Shown here: in pieces, positions 1 to 64,000 of the stretch
Numbering within the stretch: position 1 is the first letter of the stretch
Layout: every line of letters begins with the position of its first letter
Assembly (NCBI GenBank): GCA_031296105.1
Contig: JARLGJ010000020.1
Coordinates: 124,001 to 188,000, forward strand
DNA length: 64,000 bases
Origin: Acidobacteriota bacterium
Lineage (GTDB): Bacteria; Acidobacteriota; Terriglobia; Terriglobales; Acidobacteriaceae
Direction: 5' to 3'
Position numbers and translations under genes: made by a program
The notes under the pieces: model-generated
Told to the model about the DNA's origin: nothing
What the model saw: only the letters and a program-made list of their open reading frames with translations
The model's database searches: none

Positions 1-1
1 C

Positions 2-676
2 ACCTTGCAGTCGCGTTATACCAAGGACCATCCGGAGATCATCGAGCTGAAGGCGCAGATCGCGCGCCTGGAGGCCCAGGTGAAGGCCAATCCGTCCGCT
101 AGTACCGCGGCGGCCGGTGAGGCCACTCCGGACACTCCGGAGCTGCGACAGCTCAAGGTCGCACTGCGGTTGACGGAGGAGACGATCCGCAGCAAGAACG
201 CGGAGCGCGCCAGCCTGGCCGCGCAGATCGGCAGCGTGCAGTCCCGCCTGCAACTGAGTCCCGTGGTGGAGGAGCGCTACAAGGCGCTCACCCGCGACTA
301 TGAAACCGCCCTGCAGTTCTACAACGATCTTTTGAGCAAGTCGAAGCAATCGGAGATGTCCACGGATCTGGAGCGCCGGCAGGAGGGCGAGCAGTTCAGT
401 GTGATGGATGCGCCGGATTATCCCGTGCGTCCGTCGTTCCCTGACAAAATGAAGTTTTCGCTGGCCGGCTTCGGAGTTGGCGCCGTGGTGGGCCTTCTGC
501 TGGCCTTCCTGAAAGAAAGAAGAGAGCAGTACCTGCGTAATGAGGTGGATGTGCTGCGCGTATTGCAGCTTCCGTTGCTCGTCGGTATTCCCGAGTTGCC
601 GTCCGGGGATGACGCCGCGCGCAAAACGGGCGTGTTGCGCGCCTGGAGAAGTCTTCTGGGGGGCGCTCGCGTTTAA
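2..676 (+). CDS. Wzz/GumC-type polysaccharide chain-length determinant protein, C-terminal part (5' truncated by window edge)
   Basis: Reading frame is open from the window edge, so only the last ~224 residues are seen. They begin with a Wzz-type segment (QSRYTKDHPEIIELKAQI) followed by a long predicted coiled coil rich in Leu, Glu and Arg. A Pro-rich stretch (APDYPVRPSFPDK) and one hydrophobic segment (LAGFGVGAVVGLLLAFL) then lead to a short cytoplasmic tail. This is the usual end of Wzz/GumC inner-membrane co-polymerases that set exopolysaccharide chain length with a tyrosine kinase. The separate autokinase two genes downstream fits that role. Spacing to the next gene is only 6 bases, so they are probably one operon. 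Family assignment is firm; the exact subfamily (XrtA-associated) is inferred from the neighbours. Confidence 0.88.
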   Translation, partial: TLQSRYTKDHPEIIELKAQIARLEAQVKANPSASTAAAGEATPDTPELRQLKVALRLTEETIRSKNAERASLAAQIGSVQSRLQLSPVVEERYKALTRDYETALQFYNDLLSKSKQSEMSTDLERRQEGEQFSVMDAPDYPVRPSFPDKMKFSLAGFGVGAVVGLLLAFLKERREQYLRNEVDVLRVLQLPLLVGIPELPSGDDAARKTGVLRAWRSLLGGARV

Positions 677-682
677 TCACCG

Positions 683-1582
683 ATGTATGAAAAACACTTT
701 CAGCTTCAAACAGCACCGTTCAGCCTGAATCCTGATCCCAGGTTTCTCTACGTCACGCCTTCCTTTCGCGAGGCGATTGCGACCCTGGCATACGGCATAA
801 CCAATCGCCGCGGCTTTGTGCTTTTGACCGGCGACGTGGGCACGGGCAAAACGACGCTGCTCAACGTCTTTGTGCAGTGGCTCGTCAATCAATCGGCGTG
901 CACGGCATTCGTCTTCAATCCGCGCCTCGATCCCGACGAGTTCGTGTCGTTCATGATGGCGGACTTCGGAGTGCCATGTAATGCACGTTCCAAAAGCGAG
1001 CGTCTGATTGCCCTGAATCAATGGCTGCTGGAACTCCAGCACGATGGCCGCCCGGCGGTGCTGATTGTGGATGAGGCGCAGCAGCTCAGCGAAGAGACCC
1101 TCGAAGAGCTCCGCCTGCTGACCAACCTGGAGACGCCGACGCAGAAGCTTTTGCAGATCGTGCTCTCCGGGCAGAGCGAACTGGAAGGGATACTGGCGCG
1201 GCCCTCGCTGCGGCAGCTTAAGCAGCGCATCAGTCTGCGCTGCAAAACACTGCCGCTCTCTTCGGCGCAGACCATCGAGTACATTGCCCGGCGCGTGCAG
1301 GTGGCTGGCGGCAGCGCCAACCGCATTTTTCTCCCCGAGGCGTTCGAGACGATCTACCGCTACTCGGAGGGGACAGTCCGTTTGGTGAACCTGATCTGCG
1401 AAAACGCGCTGATGGGTGCCTTCTGCGACGATGAGCCGATGGTGGGCGCACGGCACGTGGAGCAGGCCGCGCAGGAACTGGAGTTGGAAGATCCCGCGGC
1501 TCCCGATGAAGAGTTGGATGAAGTTGCCGCAAACAATGCGGCGCGACGCGTAACCAAAGCTGGAAAAGGAACCGACGAATGA
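683..1582 (+). CDS. ExeA/GspA-like AAA ATPase, XrtA/PEP-CTERM-associated type
   Basis: A 299-residue P-loop ATPase. The N-terminus (MYEKHFQLQTAPFSLNPDP) is the hallmark of the ExeA-like ATPase found in XrtA exopolysaccharide loci. Walker A is GDVGTGKT at about residues 50-57, and Walker B is AVLIVDEAQ at about 125-133. An Arg-rich sensor region (QLKQRISLRCKTLPLS) follows. No membrane segment or peptidoglycan-binding domain is visible, unlike full-length ExeA, so it is probably cytoplasmic. It sits between the chain-length protein and the tyrosine kinase and overlaps the kinase by 4 bases (ATGA), implying translational coupling. The likely role is energising or sensing polysaccharide assembly or export; the exact substrate is unknown. 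Confidence 0.88.
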   Translation: MYEKHFQLQTAPFSLNPDPRFLYVTPSFREAIATLAYGITNRRGFVLLTGDVGTGKTTLLNVFVQWLVNQSACTAFVFNPRLDPDEFVSFMMADFGVPCNARSKSERLIALNQWLLELQHDGRPAVLIVDEAQQLSEETLEELRLLTNLETPTQKLLQIVLSGQSELEGILARPSLRQLKQRISLRCKTLPLSSAQTIEYIARRVQVAGGSANRIFLPEAFETIYRYSEGTVRLVNLICENALMGAFCDDEPMVGARHVEQAAQELELEDPAAPDEELDEVAANNAARRVTKAGKGTDE

Positions 1583-2532
1583 GCCGCATTTTAGAAGCGC
1601 TGCGCAAGGCCCGTCAGACTCCAACGGGAGCCGTGGAGAACCTGCCGGATGTCGAGGAGATTATTGCCACGGGAAGCCATGCCGTGGCCGGCGCCGTCGC
1701 GCATTCGCCCACCGCGCTGCCCGAGGGCATGGAGAAACTGCTGTCCAATCCTCCGGCGGAGACTTTCCTTACCGTCGAGGACCGCCCGCTGCTGCTGAGC
1801 TGCCGCCAATGCGACTGGCCGAAGTCCACCGAGCGGCTGGCCTTCCTGAATGAGAAGGCGGAGATCTCCGGCAAAGAGCAATTCCGTACCTTGCGCTCTC
1901 TGCTGTACCAGGTGCGCTCGCGCGGGGAGTTGAAGGTGGTCACCGTTTCCAGCGCCATCCCCGGCGAAGGCAAGAGTTTCGTCGCCGCCAACCTGGCGCA
2001 CGCTTTTTCCGCGCAGAGCGGACGCCGCGCGTTGTTGATTGATGCCGACATGCGCAAGGCGACCGGGCTGGTGGGAACGTTGGATGCGCCCAGCTCGCCG
2101 GGTTTGACCGAATACCTGCTGGGGGAGAAGCAATTGGAAGACATCCTGCAGGTGGGCAAGCTGCCGCGTTTGTACCTGATTCCCGCGGGCCGCCGCATTC
2201 CACAGCCTGGAGAGCTGATCGGCGATCCGAAATTCGGGGCGCTACTCGAACAGCTTAAGCCGCTCTTTGATTGGATTGTCATTGACACTCCTCCGGTGCT
2301 GCCCACGGCTGACGCGCGGGTGATTGCCGACGTGAGCGACGGTGTGCTGCTGGTGGTCAACTCCAAAACACACTCCGAGCTGGCGCGACGCGCGGCGCAG
2401 GAGTTCCGGCACGACAGCGTGCTGGGCGTGGTGCTCAACCGGGCCGCGGATGTGTCCGACGCGCGCTACCCGGGATATGGCTACGGCTATGGATATGGTT
2501 ACGGTTATGGGACGGAGAAGACCGGTTCCTAG
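1579..2532 (+). CDS. BY-type tyrosine autokinase (CpsD/CapB-like) with Gly-Tyr-repeat tail
   Basis: A 317-residue cytoplasmic kinase of the bacterial BY-kinase family. It starts with MSRILEALRKAR, the N-terminus typical of XrtA-associated autokinases. Walker A (SSAIPGEGKS, about 124-133), Walker A' (ALLIDADMR, about 151-159) and Walker B (WIVIDTPP, about 232-239) are all present. The C-terminus is an uninterrupted Tyr cluster: Tyr at 297 and then every second residue from 300 to 310, seven in all, alternating with Gly. Such clusters are the autophosphorylation sites of the family. No transmembrane domain is present, so it should work with the separate chain-length protein encoded two genes upstream. 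It overlaps the preceding gene by 4 bases. Confidence 0.92.
   Translation: MSRILEALRKARQTPTGAVENLPDVEEIIATGSHAVAGAVAHSPTALPEGMEKLLSNPPAETFLTVEDRPLLLSCRQCDWPKSTERLAFLNEKAEISGKEQFRTLRSLLYQVRSRGELKVVTVSSAIPGEGKSFVAANLAHAFSAQSGRRALLIDADMRKATGLVGTLDAPSSPGLTEYLLGEKQLEDILQVGKLPRLYLIPAGRRIPQPGELIGDPKFGALLEQLKPLFDWIVIDTPPVLPTADARVIADVSDGVLLVVNSKTHSELARRAAQEFRHDSVLGVVLNRAADVSDARYPGYGYGYGYGYGYGTEKTGS
2472..2512 (+). repeat. Tandem 6-bp repeat coding the Gly-Tyr tail of the tyrosine kinase
   Basis: Six or so imperfect copies of a GGNTAT/GGNTAC hexamer encode alternating Gly-Tyr residues. The array lies inside the kinase gene, just before its stop codon. Slipped-strand changes would add or remove phospho-acceptor tyrosines without shifting the frame. 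Confidence 0.8.
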
Positions 2533-2550
2533 AAGAACTGGCGCGGAAGA

Positions 2551-3522
2551 GTGATTGTGAAAGACGTTTCGATCATCATCGTGAACTGGAACACGCGGGA
2601 GTTTCTGGACGCCTGTCTGGGTTCGTTGCGCGCCTCCTCGGCCGCGCTCGACCTGGAGATTCTGGTGGTGGACAATGCCTCTTCCGATGGCAGCCAGGAG
2701 ATGGTTCGCGTCAAATATCCCGAGGTTGTGCTGATCGAAAATCGTGAGAACCTGGGCTTTGCCAAGGCCAACAACATTGGCTTGCGCCAGGCCACGGGAC
2801 GTTACCTGGCACTCATCAACTCCGATGTGACCGCGCCCGCCGGCTGTCTGCCGAGCATTGTGGAATATATGGACCGCGCATCCGAGGTAGGAATGCTGGG
2901 GCCGAAGATGTTGACTCCCTCTGGCGCCTGGGGTCCGTCCTCCATGCGGCGTCCGACGCTGGCCATCTGGGCGGTTCATGCGTTTGGATTGGCGGGTGTG
3001 CTTCCCGCTTACAGCCTGCACATGGAAAAGTTCGACCACGAGCGCACGCAGCCGGTGGACGTGTTGAACGGCTGGTTCTGGGTGGTGCGCGGCGAGGCCT
3101 ATCGCCAGGTTGGCGGCCTGGACGAGCGCTTTTTTATGTACGGCGAGGACATTGACTGGTGCCATCGTTACGCCGATGCCGGCTGGGAGGTTGTGTACTT
3201 TGCCGGAGCCGAGGCCACGCACTACGGCGGCGGAAGTTCCAAGCGCGCGCCGGTGCGCTTTTACGTGGAGATGCAGCGCGCCAACCTGCAGTACTGGCAA
3301 CTGCACCACGGGCGATTGTCGCAGGTTGCTTACCTGGCATTGGTCGCGCTGCATCAGTCATTCCGTGCGGCGGGATATTCCCTGCAATACCTGCTGCGTC
3401 CGGCGGGCCGCGAAGAGAGCGGCTTTAAGGTGGCGCGCAGCGTGGCCTGCCTGCGCTGGCTGGCGGGCGGAGTGAATCCAGCGGTCAAATCCCGCGCGCA
3501 AGGAAGCGCAAAACATGCTTGA
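2551..3522 (+). CDS. Glycosyltransferase family 2 (rhamnosyltransferase-like)
   Basis: A 323-residue GT-A fold transferase. The N-terminal strand and nucleotide-sugar motifs are clear: SIIIVNWNTREFL, then VVDNASSDGS, then LINSDV as the DXD-type metal site. Further on, GGLDERFFMYGEDIDWCHR carries the ED motif expected for the catalytic base of the GT2 rhamnosyltransferase-like branch. It should add a sugar to a lipid-linked intermediate at the inner face of the membrane. The start is uncertain: GTG at 2551 or GTG at 2557 (VKDVSIII) both work, and the spacing from the kinase stop is 18 or 24 bases. It overlaps the next glycosyltransferase by 8 bases, supporting a single operon. Confidence 0.88.
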   Translation: MIVKDVSIIIVNWNTREFLDACLGSLRASSAALDLEILVVDNASSDGSQEMVRVKYPEVVLIENRENLGFAKANNIGLRQATGRYLALINSDVTAPAGCLPSIVEYMDRASEVGMLGPKMLTPSGAWGPSSMRRPTLAIWAVHAFGLAGVLPAYSLHMEKFDHERTQPVDVLNGWFWVVRGEAYRQVGGLDERFFMYGEDIDWCHRYADAGWEVVYFAGAEATHYGGGSSKRAPVRFYVEMQRANLQYWQLHHGRLSQVAYLALVALHQSFRAAGYSLQYLLRPAGREESGFKVARSVACLRWLAGGVNPAVKSRAQGSAKHA

Positions 3523-4411
3523 ACCCAAATACGCCCTTGTTACCGCTGCCTATAACGAAGAGAACTATCTTGGCCGCACGCTTGATTCGGTGGTGCAGCA
3601 AACGCTGCGGCCGGTGCGGTGGGTGATCGTGAGCGATGCCTCCACGGATCGCACGGATGAGATTGTGCTCTCCTACCAGGAGCGCTATCCCTTCATTCAA
3701 CTGGTGCGCATCACCGAGGATCATCCGCGGAACTTTGCCGCCCAGGTCTATGCCATCCGCCGCGGCGTGGAAGCGCTGGCCGACGTGGAGTTCGATTTTC
3801 TCGGCAACCTCGACGCCGATATTTCCTTTGCGCCGGATTACTTTCAGCAGTTGTTTGCGCGCTTTGCCGCCAATCCGCGGCTGGGTTTAAGCGGCGGCGT
3901 GATTCGCGAGCTGGATGGCTCGTTGACGGTCGCGCCCGAGGGCGAACTGTTGCAGTCCGTTCCCCACGCCATTCAAATGTTCCGCCGCGAATGCTTTGAG
4001 GATGTGGGCGGCTACCCCGCGCTGCGCTTTGGCGGCCCGGATACTTATGCGGAAGTGATGGCGCGCATGAAGGGCTGGGAAGTGCAGGGCTTCGCTGATT
4101 TGGTGGTGCAGCACTATCGCCTCACCGGCAGCGCCGGGGGCGTGTTGCGCGGGCGCTTTCGCCAGGGACGCATGGATTACACGCTCGGCTATGGCGCCTT
4201 GTTTGAGTTCTTCAAGTGCCTGCGCCGTTTGCGCGAGAAGCCCGCCGTGCAGGGCGCGGTCACGCGGCTGGCCGGATATTGCTGGTCGGCTGTGGCGCGC
4301 ACGCCGCGCGCCGTCTCGCGGAAGTTCATCGAATTCCTGCGCGCCGAGCAGCAGGACCGTCTCTTATCGCGGGTTCGCTGGTTGCCCGGGATGCGGCGCA
4401 GAGCACATTAA
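3515..4411 (+). CDS. Glycosyltransferase family 2
   Basis: A 298-residue GT2 enzyme. It begins YALVTAAYNEENYL, the usual nucleotide-binding first strand, and continues with VIVSDASTDRTDEI and FLGNLDADISF, whose DAD is the metal/nucleotide motif. A region around GGYPALRFGGPDTYAE resembles the acceptor-side loop of the family. There are no long hydrophobic segments at the C-terminus, so it is likely a soluble or peripheral transferase rather than a processive synthase. It overlaps the upstream transferase by 8 bases. Acceptor and donor sugars cannot be read from the sequence. Confidence 0.86.
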   Translation: MLEPKYALVTAAYNEENYLGRTLDSVVQQTLRPVRWVIVSDASTDRTDEIVLSYQERYPFIQLVRITEDHPRNFAAQVYAIRRGVEALADVEFDFLGNLDADISFAPDYFQQLFARFAANPRLGLSGGVIRELDGSLTVAPEGELLQSVPHAIQMFRRECFEDVGGYPALRFGGPDTYAEVMARMKGWEVQGFADLVVQHYRLTGSAGGVLRGRFRQGRMDYTLGYGALFEFFKCLRRLREKPAVQGAVTRLAGYCWSAVARTPRAVSRKFIEFLRAEQQDRLLSRVRWLPGMRRRAH

Positions 4412-4450
4412 TCATTTTTTTTATTTCAGGACTCACGGCACACTTCCTCT

Positions 4451-5644
4451 ATGAGAATTTGTCTCATTGCGCACCGGTTTTACGACAACAACACGCACAT
4501 GATGCAGTTTGCGAATGCGCTGGTCCGGCGCGGCGATCAGGTGGACGTTATCTCCCTGCGCTCGCCGGGGGCCTCCGCGCGGGAAAACGTTGAGGGCGTG
4601 AACGTCTATCGCATTCAGCATCGCAGCATCACCGAGCGGCATCCGCTGCAGTACCTGTTTCGCATGTTGCGATATCAGTTGAAGACCACGTTTCTTCTAG
4701 CGTGGCTGCACTTGCGCCACCCCTACGACCTGATTCATGTGCAGGCCGTGCCGGACTTCCTGGTCTTCAGCGCCCTGGTGCCAAAATTGATGGGCACGCC
4801 CGTGCTGCTCGACCTGCGCGACGTCATGCCGGAGTTGTATGCCAGCAAGTTCGGCCGCTCCATGGATTCGACGGCGGTGCGCGTGCTGCTGCAAATCGAG
4901 CGCTGGTCCACGCGTTTTGCCTCGCACGTCATCATCGCCAACCCGGTGTGGATGGAAAAAATCAGCCGCCGCGCCGTGCCTCCGGAAAAGTGCACGATGA
5001 TCTGGTACTACCCGGACCCGCAGTACTTCCAGCCCCAGCCGCGCGTGCCGGGCGAGAAGAAGATCATGATGTATCCCGGCACCATTAGTTGGCACCAGGG
5101 CGTGGATATTGCCGTTCGCGCGTTTCCCAGGATTTTGCAAGCCATCCCCGGGATGGAGTTTCACATCTACGGAGTTGGGGACTCCTGGCGCGACCTTGCG
5201 GCCCTGGTTGCCGAACTCGGCTTGGAGAAATCGGTACTTATGATGCCTGCGCTGCCGTTGCCGCAGATCATCCAAAAAATGTCAGAGTGCGATGTGGCCA
5301 TTGTGCCCAAACGCGTCAGTTCGCGTTTCGGCAATGAAGCCGCCAGCACCAAGATCTCCGAATTCATGGCGCTCGGGGTGCCGGTGGTTGCCAGCCGCAC
5401 GGAAGTAGAGAGCCGCTTCTTCAATGACTCGGAGCTGCGGTACTTTGAACCGGAGAACGAAGAGGCGCTGGCCGAAGCCGTGATTGAAGTTTGCACCAAT
5501 GATGAGGTCCGCGAACGTCTCATCCGTAACGGACTTGCCTATGTGCATGAACACGGATGGAGCGAGGGCATGCAAGTGTACCGGCAACTCGTTGACCGGA
5601 TCACCGGCCATCCCGTGGAAGAGGGTGTGGTAAGACAGGCGTGA
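4451..5644 (+). CDS. Glycosyltransferase family 4 (GT-B fold)
   Basis: A 397-residue GT-B enzyme. The N-terminal half starts MRICLIAHRFYDNNTHMMQFANALVRRGDQVDVIS, of which the first 20 residues are the acceptor-domain strand and helix. The C-terminal half has the GT4 features IMMYPGTISWHQG, then VPKRVSSRFGNEAASTKISE, where the usual EPFG/E-x7-E region is modified. It ends with a VHEHGW segment near the C-terminus, as in many GT4 proteins. It lies 39 bases after the previous transferase in the same direction. No strong ribosome-binding site precedes the ATG, so the start is moderately certain. It probably extends or caps the polysaccharide repeat unit. Confidence 0.87.
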   Translation: MRICLIAHRFYDNNTHMMQFANALVRRGDQVDVISLRSPGASARENVEGVNVYRIQHRSITERHPLQYLFRMLRYQLKTTFLLAWLHLRHPYDLIHVQAVPDFLVFSALVPKLMGTPVLLDLRDVMPELYASKFGRSMDSTAVRVLLQIERWSTRFASHVIIANPVWMEKISRRAVPPEKCTMIWYYPDPQYFQPQPRVPGEKKIMMYPGTISWHQGVDIAVRAFPRILQAIPGMEFHIYGVGDSWRDLAALVAELGLEKSVLMMPALPLPQIIQKMSECDVAIVPKRVSSRFGNEAASTKISEFMALGVPVVASRTEVESRFFNDSELRYFEPENEEALAEAVIEVCTNDEVRERLIRNGLAYVHEHGWSEGMQVYRQLVDRITGHPVEEGVVRQA

Positions 5645-5742
5645 GCGATTCCCCCGCGCTCGCGGATAGCTTTTGAATCGAATCGCCGCCGCTCCGCCAA
5701 TTCCGTGCCTTTACGGCGGAGCGCGGCATAGCATCCAAACCT

Positions 5743-6846
5743 ATGGCAATTGCCGCTCAAGAAAGGTTCCGCGTGCTCGCCTCTGAGAAGAATGCAGCCG
5801 CGGTTTATACAATCGATCCCGTCACCGATGGGCGATGGGAGCGGCTTGTTGCCGCGCATCCGCGTGGCGGCGTCTTTCATGGCTGCGGCTGGCTGCGTGC
5901 GCTGCAGCAGACGTATGGCTACCGTCCCCTGGCGTTGACCACAACTCCGCCCAACGAGGCGTTGCGCAATGGGATTGTTCTGTGTGAGGTCGATAGCTGG
6001 CTCACCGGCCGGCGGCTGGTCTCTCTGCCCTTTTCCGATCACTGCGATCCCTTGCTGGATACGGCGGAAAATGGCGAAGTGCTGCTGGCTGCGCTGCGCG
6101 ACAGATTGGCCAAACGCCGCTTGCGCTATATCGAGTTGCGTCCGCACATGGAGTTCGACGCGATGGAGCAGCAGGAACAGATGCACAGCGGCAAAAGCTT
6201 TGCGCTGCACGTCGTCGCCCTGGAGCGCCCGCTGGAAGAGTTGTACCGCTCGCTGCACAAGAGCTGCATCCAGAGCAAGATTGCGCGCGCCGGCCGCGAG
6301 GGGCTGCACTACGAGGAAGGACACAGCCGCGAGCTGATCGAGAAGTTTTTCGGGCTGATGCTGCTCACGCGCAAACGCCACGGCGTTCCGCCGCAGCCCA
6401 TTGCCTGGTTCCATGCGTTGGCCCGCAATCTTGGCAGTGCCATGTCGGTGCACCTTGCCTTAAAAGATGGAGTGCCCGTGGCGGCGCTGCTGACAATGGA
6501 TTGCAAGGAAACCGTGACGTATAAATACGGCTGCTCCGACGAACGTTATGCGGCACTCGGCGGCACACCGTTTCTTTTCTGGAAGGTCTTCGAGCGTGCG
6601 AAGGAAAAGGGGATGCGCGCGCTCGATTTGGGGCGCACCGACCTGGACAATCCGGGGCTGCTGGATTTCAAGCGCAGGCTCGGCGGTGTCATGCAACAAC
6701 TGACGTACTTTCGATTCTGCGAGCACGCTCCGGAAGCAGTGAAACAACCTTCGCGCCTGGCGCCGCTGGTGCATCGCGCAGTGGAGATGGCGCCGCAGAG
6801 TCTGCTTGTATTGGCAGGACGAATACTCTACCGGCATGCCGGCTAA
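5743..6846 (+). CDS. FemAB-family / GNAT-fold protein, XrtA/PEP-CTERM-associated type
   Basis: A 367-residue protein of the FemAB/peptidoglycan bridge-forming superfamily with duplicated GNAT folds. Recognisable stretches are GGVFHGCGWLRALQQTYGY near residue 40, SKIARAGREGLHYEEG at about 180, and LDLGRTDLDNPGLLDFKRRL near residue 300. The last matches the C-terminal GNAT core seen in FemAB-like proteins of XrtA exopolysaccharide loci. These proteins are thought to transfer an aminoacyl or acyl group onto a saccharide; the substrate is unknown. It follows the GT4 gene after about 100 bases on the same strand. The family assignment is strong; the XrtA label is from family knowledge and neighbours. 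Confidence 0.8.
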   Translation: MAIAAQERFRVLASEKNAAAVYTIDPVTDGRWERLVAAHPRGGVFHGCGWLRALQQTYGYRPLALTTTPPNEALRNGIVLCEVDSWLTGRRLVSLPFSDHCDPLLDTAENGEVLLAALRDRLAKRRLRYIELRPHMEFDAMEQQEQMHSGKSFALHVVALERPLEELYRSLHKSCIQSKIARAGREGLHYEEGHSRELIEKFFGLMLLTRKRHGVPPQPIAWFHALARNLGSAMSVHLALKDGVPVAALLTMDCKETVTYKYGCSDERYAALGGTPFLFWKVFERAKEKGMRALDLGRTDLDNPGLLDFKRRLGGVMQQLTYFRFCEHAPEAVKQPSRLAPLVHRAVEMAPQSLLVLAGRILYRHAG

Positions 6847-6978
6847 AGTTACTCTGGAACTGCTTTAACTTCGGGCATTATGCCAACTCTCGGCATCGCC
6901 GCCGGTTGTGTGCTGCTCTTCCGGCGGCGATGTAAATCACCCACGTGTCTAACCTGAATTCTGGATGTTGATTGCGCC

Positions 6979-8352
6979 ATGACAAACGAGCTCACAAAAT
7001 ACTTCCAGTTACCGGATTCTCTTTTCACCGTTTCCAGCGAGCAGGACGCGGCGTCTCCGCGCGGGTTCTTTACCTTTGGCGACGGCGTCACGCTCTACGG
7101 GCGCTGCCGCCAGGTATCTCCAGGGCCTGAAGGAACCCTTCCCGACGCGTTGTCATTCGCCTCCGGATGCGAGGGTGTGGTCCGTCTTCCCTTCGACTTC
7201 GACGAAGTGGTTCACGACATGCGGTGGGAGGAGTATGTTCCCGCCAGCTCGGAGCGGATGCTGCGCGGCAGCGTGCGCATGGCGTACTACATGCTCCGTC
7301 CGTTTATGTCGGTGCGCATTCGCAAATACTTGCAGCGCATCTACCTGTCAGGCTGGCAGCGCGTGACCTTTCCGCACTGGCCGGTGGAGCGCTCGGTGGA
7401 CACTCTGATGGAGCGCACGCTCGCCCTGGGAATGAAGTCGATCGGCGCTAGCAGCGTGCCGTTTATCTGGTTCTGGCCTGAGGGTCATCAGAGTTGCGCG
7501 ATTGTGACCCACGACGTGGAAACCACCGCCGGCCGCGACTTCTGCTCCACACTGATGGACATCGACGAATCGTGCGGTATGAAGTCATCGTTCCAGGTTG
7601 TGCCCGAGGAACGCTACACCGTGCCGGAGGAATATCTGGAGAGCATTCGCCAGCGTGGCTTTGAAGTGAACGTGCACGACCTGAATCACGATGGAATGCT
7701 ATACCGCAACGAGGAGACTTTCCGCCAGCGCGTAGTGGAGATCAATCGCTATGGCAAGGAGTTCCGCGCGCGCGGCTTCCGTGCCGGCGTCATGTACCGC
7801 AACCAGCGCTGGTTTCACCTGCTGGACTTCGAATACGACATGTCCGTGCCCAGCGTGGCGCACCTGGAGCCGCAGCGCGGAGGCTGCTGCACCAACCTGC
7901 CGTACTTCATGGACAACCTGGTGGAGTTGCCGCTGACCACTACGCAGGATTACGCGCTCTTCCATCTGGTGAACAGCCGCTCGATGAAAATCTGGGAGAC
8001 GCAGATTGCCGCGCTGCACCAGCATCACGCACTGATCAGCGTGCTTACGCATCCCGACTACCTGATGGAGCCTTGGTCGCGCGAACTCTATCTCCGCCTG
8101 CTGCGGCACATTGCCGAATTCGCAAAAAATGATGGGATGTGGCTGGCGCTGCCCGGCGCGGTGAACGATTGGTGGCGCTACCGCAATGGCCTGAAGCTGA
8201 AGGCCGACGGCCAAGGCTGGCGCATTGAGGGTGACGCGGAAGGCCGCGCGCGCATTGCCTATGCGATCCTCGACGGCGATGGCATCCGTTACAGCCTGGA
8301 GGCTCCGCAGGATGCGCTGCCGGAGTTGCAGGGCGGTGGACACGGCAGGTAG
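6979..8352 (+). CDS. NodB-like polysaccharide deacetylase-family protein (CE4 homologue)
   Basis: A 457-residue protein with a central deacetylase-like barrel. The metal-site style segments are visible: CAIVTHDVETTAGRDF (Asp of the THDVE motif), then VNVHDLNHDGMLY, which gives an H-x3-H arrangement, and GFRAGVMYRN, the usual RAP-like strand. LISVLTHPDYL supplies a late histidine. The first ~180 residues and last ~70 residues lie outside the barrel and are not recognised. The family removes N-acetyl groups from polysaccharide. Position at the end of the glycosyltransferase operon suggests it modifies that polymer. A strong intrinsic terminator follows 58 bases after the stop. Confidence 0.75.
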   Translation: MTNELTKYFQLPDSLFTVSSEQDAASPRGFFTFGDGVTLYGRCRQVSPGPEGTLPDALSFASGCEGVVRLPFDFDEVVHDMRWEEYVPASSERMLRGSVRMAYYMLRPFMSVRIRKYLQRIYLSGWQRVTFPHWPVERSVDTLMERTLALGMKSIGASSVPFIWFWPEGHQSCAIVTHDVETTAGRDFCSTLMDIDESCGMKSSFQVVPEERYTVPEEYLESIRQRGFEVNVHDLNHDGMLYRNEETFRQRVVEINRYGKEFRARGFRAGVMYRNQRWFHLLDFEYDMSVPSVAHLEPQRGGCCTNLPYFMDNLVELPLTTTQDYALFHLVNSRSMKIWETQIAALHQHHALISVLTHPDYLMEPWSRELYLRLLRHIAEFAKNDGMWLALPGAVNDWWRYRNGLKLKADGQGWRIEGDAEGRARIAYAILDGDGIRYSLEAPQDALPELQGGGHGR

Positions 8353-8410
8353 AAAGCGTTTTTAGAAAAGATTGCCGGGCGGAGAAAACTCGCTCCCTGC
8401 CGGTAAAAGG

Positions 8411-8441
8411 AAAGCCGCGGAATGTCCGCGGCTTTCTTTTT
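8411..8441 (+). terminator. Intrinsic terminator ending the + strand polysaccharide operon (possibly bidirectional)
   Basis: Perfect 10-bp stem AAAGCCGCGG / CCGCGGCTTT with a 5-base loop, followed by CTTTTT. The A/T-rich flank on the other side could also serve the convergent gene ending at 8463. Confidence 0.9.
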
Positions 8442-8462
8442 GCTTGCAGTAAATTTTCGAGT

Positions 8463-9566
8463 TTACCGCGCACCCACGCCAATCAGCACGGCAATTGGTG
8501 TTTGCAGAAGGATCTTGATATCCAGCCACAGCGACCAGGTGCGCGCGTATTCCAGGTCGAGGCGCACCATGTCGTCAAAGCAGGTCTTGCTGCGGCCGTA
8601 CACCTGCCACAAGCCCGTGATGCCGGGCTTTACTTCCGTCAACCGTCGCTGGTGCCACAGATCGTAGCAATCCACTTCATAAGGGATGGGCGGGCGCGGC
8701 CCGACCAGGGACATATCGCCGACCAGCACGTTCCAGAGCTGCGGCAATTCGTCCAGGCTGGTGCGGCGGATGAAGTCGCCAACGCGGGTGACCCGGGGAT
8801 CGTTCACCAGCTTGTACACCGCCTGGCCCGAAGCATCGATTTTCTTGCCCGCGGTTCCGGCGATGAACTGCTTGACGTAGCTCTCGTGCACGCTCTGGTC
8901 GCTGGCCACGCGCATGGAGCGGAACTTGAGAAACGTGAAGTGCTTTCCCTGCGCCCCAACGCGTGTTTGCCGGAAGAGCATCGGCCCCGGCGAACTGAGT
9001 TTAACGGCCAAGGCCACGGCCAGCAAAAACGGTGAAAAAATCAGCAGGAGCGCAGCTGATCCCAGAATGTCGATGGCGCGCTTGATGCCCAGCAGGCCGT
9101 TGCCCGGCATTGCCCGCAGGTTCTGCTTCATACGGCCTTGAGTGCCGTCCGCGTCGTTCTCTTCTTTCAAGTCGCGCGGCATGGCAAAGCTGGAGATCAC
9201 CAGCCTTCCTCTCTCCACCTGTTGTTCGAGAGCGACGTGCAGCTTGTCTTCCAGGGTGCGCTGCGCCTCGGCCGTGGACGCCTTACCGAGCTCGGTGAAG
9301 AGAATACCAAGCGTGTAATTCTCTTCATACCAGCCCCAGGAGTCCGTCTCACGGATGATGGGCGCCAGCGAAACAGTAAGGTACGGCACCAGGTCCTCAA
9401 TTCGATCAGTGCCTTCCACCAAGGCCAGCACAAAGCGCTGCCCGGAACGCTCGGCGCGGCGGCATTCCTGGGCGATGCGCGAAAGAAAGTCGCGCTCGGG
9501 TTCAATGGCTTTATCGCGCAAATGGGCCGTGGCGGCCGTTCGACTCGGAATTGGAATCACTTCCAT
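8463..9566 (-). CDS. Undecaprenyl-phosphate phosphoglycosyl transferase (WcaJ/ExoY-type sugar transferase)
   Basis: About 367 residues. The first ~120 residues form an unrecognised soluble region ([20 protein letters not shown]). A membrane segment ([20 protein letters not shown]) then starts the polyisoprenyl-phosphate transferase core. The core has the motifs [35 protein letters not shown] and MSLVGPRPP, with the E/D-containing catalytic region of PglC-type enzymes. This enzyme primes repeat-unit assembly by loading the first sugar-phosphate on undecaprenyl phosphate. The start at 9566 is chosen because GAGGTGAGGTGGAG lies just upstream; ATG at 9590 and one at 9713 are in frame but lack such a site. 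It is convergent with the main operon. Confidence 0.9.
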
Positions 9567-9940
9567 CTCCACCTCACCTCTAATGTCCATACTGCTTGCG
9601 GCTTGAGTAGTGCAATTACGCTTCCAACAATCCAGTCCCGCTACACGCCTTGTTCCTTGAACGTTGCCCAGCGGGAAGCATCCTGAACCCGGGAATTGGG
9701 CGATTTGTTTCACAGTTTCCCCATGGGGACAGGAAAAGAGGCGAAAACTTTCTCCACACTGAAAACTGTTTCCCTCTCAGGACGTCTTTGCGGGAGCTAT
9801 TTGGCACCAGCAGAAAGATCGGCAATCAGTTCGCACTCCGTCAGCGATTGGCTTGCGCAAAAGATTGCAGTGCATTGCGGAAGTCGCTTGCTTAGTTTCC
9901 GCCATCCCACGCCGCGGACGATATTCCGCGACAGCTTGCT
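9567..9940. other. Non-coding gap between phosphoglycosyl transferase and sigma-54 activator
   Basis: About 374 bases with no supported gene. It holds the upstream region of the transferase gene and the downstream region of the activator gene, both on the - strand. The only structure seen is a 6-bp inverted repeat (CGCGGA / TCCGCG, 9913-9930) just beyond the activator stop. I checked for sigma-54 -24/-12 elements (GG-N10-GC) and found no convincing match. Confidence 0.6.
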
Positions 9941-11035
9941 CTAGGCATCCGGAACCTCTTCCTCGGGCACGGCTATCGCCTGCTTGGGACTGATATTGCG
10001 CAGGCGCGGAATGCCGCTGTCGCGAATCTTGTACATCAGTGCGCGATAGCTTATTTTCAGGGCTTTGGCGGCCATGGTGCGGTTCCCGTGATGCTCCAGC
10101 AGAACCCGGCTGATGACCTTGTATTCCAGCTCGCGCACGGCGCGGCGTGTGATCTGCTTCAGGGAGATATCCCCTTCCAACGAGATCTCGGGAACGTAGG
10201 TCAGCGTGTCGTGGTGCTTGATGTCGGCCAGCGACGCATCTTCCTGCCCGAAGATCACGTAGCGGCGAATCACGTTCTCCAGCTCGCGAATGTTGCCGTG
10301 CCACTGGCAATCCATCAGTTTCTTGACGCCTTGCGGAGAGAAGCTCGGGGTGCGGCGGCTGAAGGCAGCGTTATAGTGCTGCACAAAATATTCCGCCAGA
10401 TGCGGAATGTCCTCGCGGCGCTCGGCCAGGCTGGGCAGCGTGATGGAGATGCCGTCCAGGCGGTAATAGAGGTCCTGGCGGAAGGCGCCGGTGCCCATAT
10501 CCTCTTCCAAATAATGATTGGTGGCGCTGATGACGCGAACCTCGGCGCTCTCTTCATGCTCGCCGCCTATGCGGGAGAACTTTCCATCCTGCAATACTTG
10601 CAGCAACTTAGCCTGTAAGTTGGCTTCCAGGTCGCCGATTTCATCCAGGAAAAGCGTGCCTTTATCGGCCGAGGCAAAGCGTCCGGATTTGCGGTTGTAC
10701 GCGCCGGTAAACGATCCCTTCTCGTGGCCGAAAAGCTCGGATTCCATCAACGTGCCAGGGATGGCCGGACAGTTGACTTTGACGAACGGGCCATTGCCCC
10801 ACGGGGAATTCCGGTGGATCAGTTTGGCGACGATCTCCTTGCCGGTGCCGCTGGCGCCGCGAATGAGAACGGGAATATTGGTGGCTGCGGCCTGCGCCAG
10901 CTTTGCGCGTACAGTCTGCATCGCGGGCGTGGATCCGAAGATGACGTCCAAGGGGGGCATGTCCGGTCCGGACTGAATGGTGGAATCGGGTTCGCGTGTC
11001 AATGTGGGCATAGCTTGAGGTCCCAAGTCACCCAT
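9941..11035 (-). CDS. Sigma-54-dependent transcriptional activator lacking a receiver domain
   Basis: A 364-residue enhancer-binding protein made of only an AAA+ domain and a Fis-type helix-turn-helix. Walker A is GASGTGKE near residue 60. The sigma-54 contact loop reads GSFTGA instead of the common GAFTGA, and Walker B is GTLFLDEIGD. The C-terminal DNA-binding segment is GNRTMAAKALKISYRALMYK. The ~30 residues before the AAA+ domain are too short for a sensor or receiver, so activity is probably not controlled by phosphotransfer. It lies between the exopolysaccharide operon and the choice-of-anchor D genes. The start could also be ATG at 11011. Targets are not known; surface polysaccharide or adhesin genes are the natural guess. 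Confidence 0.9.
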   Translation of the reverse strand: MGDLGPQAMPTLTREPDSTIQSGPDMPPLDVIFGSTPAMQTVRAKLAQAAATNIPVLIRGASGTGKEIVAKLIHRNSPWGNGPFVKVNCPAIPGTLMESELFGHEKGSFTGAYNRKSGRFASADKGTLFLDEIGDLEANLQAKLLQVLQDGKFSRIGGEHEESAEVRVISATNHYLEEDMGTGAFRQDLYYRLDGISITLPSLAERREDIPHLAEYFVQHYNAAFSRRTPSFSPQGVKKLMDCQWHGNIRELENVIRRYVIFGQEDASLADIKHHDTLTYVPEISLEGDISLKQITRRAVRELEYKVISRVLLEHHGNRTMAAKALKISYRALMYKIRDSGIPRLRNISPKQAIAVPEEEVPDA

Positions 11036-11085
11036 CGATGTGCACGTTTTTCGCCAATTGAGCCATTTAGGAACAAATCCAGGTG

Positions 11086-11116
11086 GAAAAGAAAATCCCC
11101 GGCCACAGCCGGGGAT
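11086..11116 (-). terminator. Intrinsic terminator of the first choice-of-anchor D gene
   Basis: Perfect 9-bp stem ATCCCCGGC / GCCGGGGAT with a 4-base loop. Reading the - strand, it is followed by TTTCTTTTCC. It lies 22 bases past the stop codon at 11138. Confidence 0.9.
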
Positions 11117-11137
11117 AAAAGGCTACTACCAAGAGGG

Positions 11138-12739
11138 TTAGGGGACTACGGCTTCCGTCTCGTTGGAGAAGCCGCTTTCGGCTGCACTGCTATTCACGGC
11201 CGTAACCACGTAATAGTAGTTCGTCGCCGATTGCACGGTTACATCCGCGTAATAGGTGTAGGGCGTGGTGGAGGCCGAGACCTTCGTGTAAGGGCCTCCG
11301 GAGACCGTGGAGCGATAGACGTTGTAGCCGGCTACGGTACTGGTGGAGGCCGTCCAGGTCAAATCAACCTCGTCGGGGCCGACTCCCGTGCCGGAGAGCG
11401 AAGCCGTCTGCGGACTGCTGCTGGCGTTATCGGCCACGGAGAGCGTGCCGGTCAGGGATCCGGTTGCAGTGGGAGTAAACGTCACCGCGATGGTGCAGGT
11501 CGAGCCGGTGGCGAGCGTAGTTCCGCAAGTGTTCGTCTGCGCGAAGTTGCCGGTCACCGAGATGCTGCTGATTGTAAGGGAAGCCGTGCCGCTGCTGGAA
11601 AGCGTGATGTCCTGCGCCTGGCTGGTGATGTTCTCCACGATGGTGCCGAACGCAGCCGAGGTTGGCGAGAGCGATGCCGCAGCCGCTCCCACGCCGGTTC
11701 CAGTGACGGCGATTTGCAGCGCAGTTGTAGGGCTATCGTTGGTTAGCGTGACCGAGCCGCTGACGCTTCCCGCCGCGGTTGGCGCAAAGGTTATGGTAAA
11801 TGTTGTTGCGCCCGCCGCGGCTACGGTCAAGGGCGTGGTGAGTCCGCTGACGGTGATGCCGCTGCCGCTGATGCTGACCGCGCTGATGTTTGCCCCGGTG
11901 CCGCCGCTGTTGCTGAGCGTAATCGTCTTGGAACTCGTCTGATTCACGTTGACGCTGCCGAAGGCCACGCTGGAGGGACTGGCAGAGAGACTGGCCGCGG
12001 TGACTCCGGTGCCGGAGAGTGCGACGGTTTGCGGGCTGTTCGACGCGTTGTCGGCAATGGAGAGCGTGCCCGTGCGGCTGCCGGTGGTGGTGGGCGTAAA
12101 GGTCACCGAGATGGTGCAGGTGGCGGCGGCGGCGACGCTCGATCCGCAGGTGTTGGTCTGCGCAAAGTTACCGCTGATGGTGATGCCGCTGATGGTGAGC
12201 GTCGCGGAACCGTTGTTGGTGAGGGTCACCGACATGGCCGCGCTGGTGGTGCTGACTGTCTGGCTGGAGAACGAAAGCGCTGTTGCCGAAAGCGATGCCG
12301 ACGGCGAAGTTGTTGTCGTGCCGGTTCCGCTGAGCGCGACGGTTTGCGGACTGCTCGTGGCATTGTCCGTTACGGTGAGTGTACCAGTGAGGCTCCCGGT
12401 TGAGGTGGGCGTAAAGGTCACCGAGATGGTGCAGCTTGCGCTGGCAGCTATGCTTGATCCGCAGGTGTTGGTCTGTGCGAAGTTGCCGCTGACGGCGATG
12501 CTGCCGATGGTGAGTGTCGCGGTCCCGGTGTTGGCCAAGGTTACCGTCATGGCGGCGCTGGTGGTGTTCACCGTCTGGCTGGAAAAAGCCAGCGATGTAA
12601 CGGAAAGCGTTGCTCCCGGTTCAGTGGAAGTTGTCGAGGACGATTGCCCTCCTCCACCGCAGGAAGCAAATGGCAGGCATAGTGATGCGAGCAGCAGAAG
12701 AAGAGGAATGCCCAGCCGTCGTGAAGAATGCGCGGTCAC
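11138..12739 (-). CDS. Choice-of-anchor D repeat protein with C-terminal fibronectin-like domain; predicted lipoprotein
   Basis: About 533 residues from a GTG start. The start was chosen because GGAG lies 8 bases upstream and the peptide then begins with Arg-Arg, a Leu-rich core and a lipobox-like FASC (Cys about residue 27) followed by Gly-Gly-Gly-Gly. Four immunoglobulin-like choice-of-anchor D (HYDIN/ASPM-type) repeats of ~100 residues follow. They repeat phrases such as GNFAQTNTCGSSIAASASC, ISVTFTPT and SSPQTVALSGTG. A final fibronectin III-like domain reads WTASTSTVAGYNVYRSTVSG. Each anchor-D repeat carries a Cys pair that may form a disulfide. It is probably a surface-exposed, adhesin-like or matrix protein. 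A paralogue is encoded just upstream on the same strand. Phe at -3 makes the lipobox atypical. Confidence 0.85.
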   Translation of the reverse strand: MTAHSSRRLGIPLLLLLASLCLPFASCGGGGQSSSTTSTEPGATLSVTSLAFSSQTVNTTSAAMTVTLANTGTATLTIGSIAVSGNFAQTNTCGSSIAASASCTISVTFTPTSTGSLTGTLTVTDNATSSPQTVALSGTGTTTTSPSASLSATALSFSSQTVSTTSAAMSVTLTNNGSATLTISGITISGNFAQTNTCGSSVAAAATCTISVTFTPTTTGSRTGTLSIADNASNSPQTVALSGTGVTAASLSASPSSVAFGSVNVNQTSSKTITLSNSGGTGANISAVSISGSGITVSGLTTPLTVAAAGATTFTITFAPTAAGSVSGSVTLTNDSPTTALQIAVTGTGVGAAAASLSPTSAAFGTIVENITSQAQDITLSSSGTASLTISSISVTGNFAQTNTCGTTLATGSTCTIAVTFTPTATGSLTGTLSVADNASSSPQTASLSGTGVGPDEVDLTWTASTSTVAGYNVYRSTVSGGPYTKVSASTTPYTYYADVTVQSATNYYYVVTAVNSSAAESGFSNETEAVVP

Positions 12740-13144
12740 CAAAGAGACTCCATTCTGCCGTTGGCGAAACTGCGTACACGAAGGGACCCTTTGCGGAACA
12801 TCAGTATAAGGGTAATAACTGGGTTGGACAGGTTCTTTTGTAATGTGAATAAGTTTGCACAATTACAATTCCGCCTGACGCAAGCCTGGCGGTCAAGAAC
12901 GTGTCACCCTTTTACTTTGCCCCGCCTCGTGACGGCAGTGCTTGCAACCAGCAAAATACAAGGAAATTCGGACGAATTGGCGCGTTCTTGAACCGTCTCC
13001 ACCGCCGGCGTGGCGATGGAGACGGAATTTCACTACGAAGACTATACACGGTTGTTAGGGTCGGGTTCTCATGAAATCCGCACATTGTCCTTACGGAGAT
13101 TCATGGGCCATTACCGTGGCGGCGTGCGATGTTGCCGCGCGAAG
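12740..13144. other. Non-coding gap between the two choice-of-anchor D genes
   Basis: 405 bases without a supported gene. It contains the hairpin at 12993-13025 and, nearer the downstream gene, an A/T-richer part (12800-12870) that probably holds its promoter. On the - strand TTATACT near 12810 is -10-like, but no good -35 box is spaced for it. Confidence 0.55.
12993..13025 (-). terminator. Terminator-like hairpin after the second choice-of-anchor D gene
   Basis: Inverted repeat CCGTCTCCA-C-CGCC / GGCG-A-TGGAGACGG: 13 pairs with a single internal mismatch and a 5-base loop. It lies 120 bases past the stop at 13145. No clear U-run follows on either strand, so termination is only plausible. 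Confidence 0.5.
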
Positions 13145-14737
13145 TTATGGAACCACCGCCGTTGTTTGATTTGAGTAAGAACTCTCCAAGGAATCCGTGC
13201 CAATCGCGGTGACTACATAATAGTAAGTTGTGCCGGACTGCACGGTTGCATCGATATAGGTGGTTGCCGACACCGGCGTGGACGTTAATTTTGTATAAGG
13301 TCCGCCGGTGACCGTACCGCGATATGTGTTGTATCCACTCACCACGCTCACCGAAGCGTCCCAGGTTACTTGCACCTCGGCGGTTGCCGTGCCGGTTCCG
13401 GTCAGGGCAGCGGACTGCGGACTGCCACTGGCATTGTCCGTCACTGTAAGGGTTCCAGTGAGCGTGCCGGAAGAGATGGGTGTGAAGGTCACCGCGATGT
13501 TGCAGCTCGCGCCCGCGGCCAGGCTTGCTCCGCAGGTGTTGGATTGTGCAAAGTCGCCGCTGGCGGTGATGCTGCTGATAGTCAACGTACCGCTGCCGCT
13601 ATTGGTGAGCGTCACCGATTGTGCCGCGCTGGTGGTGTTCAAAGACAGACTGCTGAAGGTGAGCGAGCTTGGCGACAGGCTCGCCGCCGCCGTGGCCACG
13701 CCCGTTCCCGTCACGGGGATCTGAAACGAAGTTGTAGCGCTGTTGTTGGTAAGCGTTACCGTGCCGGATATGCTGCCCGCCGCCGATGGTGCAAGGCTGA
13801 CGGTGAATGCAGCGCTGGCGGAGGCGGCCAGGGTCAACGGCGTAGTTAGCCCGGAGACGCCAACCCCCGCGCCACTCACGCTGACCGCGCTGATGGTCAC
13901 GCTGGAGCCTCCGGTGTTGCTGAGCGTCACGCTCTTTGAACTGGTTTGGCCGACGTTGACACTGCCAAAAGCCACGCTCGAAGGACTGGCGGAGAGTTTG
14001 GCCGCGGTCACTGCCGCGCCTGATAATGTCACGCTCTGCGGACTGCCCGTTGCGCTGTCGGCCACCGAGAGAGTTCCGCTGTAAGAGCCCGCCGCTGTGG
14101 GTTTGAAGGTGACGGAGATCGCGCAACTGCCGCCCGCCGCAAGGCTAGTCCCACAGGTGTTGGTCTGGGTGAAGCTTCCGGTAATGGTGATGCCGGTGAT
14201 GGTAAGCGCCGCGCTGCCGCTGTTGGACAAGTTGACGCCCATGGCCGCGCTTGTGGTGTTTGCCAACTGGCTGGCAAAGGAGAGCGAGGTGGCCGAGAGT
14301 TTGGCCGTAGCCACTGAAGCCGTGCTGGCGACTCCGTTGCCCGATAACGCTACCGCCTGCGGACTGCCCGTCGCGCTGTCGGCCACCAGGAGACTTCCTT
14401 TGAGTGAGCCAGCCTTTGTGGGTGCGAAGGTGACGGAGATGGTGCAACTGGCGCTGGCCGCCAGGGTGGATGGGCAGTTGTTGGTTTGCCCAAAGTTGGC
14501 GGGCGCGGTGATGCTGGATATTGTCAGGCTCTTGGTGGAACTGTTGAGCAAGGTCACTTTCTTGGCCGTGCTCGTGGTATTCACGTTCTGGGCGGAGAAC
14601 GATAAAGACGAGGGCGACAGGGAAATGCTTTGTTTCACGGTTTGCAACCTGGTTGGCGTAGCTACGCGCAGTATGAGCTGCGCGTGCAGCGACGCCGTTA
14701 CAACCAGGAGCAGGAGACAAACGGTCAGCTTTCTCAT
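13145..14737 (-). CDS. Secreted choice-of-anchor D repeat protein with C-terminal fibronectin-like domain
   Basis: About 530 residues. An ordinary signal peptide (MRKLTVCLLLLVVTASLHAQ, cleavage after AHA-like LHA) replaces the lipobox of its neighbour. Four choice-of-anchor D repeats follow, with phrases such as SPSSLSFSAQNVNTTSTAKK, CPSTLAASASCTISVTF and GSPQAVALSGNG. A fibronectin-like end reads WDASVSVVSGYNTYRGTVTG and PYTKLT. The ATG at 14737 is preferred because AGAGGAG sits 9 bases upstream. It shares architecture and much sequence with the gene ending at 11138, so the two arose by duplication and then diverged in anchoring (free secreted versus lipid-linked). Function is inferred as cell-surface or matrix structure. 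Confidence 0.85.
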   Translation of the reverse strand: MRKLTVCLLLLVVTASLHAQLILRVATPTRLQTVKQSISLSPSSLSFSAQNVNTTSTAKKVTLLNSSTKSLTISSITAPANFGQTNNCPSTLAASASCTISVTFAPTKAGSLKGSLLVADSATGSPQAVALSGNGVASTASVATAKLSATSLSFASQLANTTSAAMGVNLSNSGSAALTITGITITGSFTQTNTCGTSLAAGGSCAISVTFKPTAAGSYSGTLSVADSATGSPQSVTLSGAAVTAAKLSASPSSVAFGSVNVGQTSSKSVTLSNTGGSSVTISAVSVSGAGVGVSGLTTPLTLAASASAAFTVSLAPSAAGSISGTVTLTNNSATTSFQIPVTGTGVATAAASLSPSSLTFSSLSLNTTSAAQSVTLTNSGSGTLTISSITASGDFAQSNTCGASLAAGASCNIAVTFTPISSGTLTGTLTVTDNASGSPQSAALTGTGTATAEVQVTWDASVSVVSGYNTYRGTVTGGPYTKLTSTPVSATTYIDATVQSGTTYYYVVTAIGTDSLESSYSNQTTAVVP

Positions 14738-15645
14738 GGACATCAACTCCTCTGACTTCCGCAGCTTGCGGCAAATTTCCCGTCACGGAGCCCAGACAGC
14801 TTTCTCCTGACGGCGCCGCCGGCAGAAAGCAATGCGCTGCCTGCGGAGTGCGGCCGATCAGTTAGGCTCTCGCGATTTCGAGCTCAACACCGTGCAGAGG
14901 GAGCCTCGGTCAGGGTGAGTCTGGGGAGCTCATTACGATCTTGGTGCGACCGTAACATTGAACGGATCAAATGCCAGCCGTCCTTCAACCGCTGCCGCAG
15001 TCGAAGGTGCTCGCCCTTGCGGTCCCATGGGCATGTACATCTTGAAAGTGTTACGGCGGTTGCTGCCCTATGGCCGAATAGCTCTCCGCCGGGCGGCCAT
15101 GGGTAATTAGCGCGACGGCATAGGCAAGCATTTTCACATTGCCCCGTGGGCGGCAATTTTCCCAACTTCAGCGTGCCGTGTGATGGTGCATGAATCCCAC
15201 GCTGGTTCCGGTCGTTGTAAGAGGTTTTGCGTGCGGGCCGACTTGGGAAGTCAGTCGAGGTGCACGTCAGGAAAACGCCTGAGACGGCTCGGCCCGCGAG
15301 TGTTCATGAGGCAGCTTCCCCTTATAAATCAATAGAATAGCTTCATTCTGAGTTACGTGGCAAAAGGACGGAGCAGGGCATTTGCCTGGGGCGAAGGCGT
15401 GCCGGATGGCGAGATGTTGATTTTCTTGCAAGGAAAGGATGGGTCGATTCGCCGGGGCGCTAACGGACAACGAAGTGACATTTACGGCTGTCCGCTGACG
15501 TTTTGCATACCGCTCGTACTTCTGGCTAGCAGATTGCTTTATCCGATTACGAGTCCTGAACGTTATTGGGTTGCTGCTCTGGGCCAGTGGGCAGCATGCC
15601 ATGGAAAACTTGCCGTTCGACGCCAGACTCCTGCCAGGAGGAAGT
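14738..15645. other. Long non-coding divergent region (about 0.9 kb)
   Basis: 908 bases between a - strand secreted-protein gene and a + strand sugar-biosynthesis operon. Short open frames here lack ribosome-binding sites and family resemblance. Small inverted repeats are visible: ATTGCC / GGCAAT at 15138-15157, and GACTT-GGG-AAGTC at 15239-15251. An A/T-rich patch (TTATAAATCAATAGAATAG, 15322-15340) could hold a promoter. I looked for a cyclic-di-GMP riboswitch core and for sigma-54 promoters and found neither convincingly. Confidence 0.5.
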
Positions 15646-16788
15646 ATGGAAAAGCCCGAAGTTGCCGTTGCACCTGTTTCTGTCATTCACGATTCCGGAG
15701 CGCTTGTGGGATCGCCACTGGTCGCGCCTTCTGGATCGATGCTGTACCAGGCACCCTACGGCCTTCGCCCTCGCATGGGGAAGAAAGCGCTTTCGGTTGG
15801 CGTGATTGGGTATGGATATTGGGGGCCGAACATTGTCCGCAACTTCCACCAGCAGGAGAATTCGTCCGTCTCGGTGGTTTGCGACCAGCGGCCGGAGGCG
15901 CTGGCCAAGGTGGCCCGGGCGTATCCGGACATGGAAGTCACGACCGACATTCAATCGGTATTGAAATCGCCTTCCATTGACGTGGTCGCCGTGGTGACTC
16001 CGGTGTGGACACACTTCGAACTGGCCAAGGCCGCGCTGGAGAATGGCAAGCACGTCTTTGTGGAGAAGCCGTTTACCTCCACCTCGGCGCAGGCCGAAGA
16101 ACTCATTGAACTGGCCGAGCGCAAGAACCTCAAGATTATGGTGGACCACACCTTCCTGTTCACCGGAGCAGTGCGCAAGATCAAGCAGTTGATCGATGCT
16201 GGCGAACTTGGCGCGCTCTACTACTACGACACGACACGCGTGAATCTCGGCCTGTTTCAGCACGACGTTAACGTGATCTGGGATCTGGCTCCGCACGATC
16301 TCTCCATCATGGACTACCTGCTGCCGAATCGTCCGGAAGGCGTGGCGGCCACCGGGCAGCGCCATGTGAATGGCGTGGAAGACATCGCCTTCATGACGCT
16401 GTACTACCCGGACAAGCTGATTGCGCATGTCAACGTCAACTGGCTTTCTCCGGTGAAGGTGCGTACCACGCTGGTGGGCGGCACTAAAAAGATGCTGATG
16501 TGGAACGACCTGGAGAACGACGAGAAGATCAAGGTGTACGACCGCGGCGTGAACATCAACACCCGCGAGGGTGTGTACGACCTTCTGGTGAGCTATCGCT
16601 CCGGCGACATGTGGGCGCCGCAGGTGGAGAGCACCGAGGCCCTGAAGCTCGAACTCAGTTACTTCAATGAATGCATCATGCAGCAGAAAGTGCCGATCAA
16701 CGACGGCCAGGCTGGACTGCGCATTGTGAGGATGTTGCAGGCGGCCGATGAGTCGCTGCGCGGCCGCGGAGCCATGGTGCGCATATGA
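15646..16788 (+). CDS. Gfo/Idh/MocA-family NAD(P)-dependent sugar dehydrogenase (WlbA-like)
   Basis: 380 residues from ATG 15646, which has CAGGAGGAAGT directly upstream. After ~45 unconserved residues comes the Rossmann motif VGVIGYGYWG (about 51-60), and the family's EKP motif is at about residues 140-142 (HVFVEKPF). The second domain contains WDLAPHDLSIMDYLL, carrying the conserved Asp and His of the active site. Members oxidise or reduce nucleotide sugars. The next two genes encode a hexapeptide acetyltransferase and a DegT aminotransferase. That trio matches the WlbA-WlbB-WlbE logic for making 3-acetamido sugars such as UDP-diacetamido-glucuronic acid. It overlaps the next gene by 4 bases. 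The N-terminal extension is unusual and unexplained. Confidence 0.88.
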   Translation: MEKPEVAVAPVSVIHDSGALVGSPLVAPSGSMLYQAPYGLRPRMGKKALSVGVIGYGYWGPNIVRNFHQQENSSVSVVCDQRPEALAKVARAYPDMEVTTDIQSVLKSPSIDVVAVVTPVWTHFELAKAALENGKHVFVEKPFTSTSAQAEELIELAERKNLKIMVDHTFLFTGAVRKIKQLIDAGELGALYYYDTTRVNLGLFQHDVNVIWDLAPHDLSIMDYLLPNRPEGVAATGQRHVNGVEDIAFMTLYYPDKLIAHVNVNWLSPVKVRTTLVGGTKKMLMWNDLENDEKIKVYDRGVNINTREGVYDLLVSYRSGDMWAPQVESTEALKLELSYFNECIMQQKVPINDGQAGLRIVRMLQAADESLRGRGAMVRI

Positions 16789-17282
16789 GCGAATTCTGCT
16801 GCATTGCGCCGGACGTGCGGTTGGGCAAGGACGTGCGTCTGTCGAAGTTCATCAACCTGTACGGCTGCGAGATCGGCGACGGGACAAAGATCGGCGCGTT
16901 TGTGGAAGTGCAGAAGAAGGCGTCGATCGGTGCGAACTGCAAGATCTCCAGTCACACGTTCATCTGCGAAGGCGTGGTCATCGAGGATGGCGTGTTTGTT
17001 GGGCACGGCGTCACGTTCGTGAATGACAATTTTCCGCGTGCAGTCAACGAGGATGGTAGTTTGCAGACCGAGGCCGACTGGAAGGTGGAGCGCACGCTGG
17101 TAAAAAAGGGCGCGTCGATCGGCTCGGGCGCCACGATTCTTTCCAGCGTGACGATTGGCGAAGGCGCCATGGTTGGGGCTGGCTGTGTGGTGACGCGCGA
17201 CGTTCCGAAGGGCGCGGTGGTAGCCGGCAATCCGGCAAAAATTCTGCGTTACATCGAGGTCAAGGTTCCCGCACATGAATAA
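16785..17282 (+). CDS. Hexapeptide-repeat N-acetyltransferase (WlbB/FdtC-like)
   Basis: 165 residues built almost wholly of left-handed beta-helix hexapeptide repeats: IAPDVRLGKDVRLSKFINL, then IGDGTKIG, IGANCKIS, IGSGATI and VTIGEGAMVGAGCVV. It ends with VVAGNPAKILRY, the typical final coil of sugar O/N-acetyltransferases. A His-containing loop (FVGHGVTFVNDNFPRA) is where the family's acceptor binding lies. It likely acetylates the amino group introduced by the downstream aminotransferase, using acetyl-CoA. ATGA overlap with the upstream gene and an 8-base overlap with the downstream gene indicate tight coupling. Confidence 0.9.
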   Translation: MSEFCCIAPDVRLGKDVRLSKFINLYGCEIGDGTKIGAFVEVQKKASIGANCKISSHTFICEGVVIEDGVFVGHGVTFVNDNFPRAVNEDGSLQTEADWKVERTLVKKGASIGSGATILSSVTIGEGAMVGAGCVVTRDVPKGAVVAGNPAKILRYIEVKVPAHE

Positions 17283-18471
17283 CACCCAGGTTCCGTTTCT
17301 TGATTTGATTGCGCCTCACGTCGAGTTGGAAGATGAATTGGTTGAGAGCTTCCGCACGGCGCTGCGCTGCGCGCAGTTCATCGGCGGCAGCGCGCTCGGC
17401 AACTTCGAGAAGAACTTTGCCGCCTACCATGACGTTGCCGAATGTGTTGGCGCCGCCAGCGGCACGGATGCCCTGCTGCTGGCCTTGCTGGCCGGCGGCG
17501 TCAAGCCCGGCGAGACCGTGCTGACGACGTCGAACACGTTTATCGCTACGGCCGAAGCAATCTCGCAGGCGGGCGCCATGCCGGAGTTCATCGACATCGA
17601 CGAGGAGACCTGCAACCTGTCTCCCGCCAAGCTGCGCACATATCTGGAGAGCTGCTCCCGCGACGCCTCCGGGCGCTCCGTCAGCTGCCGCACCGGCTCG
17701 CCCATCACCGCCGTGTTGCCGGTGCATCTCTACGGACAGATGGCCGACATGGACGCCATTGAAGAGATTGCCGCCGAGTTCGGTTTGCAGGTTTATGAGG
17801 ACGCCTGCCAGGCGCATGGCGCCGAGTACTTTTCGCGGCGTTTGAACCGCTGGCGCAAGGCCGGCTCGGTTGGCCGCGCGGCGGCCTTCAGCTTCTATCC
17901 CGGAAAGAACCTGGGAGCCTGCGGCGAAGGCGGTGCGGTGACAACCCAGGATGCGGAACTGGCGGTCAGGGCGCGCATGCTGCGCGACCATGGACAGTCC
18001 CGCAAGTATTATCACGAGCTGGTAGGTTTCAACGGGCGGCTGGACGCAATCCAGGCTGGAATCCTGGACATTAAGTTGAAGCACCTGCCGGAGTGGACTC
18101 GCCTGCGCTGCGAGGCCGCGGCGCGCTACGACGCGAACTTTAAGAACTCGCCGCAGGTAGTCACGCCCGTCGTGCCAGCGTGGGCAAAGCCCGTGTATCA
18201 CCTCTATGTGGTGCGTGTGCAGGAGCGCGACGAGGTGCAGGCGAAGCTGGGGGCGGCAGGAATTGGCACGGGGATTCACTATCCGGTGCCGATTCATCTG
18301 CAAAATGCGTACTCTTCACTGGGATACTGTGCAGGAGATTTGCCGGTTACCGAGCGCTGCGTGCCGGAGCTGCTCTCGCTGCCGATGTTCCCGCAGATTA
18401 CGGAAGAGCAACAAAACAAAGTTGTTGAGGCGACAGTTCAAGCGACCGACGCGGTTCTTAGCCGGCCATAG
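17275..18471 (+). CDS. DegT/DnrJ/EryC1/StrS-family PLP-dependent sugar aminotransferase
   Basis: 398 residues with the full set of DegT markers. VPFLDLIAPH is at the N-terminus, GASGTDALLLAL binds the PLP phosphate, and YEDACQAHGAEY holds the cofactor-contacting Asp (about 176). SFYPGKNLGACGEGG contains the Schiff-base Lys (about 211), and a GFNGRLDAIQAGIL segment follows. It transfers an amino group from glutamate to a keto nucleotide sugar. A ~20-residue insertion rich in Ser, Arg and Cys (around 125-142) is less conserved. It overlaps the acetyltransferase gene by 8 bases and is the last gene of this three-gene unit. Confidence 0.92.
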   Translation: MNNTQVPFLDLIAPHVELEDELVESFRTALRCAQFIGGSALGNFEKNFAAYHDVAECVGAASGTDALLLALLAGGVKPGETVLTTSNTFIATAEAISQAGAMPEFIDIDEETCNLSPAKLRTYLESCSRDASGRSVSCRTGSPITAVLPVHLYGQMADMDAIEEIAAEFGLQVYEDACQAHGAEYFSRRLNRWRKAGSVGRAAAFSFYPGKNLGACGEGGAVTTQDAELAVRARMLRDHGQSRKYYHELVGFNGRLDAIQAGILDIKLKHLPEWTRLRCEAAARYDANFKNSPQVVTPVVPAWAKPVYHLYVVRVQERDEVQAKLGAAGIGTGIHYPVPIHLQNAYSSLGYCAGDLPVTERCVPELLSLPMFPQITEEQQNKVVEATVQATDAVLSRP

Positions 18472-18677
18472 GGAGCGTTTAGATACGGGAAATTCATTAG
18501 CAATCTAAATACCCAAGGTTTCGATCTGGTCCTTATGTGCTATGCTCTGTCCAGTCCAACTGGTGCCGTAGGGCCGCGTCTGTCGTAGTCGCTGGAGAGC
18601 CGTCTGCGCCACAGATCCTCCTTCGATCCGGCAGCATCTCAAACAATTTCAACTTGTGGCATCTCGAAGAGGATGCA

Positions 18678-20135
18678 ATGGCTGCTGTCCTTTCGAAGGG
18701 GAGTGAGTCCGCACGTCCAGACCCGCGTCAACTCTTGCTGGTCTGTGATGCTCCGCCTCTTCTTTCGTATCTGCATCGGTTCCTGGCGCGGGAGGGTGTT
18801 CGCACAACCGCGCTGAATTATGAACATGCCAAGTTAAGGGTCCAGCGGGGACTGACTCCTGACCTGGTGGTGCTGCACCTGAACGGAAACGGATCGCTAG
18901 GTGTGCTGGCCGAACTGCGTTTGGCGCTGCCGATTGTTCCCATTGTCGGCGTGTTCTCGATGCCGGACGGTAAATTTGCCGTAGATGCGCATCAGGCGGG
19001 CGCCACGGAATGCATTCGCCTTCCCTTCGACCTGGAATCGCTGAAAGAGACCGTGGATCGTTTCTTCTGTCTGACGGTTTCGCGCCGTCCGCTGGGCGAG
19101 CCCGTCCACGAAACAGCCCTTACCGAAGACACCTACTTTGTGAGCGCCAGCAAGCGGATGAACGAGATCCGCAGCCAGGGCGCCATGCTGGCGCAGGTGG
19201 ACCTGCCGATTTTGATCCTCGGCGAGAGCGGCACGGGCAAAGAGATTGTGGCCAAGTACATCCACAAGATGTCGCCGCGCGCCCACCGCACGTTCCTCAA
19301 GGTGAACTGCGCTGCCGTTCCGGCCGACCTGTTGGAGAGTGAACTTTTCGGCTACGAGCAGGGAGCGTTTACCGGCGCCTCGCGCGCCAAGCCCGGCAAG
19401 TTTGAGATTTGCAACATGGGCACCATCCTGCTGGATGAAATCGGCGAAATGCCGGCGGTCATGCAGTCCAAGCTGTTGCAAGTCCTGCAGGACGGCACGT
19501 TCTCCCGCCTGGGCGGGCGCACGCCGGTGAAGGTGAATGTGCGCGTCATAGCCGCTACCAACATTGACATAGATGCCGCCATCGCCGCTCGTACTTTCCG
19601 CGAAGATCTCTACTACCGTCTGAACGGCTTTTCAATCCAGATGCCGCCGCTGCGCGAGCGCAAGGAAGAGATTCCCGTGCTGGTGGAGCACTTTATGCGG
19701 AAACTGGCACCGAAGTTCGCCCGCCAGCCGATCACCATGTCCGAAGAGCTTCTGGATGCCTATATGCAGCACGACTGGCCGGGCAACCTGCGCGAGCTGG
19801 AGAGTTCGGTGAAGCGCTTCCTGGTGCTGGGCAGTGAGCAGCACGTACTCTCCGAGTTGAGCCGTGCCATGAGCGCCCGGGGCAATGCTCCCCGGCCGGT
19901 GCATACGGAGGCGGAAGGCCTCAACGTCAGCCTGAAGAAGCGCGCGCGCTCGGCGATGAACGAGGCAGAGACCGAGTTGATTGACGAAGTGTTGCAGCGG
20001 CATAACTGGAATCGCCGCCGCGCCGCCGATGAGCTGCAGATCAGTTACAAGGCGCTGCTGTACAAAATCCGGCAGTACGGGCTTTCGCCTTCGCGTGATG
20101 CCAATGGCCGTGGCGGCAAGGTTGCCTGCTTATGA
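18678..20135 (+). CDS. Sigma-54 activator with degenerate receiver domain (NtrC/PrsR-like)
   Basis: 485 residues: N-terminal receiver-like domain (about 17-130), AAA+ domain (about 150-390), and Fis-type helix-turn-helix at the end (RRRAADELQISYKALLYKIR). The receiver is degenerate. The acidic pocket reads LLVCDAPP, and the phospho-acceptor position is His in PDLVVLHLNGNG (about residue 67), so it probably cannot be phosphorylated. The AAA+ part is intact, with GESGTGKE (about 182-189), a canonical GAFTGA loop (229-234) and Walker B TILLDEIGE. Start ATG 18678 is preceded by GAGGA. It overlaps the next gene by 4 bases. The exopolysaccharide context resembles PrsR-type regulators of XrtA loci, but the target promoters are not identified. 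Confidence 0.9.
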   Translation: MAAVLSKGSESARPDPRQLLLVCDAPPLLSYLHRFLAREGVRTTALNYEHAKLRVQRGLTPDLVVLHLNGNGSLGVLAELRLALPIVPIVGVFSMPDGKFAVDAHQAGATECIRLPFDLESLKETVDRFFCLTVSRRPLGEPVHETALTEDTYFVSASKRMNEIRSQGAMLAQVDLPILILGESGTGKEIVAKYIHKMSPRAHRTFLKVNCAAVPADLLESELFGYEQGAFTGASRAKPGKFEICNMGTILLDEIGEMPAVMQSKLLQVLQDGTFSRLGGRTPVKVNVRVIAATNIDIDAAIAARTFREDLYYRLNGFSIQMPPLRERKEEIPVLVEHFMRKLAPKFARQPITMSEELLDAYMQHDWPGNLRELESSVKRFLVLGSEQHVLSELSRAMSARGNAPRPVHTEAEGLNVSLKKRARSAMNEAETELIDEVLQRHNWNRRRAADELQISYKALLYKIRQYGLSPSRDANGRGGKVACL

Positions 20136-20638
20136 GCGGCGACAGCAAGGGGCCGCCTCCGGCTGAGCAGACTGCGGCGCACAAGGTCGTGGTGCGGATG
20201 CAGGACGGCGCGGTCATCAAGGGGCATTACGCGGATGCGGAGTCAATTCGCAGCCTCGCCGCGGTAGATGGTTTTCTGCACCGTTTTTTGCAGGGCGACA
20301 GGGGCTTTGTCGCGAAGGAACAACCTAATCCTTGTGAGTTGAAATGGCCGGAGATCAAGGCCGTTTTTTTTGTCTCCAGCTTTGAAGGAGACCGCGACCT
20401 GGAGAAGGTTCACTTCTACGGCCAGGGGCCGGAGATTCGCACGATCTGGGTGGAAGTGACGTTCCATGACGGCGAGGTGTTGGAGGGCTACATGAAGAAC
20501 GCGCTGCCCAGGCTGAACGAAGGCGGATTCTTCCTGCGGCCGTCGAGCCCGGAGAGCAACAATCTGCTGGTCTTTGTGAATCTGGATGCTGTTACGCAGT
20601 TCCGGGTGCTCGGGGTGAGCACAACGGACTGTTCTTAG
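20132..20638 (+). CDS. Unknown protein translationally coupled to the sigma-54 activator
   Basis: A 168-residue soluble protein I cannot place. It has an internally repeated beta motif: HKVVVRMQDGAVIKGHY near residue 17 and VEVTFHDGEVLEGYM near residue 108. Each is followed by a hydrophobic strand and an FFL/FFV patch. That arrangement suggests two small beta-barrel or Tudor/PilZ-sized units. No signal peptide or membrane segment is present. The ATG overlaps the stop of the upstream activator (ATGA), so the pair is co-translated, and a role in modulating that regulator or its pathway is possible. This is inference from position only. Confidence 0.7.
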   Translation: MSGDSKGPPPAEQTAAHKVVVRMQDGAVIKGHYADAESIRSLAAVDGFLHRFLQGDRGFVAKEQPNPCELKWPEIKAVFFVSSFEGDRDLEKVHFYGQGPEIRTIWVEVTFHDGEVLEGYMKNALPRLNEGGFFLRPSSPESNNLLVFVNLDAVTQFRVLGVSTTDCS

Positions 20639-20669
20639 CGTACCTGCCGCGCGGCCTGTACGGGACTCC

Positions 20670-21137
20670 CTAAATCACCGTTTTTGCACTGGGCTTTGCG
20701 CGTTTGATGGCCACGGGCAGCGTCTCGGATGTGCTCGCAATCTGCGAAATGTCCCGGTGCTCGAGCACCGCCAGAACCTGCTGCTGCGCCTCTATCCAAA
20801 GGGGATGCGCCGGACACTGCTTGGAGCGGCTACAGGCGCGGCCCGAAGTGAGGCAGAGGTTGAGGAAGAGTGGACCATCAATGGCTTCGATCACCGTGCG
20901 CAGCGTGGCCCTTTGACCGGCGGGGAGAATGATGAATCCGCCGTCGTTGCCGCGATAGCTGAGAATGAGCCCGGCACGGGTGAGCGATTGCAGCACCTTG
21001 GAGAGAAAGCTTTTGGGAACCTCGGCGGCCTTGGCGAGCGTAGGAAGCGCGGCGCGCTCGCCGGCAGGGAGCCTCGCCAGGTGAATCATCACCCGAATAC
21101 CATAATCAGCCGCACGCGTCAGAAACATTCTGCACAT
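20670..21137 (-). CDS. Rrf2-family transcriptional regulator with Fe-S ligand pattern
   Basis: 155 residues. The winged helix-turn-helix is typical of Rrf2: FLTRAADYGIRVMIHLA, then LAKAAEVPKSFLSKVLQSL and YRGNDGGFIIL. The cluster-binding loop has Cys 95, 102, 108 and His 111 (C-x6-C-x5-C-x2-H). This is close to the IscR pattern (C-x5-C-x5-C-x2-H), so it should sense Fe-S status, redox or nitric oxide. ATG 21137 or ATG 21128 could be the start; the family usually begins at the latter (MFLTRAADYG), and neither has a strong ribosome-binding site. It is not obviously in an operon with ruvA upstream. Targets are unknown. Confidence 0.88.
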   Translation of the reverse strand: MCRMFLTRAADYGIRVMIHLARLPAGERAALPTLAKAAEVPKSFLSKVLQSLTRAGLILSYRGNDGGFIILPAGQRATLRTVIEAIDGPLFLNLCLTSGRACSRSKQCPAHPLWIEAQQQVLAVLEHRDISQIASTSETLPVAIKRAKPSAKTVI

Positions 21138-21222
21138 TATTCGATAGAAGGGTATGCGGCGTCCATAGCAGTTTTTGGACTGGAATCGAGCGCCGTGCGG
21201 AAGCCTGGGGGCGGAGCGGAAA

Positions 21223-21807
21223 TTAGTGTGCTAGTTCGCCGAGCGCGGCGCGGAAGAGTTGCTCGAAAGTGCGTCCCTCGGCAGGGCCGAGTTTTTCCAT
21301 CGCCTTCTCCGCGGCTTGCGGCTGGTAGCCAAGATTGACGAGGGCGGAGAGCACGTCTTCCTCCAGCGCGTGGCGCACCCGCGGCGGAGCGGCGGCCACG
21401 GCGAACTCGTTGAGCTTGTCCTTCAACTCCAGCACCATGCGTTCGGCAATCTTTTTACCCACGCCGGGCATGCGCGTCAGGCGCATGGCATCACCTCCGC
21501 GCAGAGTGGCCACCAGGTCCAGGGGCTTCATGCCGCCCAGTACGTTGACGGCTAGTTTGGGGCCGATTCCGCTGACGGAAAGCAGCTTCTCGAAGAGCGC
21601 TTTTTCCGCCGCCGAGGAAAAGCCAAAGAGCGCAAGCTGATCTTCGCGCACATAGGTAAAAATGAAGAGCATTACTTCCTTGCCGGGCTCGGGCAGCTCG
21701 GTAAAGGTGTTCATGCTGACGGCAACTTCATAGCCCACGCCGTGGCAGTCCACAATGACGCGGCCGGGCGTGGTTGCGTGCAGGATCCCGCGCAGAAGGG
21801 CAATCAT
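21223..21807 (-). CDS. ruvA: Holliday junction branch-migration protein RuvA
   Basis: 194 residues of normal RuvA length. The N-terminal OB fold begins MIALLRGILHATTPGRVIVD with the conserved GVGYEV. Two helix-hairpin-helix elements follow (LLSVSGIGPKLAVNVL and RLTRMPGVGKKIAERMVLEL). A linker and the C-terminal RuvB-binding domain (DVLSALVNLGYQPQAAEKAM) complete it. RuvA binds four-way junctions and loads the RuvB motor, acting with RuvC in recombinational repair. ruvB and ruvC are not in this window. An unknown gene lies 6 bases upstream on the same strand, suggesting co-transcription. Confidence 0.97.
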   Translation of the reverse strand: MIALLRGILHATTPGRVIVDCHGVGYEVAVSMNTFTELPEPGKEVMLFIFTYVREDQLALFGFSSAAEKALFEKLLSVSGIGPKLAVNVLGGMKPLDLVATLRGGDAMRLTRMPGVGKKIAERMVLELKDKLNEFAVAAAPPRVRHALEEDVLSALVNLGYQPQAAEKAMEKLGPAEGRTFEQLFRAALGELAH

Positions 21808-21813
21808 CGTGAT

Positions 21814-22560
21814 TTAGCGCGGCTCCGGGCGGCGCTTGTAGAAGATGTTGAACTCAAAGCCGCGCGGCGCGGGGAACAGATCATGCACCAGGCGCAGGCG
21901 TTCGGCCAGCGCCGAGGGCGCCAGCAGCGGATAATCGCGCTCGCGCAGTTCGTAGTAGTCCACGTCCAGGTAAAGCGAGAGCAGATAGATGGCAATGGAG
22001 TCGGCAAAGGCCGTCTCGTAGTATTCCTGGCGCGCGCGCTCGGCGTCGGGCACGGTGCTGGTTACAATCTTGCGCAACTCGTTGGCGTCGAGCGAGGTTT
22101 CGCCCTTCACCTTGTCCTGCACCTGCTTCCACACGAGGTCGGCAAAGGTCTGCGAAAAGCCGGTCTGCTCGGTAAAGGCGTGGGCCACGTTGATGAAGAA
22201 TTCAAAGGCCACGGAGAAGCGGTCGTCCATCAGGCGGGTGGAGATGAAGACACACTGCGCATCGCCGAGAGTAAGATTACGGTGACAAACGGCGCGGTCG
22301 CTCAGTTCCACGTCGTAGCGGTCGGCAATCAGCGTCTGCTCGCCATCGGCCACGGTAAGGGGAACGAAGTAAAATGCCTTGCGCGCCATGACGGCGGCAA
22401 TTGCCTGGGGCACGGCATCCACCATCCTCTGCAATTCGGCGGAAGAAAGATTGACTTCGCCGCTGGAGGCATAGCAGATCCCATTGGTGGCCTGTTGTAC
22501 AGGCGAGAGCCGGAGAACTTCTGCCGGGGAATGCGTGGTTGCCTGTTGTGTATGGGCCAT
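21814..22560 (-). CDS. Unknown cytoplasmic protein upstream of ruvA
   Basis: A 248-residue soluble protein that I do not recognise. It is largely alpha-helical in appearance, with acidic patches such as EELRKIV-type helices and the segment YYETAFADSIAIYLLSLYLD. It has no signal peptide, membrane span or known catalytic motif. It ends 6 bases before ruvA in the same direction, so the two are likely co-transcribed. Whether it acts in recombination or is simply a lineage-specific passenger cannot be told. Confidence 0.75.
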   Translation of the reverse strand: MAHTQQATTHSPAEVLRLSPVQQATNGICYASSGEVNLSSAELQRMVDAVPQAIAAVMARKAFYFVPLTVADGEQTLIADRYDVELSDRAVCHRNLTLGDAQCVFISTRLMDDRFSVAFEFFINVAHAFTEQTGFSQTFADLVWKQVQDKVKGETSLDANELRKIVTSTVPDAERARQEYYETAFADSIAIYLLSLYLDVDYYELRERDYPLLAPSALAERLRLVHDLFPAPRGFEFNIFYKRRPEPR

Positions 22561-22630
22561 AGGAAACTAAGACATTCTACAGCACACCAGCGGCGGCTGC
22601 GAGAAATGGGGCCGCGGAAGAGGAGAAGCT

Positions 22631-22957
22631 ATGCAGGCCGAGATCGATGAGCGCAAACCCAAGGTGCTGTTTGGTGGCGAACAGCATCCCCAGCCGGGTT
22701 GGTTCGTGTGGAGCGTGATGAAGGCCACACGCGTGCTTGGCTTTACTTTGCTATGGGCCGGCATTGGCATGGCCGTGGGACTGTTCTTCGGGATTCTGTT
22801 CGTGATGCTGGCCACTTCTTTCCAGCACCATGTGCCGGACATGAGCCTGGCCTACCGGGTGATCGCCGTGCCCGTGGCGGCGGTGTGCGGCGGGGTGGCA
22901 TTCGTCTGGACGCTGGTGGGGATTTTTCGCGCCGGACGGGGAAAGCAGCAGGGCTGA
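22631..22957 (+). CDS. Small predicted inner-membrane protein with two transmembrane segments
   Basis: 108 residues. Two hydrophobic spans are obvious: one around residues 34-61 (GFTLLWAGIGMAVGLFFGIL) and one around 75-98 (VIAVPVAAVCGGVAFVWTLV). A hydrophilic N-terminal ~30 residues and a short basic tail flank them. No family is recognised. An AGGAGAAGCT sequence precedes the ATG. It lies upstream of rpmE on the same strand but is separated by 73 bases. Confidence 0.7.
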   Translation: MQAEIDERKPKVLFGGEQHPQPGWFVWSVMKATRVLGFTLLWAGIGMAVGLFFGILFVMLATSFQHHVPDMSLAYRVIAVPVAAVCGGVAFVWTLVGIFRAGRGKQQG

Positions 22958-23030
22958 CACCCGGGGGTTGCCTGTCTGGCTACCAGCACGGTAAACTAAG
23001 TAGTCTGCGTTTTGCAGACGGATGAGGATT

Positions 23031-23249
23031 ATGAAAGCATCAACCCACCCGAAATATGAAGAGGTCCAGGTGATGTGCGCTTGCGGTGCTCGTTTTACGA
23101 CCCGCAGCACGAACCATGGCGACATCCACGTTGAAATCTGCTCGTCCTGCCACCCGTTCTTCACTGGCAAGCAGAAGATGTTGGACACTGCAGGACGCAT
23201 CGAGCGCTTCCGCCGCAAGTACGCGAAGGTCGAGCCCAAGCAGAAATAG
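23031..23249 (+). CDS. rpmE: 50S ribosomal protein L31, zinc-binding type
   Basis: 72 residues from ATG 23031, which has GATGAGGATT directly upstream; an ATG at 23022 is in frame but less well placed. It carries the Cys pairs of the zinc-containing L31 form, [13 protein letters not shown] and [15 protein letters not shown], so it belongs to the C+ class. The C-terminal [10 protein letters not shown] is the usual rRNA-contacting tail. It is followed after ~70 bases by a terminator hairpin, so it is probably transcribed alone. Confidence 0.96.
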
Positions 23250-23320
23250 TCCCGTGGGTGATCGGGGTCTCCGGCAAGCGATCCTTGCTGGGGTGAAGAT
23301 GCCCTCGGCGCAAGAAATTG

Positions 23321-23349
23321 AGCCCTCGCCAGAAGCGGGGGCTTTCTAT
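23321..23349 (+). terminator. Terminator hairpin after rpmE
   Basis: 9-bp stem AGCCCTCGC / GCGGGGGCT (one G-T wobble) with a 5-base loop, followed by TTCTATT, a weak U-tract. It lies 72 bases past the rpmE stop and before dusB. Confidence 0.7.
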
Positions 23350-23399
23350 TGCTCATCTAACCCAAAAGAGGACAAGGGCGCGATTCTGTTGCCGATGCG

Positions 23400-24518
23400 A
23401 TGGGAATCTGTCACCTGGCCGCCGAATACAATAAAGACGTGCATAAGTATTTTGACAATCCGATGGTCCGGCAAGTGCCGGAGGGCGTGCGGGTACCCGC
23501 CGAGCTGAAGATCGCCAACGTGAGCATCCGGCCGGCGACGGTGCTGGCGCCGATGGCTGGCGTGACGGATACGGTGTTCCGCCGATTCATTCGCGAGATG
23601 GGCGGCTGCGGCCTGCTGATGACCGAGTTCACCTCGGCCGACGGCGTGGTGCGTTGGCGCAACGCTACCGCCAAGCGCTACCTGCACTTCGCTCCGGATG
23701 AGCATCCCATCAGCTCGCAGCTTTTTGGCTCCCACGCCGACGCGATGGCCGACGCCGCGAAGCGCATCCAGGACCATGGTTTTGACATGGTGGACTTGAA
23801 CCTGGGCTGCCCCGCGAAGAAGGTTGTGAAGTGCAATGGCGGCAGCGGCCTGCTGCGCGACCTTCCCGCGATTCGCGAGATTTTTGAATCGGTGCGCAAG
23901 GCCGTTACGATCCCCTTTACAGTAAAGATTCGCGCCGGCTGGAGCGAGCGCGAGCTGGTTTATCACGAACTGGCGCGGATGGCCGAGGATTGCGGGCTGG
24001 ATGCGATTGCCATCCACGCACGCACGCGTGAGCAGGGTTATACCGGCCAGGCGCAGTGGCAGTGGATCGGTGAGGTCAAGTCGCTGGTGAAGATTCCGGT
24101 GATCGGCAATGGCGACATCATCACTCCCGAGGATGCGCGGGCCATGGTAGCCGAGACCGGCTGCGACGGCGTCATGGTAGGTCGCGCCGCGGCGTCGAAT
24201 CCTTGGATCTTCCGCCAGATTGCGCAGTTTACCGCCGATGGCCGTTATGAGGTTGCGTCGCGCGAGGACCGTTATAGGATGATCCACCGCTATTTCACCA
24301 TGCTGGTGGAGGAGGAGTTTCCTGGCGCGCTAGGTAAAATGAAGCAGTTCGCCTCCTGGTTCACGCATGGCGTGCAGGGCGGGGCCAAGCTGCGCAAGGC
24401 GATCTATGACGCTCGCGAGCCGCGCCACGTGGTTGAGTCCGTGGATGTGTTTTTTGCCGGACCGGTTCCTGAGGAGCCGGCGCCCGCCGGTACTGCATTA
24501 CTGGATCAAAGTAGTTAG
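23400..24518 (+). CDS. dusB: tRNA-dihydrouridine synthase (DusB/Nifr3 family)
   Basis: About 372 residues. The FMN-dependent TIM barrel is clear. VLAPMAGVTDTVFR is the phosphate/flavin strand, and VDLNLGCPAKKV holds the active-site Cys that protonates the uracil. VKIRAGW and IHARTREQGYTG are barrel strands, and IPVIGNGDI and GCDGVMVGRAAASNPW are the FMN phosphate loops. It reduces specific uridines in the tRNA D-loop. The first ~35 residues are poorly conserved, so the true start may be ATG 23463 rather than 23400; neither has a convincing ribosome-binding site. Confidence 0.93.
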   Translation: MGICHLAAEYNKDVHKYFDNPMVRQVPEGVRVPAELKIANVSIRPATVLAPMAGVTDTVFRRFIREMGGCGLLMTEFTSADGVVRWRNATAKRYLHFAPDEHPISSQLFGSHADAMADAAKRIQDHGFDMVDLNLGCPAKKVVKCNGGSGLLRDLPAIREIFESVRKAVTIPFTVKIRAGWSERELVYHELARMAEDCGLDAIAIHARTREQGYTGQAQWQWIGEVKSLVKIPVIGNGDIITPEDARAMVAETGCDGVMVGRAAASNPWIFRQIAQFTADGRYEVASREDRYRMIHRYFTMLVEEEFPGALGKMKQFASWFTHGVQGGAKLRKAIYDAREPRHVVESVDVFFAGPVPEEPAPAGTALLDQSS

Positions 24519-24623
24519 GTACGGAAGTTTCTGCTTTTGCTTGGGTTGAGATTTGGAATGGAGCGATCGGGTTACAATTCCGTTGAGAAACGGAATGAAT
24601 CGGTCCGGAAAGAGGAAGATATC

Positions 24624-24953
24624 GTGACTTCGCCGACGCGTAAATTTCGCCGTACGAAGGTGGATGTCCGGGTAAGGCTTCACTTCCCGGAGCGGGAGAG
24701 TGAGAGCGCCGTCGTCCGCACCTATGAGATGAGCGAGGGCGGCCTGAGCGTGTACACCACTGAGGCTTTGACCGTGGGGACAGCGCTGGAAGTGGAGTTT
24801 TCGTTGCCGGGCGTCAAGCCGTTCCGCACGCCGGCCGTGGTGCGCAATGTGCGCGGCTTCCGCTGTGGCCTACAGTTAACGGACCCCAGCAAGGAACAGC
24901 GCGCGGCGATTCTGCACTACCTGGCTTCAGTGGCGGACGTCATCGAGATCTGA
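24624..24953 (+). CDS. PilZ-domain protein (putative cyclic-di-GMP receptor)
   Basis: About 109 residues from GTG 24624, chosen because AGAGGAAG stands 8 bases upstream; longer in-frame starts (ATG 24558) lack such a site. The c-di-GMP signature is readable: the basic RKFRRTKVDVRVRL at the N-terminus and EMSEGGLSVYT, corresponding to the (D/N)xSxxG motif with Asp/Asn replaced by Glu. A single PilZ beta-barrel makes up nearly the whole protein. It could link cyclic-di-GMP to surface polysaccharide production. Its 3' end overlaps the convergent hydrolase gene by 37 bases. Confidence 0.82.
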   Translation: MTSPTRKFRRTKVDVRVRLHFPERESESAVVRTYEMSEGGLSVYTTEALTVGTALEVEFSLPGVKPFRTPAVVRNVRGFRCGLQLTDPSKEQRAAILHYLASVADVIEI

Positions 24954-25807
24954 TTTCCCGCTTTGTCGAGGGGCTCCGCGGTGTAACGTCCCGCGTTGTC
25001 GCGGGTGATGGTGGCCCACACCGTGTTGGGATCGTGAGTGAAGACGGTGAGCCAGCGCTCCGGGATGGCGCTGCGGTAATAACGGTGTCGGTTGTCGATT
25101 GAGGCAATCGGCGAGAGGTCATAACCCATCACCCAGGTGGGTTGCAGGTGCGCCGCGGTGGGGATCAGGTCACCCGCATAAGCTGCGGTTTTCCCCTGGC
25201 TTTCCAGAATGACAATCTGATGATGCTCGGTGTGTCCGGGATAGAGTGCTACGCGTACGCCGGGCGCTAACTGCGCGTCTCCGTTGAGCAGAATGGCCTG
25301 CCCGTTGCTGAGCAGTGGGTCGTAGTTGTCGCTGAGGTAGCTGACGCGGTCGCGCTCGTGCTGCTGGTGCGCGTGCACCAGTTCTCCGCGCTGGAAGTAG
25401 TAGCGCGCGTTGGGAAACGTAGGAACCACATGGCCATCGGCGCGGCGCGTAGTATTCCACCCGCTGTGATCGAAGTGCAGGTGTGTGTTGATGACGATAT
25501 CGAAGTCCTCCGGCGCAAAGCCCGAGGCGTGCAGGTTGTCGAGCAGCTTCGATTCGAGATCGAAGAGGGCGGCAGCTTTGTCTGGCAGCTTGCCGCGGCC
25601 AGCGCCGGTCTCAATCAGGATGGTGTGCTCCCCCGTGCGCACCACAAGAGAGTTCATTCCAACGTGCAGGCGATTCTGCGCGTCGGCCGGGTATTTCTTC
25701 TCCCACATAGGCTTGGGGACGACGCCGAACATGGCGCCACCGTCCAGGTAGTAGAGACCGTCGCTGACAACGGTGAGTTCGAAATCGCCAAGCGTGGTGC
25801 GGTGCAT
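24917..25807 (-). CDS. MBL-fold metallo-hydrolase
   Basis: 296 residues of the metallo-beta-lactamase superfamily. The zinc-binding motif is NTHLHFDHSG (HxHxDH) near residue 110. Later ligands are YPGHTEHHQ, with the conserved His, and AYAGDLIPT, with the bridging Asp. An N-terminal FELTVVSDGLYYLDGG and IETGAGRGKL are typical of the lactonase-like group. Substrate cannot be assigned from sequence; esterase, lactonase or phosphodiesterase activity are all possible. There is no signal peptide, so it is cytoplasmic. It overlaps the convergent PilZ gene at the 3' end. Confidence 0.9.
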   Translation of the reverse strand: MHRTTLGDFELTVVSDGLYYLDGGAMFGVVPKPMWEKKYPADAQNRLHVGMNSLVVRTGEHTILIETGAGRGKLPDKAAALFDLESKLLDNLHASGFAPEDFDIVINTHLHFDHSGWNTTRRADGHVVPTFPNARYYFQRGELVHAHQQHERDRVSYLSDNYDPLLSNGQAILLNGDAQLAPGVRVALYPGHTEHHQIVILESQGKTAAYAGDLIPTAAHLQPTWVMGYDLSPIASIDNRHRYYRSAIPERWLTVFTHDPNTVWATITRDNAGRYTAEPLDKAGNQISMTSATEAR

Positions 25808-25905
25808 GCCGGTGTCCTTTTTGGGAGAGGTTGCTCGACGAACTGTTAGATGACGCGGGCGGCTGCGGGATGCGTGATTTGATGAGGCTGACGCAGGTTG
25901 CGAGT

Positions 25906-25911
25906 TATAAT
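25906..25911 (+). promoter_or_regulatory. Perfect -10 box upstream of the small Cys-rich protein gene
   Basis: TATAAT lies 37 bases before the ATG at 25949, and GAGGGTGAG follows as ribosome-binding site. No good -35 hexamer is found at 16-18 bases. Confidence 0.45.
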
Positions 25912-25948
25912 CGCCCGGCTTGTATTTCTAATGTGAGGGTGAGCTTCG

Positions 25949-26164
25949 ATGAAGATTCGTGGATTGATTGCTGTTCTGCTGTTGAGCGCCATGACCGTGG
26001 TGGCACAGGACGCTCCGAAGGCGGATGACCATGCCATGTGCACACGCAACAAAAGCGGCAAGATGACCTGTTGCAAGAAGGACAAGCAGGGGAATCAGAA
26101 AATGTGCTGCAAAAAGAATCACGGCGACAAGAAGGACAAGAGCGCGGACTCCGACAATAAGTAG
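25949..26164 (+). CDS. Small secreted Cys/Lys-rich protein
   Basis: 71 residues with a signal peptide (MKIRGLIAVLLLSAMTVVAQ, cleavage after VVA). The mature ~51 residues are very polar, with five Cys in three groups (MCTRNK, TCCKKD, MCCKKN) and about 15 Lys, ending in an Asp/Ser/Lys tail. The near-repeat K-x3-M-x-CCKK suggests two small metal-binding or disulfide modules. A ribosome-binding site and a -10 box precede it, so it looks like a genuine gene. I do not recognise the family; metal binding in the periplasm is only a guess. Confidence 0.75.
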   Translation: MKIRGLIAVLLLSAMTVVAQDAPKADDHAMCTRNKSGKMTCCKKDKQGNQKMCCKKNHGDKKDKSADSDNK

Positions 26165-26195
26165 GTCTGAGGGTAAAGAGTAATCAAACAGTAAA

Positions 26196-26231
26196 CAATG
26201 CGATGGGCGGCGTGATCTGCCCATCGCATTG
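26196..26231 (-). terminator. Intrinsic terminator hairpin of parB
   Basis: Perfect 13-bp stem (CAATGCGATGGGC / GCCCATCGCATTG) with a 10-base loop. On the - strand it is followed by TTTACTGTTTG. It lies 13 bases past the parB stop and could also stop transcription from the small + strand gene. Confidence 0.8.
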
Positions 26232-26243
26232 CTAACAAAAGAC

Positions 26244-27137
26244 TTAACGCGAGTTCAGAGCTTCGAGGACGCGATCAAAGTCTTCCAACGTTTTATATTC
26301 CAGCACAATCTTGCCCTTGCCCTTGCGGTCATGGATCTGCACCTTGATGCCTAGGGTGCGCTGAAGCTGCTGCTCCGCCTCGCGGACATTCGGGTCCAGC
26401 ATGCGCTGAACTTTCTCCGGCTGCGGCGTTGGGTGCATCAGGTTATATACGGAGCCTTCCACCTGGCGCACTGACATGGAAAGCTGCACAGCGCGCTGCG
26501 CCAGTTTCAGGATGGCCTCCGGTGAGTCCAGCCCCATCAGGGCCTTGGCGTGGCCAAAAGCCAACTTGGAGCTTTCCACCATCCTCAGTACGTCTTCCGG
26601 CAATTTCAGCAGGCGCAGGAAGTTGGCGACCGACGACCGGTCCTTGCCGGTGCGCTGGGCCATCTGCTCCTGAGTTAGTCCGAACTCGCGTGAGAGGCGC
26701 TCGTAGGCCTTGGCCTGCTCGACGGGGTTCAGATCCTCGCGCTGGAGATTCTCGATAATCGTGATCTCCATGGCCTGTTCGTTGGAGACCTGGCGGACAA
26801 TGGCGGGCACGGTGGCCTTCCCTGCCATCTTGGAAGCCATCAAGCGGCGCTCACCGGTGATGAGTTGGAAGCGCTCACCTGCCCGGCGGACGGTAATGGG
26901 CTGCACCACGCCGGAGGCTTTGATGGACTCGGCGAGTTCCTGTAGCGCCGTCTGATCGAAGTATGCGCGGGTCTGGTAGGGGTTGCGGTCGATCTGCTCG
27001 ACCGGGAGTTCGCGGACGCTGTCTCCGGCGGGTTGCTGCGACTGCGCCGGGGCGGCTGCTTGCGAGCCGCGGGCGGCGGGCAGCAGCGTGTCCAGTCCGC
27101 GGCCGAGAGCTTTGTGCTTATTTGTGCTTACAGTCAA
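26244..27137 (-). CDS. parB: Chromosome partitioning protein ParB (CTPase/parS-binding)
   Basis: 297 residues. After a flexible Gln/Ala-rich N-terminus comes the ParB/Srx domain. It holds VEQIDRNPYQTR and the CTP-binding GERR motif (about 95-98) within QLITGERRLMA, plus IIENLQREDLNPVEQA. A helix-turn-helix follows (LTQEQMAQRTGKDRSSVANF, about 155-175), and then the C-terminal dimerisation region. ParB loads on parS as a sliding clamp and recruits ParA and SMC. The gene lies 11 bases downstream of parA on the same strand. Three parS palindromes lie upstream of the operon. Confidence 0.97.
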   Translation of the reverse strand: MTVSTNKHKALGRGLDTLLPAARGSQAAAPAQSQQPAGDSVRELPVEQIDRNPYQTRAYFDQTALQELAESIKASGVVQPITVRRAGERFQLITGERRLMASKMAGKATVPAIVRQVSNEQAMEITIIENLQREDLNPVEQAKAYERLSREFGLTQEQMAQRTGKDRSSVANFLRLLKLPEDVLRMVESSKLAFGHAKALMGLDSPEAILKLAQRAVQLSMSVRQVEGSVYNLMHPTPQPEKVQRMLDPNVREAEQQLQRTLGIKVQIHDRKGKGKIVLEYKTLEDFDRVLEALNSR

Positions 27138-27148
27138 GGGTGACCTCT

Positions 27149-27946
27149 CTAAACGATAGGCTGCGCCGGGGCAGCCGCGCGATTCCGGATGCGCTTCAGA
27201 ACTTCCTCGGCCAATTGCATATAGCTTTCGGCACCGCGGGACTTGGCGTCGTACAGAATCGCGGGTTTGCCATGGCTGGGAGCCTCTGCCAGGCGCACAT
27301 TGCGCGGAATCGGCGTTTCGTACAGTAATTCCCCGAAGAAATTCTTCAGTTCGTTGGTAACGCCCTGGGCCAGGTTGGTGCGGTCGTCGTACATGGTCAG
27401 CACGACTCCCTCGACAAACAGGCCGGGATTCAGTGTTTGGCGTATGCGCTCAATGGTATCCAGCAGCTCGCTAACGCCTTCCAGGGCGAAATACTCGGCT
27501 TGCATGGGCACCAGGACGGAATCGGCGGCCACCAGCGAGTTTAGGGTAAGCAAATCGAGAGCTGGCGGACAATCGAGGACAACTATCTCAAACTGTTCGC
27601 GTATCAATTGCAGCGCATGGCGCAGGCGATATTCGCGATACTCGGCGTTGACCAGCTCGACGTTGGCGCCGATGAGGTTCTTGGACGAGGGGATCAGCTT
27701 GAGATGGTCGAGTTCCGTGGACTGCAAAAGTTCCGGCGCCTCCAGGTCGCCCATTAACAGGGCGTAGGTGCCGGGGCGGTCTGCATCTTTCACAAGTCCA
27801 AGCCCCGAGGTGGAGTTGGATTGCGGATCGCAGTCGATGAGCAGGGTTGGGACACCTTGCGTGGCGAAACTGGCGGCCAGATTGATGCTGGTCGTGGTCT
27901 TCCCCACCCCGCCTTTCTGGTTGGCAATGGCGATAACCCGAGACAT
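27149..27946 (-). CDS. parA: Chromosome partitioning ATPase ParA (Soj)
   Basis: 265 residues from ATG 27946, which has GGAG 5 bases upstream. An in-frame extension toward 28108 contains a parS palindrome and is not coding. It starts MSRVIAIANQKGGVGKTTTS with the deviant Walker A of the family (KGGVGKT, residues 10-16). LLIDCDPQSNST is Walker A' and IVVLDCPPALDLLTLN is Walker B. The C-terminal PIPRNVRLAEAPSHGKP is the usual ParA/MinD-like helix and DNA-binding region. It drives chromosome-origin segregation with ParB. Confidence 0.97.
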   Translation of the reverse strand: MSRVIAIANQKGGVGKTTTSINLAASFATQGVPTLLIDCDPQSNSTSGLGLVKDADRPGTYALLMGDLEAPELLQSTELDHLKLIPSSKNLIGANVELVNAEYREYRLRHALQLIREQFEIVVLDCPPALDLLTLNSLVAADSVLVPMQAEYFALEGVSELLDTIERIRQTLNPGLFVEGVVLTMYDDRTNLAQGVTNELKNFFGELLYETPIPRNVRLAEAPSHGKPAILYDAKSRGAESYMQLAEEVLKRIRNRAAAPAQPIV

Positions 27947-28100
27947 AACCACTCCGGCAGCCGGAAGTAGGACGGCATCGGCTGCACAATCGAACAAGTT
28001 CAGAGTACTGGTTGCTGAGGCGCGGGACAACCACGACGTCATGTATGGGGCTGTGAATGCGGTGGATAAATGCAAATAGCTGTGGAGAACCCGGGAAGTA

Positions 28101-28116
28101 TGTTCCACGTGGAACA
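28101..28116. promoter_or_regulatory. parS centromere site 1
   Basis: Perfect 16-bp palindrome TGTTCCACGTGGAACA, differing from the consensus parS (TGTTTCACGTGAAACA) by a symmetric C/G pair. It is identical in all three copies and located just upstream of parA. Confidence 0.93.
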
Positions 28117-28224
28117 GGGTGAGGTCTTGGGGCGGTGTTCCTAACGGACGGTGTAATGTGCGTGCTGCTGGTTTTGAGCGCCTGTGACTATCCTGTGCGA
28201 GACTCGGATTACGCCTGGATTCTG

Positions 28225-28240
28225 TGTTCCACGTGGAACA
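28225..28240. promoter_or_regulatory. parS centromere site 2
   Basis: Second identical copy of TGTTCCACGTGGAACA. It lies 108 bases beyond site 1. Confidence 0.93.
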
Positions 28241-28261
28241 TTAAGCCATTGCGGCTCATGG

Positions 28262-28277
28262 TGTTCCACGTGGAACA
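28262..28277. promoter_or_regulatory. parS centromere site 3
   Basis: Third identical copy of the same 16-bp palindrome, 21 bases after site 2. The ~37-bp centre-to-centre spacing places both on a similar helical face (about 3.5 turns). Confidence 0.93.
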
Positions 28278-28293
28278 TTGCAGCGCAACTGGA

Positions 28294-28302
28294 TGTGGAT
28301 AA
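28294..28302 (-). promoter_or_regulatory. Perfect DnaA box
   Basis: TGTGGATAA, the reverse complement of the consensus TTATCCACA. It is 16 bases from parS site 3 and 14 bases before the end of rsmG. Confidence 0.6.
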
Positions 28303-28316
28303 AACGGAGGAAAACG

Positions 28317-28940
28317 TCAGCCCCTGGCGCGCCAGCGAAGCAGGATGCGGCTCTCCGAACCGGGGAGCGGAAGGAAAGAGCTGGCTCCCTCAGGAAGCAA
28401 CTCCAAGGCTTTCTCGCGCTGCGCATCGCCGATTAGAATCGCCAATTTGCCGCCGGGGGCAATCAGACGATGGGCCAAAGGAAGTACAGCCTCAAACTTC
28501 TCTACGGCGCGCAGAGTAACCGTGGCGGCCTGCGCCTGCACGTCCTCAGCGCGAGAGTTGAGCACGGTAAGACCCGGGAGATTGACCGCGCGCGAAACCT
28601 CGCGCAGGAAGGTAGCCTTTTTGCCGTGGGCCTCAATCAGCGTGACCTCTAGCCCCGGCGCCCAGAACTTCATGGGCAGTCCGGGAAAGCCGGCGCCGCT
28701 GCCCACGTCAAAGAGAGACCCTGTGGCGTCTCGTGAGAAGAGCTGCGCGGCGGCAAACAGAGATTCGCCAAAGTGGCGCGTCACCATCTCCTCTTCGTTG
28801 CGCAGGGCGGTCAGGTTCATGTGCTGGTTCCAACGCACCAGCAGATCGAGATGGGCCAGGATGCGGGCGACGAGCGGATCGTCCAGAGCATCCGGCGGAA
28901 GATAGGGCGCGAGAAGCTCGCGCAAACGGGTGGCATCCAT
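28317..28940 (-). CDS. rsmG: 16S rRNA (guanine527-N7)-methyltransferase RsmG (GidB)
   Basis: About 207 residues from ATG 28940; an in-frame TTG at 28976 is less likely. The SAM-binding motif SLFDVGSGAGFPGLPMK and the conserved NLTALRNEEEMVTRHFGES before it identify RsmG. Later strands VTLIEAHGKKATFLREV and LNSRAEDV complete the Rossmann fold. It methylates G527 of 16S rRNA. The gene lies upstream of the parAB operon on the same strand, as in many bacterial origin regions, separated by the parS block. Catalytic features look intact. Confidence 0.96.
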   Translation of the reverse strand: MDATRLRELLAPYLPPDALDDPLVARILAHLDLLVRWNQHMNLTALRNEEEMVTRHFGESLFAAAQLFSRDATGSLFDVGSGAGFPGLPMKFWAPGLEVTLIEAHGKKATFLREVSRAVNLPGLTVLNSRAEDVQAQAATVTLRAVEKFEAVLPLAHRLIAPGGKLAILIGDAQREKALELLPEGASSFLPLPGSESRILLRWRARG

Positions 28941-29022
28941 GGAGACAGAATAAATGCGAGAGGGTAAAAGCGCCAAAGTCGTAGTTTACTACATAGATAT
29001 ATGTCGATCTAAAGACACAGCA

Positions 29023-29050
29023 ATACGAGCGCTCCGCGGAGCGCCCGTAT
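29023..29050 (-). terminator. Terminator-like hairpin after the polyferredoxin gene
   Basis: Palindromic stem ATACG-A-GCGCTCC / GGAGCGC-C-CGTAT with a 2-base centre; on the - strand it is followed by TGCTGTGTCTTT. It lies 13 bases past the stop at 29063. The U-run is imperfect. Confidence 0.6.
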
Positions 29051-29062
29051 GATGAAAACCCT

Positions 29063-30184
29063 TTAAAAACCAGGGTGCGAAAGCGTGTCCAGTTGCGGAA
29101 TCATCTCGCGATAGACCTGATCGTCCACAACCGTCTGCCAGTGATGCGTCAGCCGGGCCGCGCCCACTCCGCCCAGGAAGATGACCACCAGAAGGATGGC
29201 CGCCGCCACCGGAGAAACCACGCGCTGGCGCCAACGCTCGGCGGCCGTAGCAGCCTTTTGTGGCGGCAGGGAGAGTTGCAACGCGTTCTGGGTTCCGCAG
29301 CTAGCGACGCACTCCATGCAGGCCGTGCATTCCACGGAGCGGACCACCACCAGCTTGTTCACCGGCAGCGTTTGCGGGCAGGCTTTGGCGCACTTGCCGC
29401 AGTCGATGCAGGCCTCCGCGTCGCGGCGGATGCGCACCGGGCTGAAGGCGGAAACCAGCGACATCAACGCGCCGTAAGGACACATATAGCGGCACCAGAA
29501 GTTCTTGATAACCACCGAGAGCAGCATCAGCACGACCACAATGACCATCGCCGTGGTGCTCATGCGCAGGAAGAAGTGCAGCATCTTCACGTCGGCCAAG
29601 ACGCCATACGGCTGCATCATGAAGTCTTCCAGCGCCGCAGCCGTCATGCCGCCAACGATGAAGACGAAGAATGCCAGCAGCAGATACTTGATGCCGCGCA
29701 GTCCGAGATCCAGCCAGCGCGGCAGCACAATGTTGCGTCCCAGCAGCTTGCGGCCCAGCTTCCAAAGGTATTCGGAGAGCGTTCCGATGGGGCATAGCCA
29801 GGAACAGAAGGCGCGCTTCATGACCAGGCTCATCACCACAAACACCAGGAACAGCACCATGGCCGCTGGATGAATGGCCGGGACATGGCCGGTGGCAATG
29901 AAATAGCGGGTATTCATCAGGCCGGCGATAGGCAACCATCCATCCACACCGGCAGGACGGGAAACGTGCGGGCCGCTCTGACCGGTTTCAAAATAACGGA
30001 CGAAAAAATAAAACTGCGCGCACAGAAAAATGTTCAGCAGGATGAAGACCGACTGCACGATGAGGCGCACGCGCTGCGAGCGATCCGGCTCCAGGCGGCG
30101 AATTTGTTTCTTTTTGCCCGTACTGGCCTCTGGGGCGGGGATGGGCGTACTTGCTTCCACTGCGGACTCCATAGGATTCGACAT
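29063..30184 (-). CDS. Membrane polyferredoxin (NapH/NosR/CcoG-like 4Fe-4S protein)
   Basis: About 373 residues from ATG 30184; GTG 30214 is an alternative. It has several transmembrane segments: ~40-60, 105-122, 165-182 and 210-228, and one near the C-terminus. Two CxxxCP-type motifs lie at membrane boundaries (FCSWLCPIG and WCRYMCPYG). A 2x[4Fe-4S] ferredoxin domain follows (CIDCGKCAKACP and CTACMECVASC). Members carry electrons across the membrane to respiratory or copper/NO-related enzymes. The lack of the C-terminal Ig-like domain of CcoG and the context leave the partner open. A TGAC-N4-GTCA palindrome lies ~65 bases upstream. It sits between mnmG and rsmG, an unusual insertion in this conserved block. 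Confidence 0.82.
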   Translation of the reverse strand: MSNPMESAVEASTPIPAPEASTGKKKQIRRLEPDRSQRVRLIVQSVFILLNIFLCAQFYFFVRYFETGQSGPHVSRPAGVDGWLPIAGLMNTRYFIATGHVPAIHPAAMVLFLVFVVMSLVMKRAFCSWLCPIGTLSEYLWKLGRKLLGRNIVLPRWLDLGLRGIKYLLLAFFVFIVGGMTAAALEDFMMQPYGVLADVKMLHFFLRMSTTAMVIVVVLMLLSVVIKNFWCRYMCPYGALMSLVSAFSPVRIRRDAEACIDCGKCAKACPQTLPVNKLVVVRSVECTACMECVASCGTQNALQLSLPPQKAATAAERWRQRVVSPVAAAILLVVIFLGGVGAARLTHHWQTVVDDQVYREMIPQLDTLSHPGF

Positions 30185-30247
30185 ATCGATAAAAGCGAGA
30201 GAAATGTCCCTCACTTTTAGCCTATGGGCACGATGAACATACGACTA

Positions 30248-30259
30248 TGACATTTGTCA
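30248..30259. promoter_or_regulatory. Palindromic operator TGACATTTGTCA upstream of the polyferredoxin gene
   Basis: Perfect TGAC-N4-GTCA inverted repeat (5-bp arms), 64 bases upstream of the ATG at 30184. CRP/FNR-family regulators (NnrR/HcpR-type) recognise TGAC-N4-GTCA-like sites, but the regulator here is not identified. Confidence 0.5.
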
Positions 30260-30309
30260 CAATAAGGCGGCGCAGGATGCCAAAGGAGAAGAGCGGAATA
30301 CGACAAGCG

Positions 30310-32280
30310 TCAGCTATCTGACGGCTTAGATTCTTTCCGCTGCCGCGTCTGTACTTCAATGTGCACATTTACCAGCGACACTGCCGCAGGTGTAACTCCA
30401 GGCAGGCAAGAGGCTTGGCCAATGGTCTGCGGGCGCAGACGCGAGAGTTTCTCCTTCATCTCGCGTGAGAGGCCGGCGATGTTCGAGTAATCGAACCACT
30501 CCGGGATCGCTTTGCCCTCGGCCTTTTTCAGGCGTTCGATGGCCTTCTCCTGCTGTTGCAGGTAGCCTGCGTATTTAACTTCTGTTTCCACCGATTTGAG
30601 TTCCACCCACACGGAGCGAGGGATGGGTGGATCGCCTTCGTTTACCGGCGGCAAACATGGGGCACCCTCACGAACAAATATCTCCGGTGCCAGGCGGCGG
30701 CACACCGGCGCAAGGTCATCGATGCTCACCTCTGGGCGGCGCAGAACCTGCGCCCAAGTCTGTCCGGCGAGGTTGCTGCCCGGGAGCTTTTCGAGCAGTG
30801 CCGCGGGTACCTCGCTTACGTGCTCTTTTTCAAGCTGCGTGCGCAAAAGTACCATGCGCTGCTGGCGCGCCGTAAACTCATTCCACGCTTCGACGCCGAT
30901 CAGTCCAATGCGGCGTCCGTGCGGCGTAAGGCGGCGGTCGGCGTTATCGATGCGCAGGTGCAGGCGGAACTCGGCGCGCGAGGTGAACATGCGGTACGGC
31001 TCGTTGGTCCCTTTGCTGATGAGGTCGTCGATGAGGATGGCCGTGTAAGCCTCGCTGCGATTCAGGATCAGCGGCGGTTCGTCCTTCAGTTTGAGCGCGG
31101 CGTTGATGCCGGCCATCAATCCCTGGCAGGCCGCTTCTTCGTAGCCGCTGGTGCCATTGATCTGCCCGCCCAGGTAAAGGCCGCGGATTTTGCGGGTCTC
31201 CAGCGTGCGCTCCAACTCGGTGGAGTCGATGGCGTCGTACTCAATCGCATAGCCGGGGCGCAGCATGTCGGCCGTCTCCAGGCCGGGAATGCTTTTGAGG
31301 ATGGCCTGCTGCACGTCCACGGGCAGAGAGGTGCTGAGTCCGTTGATGTAAATCTCGTGCGTGTTCAGGCCCTCAGGCTCCAGATAGAGCTGGTGCGTGG
31401 GCTTGTCGGGGAACTTGACGATCTTGTCCTCAATGGACGGGCAGTAGCGCGGCCCGGTGGACTTGATCTGTCCGCTGTACATCGGCGAGCGATGCACGTT
31501 GGCCAAAATGATCTGCCGCGTCTCTTCCGTGGTGTGCACGATGTAGCACGGCACCTGCGCCTGCGTAATGCTGCGGGTTCGGAAGCTGAAAGGCGTCGGC
31601 TCCGCGTCGCCGGGTTGCGGCTGGAAGCGAGACCAGTCAATGGTGCGTCCGTCCAGCCGCGGAGGCGTGCCGGTCTTCAGCCGGCAGTGGCGCAGGCCAA
31701 GAGCCTTTAGATTCTCGCCGAGCAGCACCGAGGCCGGTTCGCCGCTGCGTCCCGCGGGGTAACTCTGCTCGCCCATGTGGATCAGCCCGTTGAGGAACGT
31801 TCCCGTGGTGACCACCACGGCGCGCGCGCCAATCTCGCGGCCGTCGCGCACGCGCAGGCCCGTCGCGTGGCGCTGGCCGTCGCGCTCCTCGGTCAAGACC
31901 TCACAGACCTCGGCCTGCTTGATGTGCAGGTCAGGCTGCGCCTCCAAAACTTCGCGCATCTTCTGCCGATAGGCTTGCTTGTCGCACTGCGCACGTGGTG
32001 ACCAAACGGCCGGTCCGCGCGAGGTGTTCAGCAACCGGAACTGGATGCCCACGGCATCGGTAACCTCGCCCATGATGCCGCCCAGGGCGTCGATCTCGCG
32101 AACGAGATGCCCTTTTGCAATGCCGCCAATAGCGGGGTTGCAGGACATCTGCGCGATGAGGTCGGCGTTCAGCGTGAACAAAGCAGTGCGCAGCCCAAGG
32201 CGCGCCGAGGCCATGGCAGCCTCGCACCCGGCATGGCCGGCGCCTACCACGGCAACGTCGAAATGTTCGCTGAACGGCAT
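30310..32280 (-). CDS. mnmG: tRNA uridine-5-carboxymethylaminomethyl modification enzyme MnmG (GidA)
   Basis: About 656 residues from ATG 32280. The FAD-binding N-terminus [21 protein letters not shown] is textbook Mnm[34 protein letters not shown] and [14 protein letters not shown] follow. The C-terminal tRNA-binding helical domain has [17 protein letters not shown] and [23 protein letters not shown]. With MnmE it makes the cmnm5 modification at tRNA wobble uridine. It belongs to the origin-type gene block (mnmG ... rsmG, parA, parB), here interrupted by the polyferredoxin gene. An in-frame extension to 32331 lacks support. Confidence 0.97.
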
Positions 32281-32328
32281 GAGCGAGTGAGAAACTCCTA
32301 GGTCTATTTTATTCGATGCAAGGGAACA

Positions 32329-32357
32329 CAAAATAAAAGCCCGGCCGAAGCCAGGCT
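32329..32357 (-). terminator. Intrinsic terminator of the small gene upstream of mnmG
   Basis: On the - strand, stem AGCCTGGC / GCCGGGCT (one wobble) closed by a stable TTCG tetraloop, followed by TTTATTTTG. It ends the 32387-32785 transcript before mnmG. Confidence 0.88.
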
Positions 32358-32386
32358 ATCCCTGCATTTGCGCTGCGCGCGCGTCT

Positions 32387-32785
32387 CTACTTGCGACCCT
32401 TCACGCGGTCGTAGTGGTAGCTTACGCTCACCGAGCCGAGTCCTTCGTTGTACAGGCTGGTGGTGCCCAGGGCTTCCTTCAGCAGCTCGCTGAACTTGTG
32501 CAACTCGGTGAGCTGATCGGCCGTGGCGGGGACTTCGAACTTGGAGGTTTGAAAGAATTTCTGGAAGCCGCGGTCCAGCAGCGTGGCCGGCTCTCCGCCT
32601 ACGAGGCAGGTAGGAAAGCCCACCAGGCGGGCGGCCTTTCCCTGGGCTTCAATCTCTGCCGTGCAGCCGCCCAGCGTGACGCGGTCATGCGCGCCCGGCG
32701 TGACCGTGCAACCTTGCTGAGCCAGCCAATCCAGCGCATCCTTCAATGAGCGCACCGGCCGCTTCAATGGAGCAAAATTCGTCAT
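32387..32785 (-). CDS. Unknown small cytoplasmic protein
   Basis: 132 residues from ATG 32785, preceded by a purine-rich GGGGGGATAGG. The first third (RSLKDALDWLAQQGCTVTPG) looks like a helix plus strand, followed by HDRVTLGGCTAEIEAQGK, a strand-rich region. The last third (PATADQLTELHKFSELLKEALGTTSLYNEGLGSVSVSYHYDRV, of which about 20 residues form a helix) ends in a basic tail. There are no membrane segments or known catalytic motifs. It has its own terminator, so it is probably a single-gene unit or the end of an M28 peptidase transcript. Family not recognised. Confidence 0.7.
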   Translation of the reverse strand: MTNFAPLKRPVRSLKDALDWLAQQGCTVTPGAHDRVTLGGCTAEIEAQGKAARLVGFPTCLVGGEPATLLDRGFQKFFQTSKFEVPATADQLTELHKFSELLKEALGTTSLYNEGLGSVSVSYHYDRVKGRK

Positions 32786-32852
32786 CCTATCCCCCCGCGA
32801 AAACGCAACTAAACACTCTCGCACAAGCCGCAGCTTTGGGCAACCGGCGCGT

Positions 32853-33773
32853 TTACGGACGTGCGCCTGGATTCCATGCGGGCTTCCAATTGGTGTTCGC
32901 CAGCCACTCCACGGGCTTCAGCATGGACTCGATGGCCCGCGCCATGTGGTCGAAGTCGATGTGCGCCAAATCGTCCGAGGGGCGGTGGTAGTGCTTGCCC
33001 AGCCCGTAGCTGCTGACGGTCTGCGCCACAATGCCGCGGCGGGCCAGCGCAATGTTGTCCGAGCGCTCAAAGAAATGCTGCTCCGGATGCGGATCGGCCG
33101 TCAGCGGCGCGCCGCGCTGTGCCAGCTCCGGGCCGAGGTTCGAGCGCTCCCAGCCGGTAAGAAACAGCTCGTGCGGCTTCAGAAAGGGATCGGGCAGGCC
33201 GATCATCTCAAACTCCAGGTTGGCCACAATCGATTCCAGCGGCGCGGGCGGATGTTCGAGAAAATAATGATTGCCCTGGCCTCCGGTCTCCTCGCTGCCG
33301 AAGCAGACAAAGATCACCGTGCGCCGCGAGCGCTTCTGGGCCAAGGTGCGTGCCAGCTCCAGCACGGCAGTTGAGCCGCTGGCATCGTCGTCAGCGCCGT
33401 GGAAGATGACCTCGCCATTCGCCGTGTTGCGCACGCCCAGGTGATCGAGGTGCGCCGTCAGCAGCAGCACTTCATGAGAGAGCACGGGGTCCGAGCCGCG
33501 CAGGACGCCCATGGCGTTGTAGGTGTGGCCGCCGGAGGGAAGATCGACCTGCTGCACCTTCGCCTCGTCGAGCCCGAAGGATTGAAACTGACTGGCAATG
33601 TAGGTGGCCGCAACAAACTCGTCGTGCGTGGCGCTGCCGCGCCCGCGCAACGCGTCGCTGGCCAGAAAGCCAAGCTCGCCGTGAATGTGAGCCGCGATGA
33701 CGGCACGATCCTGCGCGAAAAGCGTGGAGGCGGAAAGGAGAACAAAAATCAAGGTGAATCGACGAAATGCCAT
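32853..33773 (-). CDS. Secreted M28-family zinc metallopeptidase
   Basis: About 306 residues from ATG 33773 with a signal peptide (MAFRRFTLIFVLLSASTLFA). The M28 di-zinc ligands are readable: LTAHLDHLGV (His and Asp), HGADDDASGSTAVLE (Asp), CFGSEETGGQG (catalytic Glu and zinc Glu) and HYHRPSDDLAHID (His). It is of aminopeptidase type and acts outside the cytoplasm. An in-frame extension upstream to 33869 has no start of note. It lies upstream of the small unknown gene on the same strand with 67 bases between, and divergent from a CreD-like gene. Confidence 0.92.
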   Translation of the reverse strand: MAFRRFTLIFVLLSASTLFAQDRAVIAAHIHGELGFLASDALRGRGSATHDEFVAATYIASQFQSFGLDEAKVQQVDLPSGGHTYNAMGVLRGSDPVLSHEVLLLTAHLDHLGVRNTANGEVIFHGADDDASGSTAVLELARTLAQKRSRRTVIFVCFGSEETGGQGNHYFLEHPPAPLESIVANLEFEMIGLPDPFLKPHELFLTGWERSNLGPELAQRGAPLTADPHPEQHFFERSDNIALARRGIVAQTVSSYGLGKHYHRPSDDLAHIDFDHMARAIESMLKPVEWLANTNWKPAWNPGARP

Positions 33774-33938
33774 GAGCGATTGTATCCAAGGAGAAGTGCC
33801 CGGGAAACCTGTCTTACGAGCGAAGGTGCGGTACTTCGAAGATGGCCTGATGGTAACTAGTATTTGCAAAAATGCCGGCGTCCTTGCCCGGCAACTTGTA
33901 CTATTGCTGCGTCGGAAAAAATCCGCGGGAGTTACACC

Positions 33939-35219
33939 TTGGTTAAACGCATTGGAGCGGTCGCCTTCATTTTCGTCTGTACAACCATTGCCTGGATGAT
34001 TCTTGCGGCAGTAACACAGAGCCGCACGAGCGCCTACGATGTCCGCTTACGGCAGAGAGTGTCAAGCCTGTGGGGAGCGCCGCATGTGCAGGAAGCGCCC
34101 ACCGCGACTCTGGTATCGTCCGTAAGTCGCCAAAAGGAGACGGAAGAGAACGGAAAGAAGATCATTCGCACCGTCGTTGATGAGATCAAAACCCCTGAGG
34201 CCGTGGAACACACGAAAGCCGAGGTAAACTTCCATCTCGATTACCGGCAAAAAGGACTGCTCTGGTATAGCACCTATAAGGTCGGATTCCACAGCGACTA
34301 TACGTTCCGTAACACCACGGACAAGTCCGGAACCCTGGCGTTTAAGTTTCCCTTCCCCGCCGCCAACGCAGTCTATGACGATCTGAAACTCACAATAAAC
34401 GGCCAGCCGCAAGCGTTTGATAACACTAACGAAGCGCTCACAACGCAAATTCCGCTACAGGCGGGCGAAGCGGTGCAAGTTGCCGTGACCTATCGATCCC
34501 AGGGCCTGGATAGCTGGACCTATCGCTTCTCAGACGGCATAGCCCAGGTTCACGACTTCGAATTACAGATGACCACCGATTTCAAGAACGTGGACTTTCC
34601 GGATAACACGCTCTCTCCGGGAAATAAGCGCGAAACCCAAAACGGCTGGGTGATGACCTGGCAATACGACAAGCTCGTCTCTGGGTGTCAGATTGGATTG
34701 TCTATGCCGCAAAAGCTGCAACCAGGGCCGCTCGTAGGCGAAATCAGTTTCTTCGCACCGGTATCGCTTTTCTTCTTCTTTTTCGTGATGCTGGTGATCA
34801 CCACCCTGCGCCAGATCGAAATGCACCCAGTGAACTATTTCTTTCTGGCATGCGCTTTCTTTTCATTCCATTTGATGATGGCTTATCTGGCGGATCACAT
34901 CTCCATTCATGCCGCCTTTTTGATCAGTTCCATCGTGTCCATATTCCTTGTGGTTTCCTATCTGCGCCTGGTCGTGGGCTTTCGCTTTGCCATGGTGGAA
35001 GCAGGTATCGCACAACTGATCTATCTGGTGTTGTTCTCATACGCTTTCTTCTTCGACGGCTATACAGGACTAACAATCACCATTGGATCGGTGCTGACAC
35101 TGTTTATCCTGATGCAAATCACGGGACGAATTCGTTGGCAGGAACGTCTTCCGCTCGATGCTCCTGTAAAACTTCCCCGGGCCAATTCCGCTCGCGGTGG
35201 TCCTAGTGAGCAACGGTAG
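33939..35219 (+). CDS. CreD-like inner-membrane protein
   Basis: About 426 residues from TTG 33939, chosen because GGGAG is 7 bases upstream; an ATG at 33864 is also in frame. One N-terminal membrane segment (VAFIFVCTTIAWMILAAV) is followed by a large soluble domain of ~230 residues. That domain contains strand-rich phrases such as KVGFHSDYTFRNTTDKSG and YRFSDGIAQVHDFELQMTT. A cluster of about five or six C-terminal transmembrane helices (SLFFFFFVMLVITTL onward) completes it. This layout matches CreD/inner-membrane stress proteins linked to cell-envelope integrity. No CreBC genes are nearby. The family name is a topology-based best guess. Confidence 0.65.
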   Translation: MVKRIGAVAFIFVCTTIAWMILAAVTQSRTSAYDVRLRQRVSSLWGAPHVQEAPTATLVSSVSRQKETEENGKKIIRTVVDEIKTPEAVEHTKAEVNFHLDYRQKGLLWYSTYKVGFHSDYTFRNTTDKSGTLAFKFPFPAANAVYDDLKLTINGQPQAFDNTNEALTTQIPLQAGEAVQVAVTYRSQGLDSWTYRFSDGIAQVHDFELQMTTDFKNVDFPDNTLSPGNKRETQNGWVMTWQYDKLVSGCQIGLSMPQKLQPGPLVGEISFFAPVSLFFFFFVMLVITTLRQIEMHPVNYFFLACAFFSFHLMMAYLADHISIHAAFLISSIVSIFLVVSYLRLVVGFRFAMVEAGIAQLIYLVLFSYAFFFDGYTGLTITIGSVLTLFILMQITGRIRWQERLPLDAPVKLPRANSARGGPSEQR

Positions 35220-35227
35220 AGTAAAGA

Positions 35228-35262
35228 AGAAGGGCGGCCGCTGGGGCCGCCCTTCTGTTGAG
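35228..35262 (+). terminator. Terminator after the CreD-like gene
   Basis: 12-bp perfect stem AGAAGGGCGGCC / GGCCGCCCTTCT with a 5-base loop, starting 9 bases past the stop. Only GTTGAG follows, so the U-run is poor. Confidence 0.75.
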
Positions 35263-35355
35263 TCTTGCTGTTTCGCGCAGGGTACGTGGCAAACGCCGCT
35301 TCCGTGCGCTCCGCACTCGCTGTACGGCAAAAGCGCCGCCCAGTGATTGCTCCGC

Positions 35356-37266
35356 TTAGGCCGGACTGGGACGCTCGCCGGGGTTCAATCCTGGCTGGCG
35401 GTTTGGCTCCGGACGCAGCACCTGCTGCACTCCGCTGCCGCTATCGGACGGCGGCGTGTTGCGGTCGGGCATCGGGTTGCCGGCGATGATCGCCTGCAAC
35501 TCTGCGGCGTCCAGCACTTCGCGATCCAGCAGCGCCTTGGCAATGCTCTCCAGCACGTCGCGGTTGCTGCCCAGCACGTCGAACGCCGTCTTGTAGGCGG
35601 TGTCGATGAAGCGGCGAACCTCGGCGTCAATCTCGCGCGCCGTCTCCTCGGAGTAGTCGCGATGCTGCGAGAGCTCGCGGCCCAGGAAGATCTGCTCTTC
35701 CTTCTTGCCGAAGGTGAGCGGCCCGAGCTGGCTCATGCCCCACTCGCAGACCATCTTGCGAGCCATTTCCGTGGCGCGCTCAATGTCGTTGCCGGCGCCG
35801 GTGGTCATCGTCTGCAGGAAGATTTCCTCGGCGACGCGGCCGCCCATCAGGATGGCCAGTTCGCTTTCCAGGTAGGTGCGGTTGTAGCCGTGCTTGTCAT
35901 CGATCGGCAACTGCATGGTCAAGCCCAGGGCCATGCCACGCGGAATGATGGTGACCTTGTGCAGCGGGTCGGCGCAGGGCACCTTGGCTGCCACCAGGGC
36001 GTGACCAGCCTCGTGGTAGGCCGTAATGCGCTTTTCCTCTTCGCTCAGCAGCATGGACTTGCGCTCAGCGCCCATCATCACCTTGTCCTTGGCCAGTTCC
36101 ATGTCGTACATGAGGACCGACTTGCGATTCTGGCGGGCGGCCAGCAGAGCAGCCTCATTGACCATGTTGGCCAAGTCAGCGCCGCTGAAGCCGGGTGTGC
36201 CGCGGGCAAGCACCGAAAGATCGACGTCGTCGTTGATGGGAATCTTGCGGGTGTGAACCTTCAGAATCTCCTCGCGGCCGCGCACGTCAGGACGCGCTAC
36301 CACCACGCGGCGGTCAAAGCGGCCGGGGCGCAGCAGCGCGGGATCGAGCACGTCGGGGCGGTTGGTGGCCGCCACCAGGATGACGCCTTCGTTCGACTCG
36401 AAGCCGTCCATTTCCACCAGCAACTGGTTCAGGGTCTGTTCGCGCTCGTCGTGACCGCCGCCGAGGCCGGCGCCGCGATGGCGTCCCACGGCGTCGATTT
36501 CATCGATGAAGATGATGCAGGGAGCGTTCTTCTTGCCCTGCTCAAAGAGGTCGCGCACGCGGCTTGCGCCCACGCCCACGAACATTTCGACGAAGTCCGA
36601 GCCGGAGATGGAGAAGAAGGGCACATTGGCCTCACCGGCCACGGCGCGCGCCAGCAAGGTTTTGCCCGTTCCCGGAGGTCCAACCAGCAGCACGCCCTTG
36701 GGAATGCGGCCGCCCAGCTTCTGGAACTTCTGCGCCTCGCGCAGGAACTCAATGATCTCCTGCAGTTCTTCCTTGGCCTCGTCCACGCCGGCCACGTCTT
36801 TAAAGGTGATCTTCTTCTGCTGCATGGAGAGCAGGCGCGCGCGGCTTTTGCCGAACGACAGCGCCTTGTTTCCGCCCGACTGCATCTGGCGGATCATGAA
36901 GAACCAAAGGCCGAGAATGACCACGAGCGGCAGGATCTGGAACAGCAGGTTGGGCCAGCCGTTGCCGCTGGCATCCTTTACCGTAATGTTCACGCCCTTG
37001 TCGCGCAGGCTCTTGTACATGTCGGTGTAGTTGGGCGGAACCGTGGAGTGGAAGCCGGCTTTTTCATCCTTGTAGCTGCCACGCACCTCGGGCCCATTCA
37101 CCGTAACGTCCTTGATCTTGCCCTGATCAACCTCCGACAGGAACTGCGAGAAGTTGATCTCACGCTCTTTGGCGCCGGCGCTATTGTTCTTCACTACGGA
37201 ATAGAGCAATACGCCGGAGAGGATGATGACGACCCAGAAGACAATTTGTTTGACGGTCGAGTTCAC
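35356..37266 (-). CDS. ftsH: ATP-dependent zinc metalloprotease FtsH
   Basis: 636 residues of standard FtsH layout. A transmembrane segment (about 8-25), a periplasmic region and a second transmembrane segment (about 108-124) come first. The AAA+ domain then has Walker A GPPGTGKT (about 196-203), Walker [11 protein letters not shown] and the SRH with [20 protein letters not shown]. The protease domain has HEAGH (about 418-422). It degrades membrane and some soluble proteins. The tilS-hpt fusion lies upstream on the same strand, as in many bacteria. The last ~25 residues are rich in Pro and variable. Confidence 0.98.
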
Positions 37267-37504
37267 CTGTGACTCCTATAGAAACCACGAAAGGGCCTAT
37301 TGCAGACCATTCCTGCAAGTTAGATGCCCCGCTGGGCGGTAAGACCCAGCTTTTTCCACATCCCTGATTTTACCTGTTTTACCGGTCCGGCGCTTAGCAG
37401 CAGGTATCCCACTGCCAACTGTAAACAAAACAGCGGCGCAGGGAGTGCCCTTGGCCCGGTAGCCAGAACGTGATTGAAAGATACGGGAACAGAGGAAAAA
37501 GAGT

Positions 37505-39562
37505 TCAATTCCGGGGCATACACAACCCGCCCAGCTCCGGCGCGGCAAAGATAAAGGGCAAATTGCGCTCACGGGTGGGCGCGCCCAGCCCAAAGCCGGC
37601 CAGCCACTGCGGACCCACCTGGAATCCGTAATAGGTCACATCCAGATCGACGCGCCGGGCCGACTGGCGATCCAGCAGCGCGCAAACTGAAATCGAGGCC
37701 GCTCCGCGCGCCTTCAGGTTGCGCACCAGGAACTCGGTGGTCAGCCCCGAACTGACAATGCCGTCGCAGAGCAACACGTGCTGGCCGTCCACGTCGAGTT
37801 CCGGAGTGTAGAAGATTTCCGTGGTGGAAATATTGTTCTCATTGATTTCACGGACGTTGGTGCGCACAAACTGGCAGCGAACGTCGCCGTGAAGGGAGCG
37901 CAGCAGGTCGGCCAGAAAGATGAACCCGTTCTCCAGCACCCCGATGCAGTAAATGGCGCGGCCCTCGTAATCATGAGAAATACGGCGGCCCAGGGCGGCA
38001 ATACGTGCCTGTAGCTGCGCCTGCGAGACTACGACATCGTAGTTTTCCAGTGGCAATGTCTTGAACGAAAGTTGCGCCAAAGCGGACCGTCCCGTGGTCA
38101 AAGTGTTACAGGTATTGCCATTTGTGCTGCATACATCAATAGCAATCGCGTTGCCATCTCCAGGGGTCCAGGCAAATTGTTTGGCCACTGGCAATCCCGG
38201 TGCCCAAAGCACCTGATCGCGGCTGAGAACGACCGGCCAATTTTTGCGGACCGCGCCCGTAACCATCAATCTTTGCAACAAACGAGTGACTTTCTCCTCC
38301 CCCTTGGAGAACAGTGGGAGGAAGCGGTCACCTGCCTGAAGGTTGCGTACCACCAGTGGACCATTGAGGTCAGCGGCGCGCAAGAGATCTGCACGATGGT
38401 ACACAAGTTTGGCTGAATCTTCGTTCAACACAGTAGCACGAATCGCAGTTTCCGGACCCCCGAAAAACCCGCCCACCTGGACACTGCCGGGGAAAGGAAG
38501 CTCCAAAGAGTATCCGCCCTCAGCGGCTTCGGCCTCGGCGGAGAAAAGGAACAGGCGCGACGGCCCCTGAGGGTCGCGCACCACCTGCGCCACATAGCCC
38601 TTGGGCAGGGCAAGTTGCTCGGCCCGTCCGGCCAGGGCAAACTCCCGCAGCTCTTCCAGGTGCGCAAAATCAAGCGACAACCCAAGATAGCGGCAAACAC
38701 GGCGCAGCAGGCGGCGTTGCATGGCAATGGGCTGCGTCGTCAGGCTCTCCAACTCGATTCCCTGCTCGGGGTCGGGATCGGGGCCCAGCGCGGCATCAGT
38801 CAGGCGGTCGAAGAACTCGTTCTCGGCGGCGGCAATCTCCGCGGTGTCGCTCAAGGCCTGGCGCAGACGCGGATTGTAATCGCGCTCCAGGGAGGGCAAC
38901 AGTCCGGAGCGGACCCGGTTGCGGGTGTATTCGGGACTCTGATTGCTGGAGTCCTGGCGGTAACTCTGCCCCAGAAGGTTCAGGTACTCTTCCACCTCGC
39001 GGCGGGAGGTGGCCAGCAGGGGCCGTATGATGCGCGCCCCGGAGCCATTGTCCCCGCTGTTGTCCAGGGTGGATACATGGAAGCGGGAAAACTCAAAGCT
39101 GGAGTGAATGCCGGCAAGGCCATTGGTTCCAGCGCCGCGCATCAGGCGCAGCAGAACCGTCTCCGCCTGGTCATCGCGGGTGTGGGCCGTGGCCACCGCG
39201 TTGAGGCGCAGGGCGGCGGCGGCCTTTTGGAAGAACGCGTAACGGGCGCGGCGGCCGGCAGCTTCCAGAGAGAGGTGGAAGAGCGTGGCCAAGGCGGAGA
39301 CGTCTTCGGACTCGATGGCCGCTTCCAAATTGTGTTGCGCCGCCAGGTCGCGCACAAACTGCTCGTCGGCGTCGGATTCGGCACCGCGCAGGCGATGATT
39401 CAGATGCAGCACGAAGGGCACAACGCCAAAGCCCGGAGCCAGCTCCAGAAAGGCGCGCAGCAAGGCCACGGAATCTGCTCCGCCGCTTACGGCGATGCCG
39501 ACCCGCTCGCCGGGGCGAACCAGGCGAAGCTTGCGAATGTACTGCTCCAGCGCCTTTACCAT
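37505..39562 (-). CDS. tilS: Bifunctional tRNA(Ile)-lysidine synthase TilS fused to hypoxanthine phosphoribosyltransferase
   Basis: About 685 residues from ATG 39562, about twice the length of TilS alone. The N-terminal ~500 residues are TilS: the PP-loop motif AVSGGADSV (about 24-32), ATAHTRDDQAETVLLRL, and the C-terminal domain with NGPLVVRNLQAGDRFLPL. The last ~180 residues are an HPRT fold with GVLENGFIFLADLLR and the C-terminal YYGFQVGPQWLAGFGLG. The PRPP-binding motif (about 596-608) reads VLLCDGIVSSGLT: the second acidic residue of the usual E-D/D-D pair is Gly. TilS converts the tRNA-Ile wobble C to lysidine; HPRT salvages hypoxanthine or guanine. Fusions are known, for example in Listeria. 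Whether the HPRT part is active is uncertain. Confidence 0.92.
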   Translation of the reverse strand: MVKALEQYIRKLRLVRPGERVGIAVSGGADSVALLRAFLELAPGFGVVPFVLHLNHRLRGAESDADEQFVRDLAAQHNLEAAIESEDVSALATLFHLSLEAAGRRARYAFFQKAAAALRLNAVATAHTRDDQAETVLLRLMRGAGTNGLAGIHSSFEFSRFHVSTLDNSGDNGSGARIIRPLLATSRREVEEYLNLLGQSYRQDSSNQSPEYTRNRVRSGLLPSLERDYNPRLRQALSDTAEIAAAENEFFDRLTDAALGPDPDPEQGIELESLTTQPIAMQRRLLRRVCRYLGLSLDFAHLEELREFALAGRAEQLALPKGYVAQVVRDPQGPSRLFLFSAEAEAAEGGYSLELPFPGSVQVGGFFGGPETAIRATVLNEDSAKLVYHRADLLRAADLNGPLVVRNLQAGDRFLPLFSKGEEKVTRLLQRLMVTGAVRKNWPVVLSRDQVLWAPGLPVAKQFAWTPGDGNAIAIDVCSTNGNTCNTLTTGRSALAQLSFKTLPLENYDVVVSQAQLQARIAALGRRISHDYEGRAIYCIGVLENGFIFLADLLRSLHGDVRCQFVRTNVREINENNISTTEIFYTPELDVDGQHVLLCDGIVSSGLTTEFLVRNLKARGAASISVCALLDRQSARRVDLDVTYYGFQVGPQWLAGFGLGAPTRERNLPFIFAAPELGGLCMPRN

Positions 39563-39775
39563 CGCACCATCATATCCCGGCACCATGGTAAGTGCGGAGT
39601 AGAGAAATAGATACACGGCCTACCGGCCAATTGCCTTAACGGACACTGTCCTTTTGGATTCCCAAGGTCATCATTTTGAGCGTTGTTCCTAAAGTGAAAT
39701 CTGGCAGCATCCGAAGTTTGAAACAACGTCTTGGCCTGCGGCGAGAGCGGGGCCAAGATGAAGCTGGAGGAAGCC

Positions 39776-39934
39776 ATGCCGCTCAACTTACCCGCCCTTT
39801 CGAGCCCGCCGTTGCCCGCGCCTCCAAGTTTTGAGGAGTGCGGTGTTCCCGCGGACAGCGCCAGACAGGTGATGATTGTTTCTCCCCTGGAGGTCGCCAT
39901 GCTGCTCGATTGGTTCGAGGAAGACGACGACTAG
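39776..39934 (+). CDS. Putative very small acidic protein
   Basis: About 52 residues from ATG 39776, which has a good CTGGAGGAAGCC ribosome-binding sequence. The peptide begins with a Pro-rich stretch (NLPALSSPPLPAPPSF) and ends with a helix and an acidic tail (EVAMLLDWFEEDDD). No family is recognised. A strong terminator follows 36 bases after the stop, which supports a real transcript. It lies divergent from tilS. Confidence 0.45.
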   Translation: MPLNLPALSSPPLPAPPSFEECGVPADSARQVMIVSPLEVAMLLDWFEEDDD

Positions 39935-39965
39935 GCTACCCACCTGTGAAGTTCCTCCTGTAAAT

Positions 39966-39999
39966 GAAAAGGGCAAGCCGCGCGGCTTGCCCTCTTTTT
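39966..39999. terminator. Strong bidirectional intrinsic terminator between the small gene and thrS
   Basis: Perfect stem GGGCAAGCC / GGCTTGCCC with a GCGC loop. On the + strand it is followed by TCTTTTTA; on the - strand it is followed by TTTTCATTT. It can stop both the small + gene and thrS. Confidence 0.92.
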
Positions 40000-40012
40000 A
40001 ACTTGCGAGTTT

Positions 40013-41980
40013 TTATGCCAGCGTTGTGCTGCGCGACTCGTTTAGCTTCTTGACGCGCTCCACGAACGTGGCTAATGCCATGCTGCCCTCGGCCTTTTCC
40101 TGGCCGCGCACGCGCACGTTCACTTCGCCCGTTTCCGCTTCCTTGTCGCCCACCACCAGGATGAACGGAACCTTCTGCAAGGCGTGCTCGCGGATTTTAG
40201 CGTTCATCTTCTCGTTGCGCGAATCCACTTCAACGCGCGCTCCCGAGGCCTTCAAGGCCGCGGCAACTTTCTCCGCGTACTCCTGATGGCGTTCAGCGAT
40301 GGGCACCACGGCCACTTGCGTCGGCGACAGCCACAGGGGGAAGGCGCCGGCGTAGTGCTCGATCAGCACGCCGAAGAAGCGCTCCACCGAGCCGTACAGC
40401 GCGCGGTGCACCATCAACGGCTGATGGCGCTGGCCATCTTCGCCCACGTACTCCAGCTCAAAGCGCTTGGGCAGGTTGAAGTCGAACTGCACGGTGGAGA
40501 GCTGCCACAGGCGGCCGATGGCGTCCACCAGCTTGACGTCGATCTTCGGCCCGTAGAAAGCCGCTTCGCCAGGGATGAACTTGTAGGGAATCCCCTTGCG
40601 CTCCAGCACGGTCTTCAAAGAGTTCTGTGCCAGCTCCCACTGCTCGGGAGAGCCGACGTAGTGCGTGCGGTCCTCGGGATCCCAGGCCGAGAGTTCGACC
40701 TTGAAGTCCTGGAAGCCGTAGGTGTGCAGCACGCTGATGGCGAAGTCGATGCAGCCTTCCACTTCGCTTTCAATCTGCTCCGGAGTGCAGAAGATGTGTG
40801 CGTCATCCTGGGTAAAGCCGCGGACGCGCATCAGTCCGTGCATTACGCCGGAGCGCTCGTAGCGGTACACCGTTCCCAACTCGCCCAGGCGCACCGGAAG
40901 GTCGCGGTAGCTGCGGAGCTGATCCTTGTAAATAAGGATGTGGAAGGGGCAGTTCATGGGCTTCAGACGGTATTCGGCGTCGTCCAGCTCCATGGTGTCG
41001 AACATGTTCTCAGCGTAAAAGCCCTCGTGTCCCGAGGTCTGCCACAGGGCGCGGCGCGCCACATGCGGCGTAAACACCAGGGAGTAGCCGCGCTTCAGGT
41101 ACTCGGCGCGCAGCCAGTCTTCCATGATGGTGCGGATCAACCCGCCCTTGGGATGCCAGAAGATCAATCCCGGGCCGGCCAGTTCCTGGATGGAGTACAG
41201 GTCGAGCTGCTTGCCCAGCGCGCGATGGTCGCGGCGCTTGGCTTCCTCGAGCTGCTTCATGTACTCATCCATCAGCTTCTTGGAATAGAAGGAGGTGCCG
41301 TAGATGCGCTGGAGCTGCGGATTGCCTTCCTTGCCCAGCCAGTAGGCGCCGGCAATGTTCAGCAGCTTGAAGGCCTTGATGCGGCCCGTGGACGGAATGT
41401 GCGGCCCGCGGCAGAAGTCCACGAACTTGCCCGTCTTGTACAGTGACACCTTCTCACCGGGCTGGACGAACTGCTCGATGAAGTGGCACTTCATGAAGTC
41501 GCCTTCGTCCTTGAAGCGCGAGAGGCCCTCGTCGCGGTCCAAGAACTCGCGCGCAAAGGGCTCGTTGCGGTCCACGATCTCCTTCATCTTGGCCTCAATC
41601 TTAATGAGGTCTTCGGGAGTGAAGGGCGTTTCGCGCAGGAAGTCGTAGAAGAAGCCGGTCTCGGTGGCCGGGCCGTGGCCCAGCTTGGTCTCCGGGAAGA
41701 GTTCCAGAACAGCGGCCGCCAGAAGGTGCGCCGAGGAGTGATGGAAGACGTCGAGCGCCTCGGGATCTTTTTCCGTAAGCAGGCGCAGGCGCACGTCCTG
41801 CTCCAGGGGCCGGGTCAGGTCAATGGTCGCCATTGCGCCGTCGTTGAGCGGCGCCACCTGGGCGGCCAGGGCTGCGTCGGCCAGGCGCGGCGAAATGGAC
41901 TTTGCGATATCCAGGGCGGTGGTGCCCTGAGGAACTTGCTTGATGCTGCCGTCGGGTAGTTGAACTTTGATTTCTGACAT
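40013..41980 (-). CDS. thrS: Threonyl-tRNA synthetase
   Basis: 655 residues. It starts with the TGS domain (MSEIKVQLPDGSIKQVPQGT), then the editing domain with HSSAHLLAAAVLELFPETKLGHG, which holds the zinc-dependent HxxxH site. The class II catalytic core follows. Motif 2 is near VYRYERSGVMHGLMRVRGFT, and GLIFWHPKGGLIRTIMED is motif 1-like. Zinc ligands are in MNCPFHILIYK. The C-terminal anticodon-binding domain has SPTQVAVVPIAERHQEYAEKV. It attaches threonine to tRNA-Thr. No T-box leader is seen upstream. The terminator at 39966-39999 ends it. Confidence 0.98.
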   Translation of the reverse strand: MSEIKVQLPDGSIKQVPQGTTALDIAKSISPRLADAALAAQVAPLNDGAMATIDLTRPLEQDVRLRLLTEKDPEALDVFHHSSAHLLAAAVLELFPETKLGHGPATETGFFYDFLRETPFTPEDLIKIEAKMKEIVDRNEPFAREFLDRDEGLSRFKDEGDFMKCHFIEQFVQPGEKVSLYKTGKFVDFCRGPHIPSTGRIKAFKLLNIAGAYWLGKEGNPQLQRIYGTSFYSKKLMDEYMKQLEEAKRRDHRALGKQLDLYSIQELAGPGLIFWHPKGGLIRTIMEDWLRAEYLKRGYSLVFTPHVARRALWQTSGHEGFYAENMFDTMELDDAEYRLKPMNCPFHILIYKDQLRSYRDLPVRLGELGTVYRYERSGVMHGLMRVRGFTQDDAHIFCTPEQIESEVEGCIDFAISVLHTYGFQDFKVELSAWDPEDRTHYVGSPEQWELAQNSLKTVLERKGIPYKFIPGEAAFYGPKIDVKLVDAIGRLWQLSTVQFDFNLPKRFELEYVGEDGQRHQPLMVHRALYGSVERFFGVLIEHYAGAFPLWLSPTQVAVVPIAERHQEYAEKVAAALKASGARVEVDSRNEKMNAKIREHALQKVPFILVVGDKEAETGEVNVRVRGQEKAEGSMALATFVERVKKLNESRSTTLA

Positions 41981-42141
41981 AGGGTAGGTCTCCGCTCGCG
42001 CCTACAAGTGCGCAATGCAGAAAATAGTGACCACTCAAGGATAAAGAGTTCGCCGAGGAGAAGCAAACCGGGGAATCATGAGGAACATGCTGCCGTGCGT
42101 TCGAGTTGGGAGCCTCTGATTGGTGGACGAAGCGCAGCCGC

Positions 42142-42534
42142 TTACGCGATTCGCGCCTCGTTGCGCGTGGCCAGGCTCCTCTGAATGCTCTCCACGGTTT
42201 TGCGCAGGCCGGCGGATTTGACGTAGGCGGCGTCGGCACCGGCCGCCTGCCACTCGCTGGCCGGGATGGGCCACGAGGAGAGGATCACCGACAAGGGACG
42301 CTCGCTGCAGGCGTTGGCGCAGCGCACCACGTCGTAGCCCGAGTGATCGTTTTCCATGTGCAGGTCGGTAACCACCAGGTCGAAGGCAAAGATGGAGAGC
42401 ACGGCCTGCGCCTCGGCGGCCGAGGCCGCGGTGAGCACGTCGAATTCGCGGTGTTCAAAGACCGTTCCCAGCACGTCGCGGGCGGCGGCGTCATCATCCA
42501 CCAGTAGCATCGAAGGCTTGACGAAGTTCGGCAT
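42142..42534 (-). CDS. Single-domain response regulator (CheY-like receiver)
   Basis: 130 residues comprising only a receiver domain. The acidic pocket is LLVDDDAAARD, and the phospho-acceptor Asp is in DLVVTDLHMENDHSG (about residue 57). The signalling Ser is in SVILSSWP, and the conserved Lys is in AAYVKSAGLRK. There is no output domain, so it should work as a phosphorelay intermediate or by protein contact. No histidine kinase gene is nearby. It lies 161 bases upstream of thrS on the same strand, but is probably independent. Confidence 0.9.
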   Translation of the reverse strand: MPNFVKPSMLLVDDDAAARDVLGTVFEHREFDVLTAASAAEAQAVLSIFAFDLVVTDLHMENDHSGYDVVRCANACSERPLSVILSSWPIPASEWQAAGADAAYVKSAGLRKTVESIQRSLATRNEARIA

Positions 42535-42681
42535 GTCAGGAGCGTAGCACCGGGCATCCTCTTCAGCACGATGCCGGAAGGCACGGGTGGCTGGGACTAC
42601 GATGCGGCCAGAATGCGTCCAACCGGGCCGTAATCCATGGCCCCGGGGACGTGTCCTTGTGGGGGAAATTGCCCTGCGAGT

Positions 42682-42712
42682 GAAAAAAACGCCCGGCCGC
42701 TCGGGGCCGGGC
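42682..42712 (-). terminator. Intrinsic terminator of the isocitrate lyase gene
   Basis: On the - strand, stem GCCCGGCC / GGCCGGGC with a 6-base loop, followed by G and seven T residues. It starts 21 bases past the stop at 42734. Confidence 0.93.
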
Positions 42713-42733
42713 TGGCGCGATACAGCTACACCG

Positions 42734-44089
42734 TTATTTGGAGACGGAACTCAACGGCACGCGGCGCTCGCAGTCCTGGGCGCGGCCGCAGGTATCGGCC
42801 TCGTGGAACTGCTCCTGCTCGGTGGAGCCGTGCAGGGCGGTGGTGCTGCTGGTGCCGCCGGCAATGACCTGCGAGACGTCGTCAAAGTACCCGGTGCCCA
42901 CAAACTGCTGATGCTTCACCGCGCGGTAGCCGTCCTTCTCGGCGGCAAATTCCTTCTGCTGCAGCTCGCTGTAGGCGGTCATGGCGCGTTCCTTGTAGCC
43001 CTTGGCCATGTCGAAGACCGCATAGTTCAAGGCGTGGAAGCCGGCCAGGGTGATGAACTGGAACTTGTAGCCCATGGCCGCCAGCTCCTTTTGGAAGTTG
43101 GCGATAGTCGCGTCGTCCAGCTTCTTCTTCCAGTTGAACGAGGGCGAGCAGTTGTAGGCCAGCAGCTTGCCGGGGAATTTGGCGTGGATGGCTTCGGCAA
43201 AGCGCCGCGCCTCGTCGATGCTGGGCTCGCTGGTCTCGCACCAGATCATGTCGGCGTAGGGCGCGTAGGCCAGGCCGCGCGAGATGGCCGTGTCCAGGCC
43301 GCTCTTGATGCGGTAGAAGCCTTCGCCGGTGCGCTCCTCGCCGGTGAGGAACGGATGGTCGTAGGGATCGATGTCGCTGGTGATGAGCTTGGCGCCATTG
43401 GCGTCGGTGCGGGCGATGAGAATGGTGGGTACGCCCGAGACGTCGGCCGCCAGGCGGGCGGCAATCAGCTTCTGCACGGCCTCCTGGGTGGGGACAAGAA
43501 CCTTGCCGCCCATGTGTCCGCACTTTTTGGCCGAGCTTAGCTGGTCCTCAAAGTGGACGGCGGCGGCGCCGGCTTCGATCATGCCCTTCATCAGCTCGAA
43601 GGCGTTGAGCGTGCCGCCGAAGCCGGCTTCGGCATCGGCGACGAGAGGCGCCATCCAGTAGCGCCCGTTCTTGCCCTCCTGCTTCCAAATCTGGTCGGCG
43701 CGCAGCAGAGCGTTATTAATGCGGCGGCAGAGTTGAGGAACGCTGTCGGCCGGATAGAGGCTCTGGTCGGGATAGACCTGCCCGGAGGTGTTGGCGTCGC
43801 CGGCCACCTGCCAGCCGCTGACGTAGATGGCGTCAAGCCCGGCCTCCACCATCTCAATAGCCTGGTTGCCAGTCATGGCTCCCAGCGCCGGAACCCATTG
43901 GCGCTCGTGCATAAGCTGCCACAGGCGCTCGGCGCCCAGGCGGGCCAGGGAGTGTTCCACGTGAATGGTGCCGCGCAAACGCTCCACGTCGGCCGCGGTG
44001 TAAGTGCGTTCAATGCCGCTCCAGCGCGCATCGGTGGTCCAGGTCTTGGTGATGTCGTTGCTGTTTTCGTGTGCAGTCACTGTCGTCAT
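42734..44089 (-). CDS. aceA: Isocitrate lyase
   Basis: About 451 residues from ATG 44089 ([10 protein letters not shown]), preceded by AAGGGGAA; an in-frame extension to 44149 has no support. The signature KKCGHMGGK with catalytic Cys is present, as are [39 protein letters not shown], and [11 protein letters not shown]. The C-terminal GSTEQEQFH is typical. It splits isocitrate into glyoxylate and succinate, the first step of the glyoxylate shunt, allowing growth on acetate or fatty acids. Malate synthase is not in this window. A clear terminator follows. Confidence 0.97.
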
Positions 44090-44718
44090 TTCCCCTTCAA
44101 AAAGTGGTTGGTGTCGTCTCCGCCGAGGCTGCAACCAGGCTGTGCCCATGCCGCGCCGCGGGCGGAATTGCTTGAAAAGGGGCCCACTGCCTTTCGGTCC
44201 GGTGAAAACAGAGAGGGATCGCCCTGCGCCGCGCCGGTCCGCAGAATCGGCAGCGCTCGGCGGTCCTCACCTGCATCCGGAACTTGCTTGCACCGTGACA
44301 AAAACCCTGAGGAACAAACGGGACGCGGCGCTGGTTGACGCCGGCTGGATGAAGGGGCCCACAATGCCTGGGGCCGGAGGGCAAAAGGTCTATCTTAGGC
44401 AGTCACGCTGGCCGTGCCGGAACTGGTTGGTCCGCACGCCCGTTGTTGGCTGTTTTAGAGTTAACGGAGGGATGTGTGGTCGCAAAAAAAGCGCGACACC
44501 CCCGCCCTCCGAGATGGGGAAGATTAGCGAAGGGCTGCGGGGAAGGCAAGAAGAAAATGAAATCCACTTCCATTTCAGGGCTTCGAGGATAAAAATTCGG
44601 ACAAATTACGCAAAATTAAGATTTCTTCCACTGTTTCCACAGTTTACGCACAGCCTTTACACGGCAGCGTGGCGCCGGACGCTTGCCTAACCGGCCCCGC
44701 AGGCCGCATTCTCATCGT
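44090..44718. other. Long divergent intergenic region between aceA and a DnaC-like gene
   Basis: 629 bases with no supported gene; short open frames here lack ribosome-binding sites. The part near 44600-44650 is A/T rich (ATAAAAATTCGGAC, AAATTACGCAAAATTAAG), an obvious contrast with the rest of the window, and probably holds promoter elements. A CTGTTTCCACAG inverted repeat lies near 44630. I see no riboswitch or sRNA that I can name. Confidence 0.5.
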
Positions 44719-45522
44719 ATGTCTCAGGAAGTCACCCCAACTCCGTCCGGTTCAGCCAGCCCCGAAGAGGCGCGCTGCCCCATTTGCGGCGGCACGGGAT
44801 GGCACATGGTGCAGGTGGAGCACCGCGGGCGCATGGTGGAGCAGGCCAGCCGTTGCGACTGCATCCGCAGCCATCACGGCGAGCGGCTGCTGGAGAGCGC
44901 GCGCATTCCGCGCCGCTACCGCCATTGCGAGCTCTCGAACTTCGATCACGACGGCCAGTTGTTCCGCTCGCTGGCGTCGGCCTACCTGGCGTCCATGCGC
45001 TTCGTCGAGGAGTATCCGATGGAGACCGCCGGGCTGTTGCTGACCGGTCCCATCGGCAGCGGCAAAACGCACCTGGCGGTGGGTATCATCAAGGAACTCA
45101 TCACCCAGAAGAACGCCAACTGCCTGTTCTACGATTATCGCGAGTTGCTCAAGGAGATTCAGAATTCCTACAACAACAGCGTTCCAGCCACCGAAATGGA
45201 AGTGCTGCGGCCGGTCTTTCAGGCCGAGGTGCTGGTGCTGGACGAGCTGGGCGCGGCCAAGCCGACCGAGTGGGTGTGGGATACGGTCTCGCACATTTTG
45301 AATACGCGCTACAACGACAAGCGCACCACCATCATCACCACCAACTTTAAGGATCTGGCGCCAGGCGAGCTGGACTCGCGCGCTTCCCGTGCTGCCCGCG
45401 AAGAAACGCTAGGGGACCGCATCGGCGAGCGTATGCGCTCCCGCCTGCATGAGATGTGCCGCGTGGTGCAGGTGGAAGGCGACGATTACCGTATGAAGTA
45501 CAAAAGCGCCAGCCTGCGCTAG
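44719..45522 (+). CDS. DnaC/IstB-like AAA+ ATPase (putative helicase loader) with N-terminal zinc ribbon
   Basis: About 267 residues from ATG 44719; no strong ribosome-binding site precedes it. An N-terminal Cys cluster (CPICGGTGWHM and later RCDCIRSHH) forms a short zinc-binding domain. The AAA+ part has Walker A GPIGSGKTHLAVG and Walker B VLVLDELGAAKPTEW. Sensor-like TTIITTNFKDLAPG and an arginine finger region near GDRIGERMRSRLHEMC follow. The layout matches DnaC/DnaI-like replicative helicase loaders and IstB transposition helpers. No transposase is adjacent, so a replication role is more likely. It stands alone between isocitrate lyase and a membrane gene. Confidence 0.82.
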   Translation: MSQEVTPTPSGSASPEEARCPICGGTGWHMVQVEHRGRMVEQASRCDCIRSHHGERLLESARIPRRYRHCELSNFDHDGQLFRSLASAYLASMRFVEEYPMETAGLLLTGPIGSGKTHLAVGIIKELITQKNANCLFYDYRELLKEIQNSYNNSVPATEMEVLRPVFQAEVLVLDELGAAKPTEWVWDTVSHILNTRYNDKRTTIITTNFKDLAPGELDSRASRAAREETLGDRIGERMRSRLHEMCRVVQVEGDDYRMKYKSASLR

Positions 45523-45553
45523 CGCTCCACGTTATTGTCGCTTCCTTCGCGAA

Positions 45554-46009
45554 TCAACCGGCCGTCTCGCCGGATTTCTTGATCGCCTCGCGCACCAGCG
45601 CAATCAGCACCAACACAACCAAGCCCACCGAAAGCACGGGATGGCGCAGCAGGCGCCCCAGCGCGTGGAAGACTGCGTCCAGCCAACCCAGAGAATCCAC
45701 CAGGCCGAAGATGCCACCGGCCAGCAGATAAGCGGAAGCCTGGTCCAGCGATCGGCGCGAAGTCTCGCCCAGCCAGTGCTGGTAGCTGCGGCCGTACCAT
45801 CCCGAGACGAAGCCAATCAGCACGAGGGCGAAGATCCACTGCGCGGTGCAAAGCAGAAACGCAATTCCTGTGAAGGCGGCAATCTGCAGCAGGCGAACCT
45901 TCAGTTCCGCGGTCAGCAGCTCCGGCAGGCGGGTAATGAGCAGCAATGTGAGACCCAGGCAGAGCGCAACGCAGGAGGCGAACAGCGGAAGGTAGAAAAA
46001 GACGGCCAT
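45554..46009 (-). CDS. Small polytopic membrane protein of unknown function
   Basis: 151 residues with about four hydrophobic segments: 1-26 (FFYLPLFASCVALCLGLTLL), 40-72 (IAAFTGIAFLLCTAQWIFAL), 93-112 and 121-142 (VLSVGLVVLVLIALV). A short polar loop WYGRSYQHWLGETSRR lies between the pairs. No family is recognised. It is convergent with the DnaC-like gene 31 bases away. Confidence 0.65.
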   Translation of the reverse strand: MAVFFYLPLFASCVALCLGLTLLLITRLPELLTAELKVRLLQIAAFTGIAFLLCTAQWIFALVLIGFVSGWYGRSYQHWLGETSRRSLDQASAYLLAGGIFGLVDSLGWLDAVFHALGRLLRHPVLSVGLVVLVLIALVREAIKKSGETAG

Positions 46010-46081
46010 ACGCTGATTGCAACATAGCCGTGGATGCGGGACAAGTCCGGGGAATGACGAAGGAAGAAGTACAACGCGAAC

Positions 46082-46120
46082 GCCGCCAAGGGGAGGGAGG
46101 AGGATCTCCCACTCGGCGGC
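46082..46120 (-). terminator. Hairpin after the Sel1-like gene
   Basis: Outer stem GCCGCC / GGCGGC enclosing a second pairing (GGAG / CTCC). No U-run follows on the - strand, so it may be a processed 3' end or a weak terminator. Confidence 0.4.
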
Positions 46121-46135
46121 GCCCGCGCGGAGGAA

Positions 46136-46426
46136 TCAGCGAATGGCGAACATTTGCAGCAGCGCGGGCACGTAGTCGCGCATGGCGGCGCGGCGATACC
46201 ACTCCATGGCGCAGGCTGGCTCGCCGGCGGCATCGTACACGGTGCCCACCATGAATTCGGCTTCGGCGTGTCCGCTGACGGCGGCCACGGCCAGAGACTC
46301 GCACTCTTCATTGCTCAACTGAATATTTTCAAAGCGCGTCAGGAACGTGCGCAACTGACATAGCGTTGCGCGCAACAACTTTTGTGATTCAGATTCCGGT
46401 AAAACGTAAACAGGATTTGCTGCCAT
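46136..46426 (-). CDS. Small Sel1/TPR-like repeat protein
   Basis: 96 residues, soluble. The second half reads AEAEFMVGTVYDAAGEPACAMEWYRRAAMRDYVPAL, whose first 20 residues begin a Sel1-type alpha-helical repeat (A-x-A-x5-Y...A-x3-W-x3-A-A). Only one full repeat is visible, so it may mediate a protein contact or be part of a larger complex. No signal peptide is seen. Function unknown. Confidence 0.65.
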   Translation of the reverse strand: MAANPVYVLPESESQKLLRATLCQLRTFLTRFENIQLSNEECESLAVAAVSGHAEAEFMVGTVYDAAGEPACAMEWYRRAAMRDYVPALLQMFAIR

Positions 46427-46576
46427 GGCTCACCCTCTCCCTTTCTTGCAGTCTGCCAGAGCCCATGCGGCGACGCTGTGATTCTGCTCCGCCAACAAAT
46501 GTTCACCCGGTCACAATAATGAAAGTAACCCGCACCTACGGCAATTGTTGCGCATGGAGATTTTCGCACTTCGGTA

Positions 46577-47881
46577 ATGCACTTCTCATGTTTTGGGAAT
46601 CCTTCCGTCCATGCACAAGCAGTGCGTCGGTCGCGTTGCGATACACTGACGGCTGTGTGGTGCGAACTTCCATTTTCGCCGGAGACAGACGCAGAGTTCT
46701 TTGCGGCGCTGCCGGCCGCGCCCGCCGTGTTCATGCTGCGTCCCAACGCCGCGGGCGGTGAGCCTTACGTCAGCAAGACGGCCAATCTGCGCCGCCGCCT
46801 GGAGCGCCTTCTGGCTCCGGCCGAAGGACGGCGCCTGAGCCTGCGCGAGCGCGCGGCCAGGGTGGAATACCAGCAAGTGGGCGGAGACTTCGAGGCGGGC
46901 TTTGCGCTCTACCAGGTGCTGCGCCGCGAGTTTCCCGCAAAGTATGCCGAGCGCATGCATCTGCGCCCCGCGCCGCTGCTGCAACTGCTCAAGGAAAATC
47001 GCTACCCGCGGTTGGCGATGACCTCGCGCATCCGTTCCGCCAGGACGGGCGTGTACTTTGGCCCCTTTGCCACGCGCGCCGAAGCCGAACAGTACGGCAA
47101 CGATTCGCTCGACTTCTTTTTGCTGCGCCGCTGCACGGAAGAACTCGCGCCCGATCCGAAGTTCCCCGGCTGCGTCTATTCCGAAATGAAGATGTGCCTG
47201 GCGCCGTGCTTCCAGGGATGCAGCGACGATCGCTACGCGGAGGAAGCCGCGCGCGTGGAGCAGTATCTACAGACTGCGGGACATTCACTGCTTGTCGAGA
47301 TTGGCCGTCAGCGCGACGAAGCCAGCGCGCGGCTGGAGTTTGAGGCCGCGGCCGCCGCACATGCCCGGCTGGATAAAATCAAAGCCGTCAGCACGCGCGC
47401 GGCGGAGATCGTACATCGTCTGGACCTTTTGAACGGCGTGCTGCTGCAACCGTCACACGAAGCGGGACACATCGCGCTCTTCCGCCTCGCCGGAGGAATG
47501 CTCTTCGGCCCCGTGGCGTTCGACGTGAGTCCGCGTCCGGCACAGCCCTCCGCAGTGCCGGAGACGGCCTTGCATCCGCGTCCCGCGCCGCCGCAGGCGC
47601 AAAGCATGGAGGCGCGATTGAAGGCCACGCTGGCGGCCATCGAGGTTCGCGCGCCGCGCTCGGCCGCCGAGTGGATGGAGCACCTGGCGCTCGTCAAGCG
47701 CTGGTACTACCGCAGCAGCAAGGTGGGCGAAATTTTCTTTGAAGATGAAGCCGGTGCGCTGCCCATGCGCCGCGTAGTGCGCGCCGTGGGCAGGGTGTTT
47801 AAAGGAGAAAAGCCCGCCGCCGATCTCAGCGAGACCGCTGGCGACTACTGGACCTTCCGCGCCCGCGAAGCCGGGCTATAG
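46577..47881 (+). CDS. UvrC-like protein with degenerate GIY-YIG domain and no C-terminal nuclease
   Basis: Up to 434 residues; ATG 46577 or GTG 46655 (VWCELPFS) could be the start. It follows the UvrC N-terminal order. A GIY-YIG-like domain (50-80) has AVFML for GIY and YVS for YIG but keeps NLRRRL. Then come the UvrC-specific YFGPF (about 160-164), a Cys region (C186, C199, C207, C211, C215), and a UVR-like helix pair (LEFEAAAAAHARLDKI) for UvrB binding. The C-terminal RNase H-like 5' nuclease and the helix-hairpin-helix domains of true UvrC are absent. It is therefore not the repair nuclease itself. It may be a regulator, a Cho-like derivative or an inactive paralogue. Its stop overlaps the convergent neighbour by 6 bases. 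Confidence 0.75.
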   Translation: MHFSCFGNPSVHAQAVRRSRCDTLTAVWCELPFSPETDAEFFAALPAAPAVFMLRPNAAGGEPYVSKTANLRRRLERLLAPAEGRRLSLRERAARVEYQQVGGDFEAGFALYQVLRREFPAKYAERMHLRPAPLLQLLKENRYPRLAMTSRIRSARTGVYFGPFATRAEAEQYGNDSLDFFLLRRCTEELAPDPKFPGCVYSEMKMCLAPCFQGCSDDRYAEEAARVEQYLQTAGHSLLVEIGRQRDEASARLEFEAAAAAHARLDKIKAVSTRAAEIVHRLDLLNGVLLQPSHEAGHIALFRLAGGMLFGPVAFDVSPRPAQPSAVPETALHPRPAPPQAQSMEARLKATLAAIEVRAPRSAAEWMEHLALVKRWYYRSSKVGEIFFEDEAGALPMRRVVRAVGRVFKGEKPAADLSETAGDYWTFRAREAGL

Positions 47882-49405
47882 CGCGCCACTCTGCTTGCGG
47901 AAGACCACGCGCACGCCGTCGCGCCAGCGCTCATCCACTCCATACAGACGCCACTCCACCTCGGGAGAAAGATAGCGCAGCATGGTGGCCGTGGTGGTGT
48001 GCAGGTGCAGGGCGGGCGCGGCCAGAATGAGAACGGGATCGCGCTCGGAGAGTTCGCGTCCGGGGAAATAACCGCTTGCCGCAAACTCTCCGCGGCGCAG
48101 CAGCCAGCGCACGCGAGCCCAGTAATCCAGCCCTTGAATCGGCAGATGAAAATCCTCGGCGGCCTTTAACTCGATCACCGCCAGCCGCCCGTCGCGCAGG
48201 ATTCCTAGCAGGTCGATCACCGCGCGGTCGGCGGCGGCAAAGGCCGGCACCTGCGGATAAAACATCGCGGGATCGAGCTGCGCATCGAGCAGGCTCAGGT
48301 CGCGCTCGACGATGGATTGCAGCCAGCGCTCTGGCTGCAAGCGGTAGAACGGGTGCGTGTGATCGCGCCCGCCGCGCTTTTGCCGCAGCAACTCGATCAA
48401 CTGCCGCAGCAGCGGCTCGGTCTCTTCCGTCAGTTCGTACTCGGCGGGAGCCGCGCCAAAGACGATGCGCTCCACCATGCGGAAGTGCGCGCCGGCCTCG
48501 AAGGTGGCGCGGGCAAACTCCAGGCCGTGAAAGCGGAAGCTGATGGCCGAGGTGCTGACGGCCACGGGCTGTGCCTGCGGACACAAGGCGTTCATGCGCG
48601 CCACGGCCCCGGCAAAGCGCTCCAGCACCTGCTCGCGGCGGAAGCAATGCACCAGGTGCGTGCTCAGGTTGAGTTCCGTCGCCAAGTCGAGCTCTGCCAC
48701 ATCGCCGGAGTGTTCGTCAAGTGCGAACAGTTGCCAGTTGGCCGCCTCGCGATTGAGATGCGACAAACGCAGTTGCGCCGTCAGTGCGCGGCCCTCGGGG
48801 ACAAAGAGCGTGGCCGTGCCAACGTGTCCCTTGCCGGAAAGATTCTCGCGGCAGTAGTCAAGCCACAGCACGGCCACGGCCACCGCGTTGTCGATGGTCG
48901 ATTGCAACTCCTCCGCGCCGCAGCCGACGACGGCAATGCGCTGCTGTCCGCGGCGCAGCAGTGCGCGCGCATAAACGGCGCTAAAGGAGTGCTCCAGGTC
49001 GGACGTGGTAGTCAGGCGCTCGATTATCCAGCCGGGAAAGACGTGCTCCAGCGCGCGCTCCAAGGCGCGTTGATAGGTGGCCCGCACCGCGCGCAAGGAA
49101 GAGGCGCTGCGCCGCTGAGTCTTGGGGCATATCTCCAGCCGCGCGGGCTTGGCCTGTCCAAAGCGCATCACGGAGAGTTTGAGGATGCCGTTCTTCACCT
49201 CGGCCGCCACGGCGCGGCGCACAATGTTGCGCTCCTCCGACCATATCTGCAGCAGGCAGCGCTCACGCTCCGGCGCCACGGAGTAGTGCGCGCTGGCAAA
49301 ATCGAAGAGCGTGCGGCTGTCTTCCACCACCACGGACTCGGCATTCACGCTGAGGTAGCCGGCAATGAGATTGGCAATTTCTTCGGGCCCGGTGACGGCG
49401 CTCAT
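47876..49405 (-). CDS. Unknown protein with C-terminal PD-(D/E)XK-like nuclease motif
   Basis: 509 residues, soluble, no signal peptide. The first ~380 residues are unrecognised. Near the end, AVIDLLGILRDGRLAVIELK aligns with the PD-(D/E)XK restriction-endonuclease-like core: Asp ~398, then Glu-x-Lys ~412-414, followed by Gln ~424 and an aromatic-rich helix (LDYWARVRWLL). This suggests a metal-dependent DNase or RNase fold. The N-terminal part has alternating helices and strands with no known signature. It is convergent with, and overlaps by 6 bases, the UvrC-like gene. No restriction-modification or toxin-antitoxin partner is obvious. The motif reading is inference from spacing, not a database match. 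Confidence 0.6.
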   Translation of the reverse strand: MSAVTGPEEIANLIAGYLSVNAESVVVEDSRTLFDFASAHYSVAPERERCLLQIWSEERNIVRRAVAAEVKNGILKLSVMRFGQAKPARLEICPKTQRRSASSLRAVRATYQRALERALEHVFPGWIIERLTTTSDLEHSFSAVYARALLRRGQQRIAVVGCGAEELQSTIDNAVAVAVLWLDYCRENLSGKGHVGTATLFVPEGRALTAQLRLSHLNREAANWQLFALDEHSGDVAELDLATELNLSTHLVHCFRREQVLERFAGAVARMNALCPQAQPVAVSTSAISFRFHGLEFARATFEAGAHFRMVERIVFGAAPAEYELTEETEPLLRQLIELLRQKRGGRDHTHPFYRLQPERWLQSIVERDLSLLDAQLDPAMFYPQVPAFAAADRAVIDLLGILRDGRLAVIELKAAEDFHLPIQGLDYWARVRWLLRRGEFAASGYFPGRELSERDPVLILAAPALHLHTTTATMLRYLSPEVEWRLYGVDERWRDGVRVVFRKQSGAL

Positions 49406-49494
49406 GGCGGTCTCCGAACAACGGGATTCGCACGGCGGGAAAACTCCGCACGAGAATAGCAGGTGCGGCGCGTGCGGAATAGAAAGAAGCAGCG

Positions 49495-50631
49495 CTACTT
49501 CAGAATTACGTTATGCAACTCAACATCCACCGGCGCGGCAAAGCGCTCGCCCTGGCGTCCCCAGCGGCGGAAGCCCGGCGGCGCAAAGCGCACGCGCAGC
49601 TTGTACACCGCTTTGCGCGGCACGTTCGCCTGGCGTTGATACAGGTCGAACCAACGCGTGTGCTCCGTGGAGAGAATGGCGTCGCCGAATGATTTCCCCT
49701 CGCCGCTGAGCAGCTCGGCGTGAACCGTGAGGCCAGGGACCACGCGACCGGTGCGCGCGTCCCTCGGAAACACCGCCAGGGCCGTTGCGCCGACGCGCCC
49801 CAGGGCGCGCAGGCCTGTGCGATGCAAATCGGCGTCGCGCCGCGCATGGATGACCGTGGCCTCGCCCATGGCATAGCCGACAAAGTAATCGCCCGCGGCT
49901 TCTTCCGCGCCGCTATCGGTCTGTTGCCACAAGGAGGTAATCGCCGCCGTCTGAGCGGCGTTGCCCGGGCGCAGCAACTCGGCCTCTTCGGCAAAGCTGA
50001 TGCTTGAAGCCAGCGGCATTGCCGCCAACATTTCCGCGGTGAGCGGCAGCGGCGAAAAGTCGGCAACGATGGGCAGGCCATTGCCGTTCGCCGCGTCAGC
50101 TTCCACCGTCACGCGCAAGGCGTAGGAGTGGCCCGGCGCAAGCTCCAGGTTGGTTCCATAGGCATTCAGCAACGGATACCAGCCGATGTCCACGGGCAAA
50201 GTTCGCGTATTGCCAAGTTCGTCGGTGAGGCGCGCGTGCACGGCAAGGTTGGGCAGCAGGCGGAGATCGGCGCCGAGCACAAAGATGCGCAGATGAACCT
50301 GCCCTGCCGGAGCGTCGTGCCAGGCCAGCTTGTTGTCGGCAGCGTTCTCCCACCAGCCTTCGGCGGCGGTAAAGGTGTAGGCCACGCGCAACTCTCCGGC
50401 GCGGCGGTCTCCAATGGCGGGACCGCTGTGCGACAGAATCCACTCCAGCAGCGTGGCGTCGTTGGCCTCCGCCGGGGAAGGCACGTTTGCACCGGGCGCC
50501 GCGGTGATCTTCTCCGCGCCCTCAGCGAGCTTGCTCGCCGCATCGCTTTGCGCAAAGGCCGGGGCAGCCAACAGGAAAGCGAGCGCGCAGAGCACTCCGG
50601 TTCGTATCCGCTGCCGCAATCCCGTTTGCAT
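49495..50631 (-). CDS. Secreted protein of unknown function, possible Tp34/P19-like region
   Basis: About 378 residues from ATG 50631, preceded by GCGGAGGAAGCACG. A signal peptide (QRIRTGVLCALAFLLAAPAF-A) is clear. The mature protein is strand-rich. The segment LPVDIGWYPLLNAYGTNLEL, followed by APGHSYALRVTVEAD, recalls the periplasmic Fe2+/metal transport proteins Tp34/P19. A second part near 230-370 is less typical and ends in VDVELHNVILK. No membrane domain is seen, so it is periplasmic or exported. The next gene in this direction, the PD-(D/E)XK-like one, is not functionally linked. The Tp34 link is tentative. Confidence 0.5.
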   Translation of the reverse strand: MQTGLRQRIRTGVLCALAFLLAAPAFAQSDAASKLAEGAEKITAAPGANVPSPAEANDATLLEWILSHSGPAIGDRRAGELRVAYTFTAAEGWWENAADNKLAWHDAPAGQVHLRIFVLGADLRLLPNLAVHARLTDELGNTRTLPVDIGWYPLLNAYGTNLELAPGHSYALRVTVEADAANGNGLPIVADFSPLPLTAEMLAAMPLASSISFAEEAELLRPGNAAQTAAITSLWQQTDSGAEEAAGDYFVGYAMGEATVIHARRDADLHRTGLRALGRVGATALAVFPRDARTGRVVPGLTVHAELLSGEGKSFGDAILSTEHTRWFDLYQRQANVPRKAVYKLRVRFAPPGFRRWGRQGERFAAPVDVELHNVILK

Positions 50632-50676
50632 CGTGCTTCCTCCGCGCGGAGTCATTCGCAAGGAAATTGTACTGCT

Positions 50677-51201
50677 TTAAAGTATGCCCGCCGTCAGGAA
50701 TGGGCCCAGCCGCCGCAGTTGCTGGCCGGGTGCCAGAGAGGCGAGCAGTTCCCGCGCCGTGCGCCGCAATGCGGGATGCCGAACCTCGGGCGCAATCTCC
50801 ACCAGGGGCTCCAGAACAAAGCGGCGCTCGTGCATGGCCGCGTGCGGCACGGTGAGATCCGCCGTGCGCAGCACGCGAGCGCCATAGAGAAGTATGTCGA
50901 TATCGATGGGGCGCGGACCCTTGGGAATTGCGCCTTCGCGGCAGCGTCCCAGATCATGCTCAATCGCGTGCAGCGCGGTCAGCAAACGGTGCGGCGCTTC
51001 CGCATCGTCACCGGCATCGATGTTGAGTTGAACCACCGCATTCAGGAACCATGGCTGCGCGGTGTAGTCCACCGGTTCGCTCTCATACAAAGAGGAAGCG
51101 GCGGCCACGCGGCCCAGTTTTGCAAGCCGGGCCAGCGCCGCGCGCAGGGTTGCCGCGCGGTCTCCAAGGTTGGAACCGAGCGAGAGAAAGACATCTTCCA
51201 T
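50677..51201 (-). CDS. folK: 2-amino-4-hydroxy-6-hydroxymethyldihydropteridine pyrophosphokinase
   Basis: 174 residues from ATG 51201, the normal HPPK length. The family signature is present: VFLSLGSNLGDRAATLRAAL at the start, SSLYESEPVDYTAQPWFLNAV, and PRPIDIDILLYG, which contains the metal-binding Asp-x-Asp. It transfers pyrophosphate from ATP to the pterin in folate synthesis. In-frame sequence extends far upstream to 51729, but the homology begins at this ATG. No other folate gene is adjacent. Confidence 0.96.
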   Translation of the reverse strand: MEDVFLSLGSNLGDRAATLRAALARLAKLGRVAAASSLYESEPVDYTAQPWFLNAVVQLNIDAGDDAEAPHRLLTALHAIEHDLGRCREGAIPKGPRPIDIDILLYGARVLRTADLTVPHAAMHERRFVLEPLVEIAPEVRHPALRRTARELLASLAPGQQLRRLGPFLTAGIL

Positions 51202-51420
51202 ATTGGCAAAGGACGAAAACGCCGCCCATCCTCCCCGGTATTGTATGCGCCAAAGGCGCGAAAACACAGGCTGCGCGCGACACAATAGGTTGTGCGAATC
51301 GGCGGCGCGCGCAGCGAATCCACAAGCCATTGCGTATGGGTAGCGGCGCCAAGCCCTCGTAAAAAGGGCACAAACGCCGTCTCTCTGTGGAAAAACCCGC
51401 ATAAAATCAGGCGAATCGTC

Positions 51421-51450
51421 TTGTCGCAGGGAAAAACGTTGCGATAAGAT
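51421..51450 (+). promoter_or_regulatory. Possible sigma-70-type promoter of the HU gene
   Basis: TTGTCG (-35 like) and TAAGAT (-10 like) separated by 18 bases, about 47 bases before the HU start codon. Each box matches the consensus at 4 of 6 positions. Confidence 0.35.
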
Positions 51451-51496
51451 GACCGGGACTGAGGCGCAGTGCCTCATCTTCAAGGAGGAATACACA

Positions 51497-51796
<300 letters not shown>

Positions 51797-51818
51797 TCAC
51801 GGCTCTTTTGTCCTTATG

Positions 51819-51842
51819 AAGCCGGTCCCTCGGGGCCGGCTT
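51819..51842 (+). terminator. Terminator-like hairpin of the HU gene
   Basis: Stem AAGCCGGTCC / GGGCCGGCTT region with one G-T wobble and a 4-base loop, starting 23 bases past the stop. The trailing U-run is short (TTTGTC). Confidence 0.65.
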
Positions 51843-51921
51843 TGTCGTGCGCGAAAATTTCTTGCAGCGTAGCGCCGCATCGTAGTCGGTTGAAGATTGG
51901 TCTAGTGATAGATCGTCGAAC

Positions 51922-52263
51922 TCACAGCACCACGATGGTGATGCCGCGATTGCCGCGGCCCATGTCGCTGTCCTGCTTCAGGCTTTTGTCGCGCTTCACC
52001 AGCTCCCAGGTGGTTTCGTTGGAGAGACGGAACTCCTCGCCCGGGATGAAGTCGGCGATCATGCCGTTTCGCTTGTAGCGGTCCAACACCTTCCACACCT
52101 CGGGCTTCATCCGTCCCCCTTCGCCGCTCGACCCATAGCCGTGGATCAGCTTCAACAAGCAGACACCTCTTGCGCGGGCGTCGGCCAGGGCACGCTCCAG
52201 TCGCAACAGCCCCTGGTTCACCGTCGGGCGGCCCTCCTCCAGGTTGATGAGCTTGCAGTCCAT
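51922..52263 (-). CDS. Smr-domain protein
   Basis: 113 residues formed by a stand-alone Smr (small MutS-related) domain. The family motif LLKLIHGYGSSGEGGRMKPEV (about 36-55) contains the conserved H-G-x-G that binds nucleic acid. The preceding LRLERALADARARGV is the first helix of the fold. Its partners (MutS2) are absent, so it may act as a nicking endonuclease or ribosome-rescue nuclease like SmrB. There is no signal or membrane segment. The N-terminal MDCKLINLEEGRPTV matches the usual start. Confidence 0.85.
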   Translation of the reverse strand: MDCKLINLEEGRPTVNQGLLRLERALADARARGVCLLKLIHGYGSSGEGGRMKPEVWKVLDRYKRNGMIADFIPGEEFRLSNETTWELVKRDKSLKQDSDMGRGNRGITIVVL

Positions 52264-52486
52264 CTCGAAATTCTAGCGGCTGATGGCCTACTGGCGCGGA
52301 GGAATCTTCGCCCGGATGGCCGCCCGCTGCCGCTACGGGGTTGTCACTCTGATAGGTATTCGTGGCAGCCGAGCATGTAGGGACAGTCGTACTCGTGACG
52401 TGCGCTGGAGTTATCGTGCTTTTTATCAGTAACTTATAAAAACTTTACACCGATTCCACCCTCGCCGAAAAGACCTTGAAGTCATA

Positions 52487-52507
52487 CTTGACAATAATAG
52501 ACTCATA
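52487..52507. promoter_or_regulatory. HAIR-like inverted repeat (possible HspR operator)
   Basis: CTTGACA-N7-ACTCATA matches the HAIR consensus CTTGAGT-N7-ACTCAAG at 10 of 14 arm positions with the exact 7-base spacing. It overlaps the -35 box of the hsp20 promoter, where an HspR repressor would act. No hspR gene is in the window. Confidence 0.5.
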
Positions 52508-52516
52508 TTTTATGCT
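52488..52516 (+). promoter_or_regulatory. Sigma-70-type promoter upstream of hsp20
   Basis: Perfect -35 TTGACA (52488-52493), 17-base spacer, and TATGCT (52511-52516) as -10. It lies about 105 bases before the hsp20 start, giving a ~100-base 5' leader. Confidence 0.75.
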
Positions 52517-52597
52517 TCATTCGTATTGAGATTGCATCCAAGTCTGTAGATCGGCTCCCGCCCGTTAGGGTGTGGCGCCGCGCAGACAAATTAACAA

Positions 52598-52611
52598 TTC
52601 CTAGGTAGGAG
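52598..52611 (+). promoter_or_regulatory. Small hairpin masking the hsp20 ribosome-binding site
   Basis: TTCCT pairs with AGGAG across a 4-base loop, so the ribosome-binding AGGAGG is partly base-paired. Together with the ~100-base leader it could act as an RNA thermometer. Confidence 0.35.
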
Positions 52612-52620
52612 GATAAGACC

Positions 52621-53103
52621 ATGACCGTATTAACCCGTTGGGAACCCGTTCGCGAGCTGGCAGCTCTGCAGGACCGCTTCAATCGTCTGTTCAATGAACC
52701 TTATGGCGGAGTGACCGCGCAGGAATCCCTGTCGGCTGGCTCCTTCGTTCCGCCGGTGGACGTCTATGAAGACGAGTCCGGCATCCAGTTGAAGATGGAA
52801 GTTCCAGGCATCGACGAGAAGGACATCGACATTCGCCTGGAGAACAACCTGCTCACCGTGAAGGGCGAGCGCAAGCTGGCGAAGGAGACCAAGGAAGAGA
52901 ACTATCACCGCATCGAGCGCAGCTACGGCTCGTTTACCCGCAGCTTTAGCCTGCCCAACACGGTGAACACCGAGGACGTGAAGGCCAGCTACGCCAGGGG
53001 CGTGTTGACCATCGGCCTGGGCAAGCGCGCCGAAGCCAAGCCGAAGCAGATCAAGGTGAATGTTACTTCGGAAAGCGCTGCGCCGGAGTTGGCAGCCAAG
53101 TAA
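52621..53103 (+). CDS. Hsp20/alpha-crystallin small heat-shock protein
   Basis: 160 residues with the alpha-crystallin domain in the middle: PPVDVYEDESGIQLKMEVPG, then IDIRLENNLLTVKGERK, and RSYGSFTRSFSLPNTVN, all canonical beta strands. The N-terminal REPVRELAALQDRFNRLFNE motif is common in bacterial class A proteins. A conserved GVLTIGLGK and the C-terminal extension close it. As a holdase it binds unfolding proteins and passes them to ClpB/DnaK; the next gene is clpB. Start ATG 52621 has AGGAGG upstream. A promoter with an HspR-type inverted repeat precedes it. Confidence 0.96.
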   Translation: MTVLTRWEPVRELAALQDRFNRLFNEPYGGVTAQESLSAGSFVPPVDVYEDESGIQLKMEVPGIDEKDIDIRLENNLLTVKGERKLAKETKEENYHRIERSYGSFTRSFSLPNTVNTEDVKASYARGVLTIGLGKRAEAKPKQIKVNVTSESAAPELAAK

Positions 53104-53152
53104 TTCACTGCGTCAAATGCATGGCCCTGGGCCGTTATCCGGGCATCCAAAT

Positions 53153-53195
53153 CGGGGGAGCGCGGAGATTCCATGAGCGAATCCCGGCTCCCCCG
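53153..53195 (+). other. Strong bulged hairpin between hsp20 and clpB
   Basis: Stem CGGGGGAGC-CGG-GATTC / GAATC-CCG-GCTCCCCCG, 17 pairs with two single-base bulges and a 7-base loop. No U-run follows, so it is more likely an mRNA processing or stabilising element than a terminator. Confidence 0.6.
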
Positions 53196-53254
53196 GCGTA
53201 CATCGGGCATAGAATCATCGCGCCGCGCCACCCGCAGCGCAGGAGGCAAAAGTT

Positions 53255-55879
53255 ATGGCAATCCGTTGGGACCGGCTCACCGTAAAGGCGCAGGAGGCAA
53301 TGCAGCGCGCGGCGGAGTTCGCCAATGAAAACGCGAATTCCGAAGTAATGCCGCTGCACGTGCTGGCCGCCCTTTTGGAAGATCGCGAGGGCATTGTGCC
53401 GCCGCTGCTGGCCAAGGCTGGCGTGCAGGCCGCGGCCCTTCAGGCGCAGTTGCAGCGCGAGATTGCCAATCTGGCCAAGCTGGGCACTCCGGCGGCGCAG
53501 CCGCATCTGGGCGACGCCACCACCGAGATGCTCGACCTGGCCTTTAAAGCGGCCGAGAACTTCAAGGATGAGTACGTCTCCACCGAGCATCTGTTGCTGG
53601 GGCTGATCAAGATCAAGCGCGACGCGGCACAGAAGCTGCTCGTGGCGATGGGTGTGTCGGAAGACGCGCTGCTGAAGGCTCTCGCCGCCGTGCGTGGCAA
53701 TCAGACGGTGACCGACCAGAATCCCGAGTCGAAGTATCAAGCCCTGGAGCGCTATGCGCGCGACCTGACAGAGCTGGCCCGCCGCGGCAAGCTCGATCCA
53801 GTGATCGGCCGTGACGAAGAGATCCGCCGCACCATTCAGGTGCTCTCGCGCCGCACCAAGAATAATCCCGTGCTGATCGGCGAACCCGGTGTGGGCAAAA
53901 CGGCCATCGTGGAAGGTCTGGCGCAGCGCATTGTGCTGGGCGACGTGCCCGAGCAGTTGAAGAACAAGCGCGTCGTGGCCCTGGACCTTGGCGCCATGGT
54001 GGCCGGAGCAAAATATCGCGGTGAGTTCGAGGATCGACTGAAGGCCGTGCTCAAGGACATTGAAGAGAGTGACGGCACCGTCATCCTGTTCATTGACGAG
54101 TTGCATACACTGGTCGGCGCCGGAGCGGCCGAAGGTTCCATGGATGCCAGCAACATGCTAAAGCCCGCGCTGGCCCGCGGCGATCTGCGCGCCATTGGCG
54201 CCACCACGTTGAACGAGTACCGCAAGTACATTGAAAAGGATGCCGCGTTGGAGCGCCGCTTCCAGATCGTCTTTGTCGGCGAGCCCACGGTGGAGGACAC
54301 CATCTCCATTCTGCGCGGCCTCAAGGAGAAGTACGAGGTGCATCACGGCGTGCGCATCAAGGACTCGGCAATTGTCTCGGCCGCCGTGCTGTCGCACCGC
54401 TACATCAGCGACCGCTTCCTGCCGGATAAAGCAATCGATCTGGTGGACGAAGCCGCGGCCTCTCTGCGTATCCAGATCGACTCCATGCCAACGGAGATCG
54501 ACCAGTTGCAGCGCCGTGCCACCAGCCTGGAAATCGAACGCCAGGCGTTGAAGAAGGAGACGGATGCGAACTCCCGCGACCGCCTTGCGGTGGTGGAGCG
54601 CGAACTGGCCGAGGTGCGCGAGCAGGTCAATACGCTCAAGGCGCGCTGGCGTTCGGAGAAAGATGCCATCGGCGAAGTGCGCAAGCTGAAGGAATCCATT
54701 GAGCAGTTGAAGGCGCGGCAGCAGGAGGCCGCGCGCAGGGGCGAATACGAACGTGCCTCTCGCCTTCAGTATGACGAGTTGCCGAAGGCCGAGCAACGTA
54801 TGGCCGAACTGACGGCCAAGGCCGAAGGCGACAAGCGGATGCTGAAGGAGGAAGTAGACGAAGAGGACGTGGCCAGCATCGTCAGCCGCTGGACCGGCAT
54901 TCCCGTGTCGAAGATGCTGGAAGGCGAAGTGAAGAAGCTGGTGCACATGGAAGAGCGTCTCGGCCAGCGCGTCATCGGCCAGGACGAGGCTTTGGAGAGG
55001 GTCTCCAACGCCATCCGCCGCTCGCGTGCCGGACTCAGCGACCCGCGCCGTCCCATTGGTTCGTTCATCTTCCTGGGTCCAACGGGCGTGGGTAAAACAG
55101 AATTGGCCCGCGCCCTGGCTGAGTTTCTCTTCGACGACGAGCACGCCATGATTCGCATCGACATGAGTGAATATATGGAAAAGCACTCCGTGTCGCGGCT
55201 CATCGGCGCGCCTCCGGGCTATGTTGGCTATGAAGAGGGCGGGCAGCTTACGGAAGCCGTGCGCCGCCGTCCCTACTCGGTGGTCTTGTTCGATGAAATT
55301 GAAAAGGCCAGTCCCGAGGTCTTCAACGTCTTCCTGCAAATCATGGACGACGGCCGCTTGACCGACGGCAAGGGCCGGGTGGTGGACTTCAAGAACACTA
55401 TCCTCATCATGACCTCGAACATCGGTTCGTTGTCCTTGACGGGCGACATGAGTACGCCGGAGCGTTTTGCGCGCGCCAGCGAGCAGGTGATGACCGCCTT
55501 GCGGGCGCACTTCAAGCCGGAGTTCCTGAACCGCGTGGATGACATCGTGGTCTTCCATCCGCTCGGTAGCGAGCAGTTGACGCGCATCGTCGATCTGCGG
55601 CTGGAAGATTTGAAGCAGTTGCTGACCGACCGCAAGATCACCCTCGAGTTGACCGCCGCGGCCAAGAAGCAGTTGTTCACCAGCGGCTACGATCCCGCCT
55701 ACGGCGCACGTCCGTTGAAGCGTGCCATCCAGCGCATGGTGCAGGATCCTCTGGCGATGAAGATCCTAGACAGCGAAGTGCTGCACGGCGATCATGTGCT
55801 GGTGGATGCGGGCGAAGGTGCGCTGACCTTTACGGTGCAGCACCAGCAGGCCGAGCAGCACGAAGCGCAGCCCGCGTAA
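53255..55879 (+). CDS. clpB: ATP-dependent chaperone ClpB
   Basis: 874 residues of typical ClpB layout. The N-terminal domain (~1-145) has [17 protein letters not shown] and a second repeat. The first AAA+ domain has Walker A GEPGVGKT near 209-216 and Walker [12 protein letters not shown] coiled-coil middle domain with [37 protein letters not shown], and a second AAA+ domain with GPTGVGKT near 608-615 follow. It disaggregates proteins with DnaK and small heat-shock proteins. The ATG 53255 has GGAGGCAAAAGTT upstream. It follows hsp20 on the same strand after 151 bases, suggesting a common heat-shock unit. Confidence 0.98.
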
Positions 55880-55897
55880 CCGTTGTGTATTTGCAAA

Positions 55898-55934
55898 AAT
55901 TCAGCCCCGGCTACGACCGGGGCTGAATTGTTTT
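55898..55934 (+). terminator. Intrinsic terminator of clpB
   Basis: 13-bp stem AATTCAGCCCCGG / CCGGGGCTGAATT with a 6-base loop, followed by GTTTTG. It starts 19 bases past the clpB stop. Confidence 0.93.
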
Positions 55935-55951
55935 GCCAAGGCAAGTGCAAC

Positions 55952-56656
55952 TTACGCGAGGTCGAAGAACAGCACCTCGGAGTCTTCCGCGGCCGCCAGC
56001 GTAAACGTGTTCTCCTCGCTTACGCCGGCGCCGTCGCCTTGCTGCATGGGCTGTCCGTTGAGGGTTACCGCACCGCGTACAACTTGCAGCCATGCGTGGC
56101 GCGCCGCGTCCAGTTCTACCGGCAGCGACTCGCCTTTTGCCAGCTTCGTCACCAGCAGGCGGGTGTCGGCGTGAATCGTCACCGAGCCATCCGCGCCGTT
56201 GGGTGAGGCAATCAGGCGCCAGCGGTTCAGCTTGTCCGCGTCAGAGAAGCTCTTCTGCTCGTAGCTGGGCTGCACGTTCAGCTTGTCCTCGTCCGGCAGA
56301 ATCCAGATTTGCAGCAGGTGCACCGGCTCATCGGGCGAAGGGTTGAACTCGCTATGCACAATGCCCGTGCCGGCGCTCATGCGCTGCCCATCGCCGGGGC
56401 GGATGACCGCGCCGGTGCCGAGGCTGTCGCGATGCTCCAGCGCGCCCGCCAACACGTAGGTGATGATCTCCATGTTGTCGTGCGGATGCATGCCGAAGCC
56501 GCGGCCCGGGGCGATTACATCCTCGTTGATGACGCGCAGGGCGCGGAAGTGCACGTGCTTCGGGTCGTAATACGAAGCGAAGCTGAAGGTGTGATAGGTG
56601 TTGAGCCAGCCGTGGTCGAAGTGTCCACGTTCTTTGGCGGGCCGCAGGGTAATCAT
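55952..56656 (-). CDS. Pirin-family (YhhW-like) quercetinase-type cupin protein
   Basis: 234 residues. The N-terminal cupin has GFGMHPHDNMEIITYVLAG, carrying the metal-binding His-x-His and Glu, and TGIVHSEFN, with the later His. The second cupin-like half (about 130-234) lacks metal ligands, as in the family. N-terminal HFDHGWLNTYHTFSFA is the usual pirin lead. Homologues have quercetin dioxygenase activity or act as redox-sensing partners; which applies here is unknown. The start ATG is preceded by GAGGTTCCCC. It is convergent with clpB. Confidence 0.92.
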   Translation of the reverse strand: MITLRPAKERGHFDHGWLNTYHTFSFASYYDPKHVHFRALRVINEDVIAPGRGFGMHPHDNMEIITYVLAGALEHRDSLGTGAVIRPGDGQRMSAGTGIVHSEFNPSPDEPVHLLQIWILPDEDKLNVQPSYEQKSFSDADKLNRWRLIASPNGADGSVTIHADTRLLVTKLAKGESLPVELDAARHAWLQVVRGAVTLNGQPMQQGDGAGVSEENTFTLAAAEDSEVLFFDLA

Positions 56657-56819
56657 GGGGAACCTCCGTGCCGCAGCGGGAGCGGCTTCGAGGAGATAGA
56701 TGTTGTAACAACTAATTTGGATTCATCGGGCCGGAAGGCAACTCTTGTGCAGGGCAAATCGAGTCGAAAATGGAGAGGCGTATATGCGAGCGCTGCGCGG
56801 AAAACTTCCAGAGGAACGC

Positions 56820-56843
56820 GCAGGCCGGGCGCGCCCGGCCTGC
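56820..56843 (-). terminator. Terminator-like palindrome after the zinc-ribbon gene
   Basis: Perfect 10-bp stem GCAGGCCGGG / CCCGGCCTGC with a CGCG loop, 18 bases past the stop at 56862. No U-run follows on the - strand. Confidence 0.55.
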
Positions 56844-56861
56844 TTCATCAAAGGCAAGCGG

Positions 56862-57173
56862 CTACTTGCTGTCTCCGGAAGTGGGTGCGGAGCCGCTGGT
56901 GCTGGGTGCACTCGGGGTGGAGCTTGCGGCTGGCGTGCTGCCCTCGCTGGAGTGTTCCGCGGCCGGCGTGGAGTGCGAGGCTGGCGCCGAATTCTTGTGG
57001 GCGTAATCGGTCACATACCAGCCGCTGCCCTTGAACTGCACCGCGGGGGCGGAGATCAACTGCCGGATGGGGCCGCCGCACGAAGGGCAGGTCTCCGGTT
57101 GGGGGTCACTAAACTTCATCATGCGCTCAAAGCGATGAGCGCACTTGTTACATTGAAACTCGTATAGAGGCAT
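56862..57173 (-). CDS. FmdB-family zinc-ribbon protein with Ser/Pro-rich tail
   Basis: 103 residues. The first ~50 form the family's zinc ribbon: MPLYEFQCNKCAHRFERMMK and PETCPSCGGPIRQL, with two CxxC pairs. The region QFKGSGWYVTDYAHKN is also typical of the family. The last ~40 residues are low-complexity Ser, Thr, Ala and Pro, and probably disordered. FmdB-like proteins are small regulators of unclear target. It is divergent from rsmI. Confidence 0.9.
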   Translation of the reverse strand: MPLYEFQCNKCAHRFERMMKFSDPQPETCPSCGGPIRQLISAPAVQFKGSGWYVTDYAHKNSAPASHSTPAAEHSSEGSTPAASSTPSAPSTSGSAPTSGDSK

Positions 57174-57364
57174 GGGTCCCTGAGTCTGATTTGAAAGCCG
57201 CGCCGGGGCGGCGGCGGCCTGGTATTGCCAAAACCGTCTATCTTGATTCTAGGTTCCTGCGCCTTCCGGGTCAATGAACGGCCCGGTTTGGTACACTGCG
57301 CAATTGGAAGCAGTTCGCGCCGCCGCGAAGGTAAACGCCGCCGACGCAAAAGCTTGGAGGCCTC

Positions 57365-58219
57365 ATGTCCGTTCATCCTTCGCTTTATCTGGTCGGCACC
57401 CCCATCGGCAATCTGGAGGACATTTCCCTGCGCGCGCTGCGCATTTTGAAGGAAGTGGACTGGATCGCCTGCGAGGACACGCGGCAAACCGCCAAGCTGC
57501 TCAATCACTATGGCATCTCCAGTAAAACCATCAGCTACCACGAACATAACGAGCTGACGCGTTCGGCTGAACTCATCATGCATCTGGAGCAGGGTCAGTC
57601 CATTGCCCTGGTGACGGATGCCGGCATGCCTGGCGTCAGCGATCCCGGCTTCCGCCTGGCAGCCCTTGCCATCCGCCACAAAATCCCTGTTGTGCCTATC
57701 CCCGGAGCGTCGGCGTTTCTCTCCGCGCTGGTGGCCAGCGGCTTGCCCACGGACTCGTTCGTCTTCCACGGGTTCTTGCCGGTCAAGCTGGGCCAGCGGC
57801 GCAAAGTCCTGGAGTCGATCGCCGCGTTGCCGCAGACGCAGATCTTTTACGAAGCGCCGCATCGCCTGCTGGGCACCTTGGAAGACGTAGTGGAGGTGCT
57901 GGGCACGGCGCGTCGGGTGGTGGTGGCGCGCGAGGTGACCAAGATTTACGAAGAATTTGTGCGCGCCACCGCAGCCGAGGTGCTCGCCGATTTCAAGGCG
58001 CGCGAAGAGATCCGCGGCGAAATCACCCTGCTGGTCGGCCGCGGCGAAGAGCAGCACGGCACCTCGGTAGTGGCGCAGAGGAACGCCCGCACCCGCGTGC
58101 GCGAGCTGATGAAGGCCGAAGAGATCGACGAGAAAGAGGCCATGAAGCGCGTGGCCAAGGAAATGGGCATCAGCAAGAGCGAGGTCTATCGCGAGCTGCA
58201 AAAGGGCGGAAAAAAGTAG
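57365..58219 (+). CDS. rsmI: 16S rRNA (cytidine1402-2'-O)-methyltransferase RsmI
   Basis: 284 residues. The tetrapyrrole-methylase-like fold is obvious: LYLVGTPIGNLEDISLRAL at the start, CEDTRQTAKLLNHYGI, the Gly-rich SIALVTDAGMPGVSDPGF, and VPIPGASAFLSAL. FYEAPHRLLGTLEDV precedes the C-terminal extension. It methylates the 2'-O of C1402 in 16S rRNA together with RsmH. The start has GCTTGGAGGCCTC upstream. It is a single gene in its own transcriptional unit. Confidence 0.97.
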   Translation: MSVHPSLYLVGTPIGNLEDISLRALRILKEVDWIACEDTRQTAKLLNHYGISSKTISYHEHNELTRSAELIMHLEQGQSIALVTDAGMPGVSDPGFRLAALAIRHKIPVVPIPGASAFLSALVASGLPTDSFVFHGFLPVKLGQRRKVLESIAALPQTQIFYEAPHRLLGTLEDVVEVLGTARRVVVAREVTKIYEEFVRATAAEVLADFKAREEIRGEITLLVGRGEEQHGTSVVAQRNARTRVRELMKAEEIDEKEAMKRVAKEMGISKSEVYRELQKGGKK

Positions 58220-58582
58220 CGGGGTGCTTCACAGTTCTTAACCAGTGGTTACCGCCCGCCGGGCAACAAGCGAGACGCTCCTCAATGTGTGTAGAACTGT
58301 CGCGGCATCCAAGGGATAGAGGTACACCAAACTGCGAACGGACTATTTCCGCAGCCTGTTTAGCCTCTGAGGAAACTCAGCGTAGTGATGTGCGGCCGGT
58401 TATGGAACCGCTCTAGGCGCCCTGACGTGCGGAGCCGTACAAGGCTGGTAAAACAACGCTGATTGGCGTCTCCGCGGTTAGATCGTAAAAGCGAGCAAAG
58501 GAAATCTGGCTGCTGGCGATGAAGCTGAATTAGTTTTTCGTTTCCCGGCAAAGCTCGGAGTTTCCTTCGGGTTTTGCGGCAG
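58220..58582. other. Non-coding gap between rsmI and a membrane protein gene
   Basis: 363 bases between convergent genes. An open frame at 58360-58650 overlaps the end of the - strand gene and lacks a ribosome-binding site. I see no tRNA, terminator or repeat in it. Confidence 0.55.
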
Positions 58583-60175
58583 TCACCGCGTTTCCTGCGG
58601 GTTTCTATCGATTGCGGCGTCCTTCGCTTCCCACTCGTTCTCCGCAACACCGTTAATGTTGCGAACCCGCGCCAGGGTGTAATACGCCCGGATTGCCTCT
58701 TTTTGCCGCGGCGCTAAGCTATCATCGTCATCCGTCACCACCAGGTCGAACTGCCGGGCCATGATCATGTTCAAAATCTTTGCCTGGTACGCCGCGTCAA
58801 TTGCCGCGCACTGCTCCGGAGATGGTTTCAGTCCCGGCAGGTGCAGAGCCTTCTTGTTGGCCACGGCGATCAAGTCCATGCTCTGCCCCGAGTAGTAAAC
58901 CGGCTTGTTCTGCGCAAGCAATATGCCCACCAGTATGGGCGACCCCAGCACGGAATGCCTGGCGGAGAGATCCTCTGCCGCCGCCGCAAACTCCCGCCCC
59001 GCGCGTGCCGTCAGGAAGGGCGAGCGCACTGTCTTCCAGGTTTGCGCGGCCGTCAGCAGCAGAACCACCGCCAGCACGGCGGCCGCAAAGCGCATCGGCC
59101 GCACGTTCTCATTCGCCGAGGGCGCCACCGCCAGCAGCAGAAATGGCGCCAGCAGTTGCAGGTAATACGTCAGGTACGCGCCATCGTGATGCCCCAGCTT
59201 GCCCTCGAGCAGCAACAGCATCAGGCACGCGCAATACACCGGCCAGCAAGAGAGCCTCAGCCTCTGCCGCCAGATCTGCGGCGACCGGTCCGAATACACC
59301 CAGCACAGCAGCACAGCTCCCAGGAACAGGCGCAGAAAATGTGTGCTCTGCTTCAGCATGTACAGCGTGGAGTGCAGGTCGAGCGGGCTGGCCTTGCCCG
59401 AGGTGGAGGCCAGCGCCAGAGGCAAATACCCCGGATAGAAATATCCATGAACAGTCCAGGCCGCGGCCAGGGCACAGAAGAAAAACGCCGCCCAGGCAAC
59501 ACCGCGCCTGTGGGAGCGGAAGAAGAAAGTGTGCGAGATCAGCAAGGGGCCGGCCATCGCAAAATATTGCTTGATGAGTAGTCCCATCAGGGAAAGCATG
59601 GTGATCGCCAGCATGGACCACAAACTTTCCGGCCATACCACGTAGCACCAGAAGCACAGCAGCATAACCAGAAAGCCCATGGCATCCGGCCGCGCCAGCG
59701 GTGTTGTGGCGTACAACAGCGCCAGATACAAGTAGAAGCAAAGCGCCAGGCGAATGAGCGCCGCCGCGCCGCGCCGCCGAAGAATGTCATTGAAAACTAC
59801 CAGGCTCAGGGCAATGGACACGAAGGAGATGGCACGCAACAGAAAGAAGCTCACTCCGAAAACCTGCCCCAGTATGGCCGCCAAGGAGTTGTACACCGTC
59901 CCATAGACGTTGAGATAGACAGGCAATTGCCCCGGGCTGTACACCGGCACGCCCGCCAGTAAACCCTTCACCTGAAACAGCACCGCGCCTTCGCGATATT
60001 CCAACTGCCAGGGAGCCAGAAGCAGAAACAAGTGGCAAACCAGCGCATACAGAAAGAAAAGCAGGAAGGCGGCACACACCGTTCTGCGCCACGGCAGCGT
60101 TGCGGTGGGTGGCGCGCCGCAACTTCGAACCTCTCCAGCAACCACTTCTGCGGACTGACTGTCTCTGGTAGGCAT
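58583..60175 (-). CDS. Polytopic membrane protein, possible GT-C glycosyltransferase
   Basis: 530 residues with about ten hydrophobic segments spread over residues 30-380 (e.g. CAAFLLFFLYALVCHLFLLL, VVLLLTAAQTW). The soluble C-terminal ~140 residues include LVVTDDDDSLAPRQKEAIRA. The first periplasmic loop contains LEYREGAVLFQVKGLLAG, with an acidic residue at the position of the catalytic Asp/Glu in GT-C (ArnT/PMT-like) enzymes. That loop and the topology suggest an integral glycosyltransferase using polyprenyl sugars. No sequence signature proves it. It stands alone and divergent from valS. Confidence 0.6.
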   Translation of the reverse strand: MPTRDSQSAEVVAGEVRSCGAPPTATLPWRRTVCAAFLLFFLYALVCHLFLLLAPWQLEYREGAVLFQVKGLLAGVPVYSPGQLPVYLNVYGTVYNSLAAILGQVFGVSFFLLRAISFVSIALSLVVFNDILRRRGAAALIRLALCFYLYLALLYATTPLARPDAMGFLVMLLCFWCYVVWPESLWSMLAITMLSLMGLLIKQYFAMAGPLLISHTFFFRSHRRGVAWAAFFFCALAAAWTVHGYFYPGYLPLALASTSGKASPLDLHSTLYMLKQSTHFLRLFLGAVLLCWVYSDRSPQIWRQRLRLSCWPVYCACLMLLLLEGKLGHHDGAYLTYYLQLLAPFLLLAVAPSANENVRPMRFAAAVLAVVLLLTAAQTWKTVRSPFLTARAGREFAAAAEDLSARHSVLGSPILVGILLAQNKPVYYSGQSMDLIAVANKKALHLPGLKPSPEQCAAIDAAYQAKILNMIMARQFDLVVTDDDDSLAPRQKEAIRAYYTLARVRNINGVAENEWEAKDAAIDRNPQETR

Positions 60176-60430
60176 GGATCGGTTCTCCTTGCATATTTTG
60201 TAGAAATTCTACGGGGCGGCTCCTCAATTTGTATATCCGGAGCGAGATGGCTTTTTCCCTGCAACGCCCCAGTACGCAGGCACGGCTTGCGGCTATTTTC
60301 CTGCGCCCCCTCGCCCTGGCTGGTTGGTTGGCATGTGCGCCATCTCCGCCAACTCGCCTCTTCCCCTGCAATTCCCTTGTTCCCCTCTGCTAAACTTGTA
60401 GTTTCAGGTCTTTAAGGAAATATCCGTCCT

Positions 60431-63190
60431 ATGCCCCACGAACTGCCGAAAGCCTACGACCCGGCCGAGATCGAACAACGCTGGGCCGAATACTGGGTCC
60501 GCGAGAACCTCTTCCAGGCCGACAATCACGGCCAGCCCTCGGACTTCTTCACCATCCTGCTGCCGCCGCCCAACGTCACCGGACGCCTGCACATGGGCCA
60601 CATGCTCAACCACACGGAGATGGATGTTCTCACCCGTTGGCAGCGCATGTTGGGCAAGCACGCCATGTGGCTGCCCGGCACCGATCACGCCGGCATCGCC
60701 ACGCAGATGATGGTGGAGCGCCAGTTGGCCTCGGAGGGAAAGAAGCGCCAGGATCTGGGCCGCGACGCTTTCATCGAGCGCACCTGGGAATGGCGCAAGC
60801 AGTACGGCGGATACATCCTCGATCAGATGAAGCGCCTCGGCGATTCGGTCGATTGGTCGCGCGAATTCTTCACCATGGACGACCATCTCTCCCGCGCCGT
60901 GCGCGAGGCATTTGTGCGCTTCTGGGAAGAAGGCCTCATCTATCGCGGCACTTACATCGTCAACTGGTGTCCGCGCTGCCTCACGGCCCTCAGCGACCTG
61001 GAAGTGATCCACGAGGAGACGCCGGGCAAGCTGTGGGAGATACGCTACCCCGTCGTCGGCATGGAGAACGAGTTCATCGTCGTTGCCACCACGCGTCCGG
61101 AGACGATGCTGGGCGACTCGGCCGTGGCGGTCAATCCGCGCGACGAGCGCTACACCCATCTGCACGGCAAAATGGTGCGCCTGCCTCTGGTGGGCCGCGA
61201 AATTCCCATCATCCTGGACGAGCTGGCGCAGCCCGAGTTCGGCACCGGCGCGGTGAAGGTTACCCCGGCGCACGATCCCAATGACTTTGAGGCCGGCAAG
61301 CGCCACAACCTGCCCGAGCTGGTCATCATGGACGAGACGGCCCACATGAACGCCGCCGCCGGTGCCGCCTACGAAGGTCTGGACCGCTACAAGGCGCGCG
61401 AGAAAGTGGTGGCCGATCTCGAAGCCTCCGGCGCCCTGGTCAGCGTGAAGGATTACACCGTGCCGCTCGGCAAGTGCGACCGCTGCAAGACCGTGGTAGA
61501 GCCACGCATCTCCACCCAGTGGTTCCTGGCCGTGAACAAGGCCACCAAGGACGGACGCGAGCCTTTGGCAAAGGTGGCGCAGGACGTGGTCCGCGACGGC
61601 CGCATCAAGTTCACCCCGGAGAACTACCAGCACATCTACCTGCAATGGATGGAGAACATTCACGACTGGTGCATCTCGCGCCAGCTCTGGTGGGGACATC
61701 GCATTCCGGCCTGGCACTGCGCTGCGTGCAAAGGCATCACCGTGGCGCGCACCAATCCCACCGAGTGCGAGCACTGCCACGGCACGGACATTGCGCAGGA
61801 CACCGACGTGCTGGACACCTGGTTCAGCTCCGGCCTGCTGCCATTTTCCGCCCTCGGCTGGCCGGAGAAGACGCCCGACCTGGACGCCTTCTATCCCACC
61901 TCGGTGCTCGTCACCGGCTTCGATATTCTCTTCTTCTGGGTCGCCCGCATGATCATGCTGGGCTGCCACTTCATGGATGAGCAGAAGCCCAACAAGCGCG
62001 ACGTTGTGCCCTTCCGCGAGGTGTACATTCACATGCTGGTGCGCGACGCTGAGCGCCAAAAGATGAGCAAGACCAAGGGCAACGTGGTCGATCCCATCGG
62101 CGTTATCGAGAAGTTCGGCACCGACGCCGCGCGCTTTACCCTGGCCTCCATGGCCGCGCCGGGCACGGATATCTCCTTCAGCGAAAGCCGCACCGAGAGC
62201 TACCGCGCCTTCGCCAATAAAATCTGGAACGCCGCTCGCTTCCTCTTTATGAACGTGGATCGCGCCACCGAGCAGAAGGTGTGGTCTCTGGCGGAGTTCT
62301 CCGCCAAGGGCGCGCAGCCCGCCTCCGGTTTGAAGGATTTTGCCGCCGTTACCCTGGAAGACCGCTGGATTCTTTCGCGCTTCAACCGCGTGGCCGGTGA
62401 GGTCTCCGCGGCGCTCAAGGAGTATCGCTTCCACGAGGCCGCGCACGTCGTCTATCACTTCTTCTGGGGCGAGTACTGCGACTGGTACGTGGAGTTGCTA
62501 AAGCCGCGCCTGCTCTCCGAGGATCGCGAGGAAGCGCGCGCGGCCTTTGCCAACGTGGTGCGCATCTTTGAAGGCGCTCTGCGTTTGCTGGCGCCCTTCA
62601 TGCCCTTCATCACCGAAGAGATCTGGCACGCCCTCTACGACGGTCAACCGCCGCTGAAGTCGATTGCGCTGGCCGCCTTCCCGGCGACCAACGAAGCGCA
62701 GCTCGACGCCGCGGCTGAGCGCGACATGGCCATCCTGCAGGATCTGATTGTGTCCGTGCGCAACGTCCGCGCCGAGGTGAAGGTGGGGCAAAAGGAAATG
62801 CTGCCCATTCAGGTCTTTGCCGAGCTAGATGTTCGCGCGCTGCTTGAGTCCAACCTGCCGGCCCTGTCGCGGCTGGCCAACGTCAGCGATCTTTCGTTCG
62901 TCGAGGAGTCGCTGGCCAAGGCCACCAACTCAAGGGCCACTGCGCGCTTCGAGGTGCGCCTGGTCTACGAGCAGAAGATCGACGTAGCCGCCGAAACCGC
63001 CCGCGCCAAAAAAGAGTTGGAAAAGCTCGAAGGCGAATTTGAGCGCAACAACAAGCAGCTCGGCAATGAGAGCTTCCTGGCCAAGGCTCCGGCCAAGGTC
63101 GTCGAGGGCCTGAAGACCCGCCGCGTGGAGTTGGAATCGCTGATTGAAAAAGCCAATGCACGCCTCGCCGAACTGGCCGCTCAGAAGTAA
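60431..63190 (+). CDS. valS: Valyl-tRNA synthetase
   Basis: 919 residues of class I ValRS. The HIGH-type motif is [16 protein letters not shown] (about 45-60), and the KMSKS loop reads KMSKTKGN (about 544). The editing domain has [18 protein letters not shown]. Zinc-ligand-like Cys pairs are in CPRCLT and CDRCK, and in CAACKG and [23 protein letters not shown] is typical ValRS. The C-terminal coiled coil ([20 protein letters not shown]) contacts tRNA. The start is ATG 60431. It is followed after ~140 bases by nadC in the same direction. Confidence 0.98.
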
Positions 63191-63204
63191 GTAAAAGGGG
63201 AGGC

Positions 63205-63333
63205 ATGAAAAAGTCTGAGTTTGTCAGGGCATGGCTTCAGCCGTGCCGAATAAGCTGCGTAAACCATGGGGCTTCAGCCCCTGAGGCAATGCTGCGTGAC
63301 TTATTCAGAGACTCCCCCGAGGAGAGACCATGA
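63205..63333 (+). CDS. Doubtful 42-residue open frame over REP-like hairpins, coupled to nadC
   Basis: It starts at ATG 63205 after GGGGAGGC, with almost no spacer, and ends TGA overlapping the nadC ATG (ATGA). The peptide (KKSEFVRAWLQPCRISC...) has no family or signal peptide. Two TTCA-loop hairpins lie inside it. It could be a leader peptide for nadC, but it may simply be repeat-derived sequence read in frame. Confidence 0.3.
   Translation: MKKSEFVRAWLQPCRISCVNHGASAPEAMLRDLFRDSPEERP
63228..63281. repeat. Pair of REP-like hairpins with TTCA loops
   Basis: GGCATGGC-TTCA-GCCGTGCC at 63228-63247 (one wobble) and GGGGC-TTCA-GCCCC at 63268-63281. Both share the loop sequence, suggesting a dispersed repetitive extragenic element between valS and nadC. 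Confidence 0.55.
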
Positions 63334-64000
63334 ACTTCAACAGCCGCCGTATGACCGCGTTCCTCTCCGAGGCTTTGCTGGAAGATCAGGCCACGCGTGA
63401 TGCCACCACGCTGGCCACCATCGATCCCGGGCAGAAGGCCGTGGCCACCATCCTGGCCAAGCAGGACTGTGTGCTCTCCGGCATCGCCCTGGTGCGCCGC
63501 ATCTTTGAGGTCTATGCCGAGCTCGACCCCACGGCGCAGAGCTATCCCGAGGTCAGCATCCCTCAGGAGATCTTCGACGGCGTGCCGTTGCACAAGGGCG
63601 CAAAGGTGGCATCCATCCGCCACAGCGCCCGCGTGCTGCTTAGTTGCGAGCGGCTCATCTTGAACCTCTTGCAGCACCTCAGCGGCATTGCCACCGCCAC
63701 CCGCGGCTACGTGGACGCCATCTCCGGCACCGGGGCCGTCATCCTGGACACGCGCAAAACCGTGCCCGGCCTGCGCCGCCTGGAAAAGTACGCCGTGCGC
63801 TGCGGCGGCGGACAGAACCACCGCCTCGATCTCTCCGACGGCATCCTGGTAAAGAACAACCACATCGACCTGGCGGGCGGCGTGCGCGTGGCGCTGGAGC
63901 GCGTGCTGGCCAATCGCCGCGGTGAGCAGCCCATCGAAGTCGAGGTGCGCAACATGAAGGAGCTGGAGGCGGCACTGAAGTACGGCGCCGAGTCCATCCT
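63330..64000 (+). CDS. nadC: Nicotinate-nucleotide pyrophosphorylase (carboxylating), 3' truncated by window edge
   Basis: The first ~223 residues are seen. The start ATG 63330 has CGAGGAGAGACC upstream. Core segments of quinolinate phosphoribosyltransferase are intact: SCERLILNLLQHLSGIATAT, DTRKTVPGLRRLEKYAVRCG, QNHRLDLSDGILVKNNHI, and EVEVRNMKELEAAL. The basic residues binding quinolinate and PRPP (Arg-Lys of DTRKT, His-Arg of QNHR) are present. It makes nicotinate mononucleotide from quinolinate in NAD synthesis. The gene runs past the window end, so about 60 C-terminal residues are missing. nadA and nadB are not seen. Confidence 0.96.
   Translation, partial: MNFNSRRMTAFLSEALLEDQATRDATTLATIDPGQKAVATILAKQDCVLSGIALVRRIFEVYAELDPTAQSYPEVSIPQEIFDGVPLHKGAKVASIRHSARVLLSCERLILNLLQHLSGIATATRGYVDAISGTGAVILDTRKTVPGLRRLEKYAVRCGGGQNHRLDLSDGILVKNNHIDLAGGVRVALERVLANRRGEQPIEVEVRNMKELEAALKYGAESI

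Follow-up and report, generated by a model that had tools for sequence, protein, structure and literature searches.

A putative HspR operator fused to the -35 box of the hsp20 promoter in Terriglobia

The locus raises the question whether the imperfect inverted repeat upstream of a small heat-shock gene serves as the operator of a heat-shock repressor of the MerR family, HspR, and, if so, how far this control reaches downstream. The window, by which we mean the whole stretch of 64,000 nucleotides analyzed here, carries the repeat within the hsp20 promoter, which is located in a 357-nt gap 5' of hsp20. The features of the region are the following:

52487-52507, forward strand: HAIR-like putative HspR operator CTTGACA-N7-ACTCATA (left half 52487-52493, right half 52501-52507)
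52488-52493, forward strand: -35 box TTGACA, within the left half-site of the operator
52511-52516, forward strand: -10 box TATGCT, 17-base spacer from the -35 box; transcription start predicted at about 52523
52607-52612, forward strand: ribosome binding site AGGAGG of hsp20
52621-53103, forward strand: hsp20, small heat-shock protein of 160 aa (Pfam PF00011, E 2.3e-25)
53154-53194, forward strand: G+C-rich hairpin between hsp20 and clpB, here without a U tract
53255-55879, forward strand: clpB, disaggregase of 874 aa (TIGR03346, 1371 bits; cut-off 1232)

The initial annotation had described a repeat that overlaps a perfect TTGACA with 17 bases to TATGCT, and both position and sequence were found to be correct. 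Two promoter-like sites, one of them the hsp20 promoter, were detected in 5.1 kb, compared to 0.6 expected. Upstream of the promoter, a gene for an HU-like DNA-binding protein (51497-51796, forward strand) and a small Smr-like frame (51922-52263, reverse strand) were recognized, both by reading only.

The same annotation had counted 10 of 14 positions in agreement with the HAIR sequence CTTGAGT-N7-ACTCAAG. The count is right; taken alone, it is not above chance level. Within the window six places reach 10 of 14, whereas 60 dinucleotide shuffles gave 15.6 such places on average (sd 4.2), and the 357-nt upstream region reached this score in 166 of 2000 shuffles. A strict search of the whole window for HAIR with at most three mismatches gave no match, and a scan at 11 of 14 or better across 65 loci (MerR, hsp20 and hspR) returned one place each in loci L020 and L087, neither of them at a relevant promoter. 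These failed scans suggested a refutation, which was dropped once the dnaK promoters revealed the form of the site used in this lineage, TTGACA-N7-RCTMAK. The window contains this form a single time, and 100 shuffles never produced it; since it had been derived from relatives before the window was run, the window test is not independent, and the placement of the motif across the genome is the better test. The site exceeds chance because it is conserved in relatives, not because of its HAIR score.

Across the 3.45 Mb genome, TTGACA-N7-RCTMAK has four matches, one each at hsp20 and dnaK and two within open reading frames, while the reversed pattern has none; hsp20 and dnaK are thus the only matches outside open reading frames. 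A search for the same motif at dnaK had been suggested, and it was indeed located there (C74:11066-11084), where the promoter reads GTTGACAATAAGTCACTCAGG followed by TATTCT at 17 bases. The dnaK promoters of relatives show the same arrangement, and CTTGACA-N7-ACTCAAG, which matches HAIR at 12 of 14 positions, was found in 9 of 30. Among 61 genomes, the exact sequence YTTGACA-N7-RCTCAAG occurs at 16 sites, 13 of which lie 79-176 nt before the dnaK codons for GIDLGTTN; the reversed pattern gave four matches. The three exact strong sites away from dnaK do not outnumber these four reversed matches, and no further members of the regulon are claimed. In nine of ten genomes of order f2, two full sites are arranged in tandem at dnaK, 26 bases apart.

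A repressor that could act at both promoters is encoded in the same genome. The presence of a MerR-type hspR gene, which had been named as a check, was established at C60:191-622, with 105.3 bits on model NF047375, just above the curated cut-off of 105 (by 0.3 bits). The genome contains five genes with a MerR domain, and the four besides hspR score 31 to 41 on the HspR model. A search of solved structures with HspR matched other MerR proteins only. Contig C60 begins within dnaJ, with hspR next, and contig C74 contains dnaK and breaks off within dnaJ; because the two contig ends share an exact overlap of 84 bases in dnaJ, dnaK, dnaJ and hspR almost certainly form one locus in this genome. In a congener (G003) the three genes are contiguous. 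No HAIR site of 11 of 14 or better was found at the dnaJ-hspR loci. HspR orthologs at E 1.3e-37 or better were detected in 58 of 61 genomes, and HspR at E below 1e-25 in 195 of 200 genomes of the class that are at least 90% complete, the own genome included in both sets.

For the conservation of the hsp20 promoter, 30 loci from the own genome and its relatives, all of the class Terriglobia (Acidobacteriota), were combined with 80 loci from named contigs. As some genomes occur in both sets, the resulting 110 loci correspond to 99 distinct cores, of which 93 were profiled and 98 used for offsets. With the promoters anchored by the -35 and -10 boxes only, the start of RCTMA lies exactly 13 bases downstream of that of the -35 box in 85 of the 98, the promoter of the window included, compared to 4 of 98 for the next most frequent spacer offset. 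The TTGACA is exact in 79 of these 85 promoters and imperfect in six. The right half itself varies, with ACTCATA, ACTCAAG, ACTCAAC, ACTAAGA and ACTCACA among the variants. The 13 misses include four promoters with a changed -35 (G005, G011, G019 and G036), which have lost TTGACA and retained an RCTMA-like half, G029, the f10 genome G058 and the hsp20 copies L109, L114, L124 and L125. Two others (L027 and L148) were mis-anchored by the -35/-10 rule and show RCTMA by eye, with the count kept at 85, and L129 has just 101 nt of upstream sequence. No clpB lies within 900 nt of copies L109, L124 and L125, and L114 is too short to tell. Copies L109, L112, L114, L124 and L125 were seen by eye to share a different promoter, in which TTGACA is followed by GCCTA about 20 bases on and the HspR half-site is missing.

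Part of this pattern would also be expected of a strong housekeeping promoter without any repressor, the spacer being conserved for the polymerase. TTGACA and TATGCT at 17 bases are near consensus, the left half-site is indistinguishable from a -35 box, and the T run and the -10 box are as conserved as the half-site. However, the C, T and A of RCTMA lie in the spacer and are conserved at 94, 94 and 92% in the 93 profiled promoters, and RCTMA recurs at the same offset at another gene, dnaK, which together with hsp20 provides the only two non-ORF matches of the genome. We regard a bare promoter as improbable, also in view of the dnaK promoters of genomes without HspR described below.

A second RCTMA was noted at offset 37, i.e., 24 bases after the first and downstream of the -10 box, in 52 of the 98 hsp20 promoters. 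A second HspR site at this offset was dropped for the window, which reads ATTGA at the corresponding position (52525).

The hsp20 promoters also share a longer block, CATATTTTATG, which exceeds what HspR needs. This may point to a different regulator acting on an hsp20-specific element, the likeness to HAIR being incidental. At hsp20, conservation of the block extends past the half-site, and the block persists where TTGACA is lost, as well as in G011, a genome in which hspR was not detected. The sequence RCTCATATTTTATGMWTC, with at most one mismatch, was found in 23 of 61 genomes, once in each and never farther than about 310 nt from an hsp20 match, and the reversed pattern is absent. Such a regulator would explain neither the site shared with dnaK nor why that site co-occurs with HspR, and as the sole explanation it appears very unlikely to us. 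It is possible that both are true, with HspR and a further regulator on the CATATTTTATG block.

The assignment to HspR is supported by the distribution of the dnaK site among genomes. HspR was not found in five of the 200 class genomes, namely G011, G104 and the three sampled f10 genomes. Among 52 dnaK promoters, the site was recovered in 46 of the 47 from genomes that encode HspR and in one of the five from genomes lacking it (Fisher p 9e-5), a comparison that is not phylogenetically independent, as three of the five HspR-free genomes represent one family, and that used a looser -35 pattern (.TGA[CT][AG]) than the reading of dnaK locus by locus. The 52 scored loci exclude two shortened dnaK genes (L245 and L246) and the second dnaK copies in HspR-free genomes (L247-L250), which are without the site. 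In four of the five HspR-free genomes the half-site is absent from the dnaK promoter although TTGACA persists, which is at odds with a spacer kept for the polymerase: the f10 promoters have kept the CTTGACA box and lost the right half, and in G104 the half-site reads ATTCA, one base off. Two genomes deviate from the pattern. In G011 no hspR was detected, yet the site at dnaK and the right half-site at hsp20 are retained; on the far side of dnaK neither dnaJ nor hspR was found within 6.4 kb, and the gene may be missing due to loss, rearrangement or an assembly gap. In G016 HspR is present and no site was found at dnaK. As a correlation across 52 genomes, the co-occurrence of motif and HspR supports the putative assignment.

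The sequence CTTGA is also common to -35 elements recognized by sigma32, and an RpoH-type promoter was considered together with control by HrcA through CIRCE. The best sigma32-like match of the region, at 10 of 14, falls on the site, and RpoH-like sigma factors occur elsewhere in the class. However, this genome, which is 99% complete, encodes no RpoH-like sigma factor at E 1e-55, and the sole match at E 1e-30 is a frame of 568 aa with 140 bits that was read as RpoD. CIRCE has the sequence TTAGCACTC-N9-GAGTGCTAA; its best match upstream of hsp20 reaches 10 of 18 positions and was equalled by 425 of 500 shuffles. For the window, we consider either of these controls scarcely credible. For an RNA thermometer in the 5' leader, the known Rfam families were searched between 52300 and 53300 without a match at E of 1 or below.

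Two sister families of the class, f9 and f10, carry an RpoH-like sigma factor, and in f10 no HspR was detected. These sigma factors score 238-254 bits, short of the proteobacterial cut-off (323), and were detected in 11 of 200 class genomes, which are the three f10 genomes and eight of ten f9 genomes (among them loci L251, L252 and L254 in f10; L253, L255 and L256 in f9). Of the f9 frames extracted for reading, that of L253 is not the sigma gene and that of L256 is incomplete. They occur in four of the five HspR-free genomes compared to seven of the 195 with HspR. The f10 proteins carry the sequence RRKLFFNL, which we take to resemble the RpoH box. By eye, an AT[CT]TTA block, in many cases preceded by CC, takes the position of the HspR half after CTTGACA in all three main dnaK promoters and in 5 of 11 hsp20 promoters of f10, with L267 left out due to a start misplaced at a contig edge. 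Two f9 genomes (G065 and G071) encode both HspR and an RpoH-like sigma factor and have an HspR site at dnaK; at their five hsp20 genes no HspR site was found.

This distribution, in few genomes, suggests a stepwise exchange of the repressor for a sigma factor. More broadly, the chaperone genes may have moved between two unrelated heat-shock controls within the class while one CTTGACA box was kept. In most of the families sampled this box would serve both as the -35 and as the left half of an HspR operator; f9 and f10 would have gained an RpoH-like sigma factor, with the right half at hsp20 turning into an ATCTTA-type block, and f10 as well as G104 would then have lost HspR, followed by decay of the dnaK half-site. 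We put this forward tentatively and give it slightly less than an even chance. If it is true, CTTGACA is a hinge for HspR, the housekeeping sigma factor and an RpoH-type sigma factor, which would make a stepwise switch possible, and f9 is a living intermediate with an HspR site at dnaK and a sigma-type promoter at hsp20. The two sister families provide a natural series in which a possible replacement of repression by sigma-factor control can be followed. In a literature search of partial coverage, no study of RpoH or a sigma factor in Acidobacteria, or of the evolution of HspR and RpoH in this group, was found.

The initial annotation had extended HspR repression from hsp20 to clpB. The hsp20 part is supported by the hspR gene, the conserved site and the match at dnaK, while the clpB part is only partly supported in view of the terminator-like hairpin in most relatives. 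In 92 of 110 loci hsp20 and clpB are neighbors, and in 69 of these 92 the gap contains a terminator-like hairpin that has a U tract. With duplicates removed, 64 of 83 distinct gaps contain such a hairpin, whereas shuffled gaps gave 5, 7 and 10 of 83. The scan for promoter-like sites detected none in the hsp20-clpB gap of the window, and read-through is the likeliest route by which clpB could share the control of hsp20; in many relatives it is probably reduced.

The evidence comprises the site itself and its conservation, an hspR gene in the genome, and a matching site at dnaK that co-occurs with HspR. On this basis we consider it highly probable that 52487-52507 is the operator of HspR, controlling hsp20. 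The role of HspR as a repressor has been shown in other organisms, as described in excerpts of PMC2687793 and PMC6102357. In the mechanism that we infer, an HspR dimer would bind CTTGACA-N7-ACTCATA at normal temperature and block the housekeeping RNA polymerase from the hsp20 promoter; the polymerase would be excluded because the left half is the -35 box and the right half lies in the spacer. Heat or unfolded protein would free HspR from the operator, and Hsp20, with some ClpB by read-through, would then be made together with DnaK, DnaJ and HspR, whose promoter carries the same site. The particular feature is the fusion of half-site and -35 box: with CA as its inner bases, the left half reads as a perfect -35, which makes the operator asymmetric.

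A known control system is very likely extended here to a little-studied bacterial group, and no new system is proposed. Our literature search, which was of partial coverage, found no study of HspR or HAIR in Acidobacteria. For the Terriglobia, which are common and largely uncultured soil bacteria, the result is a concrete and testable heat-shock circuit, in which HspR is predicted to act on hsp20(-clpB) and on dnaK-dnaJ-hspR via an operator fused to the -35 box.

Among the closest parallels are the HspR-HAIR systems of Streptomyces coelicolor and S. albus (dnaK operon, clpB, lon), which, according to the parts of the literature covered, agree in the repressor family, the spacing of the half-sites and a dnaK operon with hspR as target. 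The consensus sequences given in an excerpt of PMC2687793 are TTGAGY-N7-ACTCAA and TKGARTNNNYNNRAYTCA; the site fits 10 of the 13 fixed positions of the S. coelicolor consensus printed there, and two of the three misses are the CA bases. Unlike in Streptomyces, these inner bases of the left half form a perfect -35 here, and hsp20, followed by clpB, is the second target. The same excerpt reports control of hsp70, clpB and a small heat-shock gene (acr2; hsp20) by HspR in Mycobacterium tuberculosis and Deinococcus radiodurans (PMC2687793); the targets of these regulons are alike, whereas the phyla are others and binding and regulation are predicted in our case. In promoter architecture, the site resembles that of HspR at Pcbp of Helicobacter pylori, an imperfect HAIR-like repeat with weakly conserved arms that overlaps the promoter, as described in part of PMC6102357. 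The H. pylori system differs in that, according to the same part of that source, HspR covers about 70-80 bp and, at other heat-shock operons, is bound far upstream and acts with HrcA (PMC6102357).
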